Below the pieces are notes generated by a model. The model was not told where the DNA came from, did no database searches, and saw only the letters and a list, made by a program, of their open reading frames with translations. From Acidobacteriota bacterium (GTDB lineage Bacteria; Acidobacteriota; Terriglobia; Terriglobales; Acidobacteriaceae), in assembly GCA_021792795.1 (NCBI GenBank), contig JAJYUB010000024.1, forward strand, positions 1-55,423: a stretch of DNA of 55,423 nt. The letters are read 5' to 3'. The translations under genes and the position numbers were made by a program. Below, in pieces: positions 1-55,423 of the stretch (position 1 is the stretch's first letter; each line of letters opens with the position of its first letter).

Positions 1-67
1 TCACCAGTTGCTCGACTTCCTCACGATTGCGACGACCACGAACCGCTACTCCCGACTCTGTGTCCAT
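1..67 (-). CDS. IS66-type accessory protein TnpA, 5' end only
   Basis: Only the first 22 codons lie in the window; the gene runs off the left edge. Read on the minus strand from the ATG at 65-67, the peptide contains the block RRNREEVEQLV. That block resembles the N-terminus of IS66-family accessory proteins, which usually read (R)RRSREEVEQLVxxFxxSG before a helix-turn-helix. An in-frame stop lies 12 bases upstream of the ATG, so this is a true start region. The match is from memory of the family and covers only 22 residues, so the assignment is tentative. Confidence 0.5.
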   Translation of the reverse strand, partial: MDTESGVAVRGRRNREEVEQLV

Positions 68-119
68 ACTCAGAGTCCATCACAGCCCAAACCCTTTTTA
101 CAGGTGCGGTTGCCCTTAC
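1..119 (-). mobile_element. probable terminal part of an IS66-like insertion sequence
   Basis: Upstream of the TnpA-like start, the minus strand begins GTAAGGGCAACCGC at position 119. IS66 elements typically begin with a GTAAG-type terminal inverted repeat shortly before their first gene, so the element end is placed near 119. The other end lies outside the window, so neither the inverted repeat pair nor the expected 8-bp target duplication can be tested here. Confidence 0.35.
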
Positions 120-156
120 GCATACATGGAGACATGAATCGCCGTGCCGTCGCGTC

Positions 157-199
157 CAAAAACACCAAGGCCCCCGACTCTTTCGGGGGCCTTGGTGTT
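157..199 (-). terminator. strong intrinsic terminator after the ton cluster
   Basis: A perfect 17-bp stem is formed by 161-177 and 183-199 (arms AACACCAAGGCCCCCGA and its complement) with a 5-nt loop. On the minus strand it is followed by a run of five T at 157-161. It lies 29 bases past the stop of the TPR lipoprotein gene and fits a rho-independent terminator for the tonB-exbB-exbD-exbD-TPR transcript. Confidence 0.85.
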
Positions 200-227
200 T
201 GAATTCCATCCTGCTAGTTTCGCAAAC

Positions 228-1046
228 CTATTTTCCCAGGACGATGCCCTTGGGAGCGTTCTGGTTGGCCTTGATCTGATTGGCCTTGCGTGCCGCCATG
301 GCTTTCTGCACCCAATCATCGGCCGTCGCAATGTCCGCCTTGCGAGCATCGTCGTTTCCGCATTCGGTGTCCGCCTTGCGGCGATACAGCAGGTTGATAT
401 AAGCCATTGCGTCGTCGTAATTTTCCTTCAGTTGGGTCGCCTTGGTCAGCTCGTCCAACCCTTCCTGGATAATCGGAGTGTTCTTTTCCGCCAGCGCCTC
501 GCAAGCCTTCTTGTCTTTGATGGGATCGCCGTTATCGTGCAACCCGAATGACTGACGCACTGGGATGGCGTTCTTGTAGGCCAGGGTCCAGTCGATCACG
601 CCAATGGTATAGTATGCCGCCGCATCGTTTGGGTCCACGGCAATCACTTTGTTCTGATACGCCTTGGCCTGATCGAAGTTCTGGATGTTCAGGTACAGCG
701 CCGCGATTCCCTTCAGAGCGCTCACATTCTGCGGGTCTTTCTCCAGGACCATTTGAAAGTTCTGAATGGCAAGTTGCGCATCTTTCAAGTTGTCGGGAGT
801 TTGAAGGTTGGGGACCACTTGCTGGGAATACGCTGTGGCCAGATACAGGCGCGCCATCGGCAAGGTCGGATCCAGCGCCACCGCCTGCTGAAAGTGGTCG
901 ATGGCCTCTTCATAGCGGGCCGTTTTGAACGCGTTCACACCCTTGTTCAGTTGGTCGCGGGCCTTCAGTCTGTTACATCCAGTGGTAAAAAATAACGCAG
1001 TGCATAGCAGTGCTGCCATGACCGGAAGACGTACAATGCGATTCAT
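228..1046 (-). CDS. TPR-repeat lipoprotein of the TonB cluster
   Basis: A 272-residue protein with a lipoprotein signal peptide; the lipobox ends FFTTGC, giving a modified Cys at residue 24. Tetratricopeptide repeats are visible, for example around residues 34-72 (a stretch ending AVALDPTLPMARLYLATAY) and 108-152 (VIAVDPNDAAAYYTIG). It is probably anchored to a membrane facing the periplasm, where TPR arrays mediate protein contacts. It is the last gene of the tonB-exbB-exbD-exbD run, so a role next to the Ton motor is inferred; the partner is unknown. The start has a GGAGAGG-like ribosome site. Confidence 0.85.
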   Translation of the reverse strand: MNRIVRLPVMAALLCTALFFTTGCNRLKARDQLNKGVNAFKTARYEEAIDHFQQAVALDPTLPMARLYLATAYSQQVVPNLQTPDNLKDAQLAIQNFQMVLEKDPQNVSALKGIAALYLNIQNFDQAKAYQNKVIAVDPNDAAAYYTIGVIDWTLAYKNAIPVRQSFGLHDNGDPIKDKKACEALAEKNTPIIQEGLDELTKATQLKENYDDAMAYINLLYRRKADTECGNDDARKADIATADDWVQKAMAARKANQIKANQNAPKGIVLGK

Positions 1047-1230
1047 TCGGCTTGACCTCTCCTTACAATCAGTCGACGCCCACCCAGGCTGGAACGGCAG
1101 GGAAAGCCTTTGCGGAAATATGAATTTCCTTACTGTGTGATCTTACTCTGTTTCGCGCAATTGAGAAAGTTCTCGGACCCGCCTATTTGCGCCCTGCTTT
1201 GCGGGCGAAACAGGGCTGCGGATGCCGCCG

Positions 1231-1665
1231 CTACTGCCCGGCGGCAATCTTTGGAGTGATCACGCCAATATGGTCCACGTTGGCCTGGTTGCCGATATCG
1301 ACCACGTCCGCAATCGCCGCCCAATCCAGATTCGGGTCGCCCTTGATGAACATCACCTTGGTCGCACGGGTGGCATAGATCGCCTCCAGTTGAGGCAATA
1401 GCTGTGAATGCACGACGTCGGTCTCATTGATCTTGTACGCGGGCTTTCCTCCCGGAGATCCCAGCACCTGCACCACGATCGTGCGGTCGCTGTCATTCTG
1501 GTGCTGCGGATTCTTGGGCGGCTGCGGTACCAGCGCGTCCAGGCCGTGCGGCGTGGTCGGCGTGATCACCATGAAAATGATCAGCAACACCAGCAGCACG
1601 TCGATTAGAGGAGTGACGTTCGGGGTCGATGAGAGACCGCCGACGTTTCCACCTGTCATTGCCAT
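1231..1665 (-). CDS. exbD: ExbD/TolR-type biopolymer transport protein (second copy)
   Basis: A 144-residue single-pass inner-membrane protein. The N-terminal block NVTPLIDVLLVLLIIFMV (about residues 16-33) is the ExbD/TolR transmembrane segment with the conserved Asp (D22) that carries protons. The rest is a periplasmic domain. ExbD works with ExbB to turn proton flow into movement of TonB. An AGGA site precedes the ATG. It follows another exbD in the same direction; two exbD paralogues behind exbB are common in Acidobacteria-like clusters and may form a heterodimer in the ExbB pore. Confidence 0.93.
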   Translation of the reverse strand: MAMTGGNVGGLSSTPNVTPLIDVLLVLLIIFMVITPTTPHGLDALVPQPPKNPQHQNDSDRTIVVQVLGSPGGKPAYKINETDVVHSQLLPQLEAIYATRATKVMFIKGDPNLDWAAIADVVDIGNQANVDHIGVITPKIAAGQ

Positions 1666-1788
1666 GAGATTGTCCTCGCTTCAAAAAAATGCGGCGTGGT
1701 GTATGCGGCCGCCCGCGCTTCGATTCGTCCTAATGTTGCGTTGCCAGGGGCGTGGCCGGGGACCGTTCCCGCGGCGCGCGTCTCCATC

Positions 1789-2259
1789 CTAGGTGCCGGA
1801 TGGGTTTGGCGTGTTCTTTTCATTGGGTGGCGGCGTCGAATTCTGCTCCGGCTCCGTCAGGAAACCCACTTCATCGACTCCGGCGGTGCGAAGGTTATCG
1901 ATCGCGTCCATCACGACACCGTACTTCGCGCGCGCATCCGCCCGGATATACACGGTCTTGTTGGGCTTGTTTTCCAGCATGGCCTGCGCCTTCGGCCCCA
2001 GGTCAGCCAGCGTAATCTGGTTGGCCCCCAGATACACTCGGCCATCGCGCACAATCGACACCTTCACCACGTCTTCGTGGTCGGCGTCCGGCATCGGCAC
2101 CGCGCTCATCGTCCTGGCCAGGTCGACGTTCACTTTGTTGTTCAACATCGGCGTGACCACCATGAAAATGATGAGCAACACCAGCATCACGTCCACCATC
2201 GGGGTCACGTTGATGTCGGAATTGACTTTTTTGCCTTCGTCTCTTTTTGCGATTCCCAT
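1789..2259 (-). CDS. exbD: ExbD/TolR-type biopolymer transport protein (first copy)
   Basis: A 156-residue protein with the ExbD signature NVTPMVDVMLVLLIIFMVV at residues 18-36 and the proton-binding Asp at residue 23, followed by a periplasmic domain. The start at 2259 is preferred over an upstream in-frame start at 2361 because a GGGAG ribosome site sits just before it and the shorter form matches family length. The C-terminal tail is Pro/Asn-rich (TPPPNEKNTPNPSGT). It forms the Ton motor with the ExbB and TonB proteins encoded just upstream. Confidence 0.93.
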   Translation of the reverse strand: MGIAKRDEGKKVNSDINVTPMVDVMLVLLIIFMVVTPMLNNKVNVDLARTMSAVPMPDADHEDVVKVSIVRDGRVYLGANQITLADLGPKAQAMLENKPNKTVYIRADARAKYGVVMDAIDNLRTAGVDEVGFLTEPEQNSTPPPNEKNTPNPSGT

Positions 2260-2423
2260 AACAATACTCCCAGAGGTCTCGAACCCAACGCCGCGCAGCG
2301 GGCATGGAACATGGCCCAAAATGTTTTCAGGTCCGGCCCGGTCGGCCGGCAAAGTTCTCACGCTTCGCCGGCCACAACCGTCATTCCTGTGTGAAACCGT
2401 TTCCTGAACTTCCAGGCTTCCAG

Positions 2424-3170
2424 TTAGCGGCGTGCGCCTTGCTTCAGGAAGTAATCCACCAGTTCGCTGGAGGAGTTGTCCATTTCGACGTCGAAGGCCT
2501 CCACGCGGTTGGTGAAGTAGTTGAAGGCCATCACGGCCGGGATGGCGACAAACAGACCGAAGGCGGTGGTGACCAGCGCCTCGGAAATACCGCCGGCCAC
2601 TGCGCCGATGCCGGATGTCTTCTGCGTCGCGATCGCCTGGAACGCGTCGAGAATACCGATCACCGTTCCGAACAGGCCAATGAACGGCGCGGTCGAACCG
2701 ATCGTTGCCAATCCGCCCAGGCCGCGCTTCAGCTTGGCATGGACAATCGCTTCCGACCGTTCCAGGGCGCGCTGGCTGGCTTCCACCTGGTCTTCGCTGA
2801 CGGTGCCGCCGCTGCCGTAATTGCGGAACTCCTGCAGTCCGGCGGTCACGACTTCGGCCAGGTGCGATTTCTTGCTGCGGTCGGCGACCTTGATCGCTTC
2901 ATCCAGGCGGCCTTCCTTCAGCGCGCCGGCAACTTTAGGGGCGAATTCCCGGCTCTGCTTGCGGGCTGCCGAGAAATACAAGGCGCGGTCGATCATTACA
3001 GCCAACGACCACACCGACATGATCAGGAGAAGGAACACAACCCCCTTGGGCAGCCAGCCCATGTTGTGCCACATGTCCACAACACTGAAGCCGACCTGCT
3101 GCTGATCTTGGAAGAACGCGGCCATAGAAGCCGTGTGGGGAACGAATTGCGATACGTGTGCGAGAATCAC
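2424..3170 (-). CDS. exbB: MotA/TolQ/ExbB proton channel protein
   Basis: A 248-residue inner-membrane protein with three predicted membrane spans, at about 43-63, 150-176 and 190-219. The last two carry the ExbB/TolQ core (IGSTAPFIGLFGTVIGI; GGISEALVTTAFGLFVAIPA). It forms the pentameric channel around ExbD and energises TonB. The start is GTG at 3168-3170, chosen because a full AAGGAGGA ribosome site lies about ten bases upstream. The gene sits between tonB and exbD in one minus-strand run, so co-transcription is likely. Confidence 0.94.
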   Translation of the reverse strand: MILAHVSQFVPHTASMAAFFQDQQQVGFSVVDMWHNMGWLPKGVVFLLLIMSVWSLAVMIDRALYFSAARKQSREFAPKVAGALKEGRLDEAIKVADRSKKSHLAEVVTAGLQEFRNYGSGGTVSEDQVEASQRALERSEAIVHAKLKRGLGGLATIGSTAPFIGLFGTVIGILDAFQAIATQKTSGIGAVAGGISEALVTTAFGLFVAIPAVMAFNYFTNRVEAFDVEMDNSSSELVDYFLKQGARR

Positions 3171-3251
3171 AGGAATTTATCCTCCTTAAGGATAAGCTTG
3201 CTTTGGTTGAAACCGGGCTTACATCTGCTAGAGCGAGTGAATGCGAAGTTA

Positions 3252-3971
3252 TCATTCATTCAAAGTGAAAACAACCTGGATTGTTGTGTCGACGTCGACA
3301 GGTACCCCATCCAGCACGGTCGGACGATACCGCCAGCGCCGCACCGCATCCAGCGCCGCCTGCTGCAACATGGCCGGACCACTGACCACTTTCAGGTCCT
3401 GAATGGACCCGCTTTTTCCAATAGTTGCAGCCAAAACTACGGTGCCCTGAATGCGGGCCGCTTTGGCAATTGGCGGATAGGTGGGCATGACCTGGTCAAT
3501 CAGCCTGCTCGCCTCAACACCGGACGAAACCGTGATCTTCTTCGGCGCGGCCACCTTCACGACCGGGCCATTCCCCATACTGCCCAGGATGCCGCCAATC
3601 ACGCCTCCAGAGCTGCCGCCGAAACCACCCATCACGCCGCCCGTAATGCCTTGCGGCGGGGGAGCATCGTCCTTCACCATCTTGATGGTCTTTGGAATCT
3701 TGGTAGGCGCTGTCAGTTGGTCCGCCATCGACTCTACATGCACCTGCACGACTTTCACCTCCGGCGGCGGTGGCGGCGGCGGTGGCGGCGGCGGCGGCGG
3801 AGCCACCAGTAAGGTCGCCAGCGCCTGGTTCGGCAGCGCTTCCGGATAAATCAGTGGAATCAGAATCAGAATCGCGACCACGCTTGCGTTTAAAATCCCC
3901 GTGGCCAACATCCAATACTTGCTTTTTGTTTTCAGCTTGCCAGCCGACTCAAATGTGCTGTCTTCAAACAT
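3252..3971 (-). CDS. tonB: TonB energy-transducing protein
   Basis: A 239-residue protein. A short cytoplasmic tail is followed by a membrane anchor at about 20-42, then a run of 13 prolines (encoded by the GC-rich triplet tract near 3763-3801), a Gly-rich linker (VMGGFGGSSGGVIGG), and a C-terminal TonB domain at about 155-239 with the typical PTYPPIAKAARIQGTV motif. It spans the periplasm and transmits ExbB/ExbD energy to TonB-dependent receptors such as the one at 47764-50709. The start at 3971 has a GAGGGGGG ribosome site; a longer in-frame start at 4148 lacks one. Confidence 0.92.
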   Translation of the reverse strand: MFEDSTFESAGKLKTKSKYWMLATGILNASVVAILILIPLIYPEALPNQALATLLVAPPPPPPPPPPPPPEVKVVQVHVESMADQLTAPTKIPKTIKMVKDDAPPPQGITGGVMGGFGGSSGGVIGGILGSMGNGPVVKVAAPKKITVSSGVEASRLIDQVMPTYPPIAKAARIQGTVVLAATIGKSGSIQDLKVVSGPAMLQQAALDAVRRWRYRPTVLDGVPVDVDTTIQVVFTLNE

Positions 3972-4137
3972 AGCGGACCCCCCTCGCGTACTCTTGGCCA
4001 AATGCTCGTCATTCCTTAGACACCGGACGCAGGGTGGAAAGTTCCCGGAATTTTCTGGAATCCCATCGCTTTCCACGATCATCCCGGTTCCCCGGCGTTC
4101 CCTCGATCTTTTGCCGCTCACCGGAGGAGGGATGGGT

Positions 4138-4173
4138 GGCCCATTCAAGCCCTCTTTTGGCTTGAGTGGGGCC
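4138..4173. repeat. imperfect hairpin between secF and tonB
   Basis: Arms GGCCCATTCAAGCC (4138-4151) and GGCTTGAGTGGGGCC (4159-4173) pair with one mismatch and one bulge around a T-rich loop. A closely related hairpin follows the last gene (55141-55177) and a shorter one lies at 50758-50776, so this is a dispersed sequence family. Here it may also end the sec transcript. The rest of the 3972-4222 gap shows no gene. Confidence 0.6.
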
Positions 4174-4222
4174 CAGCTTGATTGACTGCTCTTTTCCGCG
4201 AAATCTTCTTACCATTACACTT

Positions 4223-5428
4223 TTACACTTTGGCCCGTTTCCCAGCCGGCAGCGCCGCGGCTTTGCCGCGCCTGCCCCGCCAGTCCTGATACGCCACCAG
4301 CATCGGCGCCGCCACCGCAATTGAGGAATAGGTGCCGATCAGGATGCCGATCACCAGTGCGAACGAGAAACCGTTCAACACCTCTCCCCCGAACAGAAAC
4401 AAGCTCAACACAGTCAAAAACGTCAGGCCAGAGGTCAACACCGTCCGGCTCAGCGTCTGATTGATGCTCTTGTTCACGATCTCGGAAAGCGTGGCGCGTC
4501 GAATCAGCTTGAGGTTCTCGCGAATGCGGTCGAAGACCACGATGGTGTCGTTCATCGAATAGCCGATCAGCGTAAGAATCGCGGCCACCACCGTCAATGT
4601 CATCTCGCGATTGGCCAGGCTGAACGCGCCCACCGTAATCAGCGTGTCGTGAAACACAGCCACCACGGCCGCCACGCCGTAAATCAGTTCAAACCGGAAC
4701 CAGAGATACACCAGCATTCCCGCCAGCGAATACAACGTCGCCAACAGCGCCTTCTGCCGCAGTTGCGCGCCCACCTGCGGTCCTACGATCTCCGTATTGC
4801 GCACCGTGAAGCCGGACAGATACGCCCCCTGCTGCAGCGCCGATACCACTGCCGGCTGCACCTGTCCGTTCAGCTCTGAAAAGGACCCAATCAGGCCGTT
4901 CTTCACCTTGTCGCGAAAGTTCAAAAGGGTGTCCGTAATCTGGGGGTATTGCACTTCTTCCACCGCCGGATTCGCCAGATGCAACGGATCTGCCTGGGTC
5001 AGGAAGTCCGTCAGCGATTCGCGGGTAGCATTGTCCAAATCGAGCTTGCTTGCGTTCGCCGCTCCGTTGGATGCATAGTTCCGCTGCAAGGTATGCAAGA
5101 TGGCGACCCGCCCGGCGTCCAGCGAAGTTTCCTTCGTGTCGCGCTCGGGAAGAGAAAGAATGACTTCATGGTCCTCCGGGTGCCCAAACCGCACAATGCT
5201 CACGTCATGCAGGCCCACGCGGTCGGCCGCGCTGCGAATCCGCCCCAGGTCCGGCGCCTGCTCGAACTTCAAATAGATCAGCGTGCCGCCCTTGAAGTCG
5301 ACGCCCAGCGGCAGCCCATGCCAAAAGAACAGCGACAGCAGGCCCGCGATGCTGAAAATCAAGGAAAAACCCAGGAAATACCACTTCTTTCCCAGCCAGT
5401 CGATATTGACTTCATGAAAAAATTCCAC
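4223..5428 (-). CDS. secF: protein translocase subunit SecF
   Basis: A 401-residue inner-membrane protein of the Sec translocon. The first membrane span is at about residues 17-37, followed by the conserved GVDFKGGTLIYLKFEQ element. A large periplasmic loop follows, then the five-span RND-type core with GYSMNDTIVVFDRIREN and a final GTYSSIAVAAPML block. SecF pairs with SecD to use the proton gradient in late translocation and release. The start is GTG with a GGAG site six bases upstream. It follows secD, separated by a repeat-filled gap. Confidence 0.96.
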   Translation of the reverse strand: MEFFHEVNIDWLGKKWYFLGFSLIFSIAGLLSLFFWHGLPLGVDFKGGTLIYLKFEQAPDLGRIRSAADRVGLHDVSIVRFGHPEDHEVILSLPERDTKETSLDAGRVAILHTLQRNYASNGAANASKLDLDNATRESLTDFLTQADPLHLANPAVEEVQYPQITDTLLNFRDKVKNGLIGSFSELNGQVQPAVVSALQQGAYLSGFTVRNTEIVGPQVGAQLRQKALLATLYSLAGMLVYLWFRFELIYGVAAVVAVFHDTLITVGAFSLANREMTLTVVAAILTLIGYSMNDTIVVFDRIRENLKLIRRATLSEIVNKSINQTLSRTVLTSGLTFLTVLSLFLFGGEVLNGFSFALVIGILIGTYSSIAVAAPMLVAYQDWRGRRGKAAALPAGKRAKV

Positions 5429-5712
5429 GCCGTGCTCCGATGCAAAAATTAAAAACTAAGGCCAGTCATTCTGAGCGCAGCGAAGAATCCAGAGGGTGCT
5501 GCCTCTGCCTTCGAGGCTGGTATTCTCCGCGTCCTTCGCCCGTCGACGCGTGGTCCAGAATGACTCCATTCAAAATCCGGGTGCCCCAGGCGCGCGAAGC
5601 TCACCTGGGCGATTCCCGTCTAACCCATCGAAACCGCCGGGCGGCCCATCCTTCGCCTCTTTTGCAAAGGGTGGGACATGGAAAATCCGTACACCCTCCA
5701 CGCCATTCCCGC
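5429..5712. repeat. repeat-filled secD-secF gap
   Basis: No gene. Positions 5466-5500 carry a repeat beginning TCATTCTGAGCGCAGCGAAG that recurs with a few changes at 25460-25494. Positions near 5578-5610 carry GGGTGCCCCAGG with a downstream CACCTGGG, related to 18426-18457. A further CCCATCCTTCGCC/GGGTGGG pair lies near 5645-5675. Such a long untranslated stretch between secD and secF is unusual, since the two are normally adjacent or fused. Confidence 0.7.
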
Positions 5713-7326
5713 TCAACCGATCGAAATCGGCTCGCCCCGCTGCCTGCGGTTCAGGTTCGCTTCAAAAATGACGCGCGAGACAAACACCGCCGTAAACAGG
5801 TTCGCCAGCAAGCCAAACGTCAGCGTGACCGCGAAACCCTTCACTGGCCCGGTACCGAACAGGAACAAAATCGCGGCTGAAACAATGGTCGTCACGTGGG
5901 TATCGATGATGGTCTGGAACGCATGCGCAAACCCTTGATCGACGGCGGCCGCGGGCGACTTGCCGGCCCGCAGTTCCTCTCGTATTCGCTCGAAAATCAG
6001 TACGTTGGAATCGACGCCCATGCCGATGGTCAAGATCACTCCGGCAATCCCGGGTAACGTCAGCGTCGCGTGCGCATACCCCATGAATCCCAGCAGGATC
6101 ACCAGGTTCAGGATCAAGGCCAGGTCCGCATTGATGCCCGCGCCGTGGTAATAAAACAGCATGAAGATCAGCACCGCCAGCAGGCCGCCGATCGCGGCCT
6201 CCACGCCGTGGCGAATCGAGTCCGCGCCCAGCGACGGCCCAATCGTCCGCTCCTCCAGAAAGTGAATCGAGGCCGGCAGCGCGCCGGTGCGAAGCATCAG
6301 CGATAGGTTCTGCGCTTCTTCCTTGGTAATTCCCCCACCGGAAATCTGTCCCTGGTCGCGGATCGCGCCTTGGATCGTCGCCACTTCGCGCACCGTGTTG
6401 TCCAGCACAATGGCCATGCTCTTGCCAATATTCGCGCTGGTGTATTTGTAGAAATTGTTGCCCCCGGAAGTGGTCAGCGTAAAGCTGACATCGGGGCGTC
6501 CGTTCACGTCCGTCGAAGGCTGCGCATCGCGGAACTCGGTGCCGGACACAATCGGAATTCTGTTCAGCAGGTAATACTGGCCCGCGCCGGCCGAACCGCC
6601 GTCGAATTTCAGCAGCTCGGAATTCGGCGGTAATGTTCCGGCATTGGCCTGCAGCGCGCTCGGCTCGTCCGGATAGGGGCCGCCCAGCACTTCGTGGATC
6701 TCCAACCGCGCCGTCGACTGGATCACGTCCTTTACCCGGCCTGGATCGTCAATGCCCGGCAGTTCCACCAGAATTTCATTCGTGCCCGGCCCATAGATCT
6801 CCACCAGCGGCTCGCTCACGCCCAGGCGATCGATGCGCTCATAAATCGTCTCTCTCGACTGCTCCAAGGCTCGCGTCTCGATATCGCGCAGCACCGACAG
6901 CTTCATCGTCAGCGTGTAGGAGTTGTCCGCCCCCGACTGAATGTCGTACTGGGTGGCGAACTGGTCTTCCAGCGCCGAACGCACCGCGTTGTCCTTGTCG
7001 ATCGGCACGCCGGTCACGCGGATCACCCCCGGCTGCCCTTTCGGATCGGGTTTCGTCGCCGTCGCACCGGTCGCTCCTGCGGTTTGCAGGTCTGTCAGGA
7101 TGCGCGACAAATCTGTGTCGCTGCTGGAGCCCACGGCCTCCGCCACCATCACCTGCAAAATCAGGTGGGTGCCGCCGCTTAAATCCAGTCCAAGATGGAT
7201 GCGGTCCGTGATCGACTGCTTGACCGCCGCCGGACTGAACCCGCTGGGAATGCCAATGATGCCGCCGACAAACACCAGCAGAATGGCCAGAATAAGGACA
7301 GTTTTTTGAGTGAGGTTCTTACGCAT
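5713..7326 (-). CDS. secD: protein translocase subunit SecD
   Basis: A 537-residue partner of SecF. The N-terminal membrane span (about 8-28) is followed by HLGLDLSGGTHLILQV, the SecD D1 motif, and a large periplasmic P1 region containing LVEIYGPGTNEILVELPGI. The C-terminal RND-type membrane bundle includes GMGVDSNVLIFERIREEL and LFGTGPVKGFAVTLTFG. It sits between yajC and secF in the standard order. The ATG is at 7324-7326 and the gap from yajC is only 54 bases, consistent with one transcript. Confidence 0.96.
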   Translation of the reverse strand: MRKNLTQKTVLILAILLVFVGGIIGIPSGFSPAAVKQSITDRIHLGLDLSGGTHLILQVMVAEAVGSSSDTDLSRILTDLQTAGATGATATKPDPKGQPGVIRVTGVPIDKDNAVRSALEDQFATQYDIQSGADNSYTLTMKLSVLRDIETRALEQSRETIYERIDRLGVSEPLVEIYGPGTNEILVELPGIDDPGRVKDVIQSTARLEIHEVLGGPYPDEPSALQANAGTLPPNSELLKFDGGSAGAGQYYLLNRIPIVSGTEFRDAQPSTDVNGRPDVSFTLTTSGGNNFYKYTSANIGKSMAIVLDNTVREVATIQGAIRDQGQISGGGITKEEAQNLSLMLRTGALPASIHFLEERTIGPSLGADSIRHGVEAAIGGLLAVLIFMLFYYHGAGINADLALILNLVILLGFMGYAHATLTLPGIAGVILTIGMGVDSNVLIFERIREELRAGKSPAAAVDQGFAHAFQTIIDTHVTTIVSAAILFLFGTGPVKGFAVTLTFGLLANLFTAVFVSRVIFEANLNRRQRGEPISIG

Positions 7327-7380
7327 TTGGGTCTACAGGGGTGGTACGGAATTGAATGCACATGGGACGGACGCAGCGTT

Positions 7381-7695
7381 TCATGACTTGGCTTCATCCT
7401 CGGCGGTGGTGACGCTGGCAATGGCGGATTTCACGACTTCCAGCTTGATATTGTCCGGCGCCACGCGGATTTGCACAACATCGTCCTTCACCGAAAGGAC
7501 CACGCCGCGGATGCCGCCCGTAGTGGTCACGCGGTCGCCCGACTTCAGCTTGGACAGCATCTCCTGCCAGGTCTTCTGTCGCCGCTGGCCAGGGCGGATC
7601 ATGAACATATAGAAGACGACAAAAATAAGGATGAAGGGCGCGAACGTGGTCAGGCTTTGCAGCGGGTTTGCGGCGAACAACACTAGGCTTGCCAT
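7381..7695 (-). CDS. yajC: preprotein translocase subunit YajC
   Basis: A 104-residue protein with one N-terminal membrane span (about 15-35, FAPFILIFVVFYMFMIRP) and the YajC hallmark RPGQRRQKTWQEMLSKLKSGDRVTTTGGI split across residues 34-62. YajC associates with SecD and SecF. The position directly upstream of secD matches the standard yajC-secD-secF order. An AAGGGAAAA site precedes the ATG. Confidence 0.95.
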   Translation of the reverse strand: MASLVLFAANPLQSLTTFAPFILIFVVFYMFMIRPGQRRQKTWQEMLSKLKSGDRVTTTGGIRGVVLSVKDDVVQIRVAPDNIKLEVVKSAIASVTTAEDEAKS

Positions 7696-7752
7696 GCGAT
7701 AACTTTTCCCTTAGAAAACAATGTTCGTCATTCTGGATCTGGGTGTCCCATC

Positions 7753-7831
7753 AATCCTTCGCGCTTTTTGCGAAGGATTGGAATCGATGCACATCCGTGG
7801 GTTCCATCCCATCCTTGCTTCGCAAGGATGG
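7753..7831. repeat. two perfect hairpins between tgt and yajC
   Basis: First hairpin: AATCCTTCGC (7753-7762) and GCGAAGGATT (7770-7779) with loop GCTTTTT. Second hairpin: CCATCCTTGC (7809-7818) and GCAAGGATGG (7822-7831) with a 3-nt loop. The GCTTTTT loop is shared with the hairpin at 15371-15397, which has a different stem, so stem and loop behave as separate modules. Confidence 0.7.
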
Positions 7832-7871
7832 GGCGCCCACTTGTTCAAAGTCCAATATTTCCCTGAATCTT

Positions 7872-9026
7872 CTAGCTTACATCATGTTGGCGGGCGCGTC
7901 CGCGCGCGCGGGCGACAAGCTCGTCCAGGGCGCCCAAGGAAATAGCATCGCGTACCGACCGCATCGTGTCAAGGTAGGCATACAGGTTGTGGATGCTGTT
8001 CAGCGCCCCGCCCAGCGGCTCTTTCGACATGGCCAGGTGCCGCAGATAGGCCCGCGTATAGCGCCCGCACGCCATGCACCCGCACGCCGGGTCGGGCGGG
8101 TTCCGGTCTTCCGCATATTGCTGGTTTTTGATGTTCATTCGGCCTTCGCTGGTAAACAACAGGCCGTGGCGCGCCGCCCGCGTCGGCAGCACGCAATCCA
8201 TCATGTCCACGCCCATGGCTGCATACTCGACAATCTCATCCGGATAGCCCACGCCCATCACGTAGCGCGGCCTGTCCGCCGGCAGCAGCGGCAGCGTGGA
8301 CGCGATCACCGCCCGCGTATGTTCCCGCGGCTCGCCCACGCTCAACCCGCCAATCGCATAGCCCGGCAGGTCCAGTTCCACCAGCCGCTCGGCAGACTCA
8401 CGACGCAGGTCCTCATACATCCCACCCTGCACAATGCCAAACAGGCTTGGCGTCTGCCCGTTGAATTCCGCAAACCAGGGAACTTCCTCCGCATGCGCAT
8501 AAAAATAGTCGCGGCTGCGGCGCGCCCAGCGCAGCGTCAGCTCCAGCGAAGTCCGCGCCCGTTCCCGCGTCGCCGGATATTCCATGCACTCATCGAACAC
8601 CATGGCGATGTCCGCGCCCAGCGCAATCTGCACTTCCATCGAATGCTCCGGCGAAAAGAAATGCGACGACCCATCGATGTGCGAGCGAAACTCCACGCCC
8701 TCTTCCGTCACCTTGCGCAGATGGTTCAGGCTGAACACCTGAAAGCCGCCCGAATCGGTCAGGATGGGATGCGGCCAACTCATAAACTTATGCAGTCCGC
8801 CCAGGCGGCGGATGCGCTCATGCCCCGGCCGCAAATAGAGATGGTAGGTATTTCCCAGCAAAATCTGCGTGTGGACTTGCTCCAGCACATGCTGCGGCAC
8901 CGCCTTCACCGTGGCAGCCGTGCCCACCGGCATAAACGCCGGCGTTTCCACCACGCCATGCGGCAACGTCAGGGTCGCGCGCCGCGCCCTGCCGTCTGTG
9001 CCTTGAATCCTGAACGAAAGCGACAT
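7872..9026 (-). CDS. tgt: tRNA-guanine transglycosylase (queuine tRNA-ribosyltransferase)
   Basis: A 384-residue cytoplasmic enzyme that swaps guanine-34 of GUN-anticodon tRNAs for preQ1 in queuosine biosynthesis. Visible landmarks are LTDSGGFQVFSL with the active-site Asp, IVQGGMYEDLR, a nucleophile-region block MMDCVLPTRAARHG, and the zinc site CGCMACGRYTRAYLRHL. Length is normal for the family. It is the first gene of the tgt-yajC-secDF run, a common bacterial linkage. It is transcribed divergently from the TIGR04255-like cassette. Confidence 0.96.
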   Translation of the reverse strand: MSLSFRIQGTDGRARRATLTLPHGVVETPAFMPVGTAATVKAVPQHVLEQVHTQILLGNTYHLYLRPGHERIRRLGGLHKFMSWPHPILTDSGGFQVFSLNHLRKVTEEGVEFRSHIDGSSHFFSPEHSMEVQIALGADIAMVFDECMEYPATRERARTSLELTLRWARRSRDYFYAHAEEVPWFAEFNGQTPSLFGIVQGGMYEDLRRESAERLVELDLPGYAIGGLSVGEPREHTRAVIASTLPLLPADRPRYVMGVGYPDEIVEYAAMGVDMMDCVLPTRAARHGLLFTSEGRMNIKNQQYAEDRNPPDPACGCMACGRYTRAYLRHLAMSKEPLGGALNSIHNLYAYLDTMRSVRDAISLGALDELVARARGRARQHDVS

Positions 9027-9116
9027 GCTCCCTGCATTGTATGGGGAGAGCGATACCTTTCGGGCATAATGGACTCAGCGGACCATTCACATCGCGTCTT
9101 GCTGCATGCCTGCCAA

Positions 9117-9893
9117 ATGACCGAATTTGCCATCAATCTTGACGAATCGTTTGAGACTCTCGCCAAAGCGCCCATCGTTGAGGCCGTAATTTATATTCAG
9201 ACTTCTCTCGACGAGCCGATTGTCGAACACTCCCTGCAGCAGGCCATGTCAGGAAAATTTGGCAATGGTTACCACTTTGCTGGTTCTCAGCGAGAAGTAC
9301 AGTTTCAGGCAACGGTCACGCCACCTCAACCACCGAACCAGAGCTTCCGTGACCTTGGATGGAAGGGGCTTCGATTCCAATCAATCGACAAGAAATATAT
9401 TGTCCAATTCAATCGAGACGGATTTGGGTTGAGCCGATTGGAGCCGTACGAGACCTGGGAGAAATTTTCAGACGAAGCGCTGCGCCTGTGGAATGGGTAC
9501 GCCGAGTTCACAAAGCCCACGCAAGTTACCCGCCTCGGCCTGCGTTATATCAACAGCATTCAACTCCCTCCAAATGAATTGCAATTCGGGGAATATGTGA
9601 GTGTAGGCCCATCGACGCCTGAAAGCCTGAATTTTTCTGTTTCTGGGTTCATGCATCAGGATGCGGTTGTCGTGCCGAATTACTCCTATGCGATTAACAT
9701 AATCAAGACCCTTCAACGGCCTCCGGATCTTTCAATCGGCTTGAATTTGATCCTCGACATCGACACGTTCAGCACTGTACCTTTGAGTGTTCACCGGTCA
9801 AAAATCAAGAATCATCTGGCCGAGATGCGGTGGCTGAAGAACAAAGTTTTTTTTGACACTGTGACCGAGAAATCGCTGGAGAGATTTAGATAA
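9117..9893 (+). CDS. TIGR04255-like family protein
   Basis: A 258-residue soluble protein. The N-terminus (ETLAKAPIVEAVIYIQ) and the central block TQVTRLGLRYINSIQLP match what I recall of the sporadically distributed TIGR04255 family, whose function is unknown. The start at 9117 puts the APIVEAVI motif near residue 20, as usual; an alternative ATG at 9069 adds 16 residues. It heads a tight cassette: the next gene starts immediately after its stop. Base composition is visibly less GC-rich than tgt beside it, which suggests transfer. Regulation is not evident. Confidence 0.75.
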   Translation: MTEFAINLDESFETLAKAPIVEAVIYIQTSLDEPIVEHSLQQAMSGKFGNGYHFAGSQREVQFQATVTPPQPPNQSFRDLGWKGLRFQSIDKKYIVQFNRDGFGLSRLEPYETWEKFSDEALRLWNGYAEFTKPTQVTRLGLRYINSIQLPPNELQFGEYVSVGPSTPESLNFSVSGFMHQDAVVVPNYSYAINIIKTLQRPPDLSIGLNLILDIDTFSTVPLSVHRSKIKNHLAEMRWLKNKVFFDTVTEKSLERFR

Positions 9894-10388
9894 ATGGGCA
9901 CTGCTTCGATTGCTTTTCCCCTAAATATGAGCACGCCGGTATCCTTCGGCGTAAGCGAAGCTGCGAATGTCGTTAAGGATCATTACCATCAGTCAATCCA
10001 AAGATTAAGGGAAACAGCGATCTTAGGTCGTGGCCTGAACGATGCCATTCGTGAGTTAAACGCCACTTATAGTGAATGTAGCACTGGCGATTGGGACGGC
10101 TATAACGCGCTTCCAGTATCGGAGTGGTCGTTCGGATTCGCTTCGAGCCTCTTGGATTTATTGCCGCTCGGCACACCTGCACCGTCGATCGGGGCTGAAC
10201 CAGATGGGCACATTACATTGGAATGGTATAAGTCCCCACATCGCACGCTTTCCGTCAGTGTAAGCCCAACTGGAGAACTCCACTTTGCTGCCTTGATCGG
10301 GACCAGTACGCGATATGGCTCGGATCATTTTGTCCGGGAAGTGCCTCAAGCTATCCTCGATCTCATACACCGGGTCGCGGCGGCATGA
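9894..10388 (+). CDS. hypothetical protein with WDGYNALPVS motif
   Basis: A 164-residue protein with no membrane span or signal peptide. It carries a predicted N-terminal helix, then a GDWDGYNALPVS motif (about 61-72) and PSIGAEPDGHITLEWY (about 95-112), ending with a strand-rich half. I recall similar WDGY..A.PV proteins as small unknowns beside TIGR04255 genes. Its ATG directly abuts the stop of the upstream gene and its own stop overlaps the next start, so the three are translated as a unit. Function unknown. Confidence 0.7.
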   Translation: MGTASIAFPLNMSTPVSFGVSEAANVVKDHYHQSIQRLRETAILGRGLNDAIRELNATYSECSTGDWDGYNALPVSEWSFGFASSLLDLLPLGTPAPSIGAEPDGHITLEWYKSPHRTLSVSVSPTGELHFAALIGTSTRYGSDHFVREVPQAILDLIHRVAAA

Positions 10389-10879
10389 AAGACGCTCTCA
10401 ACAGGCCGCCGCTCCTAGATAGAATCAAATGGCACAAAGATTGCGTTCGGCACTGGCTTAATCGGAAACTCTTTAACCCAAAAACACCAGCAATAACAGA
10501 CGAAGAGCAGTTGGCACGCTTCGTACTATTCAGCAAGCACGTAGTGGCCCTTGATCAAAGAATCAAGCCCGATGCTTTTATTCCTCACCCTTATCCCGAT
10601 CTTTCCGTCACGCGTCATCTGGACCTTTCCGATCAGCAGGTTTGGAAATGCGGCAGCGCTATTGCCACAATGCGCAAACGTACGCTCTATGGCCGCGCCG
10701 ATCTGAGTGCTGCAATCGTAAGACAGCAGTCCTTGGAAATTGAGCCTGCACCCATCGAAGGCAATCCCAATCATGCCAACATCTTTAGATGGCCAGCCGA
10801 CAAACCGTCGCAAAAGATCATTGCGCAACAGCTTGCAGCAGCCTCCGCCTATCGCAGCTATGCGGCCAAAACCCCGTAG
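10385..10879 (+). CDS. hypothetical protein, third gene of the TIGR04255 cassette
   Basis: A 164-residue soluble protein of unknown function. Notable blocks are AFIPHPYPDLSVTRHLDLSD (about 64-83), TLYGRADLSA (about 100-109) and the C-terminal NPNHANIFRWPADKPSQKII. Conserved His and Arg residues in these blocks hint at an enzyme or nucleic-acid contact, but no family function is known to me. The ATG overlaps the preceding stop by four bases (ATGA), indicating translational coupling. GC is again lower than the flanks. Confidence 0.7.
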   Translation: MKDALNRPPLLDRIKWHKDCVRHWLNRKLFNPKTPAITDEEQLARFVLFSKHVVALDQRIKPDAFIPHPYPDLSVTRHLDLSDQQVWKCGSAIATMRKRTLYGRADLSAAIVRQQSLEIEPAPIEGNPNHANIFRWPADKPSQKIIAQQLAAASAYRSYAAKTP

Positions 10880-10933
10880 GGGGTAGACTTCCGCATCCGC
10901 TGCGTTTGAGCCGCGGGATGCAAGATGCCGCAC

Positions 10934-11437
10934 CTATGGCTGGTCGTTATCGATATACGATTTGCAAGTGGTATGACGCATCGGTCCGCTGATTTCAGCG
11001 CCGGTCACCGTGTACCTGGGCTGCCCGTCCAACTGCTGGATGGCCGAGATAAACGACCCTTCCGAATCCTCGCCCCCGATCGGCGGCGCCACAAAGCTGA
11101 TGGGCCCTTTCCCATGGTCCAATTGGACGAAGGTGGTGCCGTTTTGAATGTCGAAAATTTCGCGATGGCGTCTTTCCGAGTAGAAGATCGAATACACCCT
11201 GCCCGCGAAGCGATTCGCGCCCGAGGTCGCCACGACATAAAGAACTCTCTTCCCCGGATACGACTCCGCATCCGTCCAGGACCCCAGGCTGAGCGACGAG
11301 TTTGCGGCGGCGGGGAGCTGCTTCTTCGACGCCAGACACGTTGCCGCATGCACTAGCAGCGCGGGGGCCTGCTGCTGCGCGCTGGCCGCGCCGCCCAGCC
11401 AGCCCAACAATATAAGTGCCACCCAAGCGTTTCTCAA
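10934..11437 (-). CDS. secreted hypothetical protein
   Basis: A 167-residue protein with a clear signal peptide (ALILLGWLGGAASAQQQ, cleavage near residue 20). The mature part has two Cys (one near the N-terminus, one in the C-terminal TTCKSYID) that could form a disulfide in the periplasm. I do not recognise the family. The start is TTG at 11435-11437, with a GGGGG-rich stretch upstream; an internal GTG is possible. It converges on the TIGR04255 cassette. Confidence 0.6.
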   Translation of the reverse strand: MRNAWVALILLGWLGGAASAQQQAPALLVHAATCLASKKQLPAAANSSLSLGSWTDAESYPGKRVLYVVATSGANRFAGRVYSIFYSERRHREIFDIQNGTTFVQLDHGKGPISFVAPPIGGEDSEGSFISAIQQLDGQPRYTVTGAEISGPMRHTTCKSYIDNDQP

Positions 11438-11647
11438 GACGAATACCCCCGGTCGCTGTCAGTGTACCTGAATGCGGGGGGCCGCAATTGCCTGAAATTC
11501 GGGTGCGATGCACCAACCCTCGCGCATTTGCGAAGGGTAGGATGAGAATTTCCGCGCCCCAAAAAATATGGCCCAGATGCGCCGCGAACATGGCGGCCCG
11601 CCTGGGCTACCGGCGGGCGCGAAAATTGCCGGCGCGCCCGCGTCGCA

Positions 11648-12271
11648 CTACGATCCGCTCGCACTGGACGAAGAACTGCTCTCCGGCGCGATCGCCAGTT
11701 GGAGTTGCGTGCCCTGGCTCAGCTTGATGCCGTTTTTCTTGCTGAGAAAGGTGCCGGATACGTCGCTCTGCACTGCGCTGTGCATGGCGATGTTGCCCAA
11801 TGTGCCGGGGTCCTGAATCACACTCTGGTCGCTGGGAATCAAGCGCGGCTGGATCGGCAAGTACGAGCCGACGCCGCCCAAAGTGTAGACCGCAGCCGGC
11901 GGATACGCGCCAAGCAGCGTCGCCTTGATGGGGATCTCCCGGCCATCCTTGAGCCGCGCCTCATTGAACACGATGCTGATTTCCGATTTGCTTCCGTTCG
12001 CATTCCCCGGCTGCACTTGCTCCACCGCGCCCATCAGCATCGTGCCTTTCGGCAACTCCATGGGCCCCGCGGTTGTCACGTTTGCGGTCAGCTTCGCCGT
12101 CACCGTTTGCCCCTGCCGGGAAGACTTTGAATTCAGCCCTTGCGTCAGTTCCGCATTGGCGCTGACCAGTTTTAAATGCTGCGGCTGGGCCTGCATCGAC
12201 GCGTATATCGGGGCTGAAATCAGAACAGCCGCAATTCCAACAGCATAAGACCGTAGACGATTCATTTTCAT
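11648..12271 (-). CDS. secreted hypothetical protein of acidobacterial type
   Basis: A 207-residue protein with a signal peptide (YAVGIAAVLISAPIYASMQA). The mature region is rich in small and polar residues and contains KSSRQGQTVTAKLTANV and ELPKGTMLMGAVEQVQ, followed by SEISIVFNEARLKDGREIPI, a pattern of a beta-rich periplasmic or surface domain seen in Acidobacteria. The tail is a Ser run (SSSSSSASGS). The function is unknown. An AGGAGT ribosome site precedes the ATG. It is separated from its neighbours and probably monocistronic. Confidence 0.7.
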   Translation of the reverse strand: MKMNRLRSYAVGIAAVLISAPIYASMQAQPQHLKLVSANAELTQGLNSKSSRQGQTVTAKLTANVTTAGPMELPKGTMLMGAVEQVQPGNANGSKSEISIVFNEARLKDGREIPIKATLLGAYPPAAVYTLGGVGSYLPIQPRLIPSDQSVIQDPGTLGNIAMHSAVQSDVSGTFLSKKNGIKLSQGTQLQLAIAPESSSSSSASGS

Positions 12272-13049
12272 TGCACGACTCCTGAGGATGGATTTGCCTT
12301 TGACTCGGCATCGTTCGAGGACCCTGCCGCAGATGACTCACTCACCCGCTCGCAATCGCCTCCCTACTTGATAGACGATTGCAAACCCACGATGGTGCCA
12401 CATCGTTGGCTGGTCGTTTGCAGCCGATGAAAATAAATGGCCGTTTTTCTCAGCCCTGCCAGACAACCAAAAACGCTCGTCGGATAACAGGCAGAGGACG
12501 ATTTGATTTCGCGTTTCGCTGCGCTTTCCGGCGGCTTGCCCTTCGCGGACATATCGGCTGCGCCCCCGATTCGGAGGTTGATCTGTGAAACTGCGGGAGG
12601 TTCTGCGAATGCATCGGGCTCCAGGTGCGGACCCGCAGCGAAGAAACATACACACGTTTCAACACTTCGCGCGTCCAAGGTGTTGGAGACAATTGAAGTC
12701 GATGAACGGCGGCGTCCGCCGCTGCCGGTCGGACTTCACTGCCGCCCGCAATTGTGCAGATAGTAGATCGGCGCAGCGGCAAAGGCTGCGCGGCCCACTT
12801 CAACGCCCCAGGCGCGGATTCAGCAGATCGTTCCATCGGCGCGTGTACCGGCAATTGGGGCCGCGCGCTTGTTCTTAACAGCGTTATATCTTCGCAGACC
12901 GTTTTTGATCGGTGGCGGGCCCATGCGCCTCGCCGTCAGCTTGAACCGTGTCGTGCGCCTGCGGTGGTCCAGACGCATCTCTCCTGGCACGCGCCGTTCG
13001 GGCATCGCAATTTCGGAAGTATTTCTTAAAGGCGAGGTATTGCTCTACG
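12272..13049. other. 778-base stretch without a convincing gene
   Basis: Several short open frames occur on both strands (for example 12364-12678 and 12450-12854, minus), but none has a ribosome site, a recognisable motif or protein-like composition, and they overlap one another in different frames. No repeat or RNA structure of note was seen. The last 30 bases hold the GGCGAGG-type ribosome site of the following gene. Confidence 0.5.
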
Positions 13050-13652
13050 ATGAGGCTCTGGAAACTTTTCCCATTCTTGCTCCTGCTCGTGCCGTCTTTT
13101 GCGATGGCTCAGATCGGCCTATATGGCGAGTTCAGCACCACCGATATCCGTGCCGCGAATGAGCCGGAGATTTACGGAATCACATTCGGCGGATTTGACG
13201 AAAAGAGCTTCAGCCGCCATCTCGCCTTTCTCAGCGTGGGTCCGGACTTTCGCGTCTCGCTTCAATCCGGAAGCACCGGCAACAGCAACCCTGGCGGAGA
13301 ACCGGCGCAATCGTTGATTAGTGTCCAGGGGGGGCCGCGCGTTGCTTTCAAACTGCCTGTCGCGGCCCTCCATCCGTATGTTGAAGGTCTGATCGGCGGC
13401 GTCGACTCCCAGATTGGCGAGGTGGTCGGCGATACTTACTTTCACAAGGTCGCCGGTTCTCCGCCTGGCACTGACGCGAACGGCGGCATCTCGCTTTCCG
13501 GTCAGGCCCTCGGCGGCCTTGACCTGAAAGTCCGTCCGCGCGTTGACTGGCGGGTCGTCGAGGTTGGCTATGCCAGGCTTTTTGGGTCCAGCGGCTCCCC
13601 AAGCCTGGGAATCGTAACGTTCAGCACCGGCATTGTCGTGCGTCTCCCGTAG
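13050..13652 (+). CDS. probable small outer-membrane beta-barrel protein
   Basis: A 200-residue protein with a signal peptide (LWKLFPFLLLLVPSFAMA, cleavage before QIGLYGEF). The mature chain has alternating polar/apolar strands and repeated glycines. Its last strand (ATYP-like ending LGIVTFSTGIVVRLP) is typical of small barrel proteins, although it does not end in the classical Phe. It is likely inserted in the outer membrane; ligand and role are unknown. The ATG at 13050 is preferred to an upstream in-frame start at 12948 because it places the signal peptide at the N-terminus. Confidence 0.65.
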   Translation: MRLWKLFPFLLLLVPSFAMAQIGLYGEFSTTDIRAANEPEIYGITFGGFDEKSFSRHLAFLSVGPDFRVSLQSGSTGNSNPGGEPAQSLISVQGGPRVAFKLPVAALHPYVEGLIGGVDSQIGEVVGDTYFHKVAGSPPGTDANGGISLSGQALGGLDLKVRPRVDWRVVEVGYARLFGSSGSPSLGIVTFSTGIVVRLP

Positions 13653-13664
13653 ACTGCCGGACGC

Positions 13665-13697
13665 CCCACCCTTCGCCGCTTCGTCGAGAAGGGTGGG
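13665..13697. repeat. hairpin downstream of the barrel gene
   Basis: Perfect 10-bp arms CCCACCCTTC (13665-13674) and GAAGGGTGGG (13688-13697) with a 13-nt loop. It lies between convergent genes (stops at 13652 and 13741), where it could stop transcription from either side, although no T tract follows. The stem is related to the CCC(A)TCCTTCGC hairpins elsewhere in the window. Confidence 0.6.
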
Positions 13698-13740
13698 AGC
13701 AAAATCTCGCAGCAGGAAAAATTCGACTTCGCGTCACGGG

Positions 13741-14148
13741 CTACTCCCGCACTGTCGCGATCTTCATCGAGAACCACGCCGCGGCAAAGCTCACCAGCAG
13801 CGCCAGCGCGCTCCACTCCAGCGCGAGCAGCGTCGAAGCCGCAATCTGCTCGTGCGGCAGCATCGCGAAAAGATTTCCCGCCGGCAGCGCGGCCGTCGCG
13901 GAACCAACAGAAGCGTTTCCATGCGCGCCGCTAGAAACCCACCGCACAATCAGCCCCACTGCCAGCGCCACGCTCGCCATCAATCCCGGCAGCGCCCGTT
14001 TCCATGGAAATGGAATGGGCGGAAACGGAATCGGCGCGGACGCGGACGCCTCCTGCTGCACCGCCTCCATCACGGAGGCGACGAAGCCGGACGACGGCAC
14101 GATCTCCTCCCTCTCCCTCAACACGCGATCCAGGTCCCTGTCGTTCAT
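13741..14148 (-). CDS. membrane protein coupled to an ECF sigma factor (probable anti-sigma)
   Basis: A 135-residue protein with a polar N-terminal half (NDRDLDRVLREREEIVPSSG) and two predicted membrane spans, at about 55-70 and 104-128. The ATG overlaps the TGA of the upstream sigma factor gene (14145-14148), so the two are translationally coupled. A small cytoplasmic domain plus membrane helices directly behind an ECF sigma gene is the usual arrangement of an anti-sigma factor. No zinc-binding HxxxCxxC motif is present, so it is not of the classical ZAS type. The role is inferred from context. Confidence 0.65.
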   Translation of the reverse strand: MNDRDLDRVLREREEIVPSSGFVASVMEAVQQEASASAPIPFPPIPFPWKRALPGLMASVALAVGLIVRWVSSGAHGNASVGSATAALPAGNLFAMLPHEQIAASTLLALEWSALALLVSFAAAWFSMKIATVRE

Positions 14149-14729
14149 GCAGTCTCCTTCGGACACGCATACGGATGGCTTTCCCGCGCGTCCAGCAACG
14201 AGGGCAGCTTGCTCTCCAGCATTTTCCGCCCGCGAAACAATCTTGCCTTCAAGGTCCCCTCCGCAATCCCCAATCCTGCCGCCGCGGTGGGAACATCCAT
14301 CTCCTGAAAATAAAAACAGATCAACGCCTCGCGATATTTTGCCGGCAGCGTGTCCACGGCGCGACGCACCGCGCGGTCGCGGTCCAACTCCTCCAGGCCG
14401 CCGTCGATGGCGCGCGGATCTCTCGGCTCCGCAATCTCGTCCAGCGCCATCGCCCCCGCGGGAATCCTTCGCAGCTCCGACCGATATAGGTTGGTTGCCA
14501 AAGCGAACAGCCAGGTGGAAAACGCAGACTCCCCGCGCCACTTCGGCAGCCCGCGATACGCCCGCAGAAACGCCTCCTGCGCCATCTCTTCCGCCCGCCC
14601 CCGGTCGCGGCAAAATCGGTACGCCAGGTTGATCAGCGGGCCCTGCCAGCGCCGCACAATGCCTTCAAACGCGGCAATCTCCCCGGCCAACACCCTGGCA
14701 ACATCGGCTTGATCTTCGCTGGCGCTCAT
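14145..14729 (-). CDS. ECF-type RNA polymerase sigma factor
   Basis: A 194-residue sigma-70 family protein. Region 2 is visible at about 20-90 (LAYRFCRDRGRAEEMAQEAFLRAYRG and FSTWLFALATNLYRSELRR), a short linker follows, and region 4 lies at about 122-175 with the helix-turn-helix VPTAAAGLGIAEGTLKARLFRG. Length suits a group 4 (extracytoplasmic function) sigma. It is coupled to the membrane protein downstream. The stimulus is unknown; the divergent membrane-protein gene at 14906 is a possible target. Confidence 0.92.
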   Translation of the reverse strand: MSASEDQADVARVLAGEIAAFEGIVRRWQGPLINLAYRFCRDRGRAEEMAQEAFLRAYRGLPKWRGESAFSTWLFALATNLYRSELRRIPAGAMALDEIAEPRDPRAIDGGLEELDRDRAVRRAVDTLPAKYREALICFYFQEMDVPTAAAGLGIAEGTLKARLFRGRKMLESKLPSLLDARESHPYACPKETA

Positions 14730-14905
14730 TCGGCCCTCAACGGGTAAGACTCGGCCCCACTGCCCGCGGTTGCGTTTTCTTTATTTGCGCTGCCCCTTAT
14801 TTTCTTGCGCTGCCCAAAAAGAAAATGCAACCGGAGATCACTTTACTCTGTCCCACCCAATAGAACGAGGACTTCCACCACCGTTCGATTCAAAGGAGGA
14901 CTCCC

Positions 14906-15340
14906 ATGGGACCCGACGTAGCCGTATTTGTATGGTTAAGCATTGGCGCCATCACTCTGTTTTCTTTTCTTGCCGTGGCCACCTGGACCGGTACCCGAGC
15001 CAAAGAACGGGAAGCCTATTACAAGAGCGATCTGCTCAAAAAGATTGCCGAGTCGACTGAAGCGGGCGGCAACGCGGCGCTCCAATATCTGCGGGAGCAG
15101 CATCGGCTCGCCCAGGAGAGGCGGCGCGAAAGCCTGCAACTCGGCGGCCTCGTCACCGCTGCCGTCGGCATTGGCCTCATGATCTTTTTGGCTGCCATTG
15201 TGCGCCACGTCCCTGTTTTCTTCGTCGGCCTGATTCCGCTGCTGATCGGCGTCGCGCTCTTCTGTTATGCGCGCTTCATGATGTCGGCCGCCGTGTGGGA
15301 AGAAAATCCGTCCGCCATCGAGCCGTTGCGCCACGTCTAA
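14906..15340 (+). CDS. small membrane protein, possibly DUF6249-like
   Basis: A 144-residue inner-membrane protein. A first membrane span (about 5-25) is followed by a charged cytoplasmic stretch with REREAYYKSDLLKKIAES and EQHRLAQERRRESLQ, then two more spans at about 80-98 and 103-122. The layout (helix, charged coil, two helices) resembles acidobacterial DUF6249-type proteins linked to ECF sigma genes, but the family call is tentative. An AAAGGAGGA ribosome site lies just before the ATG. It is divergent from the ECF sigma gene. Confidence 0.6.
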   Translation: MGPDVAVFVWLSIGAITLFSFLAVATWTGTRAKEREAYYKSDLLKKIAESTEAGGNAALQYLREQHRLAQERRRESLQLGGLVTAAVGIGLMIFLAAIVRHVPVFFVGLIPLLIGVALFCYARFMMSAAVWEENPSAIEPLRHV

Positions 15341-15811
15341 TCCCGCGCTGCCGTGAAGAAATCTGGGTGCCCCACATCTCGCTTTTTGAGATGTGGGACT
15401 TTCCGCGCCAAGAGTTCCCAGGATGAAATTTGCGCGGACATAAGCTTTGTCATCCCGACCGAAGTCGAGGGACCTGCGGGTTCCATGCACAACCAACCCT
15501 CCGGATGCCCCATGTCCCGCGTGTTGTCGAGTGTCCTGAGTCGTCAATTCGTGCAAAAAAGAATTCTCGTTCGTGTGTCAGCGCACGACTTGTTTGCCTT
15601 CTATCGGGGCCCGATTGTTTTCTTGTATTGCGCCACGACTTGTTCGCTTTGTATCGGGGCACAACTTCAGTCGTGCCGCACATGCGCAAAAACGAATGGG
15701 CTTCACGCTCAGGACACTAGCGCCTGCTCACGCCAAGGTAGCCCCCCAGACTGTCGACGGTCGGTTTAAGGTAGACCCCGGACTTTAGGCCGGGGATAAG
15801 AAGCCCCTGGA
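15341..15811. repeat. 471-base intergenic stretch with hairpins and a degenerate tandem repeat
   Basis: No gene. A perfect hairpin has CCCACATCTC (15371-15380) and GAGATGTGGG (15388-15397) with loop GCTTTTT; the same stem recurs at 25413-25438 and 27717-27742. Two 27-base copies starting CACGACTTGTT and ending TATCGGGGC lie at 15584-15610 and 15634-15660, differing at four positions and 50 bases apart. A CCCCGG/CCGGGG hairpin (15776-15795) lies 17 bases past the acr3 stop and may act as its terminator, though it lacks a T run. Confidence 0.65.
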
Positions 15812-16918
15812 TTACGCCTTTAGGCGCTGAGGTTCTTGCCTCGCAAAATACCGTTTGCGCATCCAGAAGGCAACGCTCACCAGGCTGATCAGCGCCGGTA
15901 CTTCAATCAGCGGACCAACGACCCCCACAAATGCCTCGCCGGAGTTCAACCCGAACACCGCCACCGCCACCGCAATCGCCAGTTCAAAATTATTGCCCGC
16001 TGCCGTGAACGACAGCGTCGCCGACTGCGCATAGTTCGCGCCCAGCCGCTTGCCCATCCAGAAACTCACCAGAAACATCACCCCAAAATAGATCGCCAGC
16101 GGAACCGCGATGCGAAGCACATCCAGCGGCAGTCGCACAATCAGATCGCCCTTCAGGGAAAACATCACGACGATCGTGAACAGCAGCGCGATCAACGTCA
16201 GCGGGCTGATGCGCGGAATGAACCGCGTCCGATACCACCCCTCCCCGCGAAGACGCAGCAGAACCACTCGCGTCAGCAACCCGGCCGCAAACGGCACGCC
16301 AAGATAAATTCCCACGCTCTTGGCAATCTGCCCGATGCCAACGTGAACAACGCTGCCCTCCAGGCCGAACCATTTCGGCAGCACCGTCATAAAGACCCAG
16401 GCATACACGCTGTAAAACAGCACCTGAAAAATACTGTTCAGCGCCACCAGTCCGGCAGCGTAGTCCGTGTCTCCCTCCGCCAGTTCGTTCCATACCAGCA
16501 CCATCGCGATGCAGCGCGCGATGCCAATCAGGATCAGCCCCCGCATATACGCCGGCTCGCCGCGAAGAAATGCAATCGCCAGCAGAAACATCAGCACTGG
16601 CCCGATGACCCAGTTCTGTACCAGCGACAACCCGAGCACTCGCTTGTTGCGGAACACCTCGCCCAGTTTCTCGTAGCGCACCTTCGCCAGCGGCGGATAC
16701 ATCATCACGATCAGGCCGATCGCGATGGGAATATTGGTCGTTCCCACCTGAAAGCGGTTTACAAACCCAGCGCTGCCGGGAACGAAGTGCCCAATGGCCA
16801 CGCCAATCGCCATCGCCAGAAAAATCCACAACGTCAGCCAGCGGTCCAGAAACGACAGGTGTTTCCGCTGCTGCGGCGCGCAAACCTGTCCCTCCGTCGC
16901 CAGTGCGTTGGCCATCAT
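15812..16918 (-). CDS. acr3: arsenite efflux transporter, ACR3 family
   Basis: A 368-residue inner-membrane protein with about ten spans that extrudes arsenite. Family landmarks are [48 protein letters not shown] (split here only for description; it contains the essential membrane Cys in ARCIAMV) and [19 protein letters not shown]. The start is ATG at 16916-16918, overlapping the arsR stop by four bases, so arsR and acr3 are coupled. A longer open frame upstream is out of register with arsR and is rejected. Confidence 0.95.
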
Positions 16919-17331
16919 GCTCTGGCCTCGCAGCCGCAAGCGGGATCGACCGGCATGGGAACGGGCGCGCCTTCCAGCGCGGCAAATTTCTTCGGGCTGC
17001 AGCATGCCTTCAACAGCCGCGCGCGGTCCGCCTGCATCTTGCGGTCTTCCCCCATCCACGCCAGCGTCTGCCGCAGCAGTTGCGTGGCCCCAATCTCCGC
17101 CGGCATCGCGATGCGATAGTGCATCCACTTGCCCTCGCGCCGCGCTGCCACAATTCCCGCGCGCCGCAGGTACGCCAGGTGCCGCGAAATCTTCGGCTGC
17201 GACTGCCCCAGAATTTCCACCAGGTAGCAGACGCAAATCTCCCGCTCTCCCATCAGGTTCAGCAGGCGCAGGCGCGTATTGTCTCCCAGCGCCTGGAAAA
17301 AACTCTCCGCGTTGAATTTACGTGGTTTCAT
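16915..17331 (-). CDS. arsR: ArsR-family arsenic-responsive repressor
   Basis: A 138-residue winged-helix regulator. It carries the ArsR metal-site motif as [10 protein letters not shown] (about 32-41) in front of the recognition helix [19 protein letters not shown]. The C-terminal tail has additional Cys residues ([10 protein letters not shown] and [10 protein letters not shown]), which could form an extra arsenite site. It would repress in the absence of As(III). It shares a divergent promoter region with arsM and is coupled to acr3, so it likely controls both arms of the island. Confidence 0.94.
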
Positions 17332-17356
17332 GCTTCTTTTTTATACGCCTTGACGA

Positions 17357-17375
17357 ATATGTTGGCAACGCATAT
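17357..17375. promoter_or_regulatory. candidate ArsR operator in the arsR/arsM divergent region
   Basis: Arms ATATG (17357-17361) and CATAT (17371-17375) flank TTGGCAACG, giving a 19-bp dyad in the only intergenic gap of the divergent arsenic island. The location between the two start codons suits an operator that controls both directions. The match is by symmetry and position only. Confidence 0.4.
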
Positions 17376-17411
17376 ATTTGCTTTAAGAGATATGTCCTCA
17401 AGGAGAATCGT

Positions 17412-18341
17412 ATGCCCGGGCAAATCCTGGATTCCGTCAAGTCGAAATACGCCGCCGCCGCGGAAAGCACGTTGTCCAGCGATCACGCCGGCGTCAAGGC
17501 CGTCGCCGAGGCCTTCGGCTACACCGCCGAGGATCTCACCTCCATTCCCGCCGCCGCCAACATGGGCCTGTCCTGCGGCAATCCCACCGCCACCGCCCAT
17601 CTCAAACCCGGCGAGGTCGTTGTCGATCTCGGCTCCGGCGGCGGTCTCGATGTCTTCCTCGCGTCCAAAATGGTCGGCCCCGCAGGTCGCGCCATCGGCA
17701 TCGACATGACGCCCGCCATGATCGCTCGCGCCCGCGCCAACGCGGCCTCCGGCGGCTATGCCAATGTCGAGTTCCATCTCTCCACCATCGACAAAATTCC
17801 GCTCCCGGACGCTTCTGTCGATTGCGTCATCTCGAATTGCGTCCTCAACCTCGCCCCTGACAAGCCCGCCGTCTTTCGAGAAATTGCGCGCGTCCTCAAG
17901 CCCGGCGGCCGTCTCGCCGTCAGCGATATCGCCCTCAAGCACGAGCTGCCCGAGGCCCTCGCCAACAACATCGCCGCCTATGTCGGCTGCATCGCCGGCG
18001 CCATTCGCATCGAGGATTACCGCAGCGGCCTGCTCGACGCCGGCTTTGAGCATGTTGAAATTGTCGACAGCGGCTCCGACCTGAACGCCTACGCAAAAGT
18101 CGAGAATCAGTCCGGCTGTTGCTCGCCCGCCAAGGATGCCGGCCACGCCCCCGCCGCCACCCCTGCGAACGCCACCGCCACTACGCTCGCGGCGCTCGAA
18201 ACTTCCTGCTGCGCGCCCACCATCCCCGCGCCCGCGTCGCTGCACGATGAACTCGCATCGCTGCTGTCGCAGTACGATGTCAACGCCGCTGCCGCCAGCG
18301 TCAAGGTCTACGCCGTCAAACCAAGCTCGCGTGTCAGATAG
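17412..18341 (+). CDS. arsM: arsenite S-adenosylmethionine methyltransferase
   Basis: A 309-residue class I methyltransferase that methylates As(III). The SAM motif is [16 protein letters not shown] (about 70-85). Cysteines expected to bind arsenic are present at C55 (MGLSCGNP), C143 ([12 protein letters not shown]) and C193 ([10 protein letters not shown]). A C-terminal extension of about 75 residues is Ala/Pro-rich with two Cys pairs (CC236-237 and CC266-267). The ATG at 17412 has an AAGGAGA ribosome site; an upstream in-frame start does not. It is divergent from arsR-acr3 and followed by arsC. Confidence 0.93.
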
Positions 18342-18346
18342 AAAGT

Positions 18347-18457
18347 TGTCATGCCGACCCCTTCGACTTGGCTCAGGGCAGGCTCCGTGAAGTGTCCCGC
18401 GTTTCCCGCGCGCGAAGAAAATTTGGGTGCCCCAGGTTCGCGAAGCTAACCTGGGAT
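18347..18457. repeat. arsM-arsC gap with palindromic repeats
   Basis: A GTCATGCCGACC... stretch near 18348 resembles GTCATCCCGACC near 15449. It is followed by GGGTGCCCCAGG (from 18426) with a later ACCTGGG, the same arrangement as near 5578-5610. These are dispersed repeats, not genes. Confidence 0.55.
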
Positions 18458-18473
18458 GAAAGTGAGATGCGTC

Positions 18474-19076
18474 ATGCCGCACTACAATGCTTTATTTCTC
18501 TGCACCGGCAACTCCGCCCGCTCCATCCTCGCGGAAGCCATCCTCAACAGCAAAGGCGCGCCCACCTTCACCGCCTACAGCGCCGGCAGTCATCCCTCTG
18601 GGGCCGTTCGCCCGGAAGCCCTGCGCCAAATCGCCTCCGCCGGCATTCCTGTCGAAGGCCTGCGCAGCAAGTCCTGGGATGAGTTTGCCCAGCCCGGCGC
18701 GCCCCACCTCGACTTCGTCTTCACCGTTTGCGACAACGCCGCCAATGAAGTCTGCCCCATCTGGCCCGGCCTGAGTGGTTCTCCTTCGGGTCTTGACCGA
18801 AGCCCAGATACTCGACCCGCCATTTCCTTAAGAAATGCGGGCGTGATTGACCTGCAAAAGGCGATGGAAGAAGGAGAACCACTCCACCCCATCACCGCCC
18901 ACTGGGGAGTGCCCGATCCCGCCGCCGTCCGCGGCACCCCGCAGGAAATCGACCGCGCCTTCGCGCAAACTTTCTCTACCCTCGACCGCCGCATCACCCT
19001 GCTGCTCTCCCTGCCCCTAGCCTCGCTCGACTCCCTCGCCATCCAGCAGCGCCTCGACTCCATCGCCCACCAGTAG
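18474..19076 (+). CDS. arsC: arsenate reductase, thioredoxin-coupled LMW-phosphatase type, with an internal insertion
   Basis: A 200-residue enzyme that reduces arsenate to arsenite for Acr3 export. The catalytic loop is FLCTGNSARS (nucleophile C10) and the shuttle cysteines are C86 and C94 (FTVCDNAANEVCPIWPG). The family normally continues directly into PITAHWGVPDPAAV, but here about 38 extra residues (100-138) intervene, encoded by the palindromic element at 18773-18884. The frame stays open through the insert and the C-terminal part is intact. The start at 18474 is chosen over 18456 because the catalytic Cys is then residue 10, as usual. Confidence 0.9.
   Translation: MPHYNALFLCTGNSARSILAEAILNSKGAPTFTAYSAGSHPSGAVRPEALRQIASAGIPVEGLRSKSWDEFAQPGAPHLDFVFTVCDNAANEVCPIWPGLSGSPSGLDRSPDTRPAISLRNAGVIDLQKAMEEGEPLHPITAHWGVPDPAAVRGTPQEIDRAFAQTFSTLDRRITLLLSLPLASLDSLAIQQRLDSIAHQ
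18773..18884. repeat. 112-bp palindromic element inserted in frame in arsC
   Basis: Perfect 15-bp terminal inverted repeats, GAGTGGTTCTCCTTC (18773-18787) and its complement (18870-18884), bound the element. Inside are a CTTCGG/CCGAAG hairpin (18784-18802) and a CCCGC.ATTTC/GAAATGCGGG hairpin (about 18817-18842, one bulged base). It matches the extra 38 residues of ArsC, so insertion added an in-frame peptide without a stop codon. No second copy was seen in this window. Confidence 0.8.
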
Positions 19077-19116
19077 CAGAAAATAGCGGCTACCTTTGTT
19101 CACCGCTTCGAATACA

Positions 19117-19884
19117 TCATTTCTTCTTCGGTACATGAAGCAGCTCAACGAGAATCCGGCGCTTTACTCCAGACTCAAACCACTTAAGGCAAGTTTCCAG
19201 ATCATCTGTCCAAACATCGTTTGGAATAGCAGCAACCGGTTGAAATATTTCGATTAGGGATTGATCCGCGGGTCGGGGCAGCAGCCATGCGCCTAATGTG
19301 TATCGAAAGTTTTTCCAGTCACCCGAGGATGGATGCATATTCACCGCGAGCACGTCGAAGTCCCCAAATCGGTAGGGCCTTGTCTTCACGGTGACAGTGT
19401 TCGTTGCCGCAATCTTCCTGCCTGTTCCCGGCAAGGTTTCTATCTTGGTCTTTTCTCCGCTACGAGTTTTTTGTACTTCGACCACGTAATAGGAACCCGC
19501 CTGATAGAAGCTCGGGTAATAAAGCTTCGGAACGCCTTTTTCGAGACGCTGCAACTTAATTTGAATGCGGGCAGAAACAGCTCCTTTCCGTAGAAGGGCA
19601 TCGAATAAGCGGTCTCCATCGATCATGGTCGGCTTCCATCCAGAAGCTGCCATACCGGGGATAACCTCGTTCTCAAAGACTGCTTCAGCGATGATGCCGC
19701 GTACTCCCCGCTTAGTGAGGTCAGAAGATCTGCGGATTGCGCTCAATATGGTATTCGAGTCAATGCCCCACTCGGTTTCCAATGGATGCGGCAAAAGGTT
19801 ATCGAGATAAATTTTCAACGCTCTTCGCTCATCAGCGGAGCATTCATTAACAAGTTTCTTGATCGTCGCGAGCGATTCGTTCAT
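19117..19884 (-). CDS. probable type II restriction endonuclease
   Basis: A 255-residue soluble protein I do not recognise by name. Context suggests the nuclease: it is transcribed with a small helix-turn-helix gene and divergently from a TSPPY-type DNA methyltransferase. A possible PD-(D/E)XK core is visible: E67/E72 in a helix (IIAEAVFENEV), D89 (MIDGDRLFD) and ARIQIKLQRLE with Q108-x-K110, the Q variant of the motif, followed by strands (SYYVVEVQKT). The start at 19884 overlaps the regulator end by 38 bases; 19923 is possible. GC is lower than in the neighbours. Confidence 0.6.
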   Translation of the reverse strand: MNESLATIKKLVNECSADERRALKIYLDNLLPHPLETEWGIDSNTILSAIRRSSDLTKRGVRGIIAEAVFENEVIPGMAASGWKPTMIDGDRLFDALLRKGAVSARIQIKLQRLEKGVPKLYYPSFYQAGSYYVVEVQKTRSGEKTKIETLPGTGRKIAATNTVTVKTRPYRFGDFDVLAVNMHPSSGDWKNFRYTLGAWLLPRPADQSLIEIFQPVAAIPNDVWTDDLETCLKWFESGVKRRILVELLHVPKKK

Positions 19885-20080
19885 TCGAATGTCGTCCCGG
19901 CTGTGCAGGTACAAAGGTCTCAATTTCGGAGCGGTTCAAAAGAACCTTTCCGCCGATCTTAAAAACCTGGAGCCGTCCTTTCTTGATGAGTCTTGAGATC
20001 GCCTGTCTTGTGACACCCCGGATACGCGCCGCTTCAGCTTGTGAAATCCAATCCTGCCCGTTATTAAAATGGGTTGACAA
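19847..20080 (-). CDS. small helix-turn-helix (excisionase-type) regulator of the restriction locus
   Basis: A 77-residue protein. The block WISQAEAARIRGVTRQAISRLIKKGR followed by LQVFKIGGKVLLNRSEIETF is the MerR-like/excisionase HTH fold (here described in two pieces). The start is TTG at 20078-20080 with AGG upstream. It precedes and overlaps the putative nuclease gene, and its start codon overlaps the -35 box of the methyltransferase promoter. It is therefore well placed to time methylase and nuclease expression, like controller proteins of type II systems, although it is not of the usual C-protein family. Confidence 0.7.
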   Translation of the reverse strand: MSTHFNNGQDWISQAEAARIRGVTRQAISRLIKKGRLQVFKIGGKVLLNRSEIETFVPAQPGRHSNERIARDDQETC

Positions 20081-20102
20081 TGTAAACCTATTCGTCTATC
20101 TT
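20074..20102 (+). promoter_or_regulatory. promoter of the DNA methyltransferase gene
   Basis: TTGACA (20074-20079) and TATCTT (20097-20102) are separated by 17 bases, a near-consensus sigma-70 promoter 22 bases before the methyltransferase ATG at 20124. The -35 box overlaps the start codon of the divergent regulator, so the two transcripts overlap at their 5' ends. Confidence 0.6.
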
Positions 20103-20123
20103 TTCGATTAGTGAGGCCGTATT

Positions 20124-21170
20124 ATGGCAACAACTGTGTCGTCGAAAATCCAAATCGTTAACGAACTTGAAGGGACGCCGCTCTCTCTCGACATACGTAG
20201 TTCTTCTGAGCGTCGGCCCGACCATCCATCGCGATTGAGCGGAAAGGATCCCTATTTCATTTCGAAACAGGGAGTCGCATACCTTGGAGATTCTTTGGAT
20301 CTTCTCCGATCCCTACCGCCCAATAGCATCAATCTAGTGGTTACCTCACCGCCATACGCATTGCACTTTAAAAAAGCATACGGCAACGAGCACAAAGATC
20401 GCTACCTTAAGTGGTTTTTGCCATTCGCGAAGGAGATCCAGCGAATTCTTACAGAAGACGGCAGCTTCGTATTGAATATCGGAGGCAGCTACAACCAGGG
20501 TACGCCAACTCGCTCTATCTACCATTTCAAGCTACTCATCGCTTTGGTCGAGGAGATAGGTTTCCATCTCGCGCAGGAATGTTTTTGGTACAACCCTGCG
20601 AAAATGCCAGTTCCTGCTGAATGGGTGACAGTCCGCCGCATTCGCGTTCGCGACTCTGTTGAATATGTTTGGTGGCTCTCCAAAACCCCCTATCCCAAAG
20701 CGTCGAACCTCAACGTCCTCAAGGAGTACAGCGAGGATATGATCCGACTGAACCGAAACGGAGTACGGGGCGCGGTGAGACCGTCGGGCCATATAATTCG
20801 GAAGTCTTTTGACAAGATTCACTCTGGGGGCTCGATTCCTCCGAATGTGACGGAGGCTGATTTCGACTTTCCCGAGTGCATGATGAAAATGGGCAATAAC
20901 TCAGCAAACGATTTCTATACGAAGCGTTGTAAAGAGGAAGGGATTAAGATCCACCCGGCTCGTTTTCCCGCTCTTCTGCCGAAGTTTTATATCAAACTAC
21001 TGACGGAGCCAGACGATTTGATTCTCGACCCATTTGCCGGTTCGCTTACGTCTGGTGCCGTCGCAGAGGAACTGGAGCGTCGCTGGATTGCCGGAGAGGC
21101 AGTCGAAGAATACCTGAAGGCCGGGATTTTTCGCTTTGAAGAGTCAAATCGAAGCCCCTCGCTATTCTAA
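20124..21170 (+). CDS. site-specific DNA methyltransferase (probable N4-cytosine type)
   Basis: A 348-residue enzyme. Motif IV is TSPPY (residues 74-78) in [13 protein letters not shown] near the N-terminus, and the SAM motif [12 protein letters not shown] lies near the C-terminus. This IV-before-I order is the beta class. TSPPY is typical of N4-cytosine enzymes, while adenine enzymes more often have DPPY, so m4C is inferred. It faces the putative nuclease and its regulator and would protect host DNA. The recognition sequence cannot be read from the protein. GTGAGG precedes the ATG. GC is lower than in the flanks. Confidence 0.88.
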
Positions 21171-21179
21171 GTCGTAGCA

Positions 21180-21223
21180 TCTGGACGATCCAGATTTGCA
21201 AAGAATCAGCTAGGTGATCGTCC
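21180..21223. terminator. nested dyads between the methyltransferase and M20 peptidase genes
   Basis: TCTGGA (21180-21185)/TCCAGA (21189-21194) and GGACGATC (21183-21190)/GATCGTCC (21216-21223) are alternative perfect stems sharing bases. They fill the 54-base gap between two convergent genes, so a bidirectional stop is plausible, though there is no strong T tract. Confidence 0.4.
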
Positions 21224-21224
21224 A

Positions 21225-22406
21225 CTATTCCGCAATCATGGTGGCCAGCAGGGCGGTGCGCTTGGCCAACTCACTCACCACAATCGACTCATGCGTAGCG
21301 TGCGCGCCTTCGCCCACCGCGCCCATGCCATCCAGCGTCGGAATCCCCAGCGCCGCCGTAAAGTTTCCATCCGAGCCGCCGCCTGTGCTGGCTTCATCCA
21401 ACGCAAATCCCATCACGTCCGCAAATCCCTTCGCCTGCTGGAACAGCGCCACCGTACCTCGGCTGCGCTCCATTGGCGGACGATTTATCCCGCCCGTAAT
21501 CGTCAGCGCGCAGCCTCGGTCGGTCGGTCGCAACCCGCGAAACAGCCGCTCCACTCGCGCCGCATCGCGCATCCGCGCAATCCGTACATCCACCTCCGCC
21601 TGCGCTTCCGCTGCAATCACGTTGCTGCGCGTGCCCCCGCATATCGTTCCTGGATTCACCGTCAGCCCCGTCTTCAAATCCGTAAACCGCGAAATCGTTT
21701 CAATCAGACGAGCCAGTTCCAGCACTGCGGAATGGCCTTTTTCAAAATCGACGCCGCTATGCGCGGCCACGCCACGCACATGCACGGAATAATCTCCGAC
21801 GCCTTTGCGCGCTGTCTTGTACGCGCCTTGCGGCCCCTGCGCCGGCTCCAGTACGAAGACCTTCGAACACTCCCGCGCAATTTTCTCCGTCACCGCGCGC
21901 GAAACGGGACTCCCAATCTCTTCATCGGAGACGAGCAGAACCACCACCGGCGTCGTCAACGCCTGCCGCTCGCGCAACATCGCCACCGCATGGGCCGCCA
22001 TCACCCCCCCCGCCTTCATGTCGTACACGCCGGGGCCAAAGATTCTTCCTTTCGCCACCCGAAACGGCATCTTCGCCAGCGTTCCCATCGGCCACACCGT
22101 GTCGAGATGCCCTAACAATAAAATCGGCTTGCGACGCTCACCCGCGCCTGCATTGGTTCGCCGAGCCATCGCGCCGAATCGCACCTCCAGCAAATCTCCA
22201 AACTTCTTCTGCCGATGCCAACGAATTTTTCCGCCCAATTCCTCGAACCAGCCCGCCGCCAGGCCACTCGCGCGGTCAACAGCGGCCTTGTCTTCGCTCG
22301 GCGACTCGATCGACACCAGCGCCTCCAACTGCTCCCCCATCGTTTTTTGGCGTTGTTTCGCATCTTTCAGCAGGCTTGCGGGTTCATGTTTCAATACCAT
22401 GCTCAT
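21225..22406 (-). CDS. M20-family metallopeptidase, carboxypeptidase G2-like
   Basis: A 393-residue zinc-dependent exopeptidase. Metal and catalytic landmarks are in order: LLLGHLDTVWP (His and Asp), FGPGVYDMKAG (bridging Asp), LVSDEEIGS (catalytic Glu pair) and the C-terminal THESIV His. A dimerisation domain lies between. The closest known enzymes cleave C-terminal glutamate from folate analogues or peptides; the substrate here is not known. No signal peptide, so probably cytoplasmic. It is divergent from lpxC. Confidence 0.85.
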   Translation of the reverse strand: MSMVLKHEPASLLKDAKQRQKTMGEQLEALVSIESPSEDKAAVDRASGLAAGWFEELGGKIRWHRQKKFGDLLEVRFGAMARRTNAGAGERRKPILLLGHLDTVWPMGTLAKMPFRVAKGRIFGPGVYDMKAGGVMAAHAVAMLRERQALTTPVVVLLVSDEEIGSPVSRAVTEKIARECSKVFVLEPAQGPQGAYKTARKGVGDYSVHVRGVAAHSGVDFEKGHSAVLELARLIETISRFTDLKTGLTVNPGTICGGTRSNVIAAEAQAEVDVRIARMRDAARVERLFRGLRPTDRGCALTITGGINRPPMERSRGTVALFQQAKGFADVMGFALDEASTGGGSDGNFTAALGIPTLDGMGAVGEGAHATHESIVVSELAKRTALLATMIAE

Positions 22407-22543
22407 GGCTCAGCATCCTTTATCCTTCAACCTGTGTGCGCCTCGTTTGCGGTGCAGTCACGACACAATATGTGGTAATTTTGCCACATCCATCCCTGCG
22501 CGACTCCTTATAGGATAAGCGTTTACAGGATTGGAGCTTCGCC

Positions 22544-23461
22544 ATCGCGCGCAACCTGCAATTCGAACAGACCATCGGCGGCCCTGTCGAGTTTTCCGGA
22601 ATCGGCCTGCACAGTGGCGCTCCGGTGCATTTGCGACTGCTGCCCGCGCCCGGCGGTGCAGGCATTTTATTCCGCCGCACCGACCTCGACAATTTCGAAA
22701 TTCCCGCCACTGGCCGTAACGTCGCCAAGGTCAGCTACGCCACCAGTCTGATGCGCCAGGGCGTGTTGATTTCCACCACGGAGCATTTGCTGTCCGCGCT
22801 GGTCGGCTACGGCATCGATAACGTCATTGTCGAGCTCGACAACCTGGAACTGCCCATCCTCGATGGCAGCGCTCTCCCGTACATTGCCGCATTTCAGTCG
22901 CTGGGTTTGCAAACCCAGCGTCGCCGTCGAGAATATCTTCGCATCCGCAAAACCATTGAGGTCCACGATGCCAGCAAATTCATCGGCGTCTATCCTGGCG
23001 AAGGTTACAGCGTTTCCTATGCCATCGATTTTCCAGCGCCCATCGGCAAAGAATCGTTTCAGCTCGATCTGAATACCGGCGCCTACGCCACTCAATTGGC
23101 TGCCGCTCGCACCTTCGGTTTTCGCGAGGATGAGGAAATGCTGCGGAATATGGGCCTGATTCGCGGCGCATCGCCAAAAAATGCAATCATCCTGACCAGT
23201 CAGGGCGTGCAAAATGGCCCTCTGCGATTTCCCAATGAATTTGTCCGCCACAAAATCCTCGATCTCATCGGCGATCTGGCGCTGGCAGGCAAACGCATCC
23301 AGGGCCGCGTTGTTGCCGAACGGGCCGGTCACGCCATGCATACCGCGTTGGTAGCCCGGTTACTGCAGGACCGTTCGGCGTGGGAGATGGTGCATCTCCC
23401 CGTACAGGAAGAAGAAATCGCCATCCCCTCGCTGCTGCATCCCGCAACGCTCTCCGCGTAA
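22544..23461 (+). CDS. lpxC: UDP-3-O-acyl-N-acetylglucosamine deacetylase, apparent AUC start
   Basis: A 305-residue zinc deacetylase, the committed step of lipid A synthesis. Hallmarks are VEFSGIGLHSG near the N-terminus, TTEHLLSALVGYGIDN (zinc His), and FVRHKILDLIGDLALAGK (His and Asp), plus a late GHAMHTALV. The conserved N-terminus lies upstream of the first ATG (22625), so a start there would remove about 27 residues including the SGIGLHSG motif. No ATG, GTG or TTG exists in frame after the stop at 22511. ATC at 22544 has a TTGGAG site seven bases upstream and is the best candidate. Confidence 0.88.
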   Translation: MARNLQFEQTIGGPVEFSGIGLHSGAPVHLRLLPAPGGAGILFRRTDLDNFEIPATGRNVAKVSYATSLMRQGVLISTTEHLLSALVGYGIDNVIVELDNLELPILDGSALPYIAAFQSLGLQTQRRRREYLRIRKTIEVHDASKFIGVYPGEGYSVSYAIDFPAPIGKESFQLDLNTGAYATQLAAARTFGFREDEEMLRNMGLIRGASPKNAIILTSQGVQNGPLRFPNEFVRHKILDLIGDLALAGKRIQGRVVAERAGHAMHTALVARLLQDRSAWEMVHLPVQEEEIAIPSLLHPATLSA

Positions 23462-23522
23462 ATCCAGAACTGCGCCACCCATTCGGAATATTTTTTCTGG
23501 CCCAAAAAACTCCCTCTACAAA

Positions 23523-23573
23523 TAGTTGCTAAGGCAACCAATTTGACAATATAGTTGCTAAGGCAACTATATT
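23523..23573 (+). promoter_or_regulatory. MarR promoter with two operators
   Basis: A perfect dyad AATATAGTTGC-TAAG-GCAACTATATT occupies 23548-23573, with 11-bp arms. A second site with core GTTGC-TAAG-GCAAC lies at 23525-23538, centred 29 bases upstream. A consensus TTGACA (23543-23548) lies between the two cores and a TATATT (23568-23573) is the likely -10. The main operator therefore fills the promoter spacer, as expected for autorepression by the MarR protein encoded at 23587. Confidence 0.7.
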
Positions 23574-23586
23574 GACGAGGGGCAAA

Positions 23587-24063
23587 ATGAGCGCTTCAAA
23601 ACTGCGGCACCGGCCCGTCAGCCGTCTGGAAGATCACCTCGGATATTGGCTGCGTTTTGTCTCCAATAACGTGTCCGCCTCCTTCGCGCGGCGGCTGGAA
23701 GTCCACGACGTCAGCGTTTCCGAGTGGGTGGCCCTCCGCAAGCTGTACGACCAGCCGGCGCCGATTTCAATCGGCGCGCTTGCAGACTCCATCGGGATGA
23801 CCAAGGCCCCGGTTTCCCGACTGGTGGAGAGGCTGGCGCAGAAGGACCTGGTCGAGCGCCAGGACAGCCGCGACGATGGCCGCGCCCAGCAGATTTGGCT
23901 CAGTTCCGTCGGACGAAAGCTGGTGCCCAAGCTGGCGGCGGCTGCCGACGAAAACGACGAGGCATTCTTCGGCGACTTACCGGCGAACGCGCGCGTCGCG
24001 CTGATGGGTCTAATGCGAAAGATTGCCGAAGAATCTCGCCTGGCACAGGCCCCTGTTGAGTGA
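23587..24063 (+). CDS. MarR-family transcriptional regulator
   Basis: A 158-residue winged-helix repressor. The HTH is APISIGALADSIGMTKAPVS followed by RLVERLAQKDLV, with the wing around RQDSRDDGRAQQIWLS. N- and C-terminal helices form the dimer interface. The ATG at 23587 follows a GAGGGG site; a TTG five codons upstream lies inside the operator and is not preferred. It is likely autoregulated by the two GTTGC/GCAAC sites upstream. The ligand is unknown. It ends four bases before folK, so folK and the following gene may share its transcript. Confidence 0.9.
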   Translation: MSASKLRHRPVSRLEDHLGYWLRFVSNNVSASFARRLEVHDVSVSEWVALRKLYDQPAPISIGALADSIGMTKAPVSRLVERLAQKDLVERQDSRDDGRAQQIWLSSVGRKLVPKLAAAADENDEAFFGDLPANARVALMGLMRKIAEESRLAQAPVE

Positions 24064-24067
24064 TGCG

Positions 24068-24616
24068 ATGACGACGGAAACTCCGCAGCGTGGCGGACCA
24101 CCAACCGCGTATGTCGCGCTGGGCGCGAACCTGGGCGATCGCGAGCGAACGCTGCGCTCCGCCATTGCGGAGCTGGGGCAATTGGGCACGGTGGAAGCAG
24201 TTTCTTCCTTCTATGAAACCGCGCCGGTCGGCATGGTCGAGCAGCCGGATTTTGTGAATGCCGTCGTAGCGTTGCGAACCGCACTGCCGCCACAGGAATT
24301 GATGGCCGCGCTGTTGCGTATTGAGCAGCAGCATGGCCGCGACCGCAGCGTTTCCGTGCCGAAAGGGCCGCGCACGCTCGATCTGGATCTGCTGTCGTAT
24401 GGAGATGTGGTGATGGAAACACCGACGTTGACGCTGCCGCATCCCACGCTAGCGGTGCGGCGTTTTGTGCTGGTTCCGCTCAAGGAAATCGCGCCGCAAT
24501 GGCGGCACCCTGTCCTTGAGAAAACTGCCGCAGAGTTGCTGGCCGCGCTGCCGCCCGCAGCCGAGGAATCGCGTCCGCCGGCGCGCAAGATGGCGACGCC
24601 GAAACCTTCCGTTTGA
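24068..24616 (+). CDS. folK: 6-hydroxymethyl-7,8-dihydropterin pyrophosphokinase
   Basis: A 182-residue HPPK that transfers pyrophosphate from ATP to hydroxymethyldihydropterin in folate synthesis. Landmarks are YVALGANLGDRERTL near the N-terminus, SSFYETAPVG, and the ATP/Mg signature RDRSVSVPKGPRTLDLDLLSYG (given only as landmarks; it ends in the DLDLL metal site), then LPHPTLAVRRFVLVPL. The final 25 residues are a poorly conserved Pro-rich tail. It starts four bases after the MarR stop and is followed by a CADD-type p-aminobenzoate synthase, so the two likely serve one pathway. Confidence 0.94.
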   Translation: MTTETPQRGGPPTAYVALGANLGDRERTLRSAIAELGQLGTVEAVSSFYETAPVGMVEQPDFVNAVVALRTALPPQELMAALLRIEQQHGRDRSVSVPKGPRTLDLDLLSYGDVVMETPTLTLPHPTLAVRRFVLVPLKEIAPQWRHPVLEKTAAELLAALPPAAEESRPPARKMATPKPSV

Positions 24617-24685
24617 GCCCCGCCGCGGATTCGCGTAGAGTTCAAGAAACGCGCGCAGTTTTCCGCGATCCCAAGGAGGCACATT

Positions 24686-25387
24686 ATGCCAGCAAATACG
24701 GATTTCTTCCAAGCTCTGGAGGGCCGCATCGCACCCTACGACCTGCTGACCCATCCCTTCTATCGCGCCTGGACGGCGGGGGAGTTGACCTCGGACGACC
24801 TGCGCGAATACGCCGCCGAATACTGGCACCATGTGTCCGCGTTCCCCACCTACCTGAGCGCGCTGCACTCGCGCCTGGAAGATACGGAGTTGCGCCGCAC
24901 CGTGCTGCGCAATCTGGTGGATGAGGAAGGGATCGATTCCGCCGACCGCAAGCCGCACAGCCAGCTCTGGATGGACTTTGCCAACGGCATGGGCGCAAGC
25001 GATGCGTCGGTGCGGCAGCGCGAGTTGCAGCCGGAGACCAAGGCGCTGATCGGAACTTTCTTCAAGCTGATTCAGCAGGAAAATGCCGCAGTCGGACTGG
25101 CGGCGCTGTATGCGTATGAGTCGCGCGTGCCGGCCATTGCGAAACAGAAGGCGGCCGGCCTGTGCGATCACTACAAAGCCGACGCGAAAACCTGCCGCTA
25201 CTTTACCGTGCATGAGACGGCCGATGTGTACCACGCGGAAGTCTGGAAGCAGGCGATCCAGAAAGAACTGGCGGCCGATCCCGCGTCGGCGGACCGAGCC
25301 CTGGATGCCGCGGAGACCGCAGCCAAAGCGCTGTGGGAGGCACTCGACGGCGTCGAGCGGCTAAGAATGCAGCGCCTGGCAAACTAG
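24686..25387 (+). CDS. CADD-family p-aminobenzoate synthase
   Basis: A 233-residue all-helical PqqC/CADD-like protein. Metal ligands match the family: E81 (VDEEG), H91 (KPHSQLW), E145 (YESRVP), H176, D180 and H183 (VHETADVYH). In chlamydial CADD the enzyme makes p-aminobenzoate from one of its own tyrosines, with a lysine giving the amino group; Y26 (HPFYRAW) and K153/K155 lie at about the corresponding positions. The gene is 69 bases behind folK, which supports a folate role. A CAAGGAGG ribosome site precedes the ATG. It would act in the cytoplasm. Confidence 0.82.
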   Translation: MPANTDFFQALEGRIAPYDLLTHPFYRAWTAGELTSDDLREYAAEYWHHVSAFPTYLSALHSRLEDTELRRTVLRNLVDEEGIDSADRKPHSQLWMDFANGMGASDASVRQRELQPETKALIGTFFKLIQQENAAVGLAALYAYESRVPAIAKQKAAGLCDHYKADAKTCRYFTVHETADVYHAEVWKQAIQKELAADPASADRALDAAETAAKALWEALDGVERLRMQRLAN

Positions 25388-25412
25388 AAAATTCAAGTAG
25401 GTACGCGAAGCT

Positions 25413-25553
25413 CCCACATCTCAGAGTCGAGATGTGGGGCACCCAGGTGCAGACCTACGTCATTCTGAACGAAGTGAAGAATCCAGAGGGTGCTCGATGT
25501 ATCCATACAGCCATCATCGTCTGGATTCTTCGTCGCTTCGCTCCTCAGAATGA
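25413..25553. repeat. hairpin plus long imperfect inverted repeat
   Basis: CCCACATCTC (25413-25422)/GAGATGTGGG (25429-25438) is the same stem as at 15371 and 27717. It is followed by a long imperfect inverted repeat: TCATTCTGAACGAAGTGAAG... from 25460 and its partner ending CTCCTCAGAATGA at 25553. The left arm is a copy of the repeat at 5466-5500. No gene is present between 25388 and 25595. Confidence 0.7.
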
Positions 25554-25595
25554 CTCCATCCAGAGTGGCCCGTGGTACCCTCACAGTGAAAATCC

Positions 25596-25976
25596 ATGGC
25601 GGAAAAAAACCAGCTCTATTACGGCGACAACCTGGACGTGCTGCGGCGCTACGTGCGCGACGGGTCGGTCGATCTGGTGTATTTGGACCCGCCGTTCAAC
25701 TCGCGGCAGGACTACAACGTGCTGTTCGCGGAGAAAGACGGCAGCCGGTCGAGCTCGCAGATTCACGCGTTCGAGGACACGTGGGAGTGGAACCTCGACA
25801 GCCAGCGAGCGTATGAGGAGATTGTCGAAACCGGTGGGCGCGTGGCAGACGCGATGCGCGCGTTTCATACCTTCCTCGGCAACTCCGACATGATGGCGTA
25901 TCTGGCGATGATGGCCCCGCGCCTGATTGAGTTGCGGCGTGTGCTATACACAAATCTGCTGCTGGAGTTGGCGTAA
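25596..25976 (+). pseudogene. adenine-specific DNA methyltransferase, N-terminal fragment
   Basis: The first ~117 residues are normal for a large site-specific adenine methyltransferase: NQLYYGDNLDVLRRYV, then the catalytic motif DLVYLDPPFNSRQDYNVLF, then MAYLAMMAPRLIELRRVL. At about 25947 homology stops and the frame closes after nine unrelated residues. The SAM-binding part expected next is absent, and the C-terminal part reappears at 27209. The gene has been broken by a ~1.26-kb insert with loss of its centre and cannot be active. Confidence 0.85.
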
Positions 25977-26013
25977 AGCTGCCCTTGAAACTGTTTATTG
26001 GTATCCTAATGAC

Positions 26014-26451
26014 GTGACGATTACTGGCGGTCCATACTTACATACGGCGGTATTCTGTGATCGGGTCCTACGCGAAGCCGATGGCATCGTTAGCCTGATT
26101 CGCATCGTGGACAGATGGACTGTAGCTGGGCCAGCCGAGCAAATGGCGACGACCTTGATTCAGACCAACCTTGCGATCCTAATGAAATCCGGAACTTATC
26201 GAGGCGCAGCCAAGATACAGATTACTCCGACAAGCCCCGGAGGGCAGGAAATGGCATCCGTGCAGATCCCAGTGAATTTTGAGGGAGACGACGATCGAGG
26301 CGTCGCCGTTGCCCTGCCTATGGCGTTTCCCGTTCAGGAACCAGGAGTCTACTGGTTTGACATTCAGATCAATTTGCAATCGCTTACGAAATTGCCGTTA
26401 CGAGTGTTGTATCAGCAGATTGCCATGCAGCCTTTCCTGCCCATGGCGTAA
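26014..26451 (+). CDS. hypothetical protein, DUF6941-like
   Basis: A 145-residue soluble protein inside the insert. The opening PYLHTAVFCDRVLREADG followed by SLIRIVDRWTV resembles DUF6941-type unknowns, which begin with a similar 'FCD.v..e.dG..slirv.dr' strand pattern. The rest is strand-rich (KIQITPTSPGG; GVYWFDIQINLQ), consistent with a beta-sandwich. GTG at 26014 is chosen because it places this block at the N-terminus; the ribosome site is weak. It converges on and overlaps the zinc-ribbon gene by 68 bases. GC is low compared with the flanks. Confidence 0.6.
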   Translation: MTITGGPYLHTAVFCDRVLREADGIVSLIRIVDRWTVAGPAEQMATTLIQTNLAILMKSGTYRGAAKIQITPTSPGGQEMASVQIPVNFEGDDDRGVAVALPMAFPVQEPGVYWFDIQINLQSLTKLPLRVLYQQIAMQPFLPMA

Positions 26452-26773
26452 CGACGGATTTTAGATCGCAATTTTCGTAATTTTTCCCATTAGAAATTGT
26501 GAAAGCGGGGGATCCTTGAACGTAGGCCCCGGCGGATTTTGTCACAAGCGCCAATTGTCCATAAGGATCCCAGTTTGCAGGTTTGGGATCAGAATCGCTC
26601 CACCACTTGCATCCATTTTGCAACCATACTGCACGTAGTTCCAGGATGGAAGCATTCACATCATGGATGCCAAACTCAGTCCCACAGGATGGGCAAATAT
26701 TGTAATTCTCGGGTGGCTCCTGCATTCCATATCCGCAGACAGGGCATAGATACTGTTCGTTTAGCGCGGCCAT
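26384..26773 (-). CDS. zinc-ribbon protein, candidate immunity partner
   Basis: A 129-residue protein. The N-terminus has a rubredoxin-like zinc ribbon, LCPVCGYGM...NICPSCGTEFG (four Cys, residues 10-32), followed by LRAVWLQNGCKWWSD and WDPYGQL, a conserved arrangement in small unknown proteins often found beside toxins. It overlaps the toxin-like gene upstream by 13 bases on the same strand. In polymorphic toxin systems the immunity gene normally sits directly behind the toxin, so that role is inferred. The last ~60 residues are Ala/Ser/Thr-rich and less conserved-looking. Confidence 0.65.
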   Translation of the reverse strand: MAALNEQYLCPVCGYGMQEPPENYNICPSCGTEFGIHDVNASILELRAVWLQNGCKWWSDSDPKPANWDPYGQLALVTKSAGAYVQGSPAFTISNGKNYENCDLKSVVTPWAGKAAWQSADTTLVTAIS

Positions 26774-27132
26774 TTTCGTTTACACTCCGCTTCAAAATAC
26801 TCTTCGTTAGATGCATGACAATGGCATCGTCCTGCCAATCTCATCGCATTTCTGCTCTCTACTGGAAGAGACGCGCATGGAACCGGTTTGTAGTATGTTC
26901 TTACGATACCAGCACTGTCAATAACGCCGAATGCGCGCGCATCCGAGTCGTATCGAATCCTATCGCCCTGCGGTCGGCTGCAATCACGTATTTGCGGCGA
27001 CTGAAGCTGATTCATAAACGAAACGGCCATCGCTTCGTAAGCGTGAGCGCTCATTGCATCGAAATCATTTCCATGCGCTTGAAAATGTCGAGAAAGCTGG
27101 CTCGCCGAAAAACCAACTGCTTTCAATAGCAT
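26761..27132 (-). CDS. polymorphic-toxin C-terminal domain, probable BECR-type ribonuclease
   Basis: A 123-residue protein resembling the toxic tail of larger secreted toxins: LSRHFQAHGNDFDAMSAHAY, then GDRIRYDSDARAFGVIDSAG and IVRTYYKP, ending NEEYFEAE. The R-Y-D...FGV...G.IRTYYKP pattern is what I recall for Barnase/EndoU/ColicinE5/RelE-like toxins. The frame stays open for ten codons upstream of the ATG before a stop, and no ribosome site is seen, so it looks like a severed tail without delivery domains. The zinc-ribbon gene follows with a 13-base overlap. Confidence 0.6.
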   Translation of the reverse strand: MLLKAVGFSASQLSRHFQAHGNDFDAMSAHAYEAMAVSFMNQLQSPQIRDCSRPQGDRIRYDSDARAFGVIDSAGIVRTYYKPVPCASLPVESRNAMRLAGRCHCHASNEEYFEAECKRKWPR

Positions 27133-27208
27133 GGGGGGAACTGCGGTTCCATTATTTGCAATTTAAGAGCCTACTGAAAACCCGAGCACCGAATGAAATC
27201 AATTATAA

Positions 27209-27640
27209 ACAGATCTTTCCCTCTTACCCGCGGAGCAGAAGAAGGGCGCGGACCGGGGCATCGACGGACGGCTGTATTTCCACGACAACACCAAGGGCGA
27301 CTCGAAGCAGATTTTGTTTTCCGTGAAGGCCGGCGGCGTGACGGTGTCGCAGATTCGCGACCTGCGCGGGACGCTGGAGCGCGAGAAGGCCGAGATCGGC
27401 GTGTTTCTGTGCTTTGAAAAGCCGACACGGCCCATGCTGAAAGAGGCCGCCGAAGCTGGATTTTATAAATCTCCCGACGGCAGCAGTTATCCGCGTATGC
27501 AGGTGTTGACGGTGCAGCAATTGTTGAACGGCCAGCAGGTTGAGTATCCGCGCTACGCCCGCGACAATACCTTCAAGCAGGCCCCGCGCAACCGGAGAGA
27601 GGCGGCATCGAATTTGAGTTTGCCGCTGGAGATGGAGTAA
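27209..27640 (+). pseudogene. adenine-specific DNA methyltransferase, C-terminal fragment
   Basis: The reading frame opens at 27209 after a stop and has no start of its own. It encodes EQKKGADRGIDGRLYFHDN, KQILFSVKAGGVTVSQIRDL and LTVQQLLNGQQVEYPRY, the Mrr/restriction-like tail found at the end of large adenine methyltransferases such as the fragment at 25596. The central part of the parent gene is missing. The frame itself is intact to the stop, so the break is probably recent. Confidence 0.8.
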
Positions 27641-27716
27641 ATTTTCCTCCGCCCTTCGCGAGGAAGCCGCGAAGGATGGGGCAACCCGACGATTTGCGGT
27701 GCGAGCCTCGTACAAT

Positions 27717-27742
27717 CCCACATCTCAGAAGCGAGATGTGGG
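27717..27742. repeat. third copy of the CCCACATCTC hairpin
   Basis: CCCACATCTC (27717-27726) and GAGATGTGGG (27733-27742) pair perfectly with loop AGAAGC, followed by GCACCC. It lies between the pseudogene and the cupin gene, and a CCTTCGCGAGG.../CCGCGAAGG pair precedes it near 27653-27678. Confidence 0.7.
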
Positions 27743-27819
27743 GCACCCAGATTTTTCAGCTGCGAGCATCCGTTGTGAGATAGGACAATTGTCGATTCTT
27801 CGAACGGAGGGCTTGGCAC

Positions 27820-28302
27820 ATGACGCAGCCAAGGAACGACACGCACATCAATCCGGCGGATGAGACGATTCGGATAGGGCCGCTGGTGGTGCGGTTTTTG
27901 CTGACCGGCGAGCAATCGAACGGCAGCGTTGCCATCTTCGAGCTGACGGTTCCGGCGGCGCAGCTGCTGCGTGTTCCCGCGCACAGCCACGACCATTATG
28001 AGGAGACGATCTACCGGCTCGACGGAGTGGTGACGTGGACGGTGGACGGCAAGCCGATCAATACAGGGCCAGGACAGGCGCTCTGCATGCCGCGCGGCGC
28101 GGTGCATCGATTCGATAACAGTGGAAGCCAGGATGCGAAGTCGCTGTGCGTGATTTCGCCGGCTGTGTTGGGCCCGGAGTATTTTCGCGAATCTGCCGAG
28201 TCGGTGAACGCGACCGCAGGCGGTCCGCCGGATCGCGCCAAGATGGCGGAGATCATGCGCCGCCATGGGCTGACGATGGCCGCGCCTCCACCGCAGGCGT
28301 AG
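27820..28302 (+). CDS. cupin-domain protein
   Basis: A 160-residue single-domain cupin. Motif 1 is PAHSHDHYEETIYRLDG (about 50-66; His, His and Glu metal ligands) and motif 2 is PRGAVHRFDNSG (about 90-101; last His ligand). Such proteins bind a metal and act as small oxygenases, isomerases or sugar-binding sensors; the substrate here is unknown. A GGAGGG ribosome site precedes the ATG. No signal peptide, so cytoplasmic. Confidence 0.85.
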   Translation: MTQPRNDTHINPADETIRIGPLVVRFLLTGEQSNGSVAIFELTVPAAQLLRVPAHSHDHYEETIYRLDGVVTWTVDGKPINTGPGQALCMPRGAVHRFDNSGSQDAKSLCVISPAVLGPEYFRESAESVNATAGGPPDRAKMAEIMRRHGLTMAAPPPQA

Positions 28303-28538
28303 TGGGTGGAGCGAAGTTCAGTGAGTTATCCACCGAGTGGTGATGTAGCATGAATTTTCCGGGGTCCTGGTCTTCAACCTCTCGGGCAATTCATCCGGCG
28401 CAGCCGCGCCGCACGGGGAACTATGGCTTGCCAATGCCTTCGTCCCGATCGCGGGGCGTCCGACAGGACAGTTCAAGGCCGGCTGGAATCACCACGTAAC
28501 GCAACAGACGGGGAGAACGATCCCGTGGAGAAACTGGA

Positions 28539-28826
28539 ATGATTTCATTTATCGTGCGGATGCGGTTCGCCCAGGAAGATCGCAACAATGTTTTGGAAGC
28601 AGCGCGGCAACTGGCAGAGGCATCTCGCCGGGAGCCGGGATGCATCAGCTACATTCCGCATGAACTGGCTGGGGATTCCAGCCTGGTGATGATTTACGAG
28701 CAATACCGCGATGAAGCGGCGCTGGAAGCGCATCGCGCGTCGCCGCACTTTCATCAGTACGCCATCGGCGGACTGTTCCAGTGGATGAAGGAACGCAGCG
28801 TGGAAGATTTGAACGCGCTGGCATAG
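28539..28826 (+). CDS. antibiotic biosynthesis monooxygenase (ABM) domain protein
   Basis: A 95-residue ferredoxin-like protein of the ABM/YgiN type. The typical pattern is present: FIVRMRFAQEDRNNVLEAAR, then SRREPGCISYIPH, LVMIYEQYRDEAALEAHRA and SPHFHQYAIG. These small dimers act on quinones or other aromatic compounds without a cofactor, or simply bind them. The substrate is unknown. It stands alone between the cupin gene and an exported NTF2-like gene. Confidence 0.88.
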   Translation: MISFIVRMRFAQEDRNNVLEAARQLAEASRREPGCISYIPHELAGDSSLVMIYEQYRDEAALEAHRASPHFHQYAIGGLFQWMKERSVEDLNALA

Positions 28827-28916
28827 ATTATTGACTAGATGGAGTCGGCGTCGTTGAAACTTTACGAATTACCCTTTGACTCCAGCGAAGGCTCGAACTA
28901 ACATCCCGATACAGCC

Positions 28917-29522
28917 ATGCGAGCGCAGTGTCATTCCACGATTCGATCCCAAGAAGCGCAGGGCATCGCACGCGGCAGCGTAGGAGTCCTGCTGCTGGCG
29001 CTTTGGTTTCCCGCTGCGAATGCCACAGCCATACCTCATCCTCACCCGCAACCCAGGCAGATCGTCCACATCATTGAGAAGCTGGAAGGCATGTGGCAGC
29101 AGGCGGAGCTGACCGGCAATACGGCCACGATGGCCACCATGCTTTCAGAGGATTACCTGGGGATTTATGGGGATGGCACGCTGGCGACCAAGGCGGAGAC
29201 GATCTCCAGCTTCAAGGACGGCACGACAAAATTTTCCCGTATTCATACCTGGGACCGCAAGATTCGCGTGTTTGGCAGCACGGCAGTGGTGGTTTCAAAG
29301 GCGCAGGTGGTGGGCACACACGACGGCGACAGTCTCACGGGGTTATATCGCTACACACGCGTGTATCACCGGCACAATGGAGCGTGGCAGATTGTCAGCT
29401 TCGAGGCCAGCGCGACCCATCCTCGCAGACAGGGACACGGGCCGAAGGATGGAAAGGGGAACAAGTCGGAGGGTCCACCGGCTCCAGATGCGGCGCCTGC
29501 GCCGACCGCTCCGCCGCAGTGA
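28917..29522 (+). CDS. exported NTF2-like (DUF4440/SnoaL-type) protein
   Basis: A 201-residue protein. An N-terminal hydrophobic stretch (GVLLLALWFPAANATA) is a likely signal peptide. The NTF2-like fold follows at about 48-165: IEKLEGMWQQAELTGNTATM, LSEDYLGIYGDG, a TKAETISSFKDG helix, and the terminal strand NGAWQIVSFEAS. The tail is Lys/Pro-rich (EGPPAPDAAPAPTAPPQ). Such domains bind small molecules or act as weak enzymes; the role here is unknown. A terminator-like hairpin follows at 29603. Confidence 0.75.
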   Translation: MRAQCHSTIRSQEAQGIARGSVGVLLLALWFPAANATAIPHPHPQPRQIVHIIEKLEGMWQQAELTGNTATMATMLSEDYLGIYGDGTLATKAETISSFKDGTTKFSRIHTWDRKIRVFGSTAVVVSKAQVVGTHDGDSLTGLYRYTRVYHRHNGAWQIVSFEASATHPRRQGHGPKDGKGNKSEGPPAPDAAPAPTAPPQ

Positions 29523-29602
29523 TGCGCGAGCGCAGGCGCGCGGAAATTCCCTGGCTGCAAGCCGGAAGAAACTGAGCGAACAATGACCGCGGGGCCTTCG
29601 GT

Positions 29603-29629
29603 CGGGTCGTCCAGACGACCCGGATTTTT
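29603..29629 (+). terminator. intrinsic terminator downstream of the NTF2-like gene
   Basis: A 9-bp perfect stem (CGGGTCGTC/GACGACCCG, 29603-29622) is followed within two bases by five T (29625-29629). It lies 80 bases after the stop at 29522. Confidence 0.6.
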
Positions 29630-30141
29630 GCACAGAATGGACGCGATTTGCACCGAAATAAATTCGGAAAGACGACGGATTCTCATGCAATACTCATTGG
29701 CAACGGAAGAGAAATCTTTCAGAGAAGAGAGCGGAACCGAAGCCAGCTAGAGTCTCGTCGACGAGACTCGCTTCAGTCGACTGAAGGCAGCAGGTAGAGG
29801 GAAAGCCCATACGACATGCAGGAACGGAAGGGCACGGGATGCGCGGGTTCTGCCTGCGGGTCTTGAGCGGTTCCGGAATGGCTAAGGTTGTGATCCGGTC
29901 ACCGAACACCGGATCTTCGGAAATTCGGATCGCCGAGGGCGAGTTCTCGCAAGAGGATTCGCCCTTTGGCTTTTTACGGCCACTTCGGGAGCATGGGAAC
30001 CGCAAGTCCCTCCGCTGCGGTCACGCTTCGGTCGGGCCGCCCAGGCCGACCAGGAATGACAATAGTTCTTCACGCCCACGCTGGCCGCAAAGGACGCAGC
30101 GAGCATGGGGCACCCGGATATTTGCCAGGGGCGACAAGGGT
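29630..30141. other. 512-base gap with scattered palindromes
   Basis: No gene. The stretch holds several imperfect dyads, including GTCTCGTCGACGAGAC near 29752-29768, a GGGCGAG/TTCGCCC pair near 29938-29965 followed by a T-rich run, and GGTCGGGCCGCCCAGGCCGACC near 30031-30052. They look like the same class of dispersed palindromes seen elsewhere. The 29938 hairpin could stop transcription from one side. Confidence 0.5.
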
Positions 30142-30876
30142 CTAGTCGAGGCGGACGAGGTAGGCTTTGCCTTCCGTGGGCTGAAGGCTGCGGGCGATTT
30201 GTTCGGCAGAGCGGCGCGATTCTCCGTCGGGGCGGATGCGGACCCAGTAGCCGGTGGCACCGTGAAAGTCGATGACGTTGGCGCTGGGATATTCGCGCTG
30301 CAGGCGATCGCGAAGGCCTTTCGCCTCGCCTTGACGATGGAAGGCACCGATCTGAACGCACCAGCGACCCTGCTGCGTCGACGAGGAAGGAAAACGCAGG
30401 ACGTCGATGCGCACGCGCGCGGTACCGGTGCGCAACACGCCGATTTTCATGGCGGCGGCGCGGGACAGATCCAGAATGCGGCCGGGAACAAACGGGCCGC
30501 GATCGGTAATGGTGACGACAACGGACTGGCGGGTGGCGAGGTTGGTAACGCGCACGACAGTGCCCATGGGCAGGGTGCGATGGGCGGCGGTCATGGCGTT
30601 TTCATTGTAGATCTGGCCATTGGCCCCGCGGGCGTTGTGGTAGGGCGCGCCGTACCAACTGGCGACCCCAATTTCAGTTTGCAGCGGTCTGCCGTGGAAT
30701 TGCGGAGCGCGCTCGGCAGCGGGCGGCGGAGAAGGCGGGGCTTGCTCCTGTGGCGGAGGCGGCGGCGCGGGGGCCTGGGCGGGGCGATGGCGGCAGCCGG
30801 AGACGATAAGGCAGAGCGACAGGGCCGCCAAGGATGCGAAGCAGGGTCGGGACGTCTTCCAATCCAACGTTTTCAT
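30142..30876 (-). CDS. rlpA: RlpA-family septal/cell-wall lipoprotein with SPOR domain
   Basis: A 244-residue lipoprotein (lipobox LIVSGC, Cys at about residue 20), followed by a Pro-rich linker, then the double-psi beta-barrel RlpA domain (IGVASWYGAPYHNARGANG, TAAHRTLPMGTVVRVTNL, VTITDRGPFVPGRILDLS) with the catalytic-type His and Asp. A C-terminal SPOR domain (WCVQIGAFHRQGEAKGL) binds denuded peptidoglycan at the septum. RlpA proteins can act as lytic transglycosylases. The ATG at 30876 has a CTGGAG site; the upstream ATG at 30900 would put eight residues before the lipoprotein signal. Confidence 0.92.
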   Translation of the reverse strand: MKTLDWKTSRPCFASLAALSLCLIVSGCRHRPAQAPAPPPPPQEQAPPSPPPAAERAPQFHGRPLQTEIGVASWYGAPYHNARGANGQIYNENAMTAAHRTLPMGTVVRVTNLATRQSVVVTITDRGPFVPGRILDLSRAAAMKIGVLRTGTARVRIDVLRFPSSSTQQGRWCVQIGAFHRQGEAKGLRDRLQREYPSANVIDFHGATGYWVRIRPDGESRRSAEQIARSLQPTEGKAYLVRLD

Positions 30877-31073
30877 TCTCCAGTTGACGCTTCCAACCAA
30901 TGGCAGCGTGCAGCGCGCGCCAGCGAAGGATGCAGCCGGGGCGAATGTCGTTCGCAGACCTTGCTCAAGGATAATGCATCCAACCGATGGGAATCGATGG
31001 GGGGACTGGATAACAAAGGGCCCTTGGCATTCGTCAAAGGAACTGAATCCAGGACCATTTCAGGGAGTGGCGT

Positions 31074-31853
31074 TTGCAGCGTTTTTTTTGGTGGGTTTGT
31101 CTGGCCCTGGCGGCCCCGCAGCTTTTGATGGCTGCCGTGCCAGGCACGCAGGAAACGCTGCCGGACGCGCCCATCCCGGTTGCCGACGCTGCCAACTCGA
31201 TGCCGCGGATGCAGGCGCAGGCGCCGGCAGCGAGCGGCGGAGTCGTTGTGTACGCGCCCATGTACGCTCGGACGATATTCCCAGGCGAGGTGGCGCCGCG
31301 CCTGACGGTGAAAGGGAAATTCATCTATTCGTTCCGGCAGATGGTGGAACCGGTGAATCTGGTTCCAACCGTGTTTTCCGCGGGAGAAAGCCAACTGCGC
31401 AATACCGATCCGAAGTACGGGACGGACACAGGCGCGTTCGAACAGCGAATTGGGGCCGCGCTGATCCGCGAAGACAGCGACCGTTTATTTACCAATGCGG
31501 TGCTGCCGTCGTTGCTGCATGAGGACCCGCGCTACTATCGGCTGGGCGTGGGCAGCACGACGGCGCGCACGGAATACGCCCTGGAGCAGGTGTTTGTGGG
31601 ACGTACGGACAGCGGAAAGAGCATTCCAAATTACGCAGGGTTCCTTGGGCGCGCGATGGCGGCTGGATTGACGCTGGCCTACTACCCCGACACCAGCCAA
31701 GGCGGCGGAGTGGTGCTGCGAACACTGGCGGCCTCGCTAGGGGGTCTGGCGGCCTTCAACGTCATGCGCGAATTTGTTCCGAAAGAGATTTTCAGCCATC
31801 TAACGATTTTCGGTCATTCCTCGAGCGCGGAGGCAGCGCAGCAAACCGATTGA
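31074..31853 (+). CDS. LPDAP-family secreted protein A
   Basis: A 259-residue exported protein. The signal peptide (WWVCLALAAPQLLMAA) is followed by ETLPDAPIPVAD. The main domain holds LPSLLHEDPRYYRLGVGS, then SIPNYAGFLGR and AAFNVMREFVPK. The same blocks recur in the next two genes, so the three are paralogues. Hydrophobic segments and Gly-rich turns suggest a membrane-associated or barrel-like protein; function unknown. The start is TTG at 31074 with GGGAG six bases upstream, and no better start exists. Confidence 0.72.
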   Translation: MQRFFWWVCLALAAPQLLMAAVPGTQETLPDAPIPVADAANSMPRMQAQAPAASGGVVVYAPMYARTIFPGEVAPRLTVKGKFIYSFRQMVEPVNLVPTVFSAGESQLRNTDPKYGTDTGAFEQRIGAALIREDSDRLFTNAVLPSLLHEDPRYYRLGVGSTTARTEYALEQVFVGRTDSGKSIPNYAGFLGRAMAAGLTLAYYPDTSQGGGVVLRTLAASLGGLAAFNVMREFVPKEIFSHLTIFGHSSSAEAAQQTD

Positions 31854-32010
31854 GCCGAACATTCGGGAGCGCCGGCAGTCCATGGCGAGGCGTGCGACAG
31901 GGGGAGAGGCCACGCGACGCCGGGACATCGTTCGATGCACGCCTTTGATCACCAACGTCGTCGTGGCGTAGTCTAAGGCTTAAACCCTTAAGACTTGCAA
32001 GGAGCGACTT

Positions 32011-33084
32011 TTGCGACGCCTGATTCCGGCTTGCTGTTTGTTGTTGGCGGTATTTGCGGCGCATGCCCTTTCAGGTCTCTCAGGCCCCGCGAACGAGTTG
32101 CCGGACGCTCCATTGCCGCAGAGCGCGACTGCGAGTCCTCAGACGGATTCCAACTCTTCCAGCATTGTGGGCACGGTCGAAGACCTGCACGGGGCGCCGA
32201 TTGCCGGCGTGGGGGTGACGGCTGTGGGTCAGGGCGACGCTGAGGAGCACACGGCGACGGCGGACGAGAAAGGTAACTTCACCATCTCCGGGCTTTCGCC
32301 GGGCAGTTATGCGGTGTCGATCGCCTTGCCGGGGCGATCGCCGCAGCCGGCGACCGAGGTGACGTTGGGGGCGCGCGAGGAACGCGAACTGCCGATGCTG
32401 ACATCGCGGAATCCGCAATCGAACACGACGGTCCATGTGAACGCCGACATCAACCAAGTGGCGACGGCGCAGGTAAAGATTGAAGAAAAGCAGCGCGTGC
32501 TGGGCGTCTTCCCGAACTTTTATACCAGCTACATCTGGGATTCCGCGCCACTGACGCCGAAGCTGAAGTTCGAATTGGCGCTGCGAGCGGAAATCGATCC
32601 GATTGAATTTGCGACGGATGCCGGAGTGGCCGGGGTCGAGCAGTGGCACAATACATTTCCCGGGTATGGCGGCGGCTGGCAGGGATATGGGAAGCGATTT
32701 GGATCGGCGTATGCGGACTCCGCGATCGGCGCGTTGCTGGGGCGGGCGCTACTGCCGACAATTTTCCATCAGGACCCGCGCTACTTTTACCGCGGCACGG
32801 GGAGTACCCGCTCGCGGGTGCTGTACGCGCTGGCGCAGACGTTTGTCACGCGGGGAGACGACGGCGAAACGCAGCCGAATTACTCCCAAGTGATGGGGAA
32901 CTTTATGACGGCTGGGATTTCGAATGTGTATCGCGCTCCCAGCGACCGAACCTTCAGTCTGACGATGCGGGATGCGTTGATTGTGACGGCGGGCAACGCG
33001 GTTGGAAATGTGCTGCGCGAATTTATTTCGCGCCCATTCACGACGAATGTGCCGAACTTTGCGACCGGCAAAGGGTCGAAATAA
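32011..33084 (+). CDS. LPDAP-family secreted protein B with carboxypeptidase-regulatory-like domain
   Basis: A 357-residue exported protein. After a signal peptide and NELPDAPLPQ it has a CarboxypepD_reg-like beta-sandwich (about 50-130: SIVGTVEDLHGAPIAGVGVT...GNFTISGLSPGSYAV), which the flanking paralogues lack. It then has the shared family domain: LPTIFHQDPRYFYRGTGS, QPNYSQVMGNF and NVLREFISRPF. The start is TTG at 32011 with AAGGAG six bases upstream. The added domain is the one used at the N-terminus of the TonB-dependent receptor at 47764, suggesting a shared surface environment. Confidence 0.74.
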   Translation: MRRLIPACCLLLAVFAAHALSGLSGPANELPDAPLPQSATASPQTDSNSSSIVGTVEDLHGAPIAGVGVTAVGQGDAEEHTATADEKGNFTISGLSPGSYAVSIALPGRSPQPATEVTLGAREERELPMLTSRNPQSNTTVHVNADINQVATAQVKIEEKQRVLGVFPNFYTSYIWDSAPLTPKLKFELALRAEIDPIEFATDAGVAGVEQWHNTFPGYGGGWQGYGKRFGSAYADSAIGALLGRALLPTIFHQDPRYFYRGTGSTRSRVLYALAQTFVTRGDDGETQPNYSQVMGNFMTAGISNVYRAPSDRTFSLTMRDALIVTAGNAVGNVLREFISRPFTTNVPNFATGKGSK

Positions 33085-33338
33085 ATGCCGGTTTCCGAGG
33101 CGATTGCCGGACCGAGCACTGGCGCGCATGTCCGCCTCATCCCTAAGGCCTGACGGCGCGATGACGGTTGCGGCATCCGCAGAATTTCGGCCACGCAACG
33201 TTTTTTCTCCTGACATGGTCTATCGTAAGGACACGCAATACTTTCGCTCATCTGTACCTGGTCGTCGCGATGGAGGCAGTTCGACAACCTCGTCCTGCGC
33301 TCAATTTTGCTGCACGTCGAAGCATCTCGGACAAAGGA

Positions 33339-34415
33339 ATGCTAGGGAGAATACTGGCGGCCCACAGTGTAGTTGTGCTGGCGTTGACGATGCCGCCGGG
33401 AATACTGGCGCAGTTGCCCGATGCGCCCTCCGCGACGCGGGCGGCGCAGCGGGCGGAACAGCCGACGGCGGCGCATTCGGGCGAGGACGATGCCGCAAGC
33501 CAGAATGGTTTGCAACGTGAGTGGGCCGTGCGGGCTGCGGCATTGCCTTCCGCGCCAGCGGAAGGGCCGGCGACGGGGGTCTCCAGTTCCGCGGCGGGGC
33601 CACAGCAGATCGCCGTCCTGGAGGATGCGCGCGAAGGACAACAATCCTTCGCTCCCTCGCCACAGCGCAGGTTCACGCCCACTCTTTCCTCCAGCACGGC
33701 GTATCTGGGAGCGATTCCCGGCGCAGCGCCAGCGTTGCACAATACGTGCCCTGTGGACGCCTGTCCTGTAAGCCCGATGGACATGTGTTGCGGGCATATT
33801 TCATCTCCATTTGCGCAATATTTGAAGTGGCCCGATGTGGTCCCGCTGACGGCGCGCGACAATTTTCGGTCGGCGGTAAAAGGCATCATCGATCCGTTCA
33901 ACCTGATGACGATCGCCGGCGATGCGGCCATCGGGATCGGGTCGGACGCTCACACGCCGTATGGGCCGGGCATGCGCGGCTTCGCGAAGTATTCTGGCGT
34001 GAGTTTGACCGAGGACATGACGGGCGAATTTTTCGGGACATTTTTGGTCCCGTCTTTCATGCACCAGGACCCGCATTATCATCGGGAACCGTTCATGCCG
34101 ATCCGGCACAGGGTTCTGCATTCCATTGTCCAGATTGCCTGGACGCAGAGCTATACCGGGAAGCCGATGTTCAACTACGCCAACTTTGTGGGCGGAATTG
34201 CGACGGCGGTGGTGAGCAATACGTTCGTGCCCGGGCCCGACCGGCAGGGATTCTCAAGTACTGCCGGGCGACTGGCGCTTGCGTTCGCGATCAGTCCTTC
34301 CGGCAACTTGATTGAGGAATTTGTGCCCGACCTGGCCAGCCGTATCAATCTGCACGTTGTGATCTTCCAGCGCATCCTGAATTCGGTCACGCTGGAGGAA
34401 AGCGGGGTGCAATAG
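33339..34415 (+). CDS. LPDAP-family secreted protein C
   Basis: A 358-residue exported protein. The ATG at 33339 starts a canonical signal peptide (LAAHSVVVLALTMPPGILA) followed directly by QLPDAPSATR. Upstream in-frame starts (33168, 33270) would bury the signal. A long Ala/Pro/Gly-rich region follows, with two Cys-containing turns (NTCPVDACPVSPMDMCCGH), then the family domain: VPSFMHQDPHYHREP, MFNYANFVGGIA and NLIEEFVPDLA. The Cys cluster is absent from A and B. Function unknown. Confidence 0.7.
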   Translation: MLGRILAAHSVVVLALTMPPGILAQLPDAPSATRAAQRAEQPTAAHSGEDDAASQNGLQREWAVRAAALPSAPAEGPATGVSSSAAGPQQIAVLEDAREGQQSFAPSPQRRFTPTLSSSTAYLGAIPGAAPALHNTCPVDACPVSPMDMCCGHISSPFAQYLKWPDVVPLTARDNFRSAVKGIIDPFNLMTIAGDAAIGIGSDAHTPYGPGMRGFAKYSGVSLTEDMTGEFFGTFLVPSFMHQDPHYHREPFMPIRHRVLHSIVQIAWTQSYTGKPMFNYANFVGGIATAVVSNTFVPGPDRQGFSSTAGRLALAFAISPSGNLIEEFVPDLASRINLHVVIFQRILNSVTLEESGVQ

Positions 34416-34513
34416 CGGCGGTTTCACCTATGGCCGGAGGAAACGCAGGTTGCCGCACTGCCGCTTCGACTGCGTTCAGGGGCCGAGCGGGATGACATTG
34501 GCCCCAACCCCGC

Positions 34514-35062
34514 TCAAGACTGTTTTTGCCTTGAACGGGATTCCAGGCTTCCCGCCATTTCGGCCAGTTTGGCGATGGTGTTCATGTTACGGGCCGTGCC
34601 ATGTTTCGCCGCCGGAATTTTCAGCTTCGAGTCGCCAATCCCATTGGCATAGTAGACGTAGATTTCCCGCAGCCCGAGGCGAAGCTGCTCGCTGGTCCGG
34701 TTTGCGGCCGTCTGAAGCGCGTCCGCGCTCGGCTTGCGATCCAGAAAATACGCGACCGTCCGGTTGCCCGGCATCCGCGGGAATGGATTTTCTGCCAGGA
34801 CCGCAGCCATTTCCGCCGCGGTGCGCACCAGCACAACAGCAGGCTTGCCCGCGTACGCCGCCAGTTCTGCCTCCAAAGCGACTTTCACCTGGGCTTCGGT
34901 CTTCGCGGATTGAAAAACGACGTTGCCGCTGGCGATGTAGGTTCGAGGCGAAAGAAATCCGGCCGCCTCGCACAGGCGTTGCAACTCGGCCATGGGAAGC
35001 TTGCCGGCGCCGCCGACATTGACGGCGCGCAGCAGCGCGACGTACGCGTTCATCTCTCCCAT
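34514..35062 (-). CDS. DUF1697-family protein
   Basis: A 182-residue cytoplasmic protein of the DUF1697 family, whose function is unknown. The N-terminal pattern YVALLRAVNVGGAGKLPMAE, followed by YIASGNVVFQS, and the C-terminal EIYVYYANGIGDSKL are typical. The start at 35062 or 35053 cannot be separated with confidence. It lies 53 bases behind the sedolisin-type protease on the same strand and may be read from the same transcript, though the functions appear unrelated. Confidence 0.88.
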   Translation of the reverse strand: MGEMNAYVALLRAVNVGGAGKLPMAELQRLCEAAGFLSPRTYIASGNVVFQSAKTEAQVKVALEAELAAYAGKPAVVLVRTAAEMAAVLAENPFPRMPGNRTVAYFLDRKPSADALQTAANRTSEQLRLGLREIYVYYANGIGDSKLKIPAAKHGTARNMNTIAKLAEMAGSLESRSRQKQS

Positions 35063-35115
35063 GCGTCCGCCGGATCTCGGCTTTGTTGCGCTCACAACTA
35101 CAGCCTCGCGCGCGC

Positions 35116-37764
35116 CTACGTTATGGTCAAAACGATCGTCGTCGAGGCTACCGTGCTTCCCGAAGTCCCCGTCACCGTCACCGCATGTGTCACCGGCGTC
35201 CCGCCGCTGCCTCCGCTGCACGCTGTCAGCGCGGTCGCGGCCATCAACCCACCCACCAGCAGCAGCACCGCCATCCAGCGCGATGGGAAGAAGCGCCGTT
35301 TCCGTCCCAGCCCCAGCAGGGCCAGCCCCAGAATCCCCGCAAATGCCAACTGCATCGGCGATCGAGGGCCGACGGGCGAAGGAAACGACCGCATCCGCGC
35401 CGCCGACGTCGCGGAAGAACTGGCGTTCAGCGTCAGCGTCACGGTTTGCGCGGCCCCCGGCGTCAGGCTTACAGACGAATTGGAGAAGCTGCACGTCACT
35501 CCCGCCGGCAGGTTGGAGCAAGTCAAATCCACCGTACCCGTGAACCCTAAGCTGTTTCCCCCCGCTCCACTGGGGCTCAACACCACTGAGGTGGTTGCGG
35601 TACCGCCGGGGGCCACGCTCACCGCAGCCGGCTTCAGCAGCAGACTGAACACGCCATTCACCGCAGTCAGCCTTGGCCACACCGCTGCCAGCGCCGCCGC
35701 ATCCACAGAACCCAGCCCGGTGGCCTGGTCATATCCGGTACCCGCATTGCAGCAAGACATCACGCCATAGCCGTTTGTATTGCCGTTGCAGTTCGGGCTT
35801 CCCGCTACGCAGACCACAGCGTTGCTGCCCGTGGTGACATCATGGAATGCCGCCGGCGTAGACTGTGCCGTCTGATACAGGACCGGATTGGCGTTGCCGA
35901 CGCCGCTGGCGTTTCCCGCTTCCTGGTTCATCAGCGTGACGATGGCGGCCCATTGCGGGGCGGCAATCGAAGTGCCCCCATACAAATAGCCATTGGAGTT
36001 GGCGTCAAAGTAGGGCACCTGGTTCGAACCCACCGGATACACGCAACTGCTCATCCCGGTCAGCGTGCCCGCCGAACTCACTTCCTCCGTGCATAGAACG
36101 TATCCATCGTGATCGGGATCGGCCGCCAGCGAAACGTCCGGCACATCTCGTTTTCCATCGCCGGGAACTCCCGGTCCCACCTGCCAGGAAGGCTTGGTGA
36201 ACAAGGAACTGGCGCCGCCGCCGCTGGCGCTAAGCCCGCCATTGTTAGTCAGCCCTGCGAAGTCCGGCGTGTCGTTCCAGGTCGTTTCAGGGATGTAGCT
36301 GATGGCGGAACCGTTGTCGGCGTTATTGCTGTTGTTCCAGTACTTCGACTGGTCTCCGATGTCCCCGCTGAACGACGTCCCTCCGACCCCGGTGGCGTAC
36401 TGGCTGCTGGCTGGGTAGTCGACCCAAAGGCCGTTGCTGGCGGCAACCACCTGGCCGTTCGAATTGGTCCCGGTATCGCATCCCGCCGAACCGCTGTCGC
36501 CAGAGGCCGCAAGCACCGTTTGCCCCTGCGCATTTGCCTGCTCCAGCACTTTCTCGTAGCTCTGGACGTATGCGCTGCCGCCCTGTTCGCATCCCGCATA
36601 GCTGATGCTGATGACCGGGACGAATTGGGTGTTGTTGACCAGCGGCGTTTGAATCGCATATTTCAGTGAATCGAACACGCTGTAATTTTGGCTGTTCCCA
36701 ACCGTTACAGACAGAATCGTCGCATTTTCCGCGATCGCGCCCGACCACTCGGTATCGATGTCCGCTTCCTCCAGATCGCCAACATACACCGTGGCTGCTC
36801 CCGTGCCCGGCATCAGGACTTGCTGGGGTACATTGGCCGCATTCAGGCCGCTGAGGCTGCGGAAATTGGCAATATCGCTTTCATATTGCGTAATGTCGGT
36901 CTGTTCGGCGACCGCCAGGGTCTGGCCTGTTCCCGTAAAGTTGCCGTTATACAAGCCCGTCACGTCGTAAATGGTCTGGGCATCGGAGGGAGCAATGTAA
37001 TTGGCGATGGCGTTGCTGGGGCACGGAGACTGAGTGGAGTCGCACAGTGTGTACTTCGGGCCCGCCCCGCCGCCGCCGCTGCGCGCCGCTCCATGCACCA
37101 GATGCTTCAGGAACTGCGGCTCCGGGCGAAAGGTATTCAGATGTTCGATGCCCAGCGCCATCCCCGCCAGCGCCCGCGGCAGGCTGATATCGGTGGAGTT
37201 CGCCCAGACTTGTCTTCCGTGGAAAAGATATCGGTGCAATTGCGTCTGGAAGACCGTGCTCACCTGCCCTGCGGTCCCGCTGAAATCGACCCGGTCCGCG
37301 CTGGCCGGAATGGCATTCACGGTGAACCCCTGCGATCGCAGCCATGTGGCCACCTTGGCCAGGTCCTGCTGGCTCACTCCGTAACGGGCGGCGAACTGAC
37401 CCGGCTTCAACCACTGGCGGTACATCGGGGAGCCCTTGGTTTGCTGCTCCTTCAGCAGGTTGGTCAGGTCCGCCTGCTGCGCTGGAGAGAGGCCAAACAC
37501 CAGCGACATGTTCTCGATCGGCGTCGAGGCATTCAGCTGCCCCTGGTCCTGAGCAACAGCCACCAGGGGATGCACTGTCCCCTTCACCACTTGCATCTGC
37601 GAGGAGCGGATCGGCGCTAGAATCCTGTTTTGCACCAGTCCCTGTGCGCTGGCCCAAGGCGCGGCCAGCCCACCCAACAGCAGCGCCGCCATCATTCCCG
37701 ATCCCAAAGGTTTGCCCAAGCGGTGCAGCTTGCCGCCCATGCTTCGACCCTGCGTTGCTCCCAT
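35116..37764 (-). CDS. pro-kumamolisin/sedolisin (S53) protease with Ig-like tail
   Basis: An 882-residue exported acid protease. A signal segment (about 22-40) is followed by a prodomain (about 50-200), then the S53 catalytic domain with Glu333 and Asp337 (GDLEEADIDTEW), oxyanion Asp423 (AASGDSGSAGC) and Ser599 in YLYGGTSIAAPQW. A calcium-site-like region and a C-terminal Ig-like repeat (VSVAPGGTATTSVVLS...CSFSNSSVSL) follow, then a late hydrophobic helix. It would degrade protein outside the cell at low pH. An AGGGA site precedes the ATG. It is divergent from the TauE/SafE gene. Confidence 0.9.
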   Translation of the reverse strand: MGATQGRSMGGKLHRLGKPLGSGMMAALLLGGLAAPWASAQGLVQNRILAPIRSSQMQVVKGTVHPLVAVAQDQGQLNASTPIENMSLVFGLSPAQQADLTNLLKEQQTKGSPMYRQWLKPGQFAARYGVSQQDLAKVATWLRSQGFTVNAIPASADRVDFSGTAGQVSTVFQTQLHRYLFHGRQVWANSTDISLPRALAGMALGIEHLNTFRPEPQFLKHLVHGAARSGGGGAGPKYTLCDSTQSPCPSNAIANYIAPSDAQTIYDVTGLYNGNFTGTGQTLAVAEQTDITQYESDIANFRSLSGLNAANVPQQVLMPGTGAATVYVGDLEEADIDTEWSGAIAENATILSVTVGNSQNYSVFDSLKYAIQTPLVNNTQFVPVISISYAGCEQGGSAYVQSYEKVLEQANAQGQTVLAASGDSGSAGCDTGTNSNGQVVAASNGLWVDYPASSQYATGVGGTSFSGDIGDQSKYWNNSNNADNGSAISYIPETTWNDTPDFAGLTNNGGLSASGGGASSLFTKPSWQVGPGVPGDGKRDVPDVSLAADPDHDGYVLCTEEVSSAGTLTGMSSCVYPVGSNQVPYFDANSNGYLYGGTSIAAPQWAAIVTLMNQEAGNASGVGNANPVLYQTAQSTPAAFHDVTTGSNAVVCVAGSPNCNGNTNGYGVMSCCNAGTGYDQATGLGSVDAAALAAVWPRLTAVNGVFSLLLKPAAVSVAPGGTATTSVVLSPSGAGGNSLGFTGTVDLTCSNLPAGVTCSFSNSSVSLTPGAAQTVTLTLNASSSATSAARMRSFPSPVGPRSPMQLAFAGILGLALLGLGRKRRFFPSRWMAVLLLVGGLMAATALTACSGGSGGTPVTHAVTVTGTSGSTVASTTIVLTIT

Positions 37765-37983
37765 GATCTTTGTCCCTGCAATGAAAAATTTTCTGTCGGA
37801 CGAGCTTGCGGCAAAATACCGAGACCCTTCATAAGTATCTCGCAAAAACGCAAAAGACAATCTTACAGACGCCATAGACAAAGAATAGTCGCGATCTTCG
37901 GGCGTTTCATCGTCGAAAGTTGATAGCATCTTTACTTGGAGCAATTCATCGATCGGCGACCCCAGGACTGGTAACGTTTGCCA

Positions 37984-38817
37984 ATGAATCAATTAGAATT
38001 TTCGTTGTTCACCCTGGGGGGCTCTCTCCTGGCAGGCCTGCTCGGCTCCCTCACCGGTTTGGGCGGCGGAGTGGTGCTTGTCCCCATGCTGGTGCTGCTG
38101 TTTGGGGTCGATATCCATTACGCGATCGGGGCCTCGCTGATCTCCGTGATTGCCACCTCTTCCGGCTCGGCCGCCGCTTACGTCCGGGAAGGCTATTCCA
38201 ACATCCGCATCGGCATGTTCCTGGAGGTCGCCACCACTCTGGGCGCGATCGGCGGGGCCTGGCTGGCAACGCGCACTCCTACGCGCGGGATCGCCATTGT
38301 CTTTGGCTTCGTCCTGCTCTACTCCGTGTATCTTTCTTTTCAGAGACATGACGACGAAGTCGTCGCCCACAATCCATGGTCCGACCGCCTCAAAATGAAC
38401 GGTACGTTCCCCGGCCCTGACGGCAACCTCCAGCAATATTCGGTCAAGCACATTTCCGGCGGTTTCGGTACCATGGTCGGCGCCGGCGTCCTTTCCGGCC
38501 TGCTGGGCATTGGCTCCGGGGCCGTCAAAGTGCTGGCCATGGACCACATCATGCGCATTCCCTTCAAGGTTTCCACCACCACCAGCAACTTCATGATTGG
38601 CGTCACCGCTGCGGCCAGCGCCGGCATCTATCTCCGTCGCGGATACATCGATCCCGCGCTCGCAGCGCCGGTGATGATCGGGGTCCTGATCGGCTCCCTG
38701 ATCGGCGCTCGATTGCTGGTGAAATCCAACGTCAAGTCCTTGCGTCTGGTGTTTTCCGTCGTCATCTTTTTCCTGGCCATCGAAATGATCTACAACGGCT
38801 GGGTGGGAAAGGTCTAA
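37984..38817 (+). CDS. TauE/SafE-family membrane transporter
   Basis: A 277-residue inner-membrane protein with about eight spans in two similar halves. The first half has LTGLGGGVVLVPMLVLLFG, the second GVLSGLLGIGSGAVKVLAM, the family's repeated glycine-rich motif. Members export sulfite, sulfoacetate or similar organic anions. The substrate is unknown here. It is followed three bases later by a DUF1634 gene, a common pairing that supports a shared complex. The ribosome site is weak; the ATG at 37984 is preferred to a TTG two codons upstream. Confidence 0.88.
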   Translation: MNQLEFSLFTLGGSLLAGLLGSLTGLGGGVVLVPMLVLLFGVDIHYAIGASLISVIATSSGSAAAYVREGYSNIRIGMFLEVATTLGAIGGAWLATRTPTRGIAIVFGFVLLYSVYLSFQRHDDEVVAHNPWSDRLKMNGTFPGPDGNLQQYSVKHISGGFGTMVGAGVLSGLLGIGSGAVKVLAMDHIMRIPFKVSTTTSNFMIGVTAAASAGIYLRRGYIDPALAAPVMIGVLIGSLIGARLLVKSNVKSLRLVFSVVIFFLAIEMIYNGWVGKV

Positions 38818-38820
38818 AAT

Positions 38821-39195
38821 ATGCGCCGCCTCAACGACAAGCAAGTGGAAATCTTGATCGGTCATGTCCTGCGGGCGGGCGTGCTCGTGTCCTGTTTCGT
38901 GACCGTCATCGGCCTGGGCCTCCTTCTGATCGACCACGCGACCGCCATTCCCAACTATCACGTCTTCCACTCCGTCAGCGGAAGACTGCGCTCCCTGCAT
39001 CAACTTGTCCCCGACGCCTTCCTCGGCCATCCTACGGCGATCATCCAATTGGGGGTCCTGCTGTTGATTGCCACTCCCGTCGCCCGCGTCGCTTTCCTGG
39101 TCGGCTCTTTTGCCCTGGAGCGAGATCGCATGTATGTCGCCGTCAGCGGATTGGTGCTGGTCATCCTCCTCGTCTCCATCCTCTTCGCCGTCTAG
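38821..39195 (+). CDS. DUF1634 membrane protein
   Basis: A 124-residue protein with three predicted membrane spans (about 15-37, 70-90 and 103-123). The opening VEILIGHVLRAGVLVSC is typical of DUF1634. These small proteins are usually encoded beside TauE/SafE transporters and probably act as accessory subunits. Here the start is three bases after the transporter stop, so translation is coupled. Confidence 0.85.
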   Translation: MRRLNDKQVEILIGHVLRAGVLVSCFVTVIGLGLLLIDHATAIPNYHVFHSVSGRLRSLHQLVPDAFLGHPTAIIQLGVLLLIATPVARVAFLVGSFALERDRMYVAVSGLVLVILLVSILFAV

Positions 39196-39311
39196 CGCCG
39201 ATGCAGCAATCCTGAAGTCCAAAACGAGAGGGGCCCCGATGAGGTCATCGCCGCGCCACGGCCTTCATTCCCTTGCTGCCGCGGACCTGTCCACTGCATT
39301 ACGATAGACAG

Positions 39312-40649
39312 ATGAGCGAACGCAGCCGCGAACTACGGGACCAGATTCTGCAACTCGCGGAACAATATTTTGAAGAGGAGTTTCGCGCGCAACCATTTTT
39401 TCCCGGCCAGTCCGCTGTCCCTGTCGCGGGAAAAATGCTGGATGCGGCCGACCTGCGAAACCTGATCGACGCCTCGCTCGATTGCTGGCTGACCACTGGC
39501 AGGTTCGCGGCCAAGTTTGAGCGCGAGTTTGCGCGCTTCCTCGATGTGCGTGGCGCCACCCTGGTCAACTCCGGATCGTCCGCCAACCTGCTCGCTTTTT
39601 CCGCCCTCACCTCTCCCCGTCTGGGCGAGCGCGCCCTGCGTCCCGGCGACGAGGTCATCACCGTCGCCGCTGGATTTCCCACCACCGTCAATCCCATCGT
39701 CCAAAATCGCTGCGTCCCGGTCTTCATTGACATCACCCTGCCCGATTACCAGGCCGATGTGTTTCAACTGGACGCTGCCTTGAGCGATCGCACGCGCGCC
39801 ATCATGATCGCGCACACTCTGGGCAATCCGTACGATCTGGACGGCGTGGCAAACTTCGCCAAACGACACAATCTGTGGCTGATTGAAGATAGTTGCGACG
39901 CGCTGGGGGCCACCTTCAAAGGCAAAAAAGTCGGCACCTTCGGCGACCTTGCCACCATCAGTTTCTATCCCGCGCATCACATCACCATGGGAGAAGGCGG
40001 GGCGGTCGTCACCAATTCTCCGCTGCTGAAAACCCTGGTCGAGTCGTTTCGCGACTGGGGCCGGGACTGCTGGTGCGAGCCCGGAAAGGACAACACCTGC
40101 GGCAAGCGCTTCGATTGGCAACTCGGCGATCTGCCCTGCGGCTACGACCACAAATACACCTACTCCCACATCGGATACAACCTGAAACTCACGGACATGC
40201 AAGCGGCCATCGGTCTGTCGCAACTCGACAAGCTGCCCGGCTTCATCGCCGCCCGCCGAAAGAATTTTCAGCGTTTGTACGACGGCCTGAAACCGCTGGA
40301 AGATCGTCTGCTATTGCCTGAGAGCACGCCCGGCGCCGAGCCAAGCTGGTTTGGTTTTCCCATCGGCGTGCGGGAGGATGCGCCCTTCGATCGCAACCGC
40401 CTGGTCCGCGAACTGGAATCCCATAAGATCGGCACGCGCCTGCTGTTCGGCGGCAACCTGACCCGCCAGCCCGCCTATAAGGATGTCGATTTTCGCGTCA
40501 TCGGCGACCTGAAAAATTCCGACTTCGTCATGCGCAATGTCTTCTGGATCGGCCTCTATCCCGGCCTGACCGACGAGATGCTGGACTACACTGTCGATAT
40601 CATCCGGGCATTTGCGCAGGCAAACAACTCCGTTCAACCGGCCCGATGA
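39312..40649 (+). CDS. rfbH: CDP-4-keto-6-deoxyglucose 3-dehydrase (E1)
   Basis: A 445-residue DegT/aminotransferase-fold enzyme that removes the C3 hydroxyl of CDP-4-keto-6-deoxyglucose using PMP and a [2Fe-2S] cluster. The usual PLP lysine is replaced by His ([14 protein letters not shown]222/H223), the hallmark of this dehydrase. Cys 195, 253, 255 and 263 ([20 protein letters not shown]) fit the cluster ligands. It is a committed step to CDP-3,6-dideoxyhexoses. The start at 39312 is preferred over 39273. Its stop overlaps the first possible start of rfbF. Confidence 0.93.
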
Positions 40650-40669
40650 ATGAGGCACCGGAGACACAA

Positions 40670-41443
40670 ATGAAGGCGATCATCCTTGCAGGCGGACTTG
40701 GCAGCCGGTTGGCGGAGGAGACTTCCGCCCGCCCCAAGCCCATGGTGGAAATCGGCGGCCATCCCATCCTGTGGCACATCATGAAGATTTATTCGCACTA
40801 CGGCATCAACGACTTCATCGTTTGCCTGGGCTACAAGGGCTATATGATCAAGGAGTTTTTCGCGAATTATTTTCTTCACTCCGCCGACGTCACCATCGAC
40901 CTGCAGCAAAATAAAATCGAGACCCACAGCGCCGACTGCGAGCCCTGGCGCGTCACCCTGATCGATACCGGCGCCGCCACCATGACCGGCGGACGCCTGA
41001 AACGCGCGCTGGCCTACGTGGAGAAGGACGAAGATTTCTGCTTCACCTATGGCGATGGCCTCGCGAACATCGATCTGGACGAACTGCTGCGTTTCCATCG
41101 CAGCCGCAAGACGCTGGTCACGTTGACGGCGACGCAGTCCGTGGGAAAATTCGGCGCGCTCGAAATCGGCGACGATGCGCAAGTGACTTCGTTCTCAGAA
41201 AAGCCCAAGGGCGACGGGCGCTGGGTGAGCGGCGGCTTCTTTGTTCTCTCCTCGAAAGTCGCTCCTTACATTCAAGGCGATTCCACCATTTGGGAGCGCG
41301 ATCCGCTCGAAACTCTCAGCCGCGAACGGCAGGTGTCCGCATACAAGCATCATGGCTTCTGGCAGCCGATGGACACGCTGCACGACAGGAAATTCCTCGA
41401 AGATCTTTGGGACGCAGGCTCTGCCCCATGGAAGATATGGTGA
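40670..41443 (+). CDS. rfbF: glucose-1-phosphate cytidylyltransferase
   Basis: A 257-residue nucleotidyltransferase that makes CDP-glucose from CTP and glucose-1-phosphate. The N-terminus MKAIILAGGLGSRLAEET and KPMVEIGGHPILWHIMKIY are the catalytic and binding signatures; FTYGDGLANIDL and WVSGGFFVL are further landmarks. The ATG at 40670 has GGAGAC six bases upstream and gives the standard length of 257. An ATG at 40646 overlapping the rfbH stop would add eight residues. The gene overlaps rfbG by 16 bases. Confidence 0.95.
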   Translation: MKAIILAGGLGSRLAEETSARPKPMVEIGGHPILWHIMKIYSHYGINDFIVCLGYKGYMIKEFFANYFLHSADVTIDLQQNKIETHSADCEPWRVTLIDTGAATMTGGRLKRALAYVEKDEDFCFTYGDGLANIDLDELLRFHRSRKTLVTLTATQSVGKFGALEIGDDAQVTSFSEKPKGDGRWVSGGFFVLSSKVAPYIQGDSTIWERDPLETLSRERQVSAYKHHGFWQPMDTLHDRKFLEDLWDAGSAPWKIW

Positions 41444-42558
41444 ACGCATTCTGGCAAGGCCGCAAAGTTTTTCTCACCGGGCACACCGGCTTTAAAGGCA
41501 GTTGGCTGTCGCTGTGGCTGGAACAATTGGGCGCGCACGTCATGGGTTACGCGCTGCCGCCGCATACCTCTCCCAATTTATTTACAGTCGCCAGCGTCGC
41601 CAGCGGCCTTGCGTCCGTGATCGGCGATCTCGGCGAGATGGAGCACCTGCAGGACGCGCTGCTGCAGCATCAGCCGGAGATTGTGTTTCACCTGGCGGCG
41701 CAATCGCTGGTGCGCGCCTCTTATCAAGATCCAGTCCGCACCTACGAAACCAATGTCCTCGGTACTGCGCGGCTGCTGGAGGCCGTGCGCGCCTGCGGTT
41801 CCGTGCGCGCCGTCGTCATCGTCACCACGGACAAATGCTATGAGAACCAGGAGTGGGTCTGGGCCTATCGGGAAAACGATCCGCTCGGCGGCCACGATCC
41901 GTACAGCAACAGCAAGGCCTGCGCGGAGTTTGTGACCCGCGCCTACAGAGATTCGTTTTTTTCGCCCGCCAAATACGCGGAGCATAAAGTCGCCATCGCC
42001 TCGGCCCGCGCCGGCAACGTCATCGGCGGCGGCGACTGGGCGCCGGACCGGCTCATCGTCGACATCGTCCGCGCCTTCCATTCCGGCGAGACCCTTCGCA
42101 TTCGCAACCCCAATGCGACCCGGCCCTGGCAGCATGTGCTGGAACCGCTGCGCGGTTATCTGACGCTGGCGGAAAAGCTGGTGGAACGCGGCCCGCAGTT
42201 TTCCGGAGGCTGGAACTTTGGCCCGCACTACCACGACGCCAAGCCGGTCCAGTGGATTGTGGAATACATGGCCGCGCGCTGGGCAACGCTCCCCTCCGCG
42301 CCCGCGCCACGCTGGCAAATCGATAGCGGCGTCCACCCGCATGAGGCCAACATGCTCACGCTGGACTGGACCAAGGCATCGCAGCATCTCGGCTGGCAGC
42401 CTGTGCTCTCGTTATCGCAGGCGCTCGACATGACGCTCGACTGGTACAGTACCGTGCAGTCCGGCAGCAACGCGCGACAGAAATGCTTAGCCCAGATTGA
42501 CGCGTATCGGCAGGCCCTTGAAAACGTCTCGCTCGCCGGCGACATACGGACGCCCTAG
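41428..42558 (+). CDS. rfbG: CDP-glucose 4,6-dehydratase
   Basis: A 376-residue short-chain dehydrogenase-type enzyme that converts CDP-glucose to CDP-4-keto-6-deoxyglucose, the substrate of RfbH. The NAD site is VFLTGHTGFKGSWLSLW, the catalytic block is VVIVTTDKCYEN and DPYSNSKACAEFV (YxxxK), and ARAGNVIGGGDWAPDR is a family signature. The start at 41428 or 41437 is possible; both overlap rfbF. Its 3' end overlaps the convergent acyltransferase gene by 72 bases. Confidence 0.95.
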   Translation: MEDMVNAFWQGRKVFLTGHTGFKGSWLSLWLEQLGAHVMGYALPPHTSPNLFTVASVASGLASVIGDLGEMEHLQDALLQHQPEIVFHLAAQSLVRASYQDPVRTYETNVLGTARLLEAVRACGSVRAVVIVTTDKCYENQEWVWAYRENDPLGGHDPYSNSKACAEFVTRAYRDSFFSPAKYAEHKVAIASARAGNVIGGGDWAPDRLIVDIVRAFHSGETLRIRNPNATRPWQHVLEPLRGYLTLAEKLVERGPQFSGGWNFGPHYHDAKPVQWIVEYMAARWATLPSAPAPRWQIDSGVHPHEANMLTLDWTKASQHLGWQPVLSLSQALDMTLDWYSTVQSGSNARQKCLAQIDAYRQALENVSLAGDIRTP

Positions 42559-43731
42559 CGTTGCAGCCCTGGATCTCGGCCGGAAATGGACCTTCAGCGC
42601 GAGAATTTTCGATTCAAAATAATCGTAGCTGATCTTTGCCGCCAGAAACGTTACCGCAATCAAAAACGCGATATACGGCAGCGCCCATCGCAGCGGCAAC
42701 GGGAAGACAACGCCAAATCGCACTTTCAAAATATGTTCCAAAATCAAGTAGAGCGGAACGTGATAAATGTACATGCCGTAGCTGTATTTCCCGACGGTCC
42801 GCAGCCACCCGGCGCAAAGAACACGATGAAGCCGCGGGATGCGATGCTGCGAGAGCGCCAGAAATCCGCCGGACAGCAACGCAAACGCAGTGATGCCGAG
42901 CGTGGGCATATAGAAACGCGTGTCGATCAGTTCTCTGTGGTGGAAGACGGCGATATATCCAAGGACCGCCGCGCCCAGACCCATAGCCACATATATCCAC
43001 CGCAGAGGAATTTGCCTTCGTCGCAACAAAATGGCCAGCACCACGCCGACCAGCAGCCCATCCATGCGGCTGGTCGTCAGCACCATGGCCCCCAGGCTCT
43101 CGGCATAGCGTTGCACCATATAAAAGCGCAGCGGCAGCGCGATCACCAGGCCCGTCGCACATAAGCAAAGAATCCAACCTTCCGGCAGCAGCCAGATGAC
43201 CAGGGGGCAAATGAAATAGAACTGCTCCTCTACCGCCAGGCTCCAGAAATGTCCAAACACGCTGACCGTCTGGTAGGCGCCGTGGTTCCAAAAAATGGGC
43301 CAATTCTGGGCGTAGAAATAGTAGGCAATCCGCATCCGTTCCGGCGGCAGCATGGAGTTCCACCAGAAATTGTAATGAGCGGCCAGCAGGCCCACGGTGA
43401 CCACAAAATAATAGATGGGGAAGATGCGCAAGAAACGCCGCGCGTAGAACGAAGAGAAATAATTTTCCGCCGACTTCGTCTTCAGCAAAATTCCGGTAAT
43501 CAGGAATCCGGAAAGCACGAAAAAAAGTTCAACTCCGGACCATCCGGGAACCAGGGCATACGCGAAGAGCTTGGCGGCGAAGGTAGTTTGCAGAATGTAT
43601 CGCCCGCCGCCGTGCGACAGCATCACGGCCAGCAACGCGATCCCGCGAATTCCGTCCAACTCCGGCCTGTGGCTCGGCCCCGCCGCGCTGAGCTTCGAAC
43701 GTCGATTCGCTTGGAATGGGAGAGGAAGCAT
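42487..43731 (-). CDS. acyltransferase-3 family protein (OafA/YrhL type)
   Basis: A 414-residue inner-membrane protein with about ten spans. The N-terminal RPELDGIRGIALLAVMLSHGG has the conserved R and H of the family, and LFFVLSGFLITGILL follows. It probably O-acetylates a surface sugar, consistent with the flanking polysaccharide genes. The start at 43731 (LPLPFQANRR) is favoured, with a longer form to 43797 possible. The C-terminal 24 residues are encoded in the region that overlaps rfbG on the other strand. Confidence 0.9.
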   Translation of the reverse strand: MLPLPFQANRRSKLSAAGPSHRPELDGIRGIALLAVMLSHGGGRYILQTTFAAKLFAYALVPGWSGVELFFVLSGFLITGILLKTKSAENYFSSFYARRFLRIFPIYYFVVTVGLLAAHYNFWWNSMLPPERMRIAYYFYAQNWPIFWNHGAYQTVSVFGHFWSLAVEEQFYFICPLVIWLLPEGWILCLCATGLVIALPLRFYMVQRYAESLGAMVLTTSRMDGLLVGVVLAILLRRRQIPLRWIYVAMGLGAAVLGYIAVFHHRELIDTRFYMPTLGITAFALLSGGFLALSQHRIPRLHRVLCAGWLRTVGKYSYGMYIYHVPLYLILEHILKVRFGVVFPLPLRWALPYIAFLIAVTFLAAKISYDYFESKILALKVHFRPRSRAATLGRPYVAGERDVFKGLPIRVNLG

Positions 43732-43833
43732 GGTCACCAAAACTGAAATGCGCAGCGATTCCCAGGGGCAGTCGATGAAGTCTGCTTTCCTCCCCAATCT
43801 GATGATGCCCTCTATTTCGGGAATTCTCGATCA

Positions 43834-44826
43834 CTATCGGTGCTCTTTTGAAACTAAAGTAATGTTGCTCGATCCCAGCGGCGGCTGCGGCGGAAACTCA
43901 AAATTCACTCGCTCTCGTTCCACAGCGAACGGCCGATGCTGAATCTGCGTATGGATGGCGCCAATGTACTCTCCCATCACGCCCATCGACACCAGCAATA
44001 TTGAGCTGACGAAGAACATGCCAATCACCACCGGCGCAATCCCGACAGAAAAACTTCGCCAGAACAAAATCTTGTATACCAGGTACGTCATGCCCGTCAG
44101 GAACGACAGCAGCGCGCCAGCAAATCCTGTAAACGTCATCAGCCGCAGCGGCACTTTGGAGTGGTTGATGATGCCCAGCATGCCGTAGTCGTACAGCGTA
44201 TAAAAATTGTTTTTCGTGATGCCGCGCTTGCGTCCCGGCTGGTCGTAATAAATCTTCTTGTGCGGCAGGCCAATTTCCGCAATCATCCCTCGAAAATACG
44301 GATACGGATCGGCAAACGACTTGACCAGATCGACCACGCGCCGGTCGTACAGGCCATAGCCGGTGAAGTTCTCGAATGTCTCAATGGAAGAGAGCCGGTT
44401 CACCAGCGCGTAGTATCGCTTGCGCGCCCAGAACATCAGCGGATGTTCGCCGCTGGTGCGCTTGATGGCCAGCACCATGGAGTAGCCCTCTTCCCACCCC
44501 TCGACCAGGTCGGCAATCATTTCCGGCGGGTCCTGCATGTCGGCCACAATGCCGATCACCGCATCTCCCTGCGCCTGCCAAAAGGCGTGCATGGGGCTGC
44601 GCACATGGCCAAAGTTGCGCGCATTTACGATGATCTTCACGTTCGGATCGGCCGCCGCCAGGCCCTTCAACACGGCCACGGTGCTGTCCTCAGAGGCGTT
44701 GTCGATAAAGATGTGCTCGTACTTGTACCGCCCCAGCGAGGCAATCACGGCGCGCACGCGGGTATACAGTTCGACGACATTGTCTTCTTCGTTGTAGCAG
44801 GGAGTAATAATGCTGATCGTCTTCAC
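43834..44826 (-). CDS. family 2 glycosyltransferase, GtrB/DPM1-like
   Basis: A 330-residue enzyme. The N-terminal GT2 domain has ISIITPCYNEEDNVVEL, HIFIDNASEDSTVAVL and ADMQDPPEMIADL (DxD-type site). Two C-terminal membrane helices (about 232-258 and 265-290) anchor it. It would transfer a sugar to the lipid carrier undecaprenyl phosphate. GTG at 44824-44826 overlaps the upstream methyltransferase stop (GTGA) and has a GAGGA site. Its 5' end is duplicated at 45769-45854. It pairs functionally with the GtrA protein encoded at 45923. Confidence 0.9.
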   Translation of the reverse strand: MKTISIITPCYNEEDNVVELYTRVRAVIASLGRYKYEHIFIDNASEDSTVAVLKGLAAADPNVKIIVNARNFGHVRSPMHAFWQAQGDAVIGIVADMQDPPEMIADLVEGWEEGYSMVLAIKRTSGEHPLMFWARKRYYALVNRLSSIETFENFTGYGLYDRRVVDLVKSFADPYPYFRGMIAEIGLPHKKIYYDQPGRKRGITKNNFYTLYDYGMLGIINHSKVPLRLMTFTGFAGALLSFLTGMTYLVYKILFWRSFSVGIAPVVIGMFFVSSILLVSMGVMGEYIGAIHTQIQHRPFAVERERVNFEFPPQPPLGSSNITLVSKEHR

Positions 44827-44837
44827 GGTTTCCTCGC
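44752..44837. repeat. 86-bp direct repeat, copy 1 (5' end of the GtrB-like gene)
   Basis: Positions 44752-44829 are identical over 78 bases to 45769-45846. After one mismatch (44830/45847) seven more bases match. The copy spans the ribosome site, GTG start and first ~25 codons of the GtrB-like gene. The two copies are 1017 bases apart and flank the methyltransferase. Confidence 0.9.
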
Positions 44838-45722
44838 AAGGCACCAGGTCATCGTTCCTGAAGTGACTCTGTAAATTCCGAATTTATAGGACCTGATGTC
44901 ATATTGCCCATCCGCAACAATCTCCCAATGCATGGAATCCACCAGATGCCGCAACGCTTCCGGGCAAAAGAAATTCACATGTTCGTGCATCAGGTAAATC
45001 AGTGAGGGCCTGAACAATCGAAATCCGATGGAGGGCCGCGTTGCCAATAATATCGCCAACTGGGTCAGCCTTTTCGCGATGTTCTTCAGGCCGGCGGGCG
45101 ATTCCTGCGGCACTTCAACAAATATCAATGTCCCCTTGTTGCCGATTTCGCTTATCTCCTCCATTGTCCTTCGCGGGTCGCCAACATGTTCCAGCACGTT
45201 GCTGCAAATCACCAGGTCCCACTGGCGCCCTTTGCAGTCTTCCTTCGCTCGCAGATGTCCGATGCCGGGCAACGTCTCCAAGTTTGAGATATCGAACACG
45301 TACCTCTCAGTGTTCGGTAGAAGGTCTTCGATCAGTTCGCCTCTGTTGCCGCCAAAGTCGAGAATCGTGCGGATTTGCAGCCCCGCGAGGTACGGGCTTA
45401 GAACGCGCCGAAGCGTGTCCTTTCGGACCTTCATCCCAGTTGGCGCGGACAGCCCTTCATTAAAGGACTTTGAATACCACGGCTCATAGGACTGCCGCAA
45501 TTCCTGATACTCCTCGGAACGGTAGTCGGCGTACAACCGCTTCTCCTCATCGCCATCCAGGCGGGGATTGAAAAATTTAAACCCGCAGCCTCCGCAATGC
45601 ATCAGTTTCGCCGGTAAAGATGGAGCGTTCCAGATTCGCCGAGCCAAAAACGGCGCGATGACTCCGGTCGACGACTTTGAAACAGGCGCATGACAAACAA
45701 CGCAGCTACTTACGGATTGCAT
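44823..45722 (-). CDS. class I SAM methyltransferase with N-terminal zinc-binding segment
   Basis: A 299-residue enzyme. An N-terminal CVVCHAPV and MHCGGCGFKFFNP set (four Cys) is the zinc-binding leader of sugar C- or O-methyltransferases. The SAM site is ILDFGGNRGELIEDLL, followed by WDLVICSNVLEHVGDP and LIYLMHEHVNFFCPEAL. The start at 45722 has a GGAGGAG site four bases upstream; starts further upstream lie near or in the repeated sequence. It is flanked by 86-bp direct repeats and coupled to the following glycosyltransferase by a GTGA overlap. It likely modifies a surface sugar. Confidence 0.85.
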   Translation of the reverse strand: MQSVSSCVVCHAPVSKSSTGVIAPFLARRIWNAPSLPAKLMHCGGCGFKFFNPRLDGDEEKRLYADYRSEEYQELRQSYEPWYSKSFNEGLSAPTGMKVRKDTLRRVLSPYLAGLQIRTILDFGGNRGELIEDLLPNTERYVFDISNLETLPGIGHLRAKEDCKGRQWDLVICSNVLEHVGDPRRTMEEISEIGNKGTLIFVEVPQESPAGLKNIAKRLTQLAILLATRPSIGFRLFRPSLIYLMHEHVNFFCPEALRHLVDSMHWEIVADGQYDIRSYKFGIYRVTSGTMTWCLARKP

Positions 45723-45768
45723 AAACTCCTCCAGTTTCTCCGTCTGTTCCATATACGCGGCGCTCTCT

Positions 45769-45854
45769 GCGCACGCGGGTATACAGTTCGACGACATTGT
45801 CTTCTTCGTTGTAGCAGGGAGTAATAATGCTGATCGTCTTCACGGTATCCTCGC
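45769..45854. repeat. 86-bp direct repeat, copy 2 (orphan 5' end of the GtrB-like gene)
   Basis: This copy contains a GTG start (45843) and codes the same opening, VKTISIITPCYNEED, as the intact gene. It then diverges after ~25 codons into unrelated sequence and ends at 45706. It lies 79 bases behind gtrA, which is probably the original place of the glycosyltransferase start. It is a remnant, not a gene. Confidence 0.88.
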
Positions 45855-45922
45855 GTTGTTTCGATGCAATCCGTTCCGATTGGCCAACCGGATACCAGAA
45901 TTGTAAGGGTTTCCGGAACTCT

Positions 45923-46513
45923 TCAAACGCGGTCCGCTGCATTCTCCGTCGGCCCAGCAATCACACCTTCCACCACATCCTCGATCGGCGCCTCCACTTC
46001 AGTGGCGGCGTCATGGACCGCATCGTCGGGAACGCGAAAGGAAAAATGCTTGTGCCCAAAGAAGCTGTAAATTGTCCCAATCCCCAAAAGCAACGCGCCC
46101 GCAATGTAAGGAGCGCTGCGGTCCAGGTGGAAACCGTAATGCAGTCCCCCCACCAGCAGCGGCAACAACACCAGCCCCGGCAACATGCCGCTGCCGTAGA
46201 CCAGGATGCAGCGAAACCATTCCACCAGCGTATTGCCATGCGTCTTAAAAACGAAGAATTTGTAGCCGAAATAGGCCGCCGTGATTGCGATCAGGTTCGA
46301 GAAGACCGACGCGTAGATGTAGGCAAAGCGTAGCCTCGGCGTCAGCAGAACGGTGAACAGCGCGTAGGTGCTGTACCCGAATAGGGTATTCCATACGCCC
46401 ACCACCAAATACCGCGCAAATTGCCCTGGCGGAATATGGCCGGTCAGCCGCGCCACCCATGGGATTTTGCGGAGGAAAATGCCCGGCGAGCGATGGCCCA
46501 TCCCCTTCTGCAT
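45923..46513 (-). CDS. GtrA-family membrane protein
   Basis: A 196-residue inner-membrane protein with four predicted spans. The opening FARYLVVGVWNTLFGYSTYALF is the GtrA signature (quoted here in part), followed by AYFGYKFFVFK. GtrA-like proteins are thought to flip lipid-linked sugars made by GtrB-type enzymes. The start at 46513 has an AGGA site; 46501 is possible. The ~35-residue C-terminal tail is acidic (EVEAPIEDVVEG). It is read in the same direction as the GtrB-like gene, from which it is now separated by the methyltransferase. Confidence 0.86.
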   Translation of the reverse strand: MQKGMGHRSPGIFLRKIPWVARLTGHIPPGQFARYLVVGVWNTLFGYSTYALFTVLLTPRLRFAYIYASVFSNLIAITAAYFGYKFFVFKTHGNTLVEWFRCILVYGSGMLPGLVLLPLLVGGLHYGFHLDRSAPYIAGALLLGIGTIYSFFGHKHFSFRVPDDAVHDAATEVEAPIEDVVEGVIAGPTENAADRV

Positions 46514-46579
46514 ACATTGTCCTGCTGCCCGCCGCCTGTGGCAGGCAACGGGCGATGGTACATTGGTTACGAATCCATC

Positions 46580-47608
46580 ATGACGGTATCCGGGCGAGTC
46601 ACCATCGGAATTCCCACCCTCAACCGCAGCGGCCTGGCGTTGCGCGCCATTCGCAGCGCCCTCGCCCAGACCTATTCCGATATTGAAGTGATTGTATCGG
46701 ACGATGCCTCGACGGATGACACCGTTGCGCGAGTCCAGGAAATCCACGATGCGCGCCTCATCCTGTTCCAGCAGCCACAGCGGCTCGGCCTGGTCGGCAA
46801 CTTCGACTTCTGCCTGCGCCACGCCACCGGAGAATTTTTTCTTCTGCTGGGCGACGACGATGTTCTGCTACCCACCGCCATTGAACGCCTCAGCGCCCCG
46901 TTTTTGCAGCCGGATTTATGCGTTCAGCCTGCTTCCATCGGGGTCGTCTGGAGTCCCTGCCAGATTGCCGACGCCAAAAATTCTCATTTCTGGACCACCG
47001 AAACCGGGCCCCATCTCGAATCTGTTGTCTCGCTGCTGGTGGAGCTGTTCGCGGGCAATCGCGGCCCGCGGTTGAGCAGCATCCTGCTGCGGACCGAGGA
47101 TGCGATTGCCGTCGGCGGCTACGAAAATAAGCATGGCGACCTCTGCGATATTGGCAACTGGGCCCGCGCCGCCCTGCTGCATGACTATGCCGTCTGCATC
47201 CCGGAACCTTTCGTTCAATACACCCAGCATCACGGAAGCACCACGAGCCAGTCCGTCGTTGAAGGCTGGCAACAATGGGCGCAAACGGTGCATGCAGATC
47301 TGCTGTTGAGCGCCCGTGCCGCCAACAATGCGAAAGCCGAACGTCAATTGCGTGACGCAAAAAGAAATTTGATCAGCGGCATCACCCTCACCATCCTGAT
47401 CCAAACCATCGGCAAACCCGGCTGGATTCGTAACGCTGTCCGCGAGTCTCTGCGTTCTCCCGGCGCGTTTTTCACCCCCTATATGTTTCGCAGATTGCTG
47501 AAGGATGGGCGGAAAATATTCACTGCCCGGCGCAATGCGGAACGTCGGCAACAAGCCCCAGATCGGCAGACCCGTCCCGACACCCGTCCCATCGAGAAGG
47601 GTTCTTAA
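46580..47608 (+). CDS. family 2 glycosyltransferase
   Basis: A 342-residue GT-A-fold enzyme. Landmarks are VTIGIPTLNRSGLALRAIRS, IEVIVSDDASTDDTVARV and FFLLLGDDDVLLP (DxD). No membrane helix is clear, so it may be cytoplasmic or peripheral. It likely adds a sugar to the surface polysaccharide whose precursor genes lie upstream; donor and acceptor are unknown. It is divergent from gtrA. A Arg/Gln-rich tail (NAERRQQAPDRQTRPD) follows the domain. Confidence 0.88.
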   Translation: MTVSGRVTIGIPTLNRSGLALRAIRSALAQTYSDIEVIVSDDASTDDTVARVQEIHDARLILFQQPQRLGLVGNFDFCLRHATGEFFLLLGDDDVLLPTAIERLSAPFLQPDLCVQPASIGVVWSPCQIADAKNSHFWTTETGPHLESVVSLLVELFAGNRGPRLSSILLRTEDAIAVGGYENKHGDLCDIGNWARAALLHDYAVCIPEPFVQYTQHHGSTTSQSVVEGWQQWAQTVHADLLLSARAANNAKAERQLRDAKRNLISGITLTILIQTIGKPGWIRNAVRESLRSPGAFFTPYMFRRLLKDGRKIFTARRNAERRQQAPDRQTRPDTRPIEKGS

Positions 47609-47763
47609 CGTATTCTCCATCCGGAAGATAGCGGCATCCCGGCGGCGTGAAAATTTCTGCCTTGTGAATTTTTCCCTTTCAACCCTCATTGTTGAGGCTT
47701 TTTGCGCCCTTGTTCCGTCTCAATGATTGCGACGCAACATTCCGACTCAAAAGGAAACTGTCA

Positions 47764-50709
47764 GTGGCTCATCGACGCTTTAGGATCTTTGCCGCACTTG
47801 TCCTGCCTCTCCTCCTGGTCTCGACCTTTTTCGGGCAACAGGCCACCGGCAATCTGCGCGGCGTCGTGGCCGATCCCACGGGGGCGATCATTCCCGGCGC
47901 CTCCATCGTTCTTTCCGGCAACGGAAAAACCGTCAGCACCACCAGCGGCGGCGCAGGTTATTACCACTTCAATGGCTTGCCGCCGGGCCAGTACACCATC
48001 GACACCACCATCGAAGGCTTCACTCCCTTTGAATCGAAAGGAGTCGTCATCGCGCCCGGCACCACCAAAATGTTGAACATCTCCATGACCCTTGCCGCCG
48101 AGCAGCAGCAGGTCCACGTCAGCGCCGAAACCAACACCATCGATACCTCTCCAACCTCCAATGCCAACGCCATGATCATCAAAGGCAAGGACCTGGACGC
48201 TCTCTCCGACGATCCCGACGAGCTGGCCAGTGAACTGCAAGCCCTCGCGGGCCCATCGGCCGGCCCGAATGGCGGCCAAATCTATATTGATGGTTTCTCC
48301 GGCGGACAGATCCCGCCCAAGTCCTCGATCCGCGAAATCATTGTGAACCAGAACCCCTTCTCCGCGGAGTTTGACAGTCTCGGCTATGGACGCATTGAGA
48401 TCCTGACCAAAGCCGGCACCGGCCAGATGCATGGGCACATCTTTTCCCGCGGCAACTATTCCGGGTGGAACGCGCAGAACCCGATTCTGAACTCCAACCC
48501 GACGCCGAACGGCATACCACTCGTCGAGCCCAGCTACTATTCGTATTTCTTCTATGGCAATATCGGCGGCCCCATGACGAAAACCTCGTCGTACTTCGGC
48601 GACCTTTTCAACCGCAACATACAGAACGTCGCCATTGTCGACGCCGTCGATCCAGGAAGCGTCACCCCCGCAAACCCCAAGGGCACGCCGTTCAATGAGT
48701 CCGTCAGCAATCCAAGCTCTCGCGTGGACACCAGCCCGCGGTTCGACTTCCAGTTGGGACAGTCGAATTCGCTGACCATTCGCTACGAGTATTACCACGC
48801 ATCGTTTACCAACGGCAGCGTGGGCGAATTGGCGCTTCCCGAGCAGGCCACCGATGGAAACAATGAGGAGAACACGCTGCAGGTAAGCGACAGCATCGTG
48901 CTCAGCAAGAATTTCGTCGATAACATTCGCTTCCGCTACCGTCGCATTCGCGACAACCAGACCTCGCCCTACACCATGCCGAGTGTCACCGTCTCGGGCT
49001 CATTTACCGACGGCGGCAACAATGCCGGCACGCTCCGCGACAATCAGGACGACTACGAAGTGCAGGATTATTTCACCGGCTCCAAAGGCCGCCATGCGCT
49101 CAACTTCGGCGGTCGTTTTCGCGCCTATCGCGACGCCAACTTTACAAGCGCTGGCACCAATGGATCCTATGTTTTCCCGTCGCTTTCCGCGTATTTGGCC
49201 CGGACCCCGCAGCAATATCAGGTCACCGTGGTCAATAACAATCAGTACACCGCCCGCGCCATTCCCATGGACCTCGGCCTGTTTTACCAGGATGACTTCG
49301 CGGTCAACCAGAAACTGACGCTGAGTTATGGCTTGCGCTGGGAAACACAGAACGAAATCAAGGACAAAAGCGATTGGGCGCCGCGCCTCTATCTGGCCTA
49401 TGCGCTGGGCCACGGCAAGGGAAAACCGAAGACTGTGGTGCGCGCCGGCTATGGCTGGTTTTACCAGCGCTTCACCGTGCCCAATGGCATCTATGGAGTT
49501 CCCTACATCATTTCCACCATTCATAACAATCTGCCGACAACTCCTGGGGAATTGTCCAACCAGCAGATTTATACGGTGACGAACCCAACCGGCTACACCG
49601 AGACCAGCGCAGGCAATCCGGTGAAGCCCCCCACGCCTACATCGACCACTTCGGCGCCTACCTACTCGACATTAAATCCGAATTTTCATGCAGCCCTGGA
49701 TATGCAAGGGGCCATCGGTGTCGACCGCCAGATCGCCAGCAATGTGACCGGAAACGTCACCTATCTGTACAGTCGCGGAGTCCACGATTTCCTGAGCAAC
49801 AACGTCAACGCGCCCTTCTTCGCCGGCGCGCCCAATATCTATCCGACCACCCCGCTCGTCCCGCCCAGCCAGAACGTCAATCAGTATCAGTCCGGCGGCG
49901 TGTACCGCGAACAGCAGGTGATTGCCACCGTCAATGCTCGATTGAAGTACTTGAGTATATTCAGCTTTTATACCTATACCAACGCCAAAGGCGACACTAG
50001 CGGCGTGGGTCATTTTGCCTCCAACGCCAGCGACCCCGGCCAGGATTACGGGCCGACAACCTTCGATATCCGGAATCGCTTTTTGATTCTGGGCGACGTC
50101 AATCTCCCCTACGCCATCTCCTTCGCGCCGTTCTTCGTCTATAACTCGGGCACGCCGTACAACATCAAAATCGGCAGCGATCTGACCGCAAACAACCAGT
50201 TCAATGCGCGGCCAGCTTTGGCTCCGGCATCGAACTGCGCTACGCCCCCGCCAGCCGGAACACCGAGACGTTACTATTCTTCGCCATACGGATGCATGGA
50301 TACCAATCCCTTCGGTACCAACGAGCAAATCATCCCGTATGGCCTTGGCACCGGACCATCGAACTTCGCCATGAATTTACGCATCGCCAAAGTCATCGGC
50401 TTTGGCCCCAAACTCAAGACGGGCAACGGAGGCCCCGGCTTCCATGGGCACGGCTCCGGTCTGGGAGGCCGCGGCTTGAGCGGAAATCAAGGGGGCCCGG
50501 GAAGGCTGGATGCCGCTGTCCCGCGCAAGTACAGCCTGACGCTTTCCGCCTATGCGCAAAACGTGATGAATCGGGAAAACCTTGGCGTTCCCAACGGAAC
50601 GGTGACTTCCCCGTTTTTTGGCAAGTCGCAGTCGCTGGCGGGCGGGTTCTTTGGCCCATCCACCGCCGGCAATCGCAGCATCTTCTTGAACGTCGGACTG
50701 AATTTTTAG
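47764..50709 (+). CDS. Oar-like TonB-dependent receptor with carboxypeptidase-regulatory-like domain
   Basis: A 981-residue outer-membrane protein. The signal peptide (IFAALVLPLLLVSTFFG) is followed by a CarboxypepD_reg-like sandwich (about 27-110: GNLRGVVADPTGAIIPGASI), a plug-like region, then a long beta-barrel rich in aromatic strand ends. Such acidobacterial receptors often bind glycans or other large ligands. It would use the TonB system encoded at 1231-3971. The start is GTG at 47764, with an AGGAAA site upstream; the TTG at 47689 has no ribosome site. A Gly-rich stretch (HGHGSGLGGRGLSGNQGG) lies near the C-terminus. Confidence 0.88.
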   Translation: MAHRRFRIFAALVLPLLLVSTFFGQQATGNLRGVVADPTGAIIPGASIVLSGNGKTVSTTSGGAGYYHFNGLPPGQYTIDTTIEGFTPFESKGVVIAPGTTKMLNISMTLAAEQQQVHVSAETNTIDTSPTSNANAMIIKGKDLDALSDDPDELASELQALAGPSAGPNGGQIYIDGFSGGQIPPKSSIREIIVNQNPFSAEFDSLGYGRIEILTKAGTGQMHGHIFSRGNYSGWNAQNPILNSNPTPNGIPLVEPSYYSYFFYGNIGGPMTKTSSYFGDLFNRNIQNVAIVDAVDPGSVTPANPKGTPFNESVSNPSSRVDTSPRFDFQLGQSNSLTIRYEYYHASFTNGSVGELALPEQATDGNNEENTLQVSDSIVLSKNFVDNIRFRYRRIRDNQTSPYTMPSVTVSGSFTDGGNNAGTLRDNQDDYEVQDYFTGSKGRHALNFGGRFRAYRDANFTSAGTNGSYVFPSLSAYLARTPQQYQVTVVNNNQYTARAIPMDLGLFYQDDFAVNQKLTLSYGLRWETQNEIKDKSDWAPRLYLAYALGHGKGKPKTVVRAGYGWFYQRFTVPNGIYGVPYIISTIHNNLPTTPGELSNQQIYTVTNPTGYTETSAGNPVKPPTPTSTTSAPTYSTLNPNFHAALDMQGAIGVDRQIASNVTGNVTYLYSRGVHDFLSNNVNAPFFAGAPNIYPTTPLVPPSQNVNQYQSGGVYREQQVIATVNARLKYLSIFSFYTYTNAKGDTSGVGHFASNASDPGQDYGPTTFDIRNRFLILGDVNLPYAISFAPFFVYNSGTPYNIKIGSDLTANNQFNARPALAPASNCATPPPAGTPRRYYSSPYGCMDTNPFGTNEQIIPYGLGTGPSNFAMNLRIAKVIGFGPKLKTGNGGPGFHGHGSGLGGRGLSGNQGGPGRLDAAVPRKYSLTLSAYAQNVMNRENLGVPNGTVTSPFFGKSQSLAGGFFGPSTAGNRSIFLNVGLNF

Positions 50710-50789
50710 CGCTTCGCGGCAATTTTCATCCACCGACGGCAATCCGGATGCCCTGTGCAAGCCCTCGTTTGGCTTGATTGCGATGAAGC

Positions 50790-52247
50790 CTACGACCCCT
50801 GGTTCGCCGCTTCCGGGGGATGCTGCGGCAGCCGCACAATAAATTCGGTCGTGCCTGGCTCCGACTCAAAGCGAATGTCGCCGCCAAAATGCCTGGTCAC
50901 AATCTTGTAGGCGATGCTCAGGCCCAATCCGGTGCCCACTCCCTCGGGTTTGCTGGTGAAGAATGGTTCGAAGATATGCCGTCGGTCCTCCGCCGGAATT
51001 CCCGCGCCATCGTCGCGGACGCTGACGAACACTTCGCTACCCTCGACCCACGTCCGCACGGTGATGTGTCCCTTCTGCGGTGCCGCATCCACGGCATTGT
51101 CCAGCAGGTTCATCCACACCTGGTGCAGTCCCGCCGCCGCCGACTCCAGGATGGGAACATCGGCGCTGAACACCTTTGAAACCTGGATCTCTTTGTGGCG
51201 AATTTTGTGTCCAAGAATCATCAGCACGCTCTGCAAGCTCTTGTGAATATCGATTGCCGAACAACACATTTTCTCCGCGTAGGAATAATGTTTGACGGCC
51301 ATCACCAGTTCCGTCACCCGCGTGATGCTCTCCTCAATCGTGTCCAATTGCTGCACGCTGGTCACCAGCGCTTCCACCCACTGGAACGTGTCCGACAGCG
51401 TCGCCGGTCGAAAATTCGCGCGCAGGCATTCCAGCTTTTCCGCTGTCAATCCCATGCCGGCCAGCGGCGGAGCCAGCTTCCACGCATCCTGAACGCCCGC
51501 CGATTCCAGCCATTCGCACAACGATTCCTCGGCATCTGCCTGGTCGAGTGAATTGATGGCCACCGTTTTCTGCGGCTGCAGAATGTAATGTTGCAGATCG
51601 GCGATGCAGTTCAACTCCTCCGCCTGCATGTCCATGCGGCAGGCGCGAAGGTTCAACTCCTGCAGATGGGTCAGGCTCTCGCGCAGTTGCGAGCTGGCTC
51701 GCTTGGCGGCGCTACCCGGGTTGTTCAGCTCATGCATCAAGCCCGCCGCCATGGTGCCCAACGAAGCCATCTTCTCCCGTTGCAGCATCAGGCCTTGCAG
51801 CCCCTGCTGACGCATGGTCATGTTCGCCAGAATTCCTTTGCGCACACTCGGGCATGTCGTCATCAATTGCCAGAAGGAATCTTCCTCCACCCGCAGCAAG
51901 CGGCTGGGCTCGATCATGGTGCATTCCACGCGGCTTGCGGAGCCGGTCAGCAACGGCACTTCGCCGAACGTCTCACAGCCATGATGTGTCGCCAGCGGTT
52001 TGCGTGTGCCGTCCGGTTCCACGTACTCCGCGCGCAGGCCGCCTTCCAACAGAATCCAGAAGTATCGCCTGGTCTGCTCCTGTCCTAGAACGCAATCGCC
52101 GGACTTGGCGTCGATCACATCGGCGCCCTGCAAGCACTCATTCGTCTTTTCGTCCAGGTCCGCGAACAGGGGGATGCAGCGCACCTTTGCCAGCAGCGCC
52201 TGCTGCTCCGCTGCGGGAAGGTCGGCGATTTTTCCTTGGTTCTTCAT
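50790..52247 (-). CDS. cyclic-nucleotide-domain sensor histidine kinase
   Basis: A 485-residue soluble kinase. An N-terminal cNMP-binding-like domain (about 20-140: RRYFWILLEGGLRAEYV; FGEVPLLTGSASRVE) is followed by the phosphoacceptor H172 (GLMHELNNPGSAAK) and the ATPase domain (VWMNLLDNAVDAAP; VRDDGAGIP; EGVGTGLGLSIAYKIV). The MHELNNP variant is typical of this kinase group. No membrane span is present. It lies six bases after the receiver/thioredoxin-reductase-like gene, so the two form an operon and probably a signalling pair. Confidence 0.92.
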   Translation of the reverse strand: MKNQGKIADLPAAEQQALLAKVRCIPLFADLDEKTNECLQGADVIDAKSGDCVLGQEQTRRYFWILLEGGLRAEYVEPDGTRKPLATHHGCETFGEVPLLTGSASRVECTMIEPSRLLRVEEDSFWQLMTTCPSVRKGILANMTMRQQGLQGLMLQREKMASLGTMAAGLMHELNNPGSAAKRASSQLRESLTHLQELNLRACRMDMQAEELNCIADLQHYILQPQKTVAINSLDQADAEESLCEWLESAGVQDAWKLAPPLAGMGLTAEKLECLRANFRPATLSDTFQWVEALVTSVQQLDTIEESITRVTELVMAVKHYSYAEKMCCSAIDIHKSLQSVLMILGHKIRHKEIQVSKVFSADVPILESAAAGLHQVWMNLLDNAVDAAPQKGHITVRTWVEGSEVFVSVRDDGAGIPAEDRRHIFEPFFTSKPEGVGTGLGLSIAYKIVTRHFGGDIRFESEPGTTEFIVRLPQHPPEAANQGS

Positions 52248-52253
52248 GGCGCC

Positions 52254-54005
52254 CTAGAAATTTGCTAAATACTGATGGACAAACTGCACTGCAATCGAAC
52301 CTTGACCCACCGCGGAGGCCACCCGCTTCACGCTTCCAAAGCGAACGTCGCCTGCCACGAAAATTCCCGGAACGCTGGTTTCCAATAAATAGGGCGGCCG
52401 GTCCAGTGTCCAATGAAAATCGTCGGTCAGGTGCAGGTCCGGACCAGAAAGTACAAATCCCTTCTCTTCCCGCAAAATCCTAGCGGGCAGCCAGTCCGTC
52501 TTGGGCTCTCCGCCCACAAAAATAAACAGTCCCGAAGCCGCCTCTTCCACCTCGCCCGTGGGCGACTTCAATAGGACCGCCTCTAAATGCGTATCGCCGC
52601 AGGCATCCACCACTTCGGTCCGGGTACGCACTTCAATATTCGGCAGCGCAGCGATCTGGTCCACCAGGTAGCGCGACATGCCCTTTTCCAACGAGTCCGC
52701 CCGCACCAGCATGATCACCTTCTTGGCGTACCGGGCAAAATGCGTCGCCGCCTGCCCCGCTGAATTCGCCCCTCCCACGATCATCACGGTTTCATCTTTG
52801 CAACTGATCGCTTCCGTCAACGCGGCGCCATAATAGACGCCCGCCCCCGTCAACCGTTCCAGGCCGACGGTTTTCAGCTTGCGGTAATCGACGCCGGTGG
52901 CAATCAGCGCGGTGTGGCACGCAACCTCGCCTCCACCCGACAATTGGATGAAGTGATATTGCCCTTCGGTGCGGATTCCGATGGCGCGTTGCGACAAAAA
53001 TTCGGCCCCAAACCGGGTTGCCTGGATGGTCGCCCGACGCGCCAGGTCCTCCCCGCTCAGACCAGATGGAAATCCCAGGTAGTTCTCGATCCGGGAACTG
53101 CTGCCCGCCTGTCCGCCTGGCGCCGCCGGCTCGATGACCAGCGTTTTCAGCCCCTCGGAGGCCCCATACACAGCGCCCGCCAAGCCAGCCGGTCCCGCCC
53201 CCACAATCGCCAGATCGTAGAAATCGCGTTCCGCCTGGGTCCGCAACCCGACTTTTTCTGCCAGTAGCGTAATTTCTGGTTCAACCAGGCTTTCTCCGTT
53301 CGGAAATAACACCACCGGTAACTTGCCAGGATCAAGATGGTACTCAGCCAGCAATCTGGCACTTTCGCTGTGCCCTTTTGGGCTGGCTCCAGGCTTTCCC
53401 TCGTCCGCAGTCCCGTTACTGGCCGCAGCCCCATTCGCCGCCACAGCGGGAGGATTCGCCACCGCAGGAAGTGCTTCCAGTCCAGGATCCAGCCATTGAT
53501 ACGGGACGTGATTGCGCGAGAGAAATTCGCGAATCCGGTGGCCTGCCGGCAGCCACCGCGAGCCAATCACCCGGATGCCTTCAAACGGCGGCCGATAATC
53601 CCTGCTCCAGGACTCCAGCAAATCGTCCAGCACGGCGTACAACCGCTCTTCCGGCGGGTCCCACGGCTTGGTCAGATAATAGTGGATCTTCGCCGCGTTG
53701 ATGGCCCGAATGGCGGCCTCTGTGTCCGCGTATGCCGTCAATAAAACCCGCTTGGCCGCCGGCGCCAGGGCAATGCTTTTTTCCAGGAATTCCACCCCGG
53801 ACATGCCCGGCATTCTCTGATCGGAAAGCAACAGAGCGATGGCGTCCTCTCGCCGTTTCAACTCGCTCAATACCTCCAGCCCAGACTGGCCGGAGGTGGC
53901 CCGGACGATGCGATAGCGGCTGCCATAATGACGGCGCAGATCCTGCACCAGCGCCTCCAGCACGCTGATATCGTCGTCAACTGTCAGGAGTACGGGTTTT
54001 CTCAT
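52254..54005 (-). CDS. receiver domain fused to a thioredoxin-reductase-like flavoprotein
   Basis: A 583-residue fusion. Residues 1-125 are a response-regulator receiver (phospho-Asp D62 in LLLSDQRMPGMSG, Lys113 in LTKPWDPP). Residues ~145-245 look like a thioredoxin-fold segment without cysteines, containing an Ala-rich insert of ~30 residues. Residues ~262-583 form a TrxR-like domain with FAD motif (DLAIVGAGPAGLAGAVYG) and NAD(P) motif (VMIVGGANSAGQAA). The redox CxxC is replaced (GVYYGAALTEA near 389-399). It is probably the output partner of the kinase downstream. Confidence 0.9.
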   Translation of the reverse strand: MRKPVLLTVDDDISVLEALVQDLRRHYGSRYRIVRATSGQSGLEVLSELKRREDAIALLLSDQRMPGMSGVEFLEKSIALAPAAKRVLLTAYADTEAAIRAINAAKIHYYLTKPWDPPEERLYAVLDDLLESWSRDYRPPFEGIRVIGSRWLPAGHRIREFLSRNHVPYQWLDPGLEALPAVANPPAVAANGAAASNGTADEGKPGASPKGHSESARLLAEYHLDPGKLPVVLFPNGESLVEPEITLLAEKVGLRTQAERDFYDLAIVGAGPAGLAGAVYGASEGLKTLVIEPAAPGGQAGSSSRIENYLGFPSGLSGEDLARRATIQATRFGAEFLSQRAIGIRTEGQYHFIQLSGGGEVACHTALIATGVDYRKLKTVGLERLTGAGVYYGAALTEAISCKDETVMIVGGANSAGQAATHFARYAKKVIMLVRADSLEKGMSRYLVDQIAALPNIEVRTRTEVVDACGDTHLEAVLLKSPTGEVEEAASGLFIFVGGEPKTDWLPARILREEKGFVLSGPDLHLTDDFHWTLDRPPYLLETSVPGIFVAGDVRFGSVKRVASAVGQGSIAVQFVHQYLANF

Positions 54006-54461
54006 AGATCCCTGCTAGATGCACGATTACGAATTTCTCAAATCAGCACCAAGCGTTCCAATGTGTTCCAATTTGGGATGGATGATCCAAATTGGCAAAG
54101 ATAGCGGCGCGCGACGGTCGCCAAACGCGATACTCTGTTCTTGCTGCAGAAATTTAGATGAGTGATGCAGCGCACATTCGGAGTTGATGCGTGTCCAGCA
54201 CTATGGATGCAATATTCGTTCGCACTGAAACAATGATTCACTGGCAACGCCTTGGTTCCAGCCTGACCTCCCCCCCAAGGGTAGCAGGAGTTCGAACCAA
54301 AGTACGGGCAGTTGAGTTTCTGAAGCCCTCTGCCGATACAGGAAATAGAACATGCTCATTTTTTGTTGTTCTTCTTGGTGCCGTCTTGACCGCCAGGCAC
54401 TTGCTGCTTGCGGTCAGGGCCAATACCGGAAGAAAAAAGTACTTGTGTGGGGACCCTTGCG
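54006..54461. promoter_or_regulatory. 456-base divergent region with a palindromic site
   Basis: No gene. At 54068-54095, CCAATTTGG and CCAAATTGG form a perfect 9-bp inverted repeat with a 10-bp spacer. A GTTCCAAT repeat occurs twice 10 bases apart (from 54055 and 54065), the second merging into the left arm. The site is 50-90 bases upstream of the receiver/flavoprotein start and is a plausible operator. The rest of the region shows no further strong structure; the last 15 bases contain the GTGGGGACC ribosome site of the LuxR-type gene. Confidence 0.45.
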
Positions 54462-55127
54462 ATGACAAAAATTATTCTTGCCGACAATCAATCGATCTTT
54501 CGAGCTGGCTTAGCCAAGACCCTTGTGCTGCAAGACGGTATCCGCATCGTTGCCCAATGTATGGACAGCGAACGGCTATTGCAGGCAGTACGCACCTTCC
54601 GCTCTTCTATCGTTCTTTTTGCCTCTTCGCTGCAGATGAATTTACCGGCCCTGATCCAGTCCGCGCGCGGGGCCGGCAGCAGACTGATTGTCATAGCCGA
54701 AAATACCGAGTCGCTCCATTCCTACGCGGTCCCGGGCCTGGGCGGCGTCGTCTTTCGCGACATCTCCGGCGCCACCCTGCTGGAATGCATTCAGAGCGTC
54801 GCCAGCGGGCAGACCTATTTGCAGGAAAAATTAGGACGCGACCTGGCGGAGGAAACCGATATGGTGGGCGCACGCGTCCGCGATCGGCTCACGCCCAAGG
54901 AAATCAAGATTGTTGCCCTCATCGTCCAAGGCTTCAAGAACAAGGAAATCGCCAGCCATCTTGGCACCACCGAACAGGTGATCAAGAATTACCTGCGCAA
55001 TGTCTATGACAAGACGGGTGTTTCGGACCGGCTGGAGCTGGCCCTCTTTACCATTCATCATCGGACCCTTGCCGATGCCGCCGCCATCGCCAACGGCGAG
55101 ATGGATTTGCAGGCGACCAATGCCTGA
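54462..55127 (+). CDS. LuxR/NarL-type regulator with degenerate receiver
   Basis: A 221-residue protein. The receiver-like half (1-120) keeps Asp8 but has Asn9 for the second acidic residue. The phospho-Asp position reads VLFASSLQM, with Ala54 in place of Asp, and the conserved Lys is Arg (VVFRDIS, R99). The C-terminal LuxR HTH (143-196: LTPKEIKIVALIVQGFKNKEI, quoted in part, and VIKNYLRNVYDKTGV) is intact. It probably works without phosphorylation. It is divergent from the receiver/flavoprotein gene and shares the upstream region with it. Confidence 0.88.
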   Translation: MTKIILADNQSIFRAGLAKTLVLQDGIRIVAQCMDSERLLQAVRTFRSSIVLFASSLQMNLPALIQSARGAGSRLIVIAENTESLHSYAVPGLGGVVFRDISGATLLECIQSVASGQTYLQEKLGRDLAEETDMVGARVRDRLTPKEIKIVALIVQGFKNKEIASHLGTTEQVIKNYLRNVYDKTGVSDRLELALFTIHHRTLADAAAIANGEMDLQATNA

Positions 55128-55140
55128 GGAGAATCTGGCC

Positions 55141-55177
55141 CGCCCCGTTCAAGCAGTCTTTTGGCTTGAATGGGGCG
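55141..55177. repeat. hairpin downstream of the LuxR-type gene
   Basis: Arms CGCCCCGTTCAAGC (55141-55154) and GCTTGAATGGGGCG (55164-55177) pair over 14 bp with one G-T pair and a 9-nt loop containing TCTTTT. It is a close relative of the hairpin at 4138-4173. It sits 13 bases after a stop and could end the transcript. The remaining sequence to 55423 shows no gene. Confidence 0.65.
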
Positions 55178-55423
55178 GAAAGTATTGTCATCCGTCCGTT
55201 GTCGCGTATCCCGCGATCTTCCTCCGCGGCCCTGAAAATCCCAAGTTTTAGGCGTGTGTCGGGCATAGCGTTTTGCCAAGGGCGATGCAGCGGTTTGCAA
55301 AGCTGGTGTTCGTATTGGGGAGCGCAGGCAGTATCCCGTTGGTAGCTTATAGCAGGCTTTCTGGGCCGTTTCGGATTCAACGGGCCTCATTCCCCGCCGT
55401 TTTATGCCATTTCCAAAACCCCG

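Follow-up and report, generated by a model that had tools for sequence, protein, structure and literature searches.

A palindromic element within an Acidobacteriota arsenate reductase gene, best read as a copy of a new MITE family

An in-frame palindrome in arsC

The arsenate reductase encoded in the window (the whole stretch of 55,423 nucleotides of Acidobacteriota DNA that was analyzed) carries 38 residues between CPIWPG and PITAHWG, and the locus raises the question of how this segment came to lie within a conserved enzyme and what it means for the gene that bears it. From its open reading frame, alignment, and profile matches, the gene (arsC, 18456 to 19076, plus strand, with a start perhaps at 18474) encodes an LMW-phosphatase-type arsenate reductase of 206 amino acids, insert included. 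It belongs to an ars cluster at 15812 to 19076, in which arsC shares the plus strand with a methyltransferase, and a regulator and a transporter lie on the minus strand. These are an SBF-family transporter (15812 to 16900; Pfam SBF), presumably the arsenite exporter ACR3; an ArsR-type regulator (16915 to 17331; Pfam HTH_5); and, upstream of arsC, a methyltransferase (17322 to 18341; Pfam Methyltransf_31), presumably the product of arsM.

The segment is present in the window ArsC only. It is absent from all 44 homologues aligned, congeners included (45 proteins in the alignment, consisting of the window protein and 44 of 80 homologue loci, the other 36 loci being covered by a motif check only), and without the window protein these 44 need only 175 alignment columns. 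By the motif check, 6 residues separate the second shuttle cysteine motif from HWG at 78 of the 80 loci (L040 and L080 failed the motif match and so are unscored), versus 44 residues in the window protein. An ArsC match was obtained in 7 of the 10 genomes of the genus, the window's own included, and in the other six the match covers both flanks of the insert without spanning it; in congeners the flanks are joined directly, the filled arsC is longer by 114 bp, and nine rows from six genomes all have CA at the target. The earlier note, which proposed this alignment, named a segment shared by all close homologues in diverged, nonpalindromic DNA as the mark of an old protein insertion; the opposite was found, with 44 of 44 lacking the segment and related palindromes present elsewhere.

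At this position lies a palindromic element of 112 bp (18773 to 18884, plus strand), a putative IS630-type MITE recognized by inverted-repeat detection, comparison with congeners, a covariance-model match, and its fold. Its terminal inverted repeats (left, 18773 to 18787, plus strand; right, 18870 to 18884, minus strand, a perfect complement of the left arm) are 15 nt each and 100% complementary, just as the earlier note had read them; they are separated by 82 nt and are the sole inverted-repeat pair reported in 18600 to 19050; the outer bases of the left arm resemble the ends of three IS630-type elements. Where two internal hairpins had been described, the predicted fold has three within the arm stem, all on the plus strand: a small one adjoining the left arm (18788 to 18805), a core hairpin with one bulged base (18816 to 18841; CCCGC-C-ATTTC CTTAA GAAAT-GCGGG), which by alignment and predicted fold is better conserved in the family than any other inner part, and a third small one (18846 to 18865). 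The folding energy of the 112-nt element is −52.8 kcal/mol, compared with −29.2 (standard deviation, 3.5) in 200 dinucleotide shuffles, none of which was as low (z, −6.8).

The dinucleotides at its borders are CT on the left (18771 to 18772) and CA on the right (18885 to 18886); congeners likewise have CA at the empty site, a comparison that points to CA on the left as well before mutation. The unit does measure 112 bp, as first described, but the gain in DNA relative to congeners is 114 bp: the element and a 2-bp target duplication together make 38 codons (18771 to 18884, plus strand; residues 106 to 143, from the ArsC alignment and motif check). The insert was also correctly seen to be in frame and stop free, the frame from 18456 to 19076 being open throughout its 206 codons. 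We also considered that the frame had been restored by a 1-bp deletion in the core hairpin, a claim given up since subfamily copies vary in length. Misassembly of the insert through repeats is unlikely because BLAST finds nothing closer elsewhere in the genome than a 67-base piece at 76% identity.

A dispersed family, its target sites, and a candidate partner

That piece is the only second copy, and a partial one, that BLAST detects in the same genome, and the BLAST results (2 own-genome matches and none with an E value of ≤0.001 in the nine other genomes of the genus) had suggested a low-copy element. We rejected this, as the reason lies in divergence: a covariance model found many more. An arm-plus-core pattern matched 3 of 398 genomes of the taxonomic family (the window's own, G174, and G361, each from another genus), and the model, built from seven sequences found by this pattern, places the palindrome at at least 26 sites in its own genome at an E value of ≤1 and at least 23 at ≤0.01 (150 of 457 candidates scored), in 9 of the 10 genus genomes (150 candidates scored in each), and, across the class, in 28 of 299 genomes (stricter filters, 12 candidates scored in each). 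Thus, the search for further copies of the 112-bp unit that the earlier note had called for returned related palindromes in the window's own genome as well as in related ones.

Our study set comprises 84 copies at 72 distinct sites, with 24 from the own genome, 55 from congeners, and 5 from G174 and G361, leaving out two weak matches (L221 and L222) and congeneric rows with E values above 0.01. Copies are 97 to 127 bp long, both flanking dinucleotides included, and contain no transposase. Terminal inverted repeats are general in the family, and a number of copies have decayed or keep only one half; in one of the latter (L215, G000:C93:41652-41778), the right arm and core are intact and the left half is unrelated sequence. 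A count of 10-base terminal inverted repeats was 12 versus 6 for the own genome, with congeners showing no clear excess, and a terminal-repeat pattern allowing one mismatch, run over 200 genomes, returned mostly background and yielded the G174 pair. Some copies adjoin other repeats: the flanks of L211 (G000:C49 near 57331-57629) match many places in congeners (e.g., eight G004 contigs at 83%), which suggests a position within or next to another repeated element, and two orthologous copies (L223 and L225, both at 2486-2630, from G007 and G002) lie within another palindrome, AGCCT(A/G)ACGGC ... GCCGTCAGGCT.

Plasmid and phage searches for the element found nothing; one AT-rich match from the pattern search of viral_contigs (L142) has flanks unlike those of the family and was taken as chance. 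Over the element, none of 4,227 Rfam covariance models matched up to an E value of 5 at five loci that carry it, and no earlier description of the palindrome family was found in the literature searched, which lacked most subscription journals. The segment is best read as a copy of a new MITE family of Acidobacteriota, of a kind already known (RPE, ERIC, and RUP).

The sites occupied by the family are mostly, and not exclusively, TA. The terminal dinucleotide is TA at 43 of 84 left ends and 44 of 84 right ends, followed at right ends by CA (12) and TG (10), with left ends more mixed, and copies flanked by CA/CA and by TG/TG exist among the 84. Empty sites were found with joined-flank queries against congeners. 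At five own-genome sites (L204, L201, L216, L205, and L208), a single TA stands in the empty allele, which is 114 or 116 bp shorter than the filled one; the latter has TA at both ends in all of these except L205, where it is at the right end only. Three others lack TA in the empty allele compared, namely, L200 (CTT, net 112), L203 (TCA), and L210 (TCG). The junction comparisons L203/L311, L212/L319, and L216/L310 were unusable. At arsC, the CT and CA flanks and the CA of the empty congener site depart from TA, which counts against an IS630-type MITE, the IS630-family element ISY100 being described in the portion of PMC2170065 available to us as inserting almost exclusively at TA. The arsC insertion would nevertheless fit the same duplication rule with CA as the target, if the left flank was originally CA as the congeners suggest. 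As a separate observation, the empty site corresponding to L208 (G008:C54:73-254) is 99% identical to the flanks, versus only 78% identity between the ArsC proteins of the two genomes, and this disparity suggests a recent transfer of that stretch.

A candidate source of the mobilizing enzyme is present in the genome, in which DDE_3 (PF13358) has 14 matches. One of these loci (L322) is a 1-kb element with two open reading frames, the first IS630 HTH-like just below the curated cutoff and the second a DDE_3 protein (1.5e-33), and has TA-flanked ends GAGCATTTTTAATTTAAG / GAGCGTATTTAATTTAAG (GAGCATTTTTAA/GAGCGTATTTAA). Two relatives in G001 have TA-flanked ends GAGCATTTTCAT/GAGCAGTTCTAC and GAGCAGTTTCTG/GAGCATTTTCTG, pairs that match at only 12 of 16 bases. 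The ends of these three IS630-type elements of the genus begin GAGC[A/G][T/G] after TA, like most palindrome ends, a likeness limited to the outer 8 to 9 bases. Up to one mismatch, 121 of 168 palindrome ends agree with a nine-base IS630-end pattern, versus 0.16% of 18,803 flank TA sites, a figure that measures likeness and is not an independent test, the pattern having been written with both sets of ends in view. In a terminal-repeat scan of 17 IS630-type loci (shuffled-sequence control, 0.15 pairs per 3.4 kb), three had GAGC ends, two had an inner repeat only (L336 and L348, one place), two had unrelated pairs, and ten had none; that 14 of the 17 lack GAGC ends counts against an IS630-type origin, and two other IS630 elements of the own genome have ends unrelated to those of the palindrome.

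Weighing these points, we regard it as very probable that a copy of this MITE family was moved into a CA of arsC, most likely by an IS630/Tc1-mariner-type transposase, adding 38 codons that are probably translated. The transposase would act on the shared ends TA-GAGC[A/G][T/G]TT... and insert the element by cut and paste into a dinucleotide, usually TA and, in arsC, the CA of a conserved codon. Duplication of that dinucleotide would add 112 + 2 = 114 bp, or 38 codons. Since most elements start with RAG behind TA, landing on a TA in the arsC phase would have created TAG, and the CA target gave a sense codon; in place of the expected TAG, the left codon is now CTG, and the frame through the palindrome is stop free. 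Translation would then yield an ArsC with a 38-residue loop between the shuttle cysteine Cys100 and His149-Trp150-Gly151.

ArsC with the insert

Upon inspection of the protein, the catalytic CX5R motif and the two shuttle cysteines are present, and C16, R22, C92, C100, H149, W150, and G151 are invariant across the alignment of 45 ArsC proteins. The shuttle cysteines had been numbered C86 and C94, which holds for a start at 18474; counted from 18456, they are C92 and C100. ArsC scores below the NCBIfam equivalog cutoffs both with the insert and without it. Structures modeled with AlphaFold2 with and without the insert, as the earlier note had suggested, give a pLDDT below 50 at residues 104 to 141 of the window protein and of at least 90 for 101 residues, and a mean of 88 for a congener ArsC without the insert; both models retrieve arsenate reductases on top in structure searches (8p5n and 8p6m). 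From these models, the 38-residue insert is probably disordered. The helix after C92 (93 to 97 in the congener) is shorter in the window model, in a region of low confidence from which nothing is concluded.

An insert of this kind need not be tolerated, and the gene may instead be on its way to becoming a pseudogene, its frame open by chance, with the hairpin lowering expression or the loop killing the enzyme too recently for decay to have set in. We count this a live possibility, if the lesser one. By chance, an open in-frame insert would be no rarity, given that the net length is divisible by 3 in 30 of 84 copies and that a mean of 1.86 of 6 frames per copy is open, versus 1.11 in composition shuffles; the perfect arms, moreover, suggest youth. 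With one choice of outgroup, 8 nonsynonymous and 11 synonymous changes fall on the arsC branch, versus 3 and 10 on the sister branch, which makes some relaxation possible, although such branch counts vary with the outgroup. Against this stand 206 codons without a stop or frameshift, the retention of all catalytic and shuttle residues, and an overall dN/dS of 0.21 to the nearest congener (15 nonsynonymous and 22 synonymous differences in 158 codons), evidence that leaves the insertion undated within its branch. In addition, the window ArsC is the only protein in the genome with a match to PF01451, the family of arsenate reductases that the search covered, and it lies in the ars cluster.

Stop codons, paired arms, and known palindromes

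The copy in arsC is the only one of the 84 that lies inside a recognizable protein. With arsC set aside, a crude gene call places 22 of 83 copies over a gene stop, 59 elsewhere in intergenic DNA, and 2 in called frames (L206 and L218, in which the frames that span the copy have a lower third-position GC content, 0.62, and no other support); by inspection, other spanning frames read as upstream extensions or antisense frames. Stop overlap thus affects 22 of 81 copies (20 of 71 sites, arsC aside, as orthologous copies are not independent), compared with 5.8% of permissible control sites, or 11.6% allowing for both ends (p = 9e-5). Similarly, where element ends read TAA or TAG, 27 of 82 terminate a frame that runs open for 150 codons or more, versus 6.5% of 5,337 control TAR sites. 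Most elements start with RAG behind TA, and one that lands in a stop codon therefore restores a stop. The proposal that all copies are oriented like the upstream gene was dropped, since stop overlaps occur at both element ends. Two copies in G361, L140 (1496-1608) and L132 (1496-1609), lie between genes that are apparently cotranscribed and may affect the downstream gene; we take the two gene pairs to be an ABC ATPase and permease and trpB and trpA, and the copy between trpB and trpA remakes the stop of the first of these genes. The habit is not new in kind, as the available portions of two papers describe BOX elements (PMC3049150) and GTAG REPs (PMC3733652) as supplying gene stop codons.

The arms and the core hairpin of the element covary. 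Over 25 pairs (15 in the arms and 10 in the core) in 18 copies chosen for alignment, 93.8% of 433 cells are paired, and both sides have changed in 15 of the 25 pairs. Double changes occupy 59 cells, versus a mean of 19.6 in shuffles (0 of 500 as high) and at most 11 in slid versions; kinship among copies inflates such counts, and the slid control retains that kinship. The count of further pair types was nonsignificant (64 of 500 shuffles as high). In the arsC arms, the fourth base of the usual GAGC is changed on both sides (T-A for C-G), which preserves the stem. The divergence of inner arm sequences between subfamilies would be unusual for substrates of one transposase and counts against IS630 mobilization.

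Strong arm covariation with changing sequence and the many copies at stop codons are also what would be expected of a spreading structured RNA or regulatory element of mRNA 3′ ends, mobile by some means other than IS630 and misplaced in arsC. We judge such an element improbable: the ends resemble those of IS630-type elements and are accompanied by TA duplication, stop overlaps at left and right ends allow either direction, and the Rfam search at five loci returned no match over the element up to its limit of E = 5. An old protein insertion that is palindromic by chance has practically nothing left to recommend it, being refuted by its absence from all 44 aligned homologues and by the dispersed related copies, with the fold (z, −6.8) further against it. 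Returning to the MITE reading, we tentatively extend it, in a form that we consider doubtful, to the family as a whole: the pairing and not the arm sequence would be what is kept, with quite dissimilar arms staying matched within one genome; the GAGC end alone would be fixed for an IS630 transposase, stop codons would be safe landing sites because the stop is restored, and a rare non-TA landing, as in arsC, would give rise to protein.

Protein-inserted palindromes are best known from Rickettsia, and the earlier note likened the arsC insert to them. The likeness stands for the manner (a small mobile palindrome, in frame, in a conserved enzyme), with membership compared by description only. As available to us in part, PMC2229807 and PMC10969869 describe RPEs as stem-loop-forming elements of about 105 to 146 bp that have terminal inverted repeats and occur in frame within conserved enzymes; the arsC element is of about the same size and, on this description, shares these terminal repeats and this placement. 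The family differs in its host, in having a probable transposase partner, and in that RPEs are in frame in many genes, whereas an in-frame palindrome inside a conserved protein was seen in arsC and in none of the 83 other copies. The suggestion that repeats may thereby create new protein segments is, for this family, weak as a general route, with 1 of 84 copies inside a recognizable protein.

Other bacterial palindromes share particular traits. ERIC/RU-1 of enterobacteria is an imperfect palindrome (127 bp) with TA ends, TA duplication, and open reading frame fusions (PMC2759123, seen in part); the Acidobacteriota family, likewise an imperfect palindrome with TA ends and TA duplication by description, differs in host phylum and in that the arsC insert lies inside a conserved domain, within which the accessible text of PMC2759123 reports no repeat. 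RUP of Streptococcus pneumoniae (107 bp, TA target, ends like those of IS630-Spn1; partial text of PMC2229807) would share the inferred class of mobilizer; it has another host and is intergenic with stops in all six frames according to that text, whereas the arsC copy is intragenic, and PMC2759123, in its available part, places RUP also within genes, stated without data. BOX repeats of pneumococcus and GTAG REPs resemble the family in that repeat ends supply gene stops and differ in architecture, REPs being 20 to 40 bp and GTAG REPs accompanying tyrosine transposases, in Acidobacteria too (PMC3733652, in the part available). In PMC8841776, as far as its text was accessible, MITEs occur in the reference list only.

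In the portion of a review that we could consult, transposase-driven movement of protein-inserted palindromic elements is without experimental support (PMC2229807). For the present family there are both occupied and empty sites, a probable partner transposase whose element matches in its outer ends, and, beside redox cysteines, an insertion that keeps the frame. Two questions are now directly testable: whether an IS630 transposase moves the palindrome and whether an enzyme tolerates such an insert at its birth. Landing in stop codons suggests a way for such elements to spread through genomes dense with genes, and the arsC insert is a clear, testable new case of a known way in which selfish DNA can add a protein segment.
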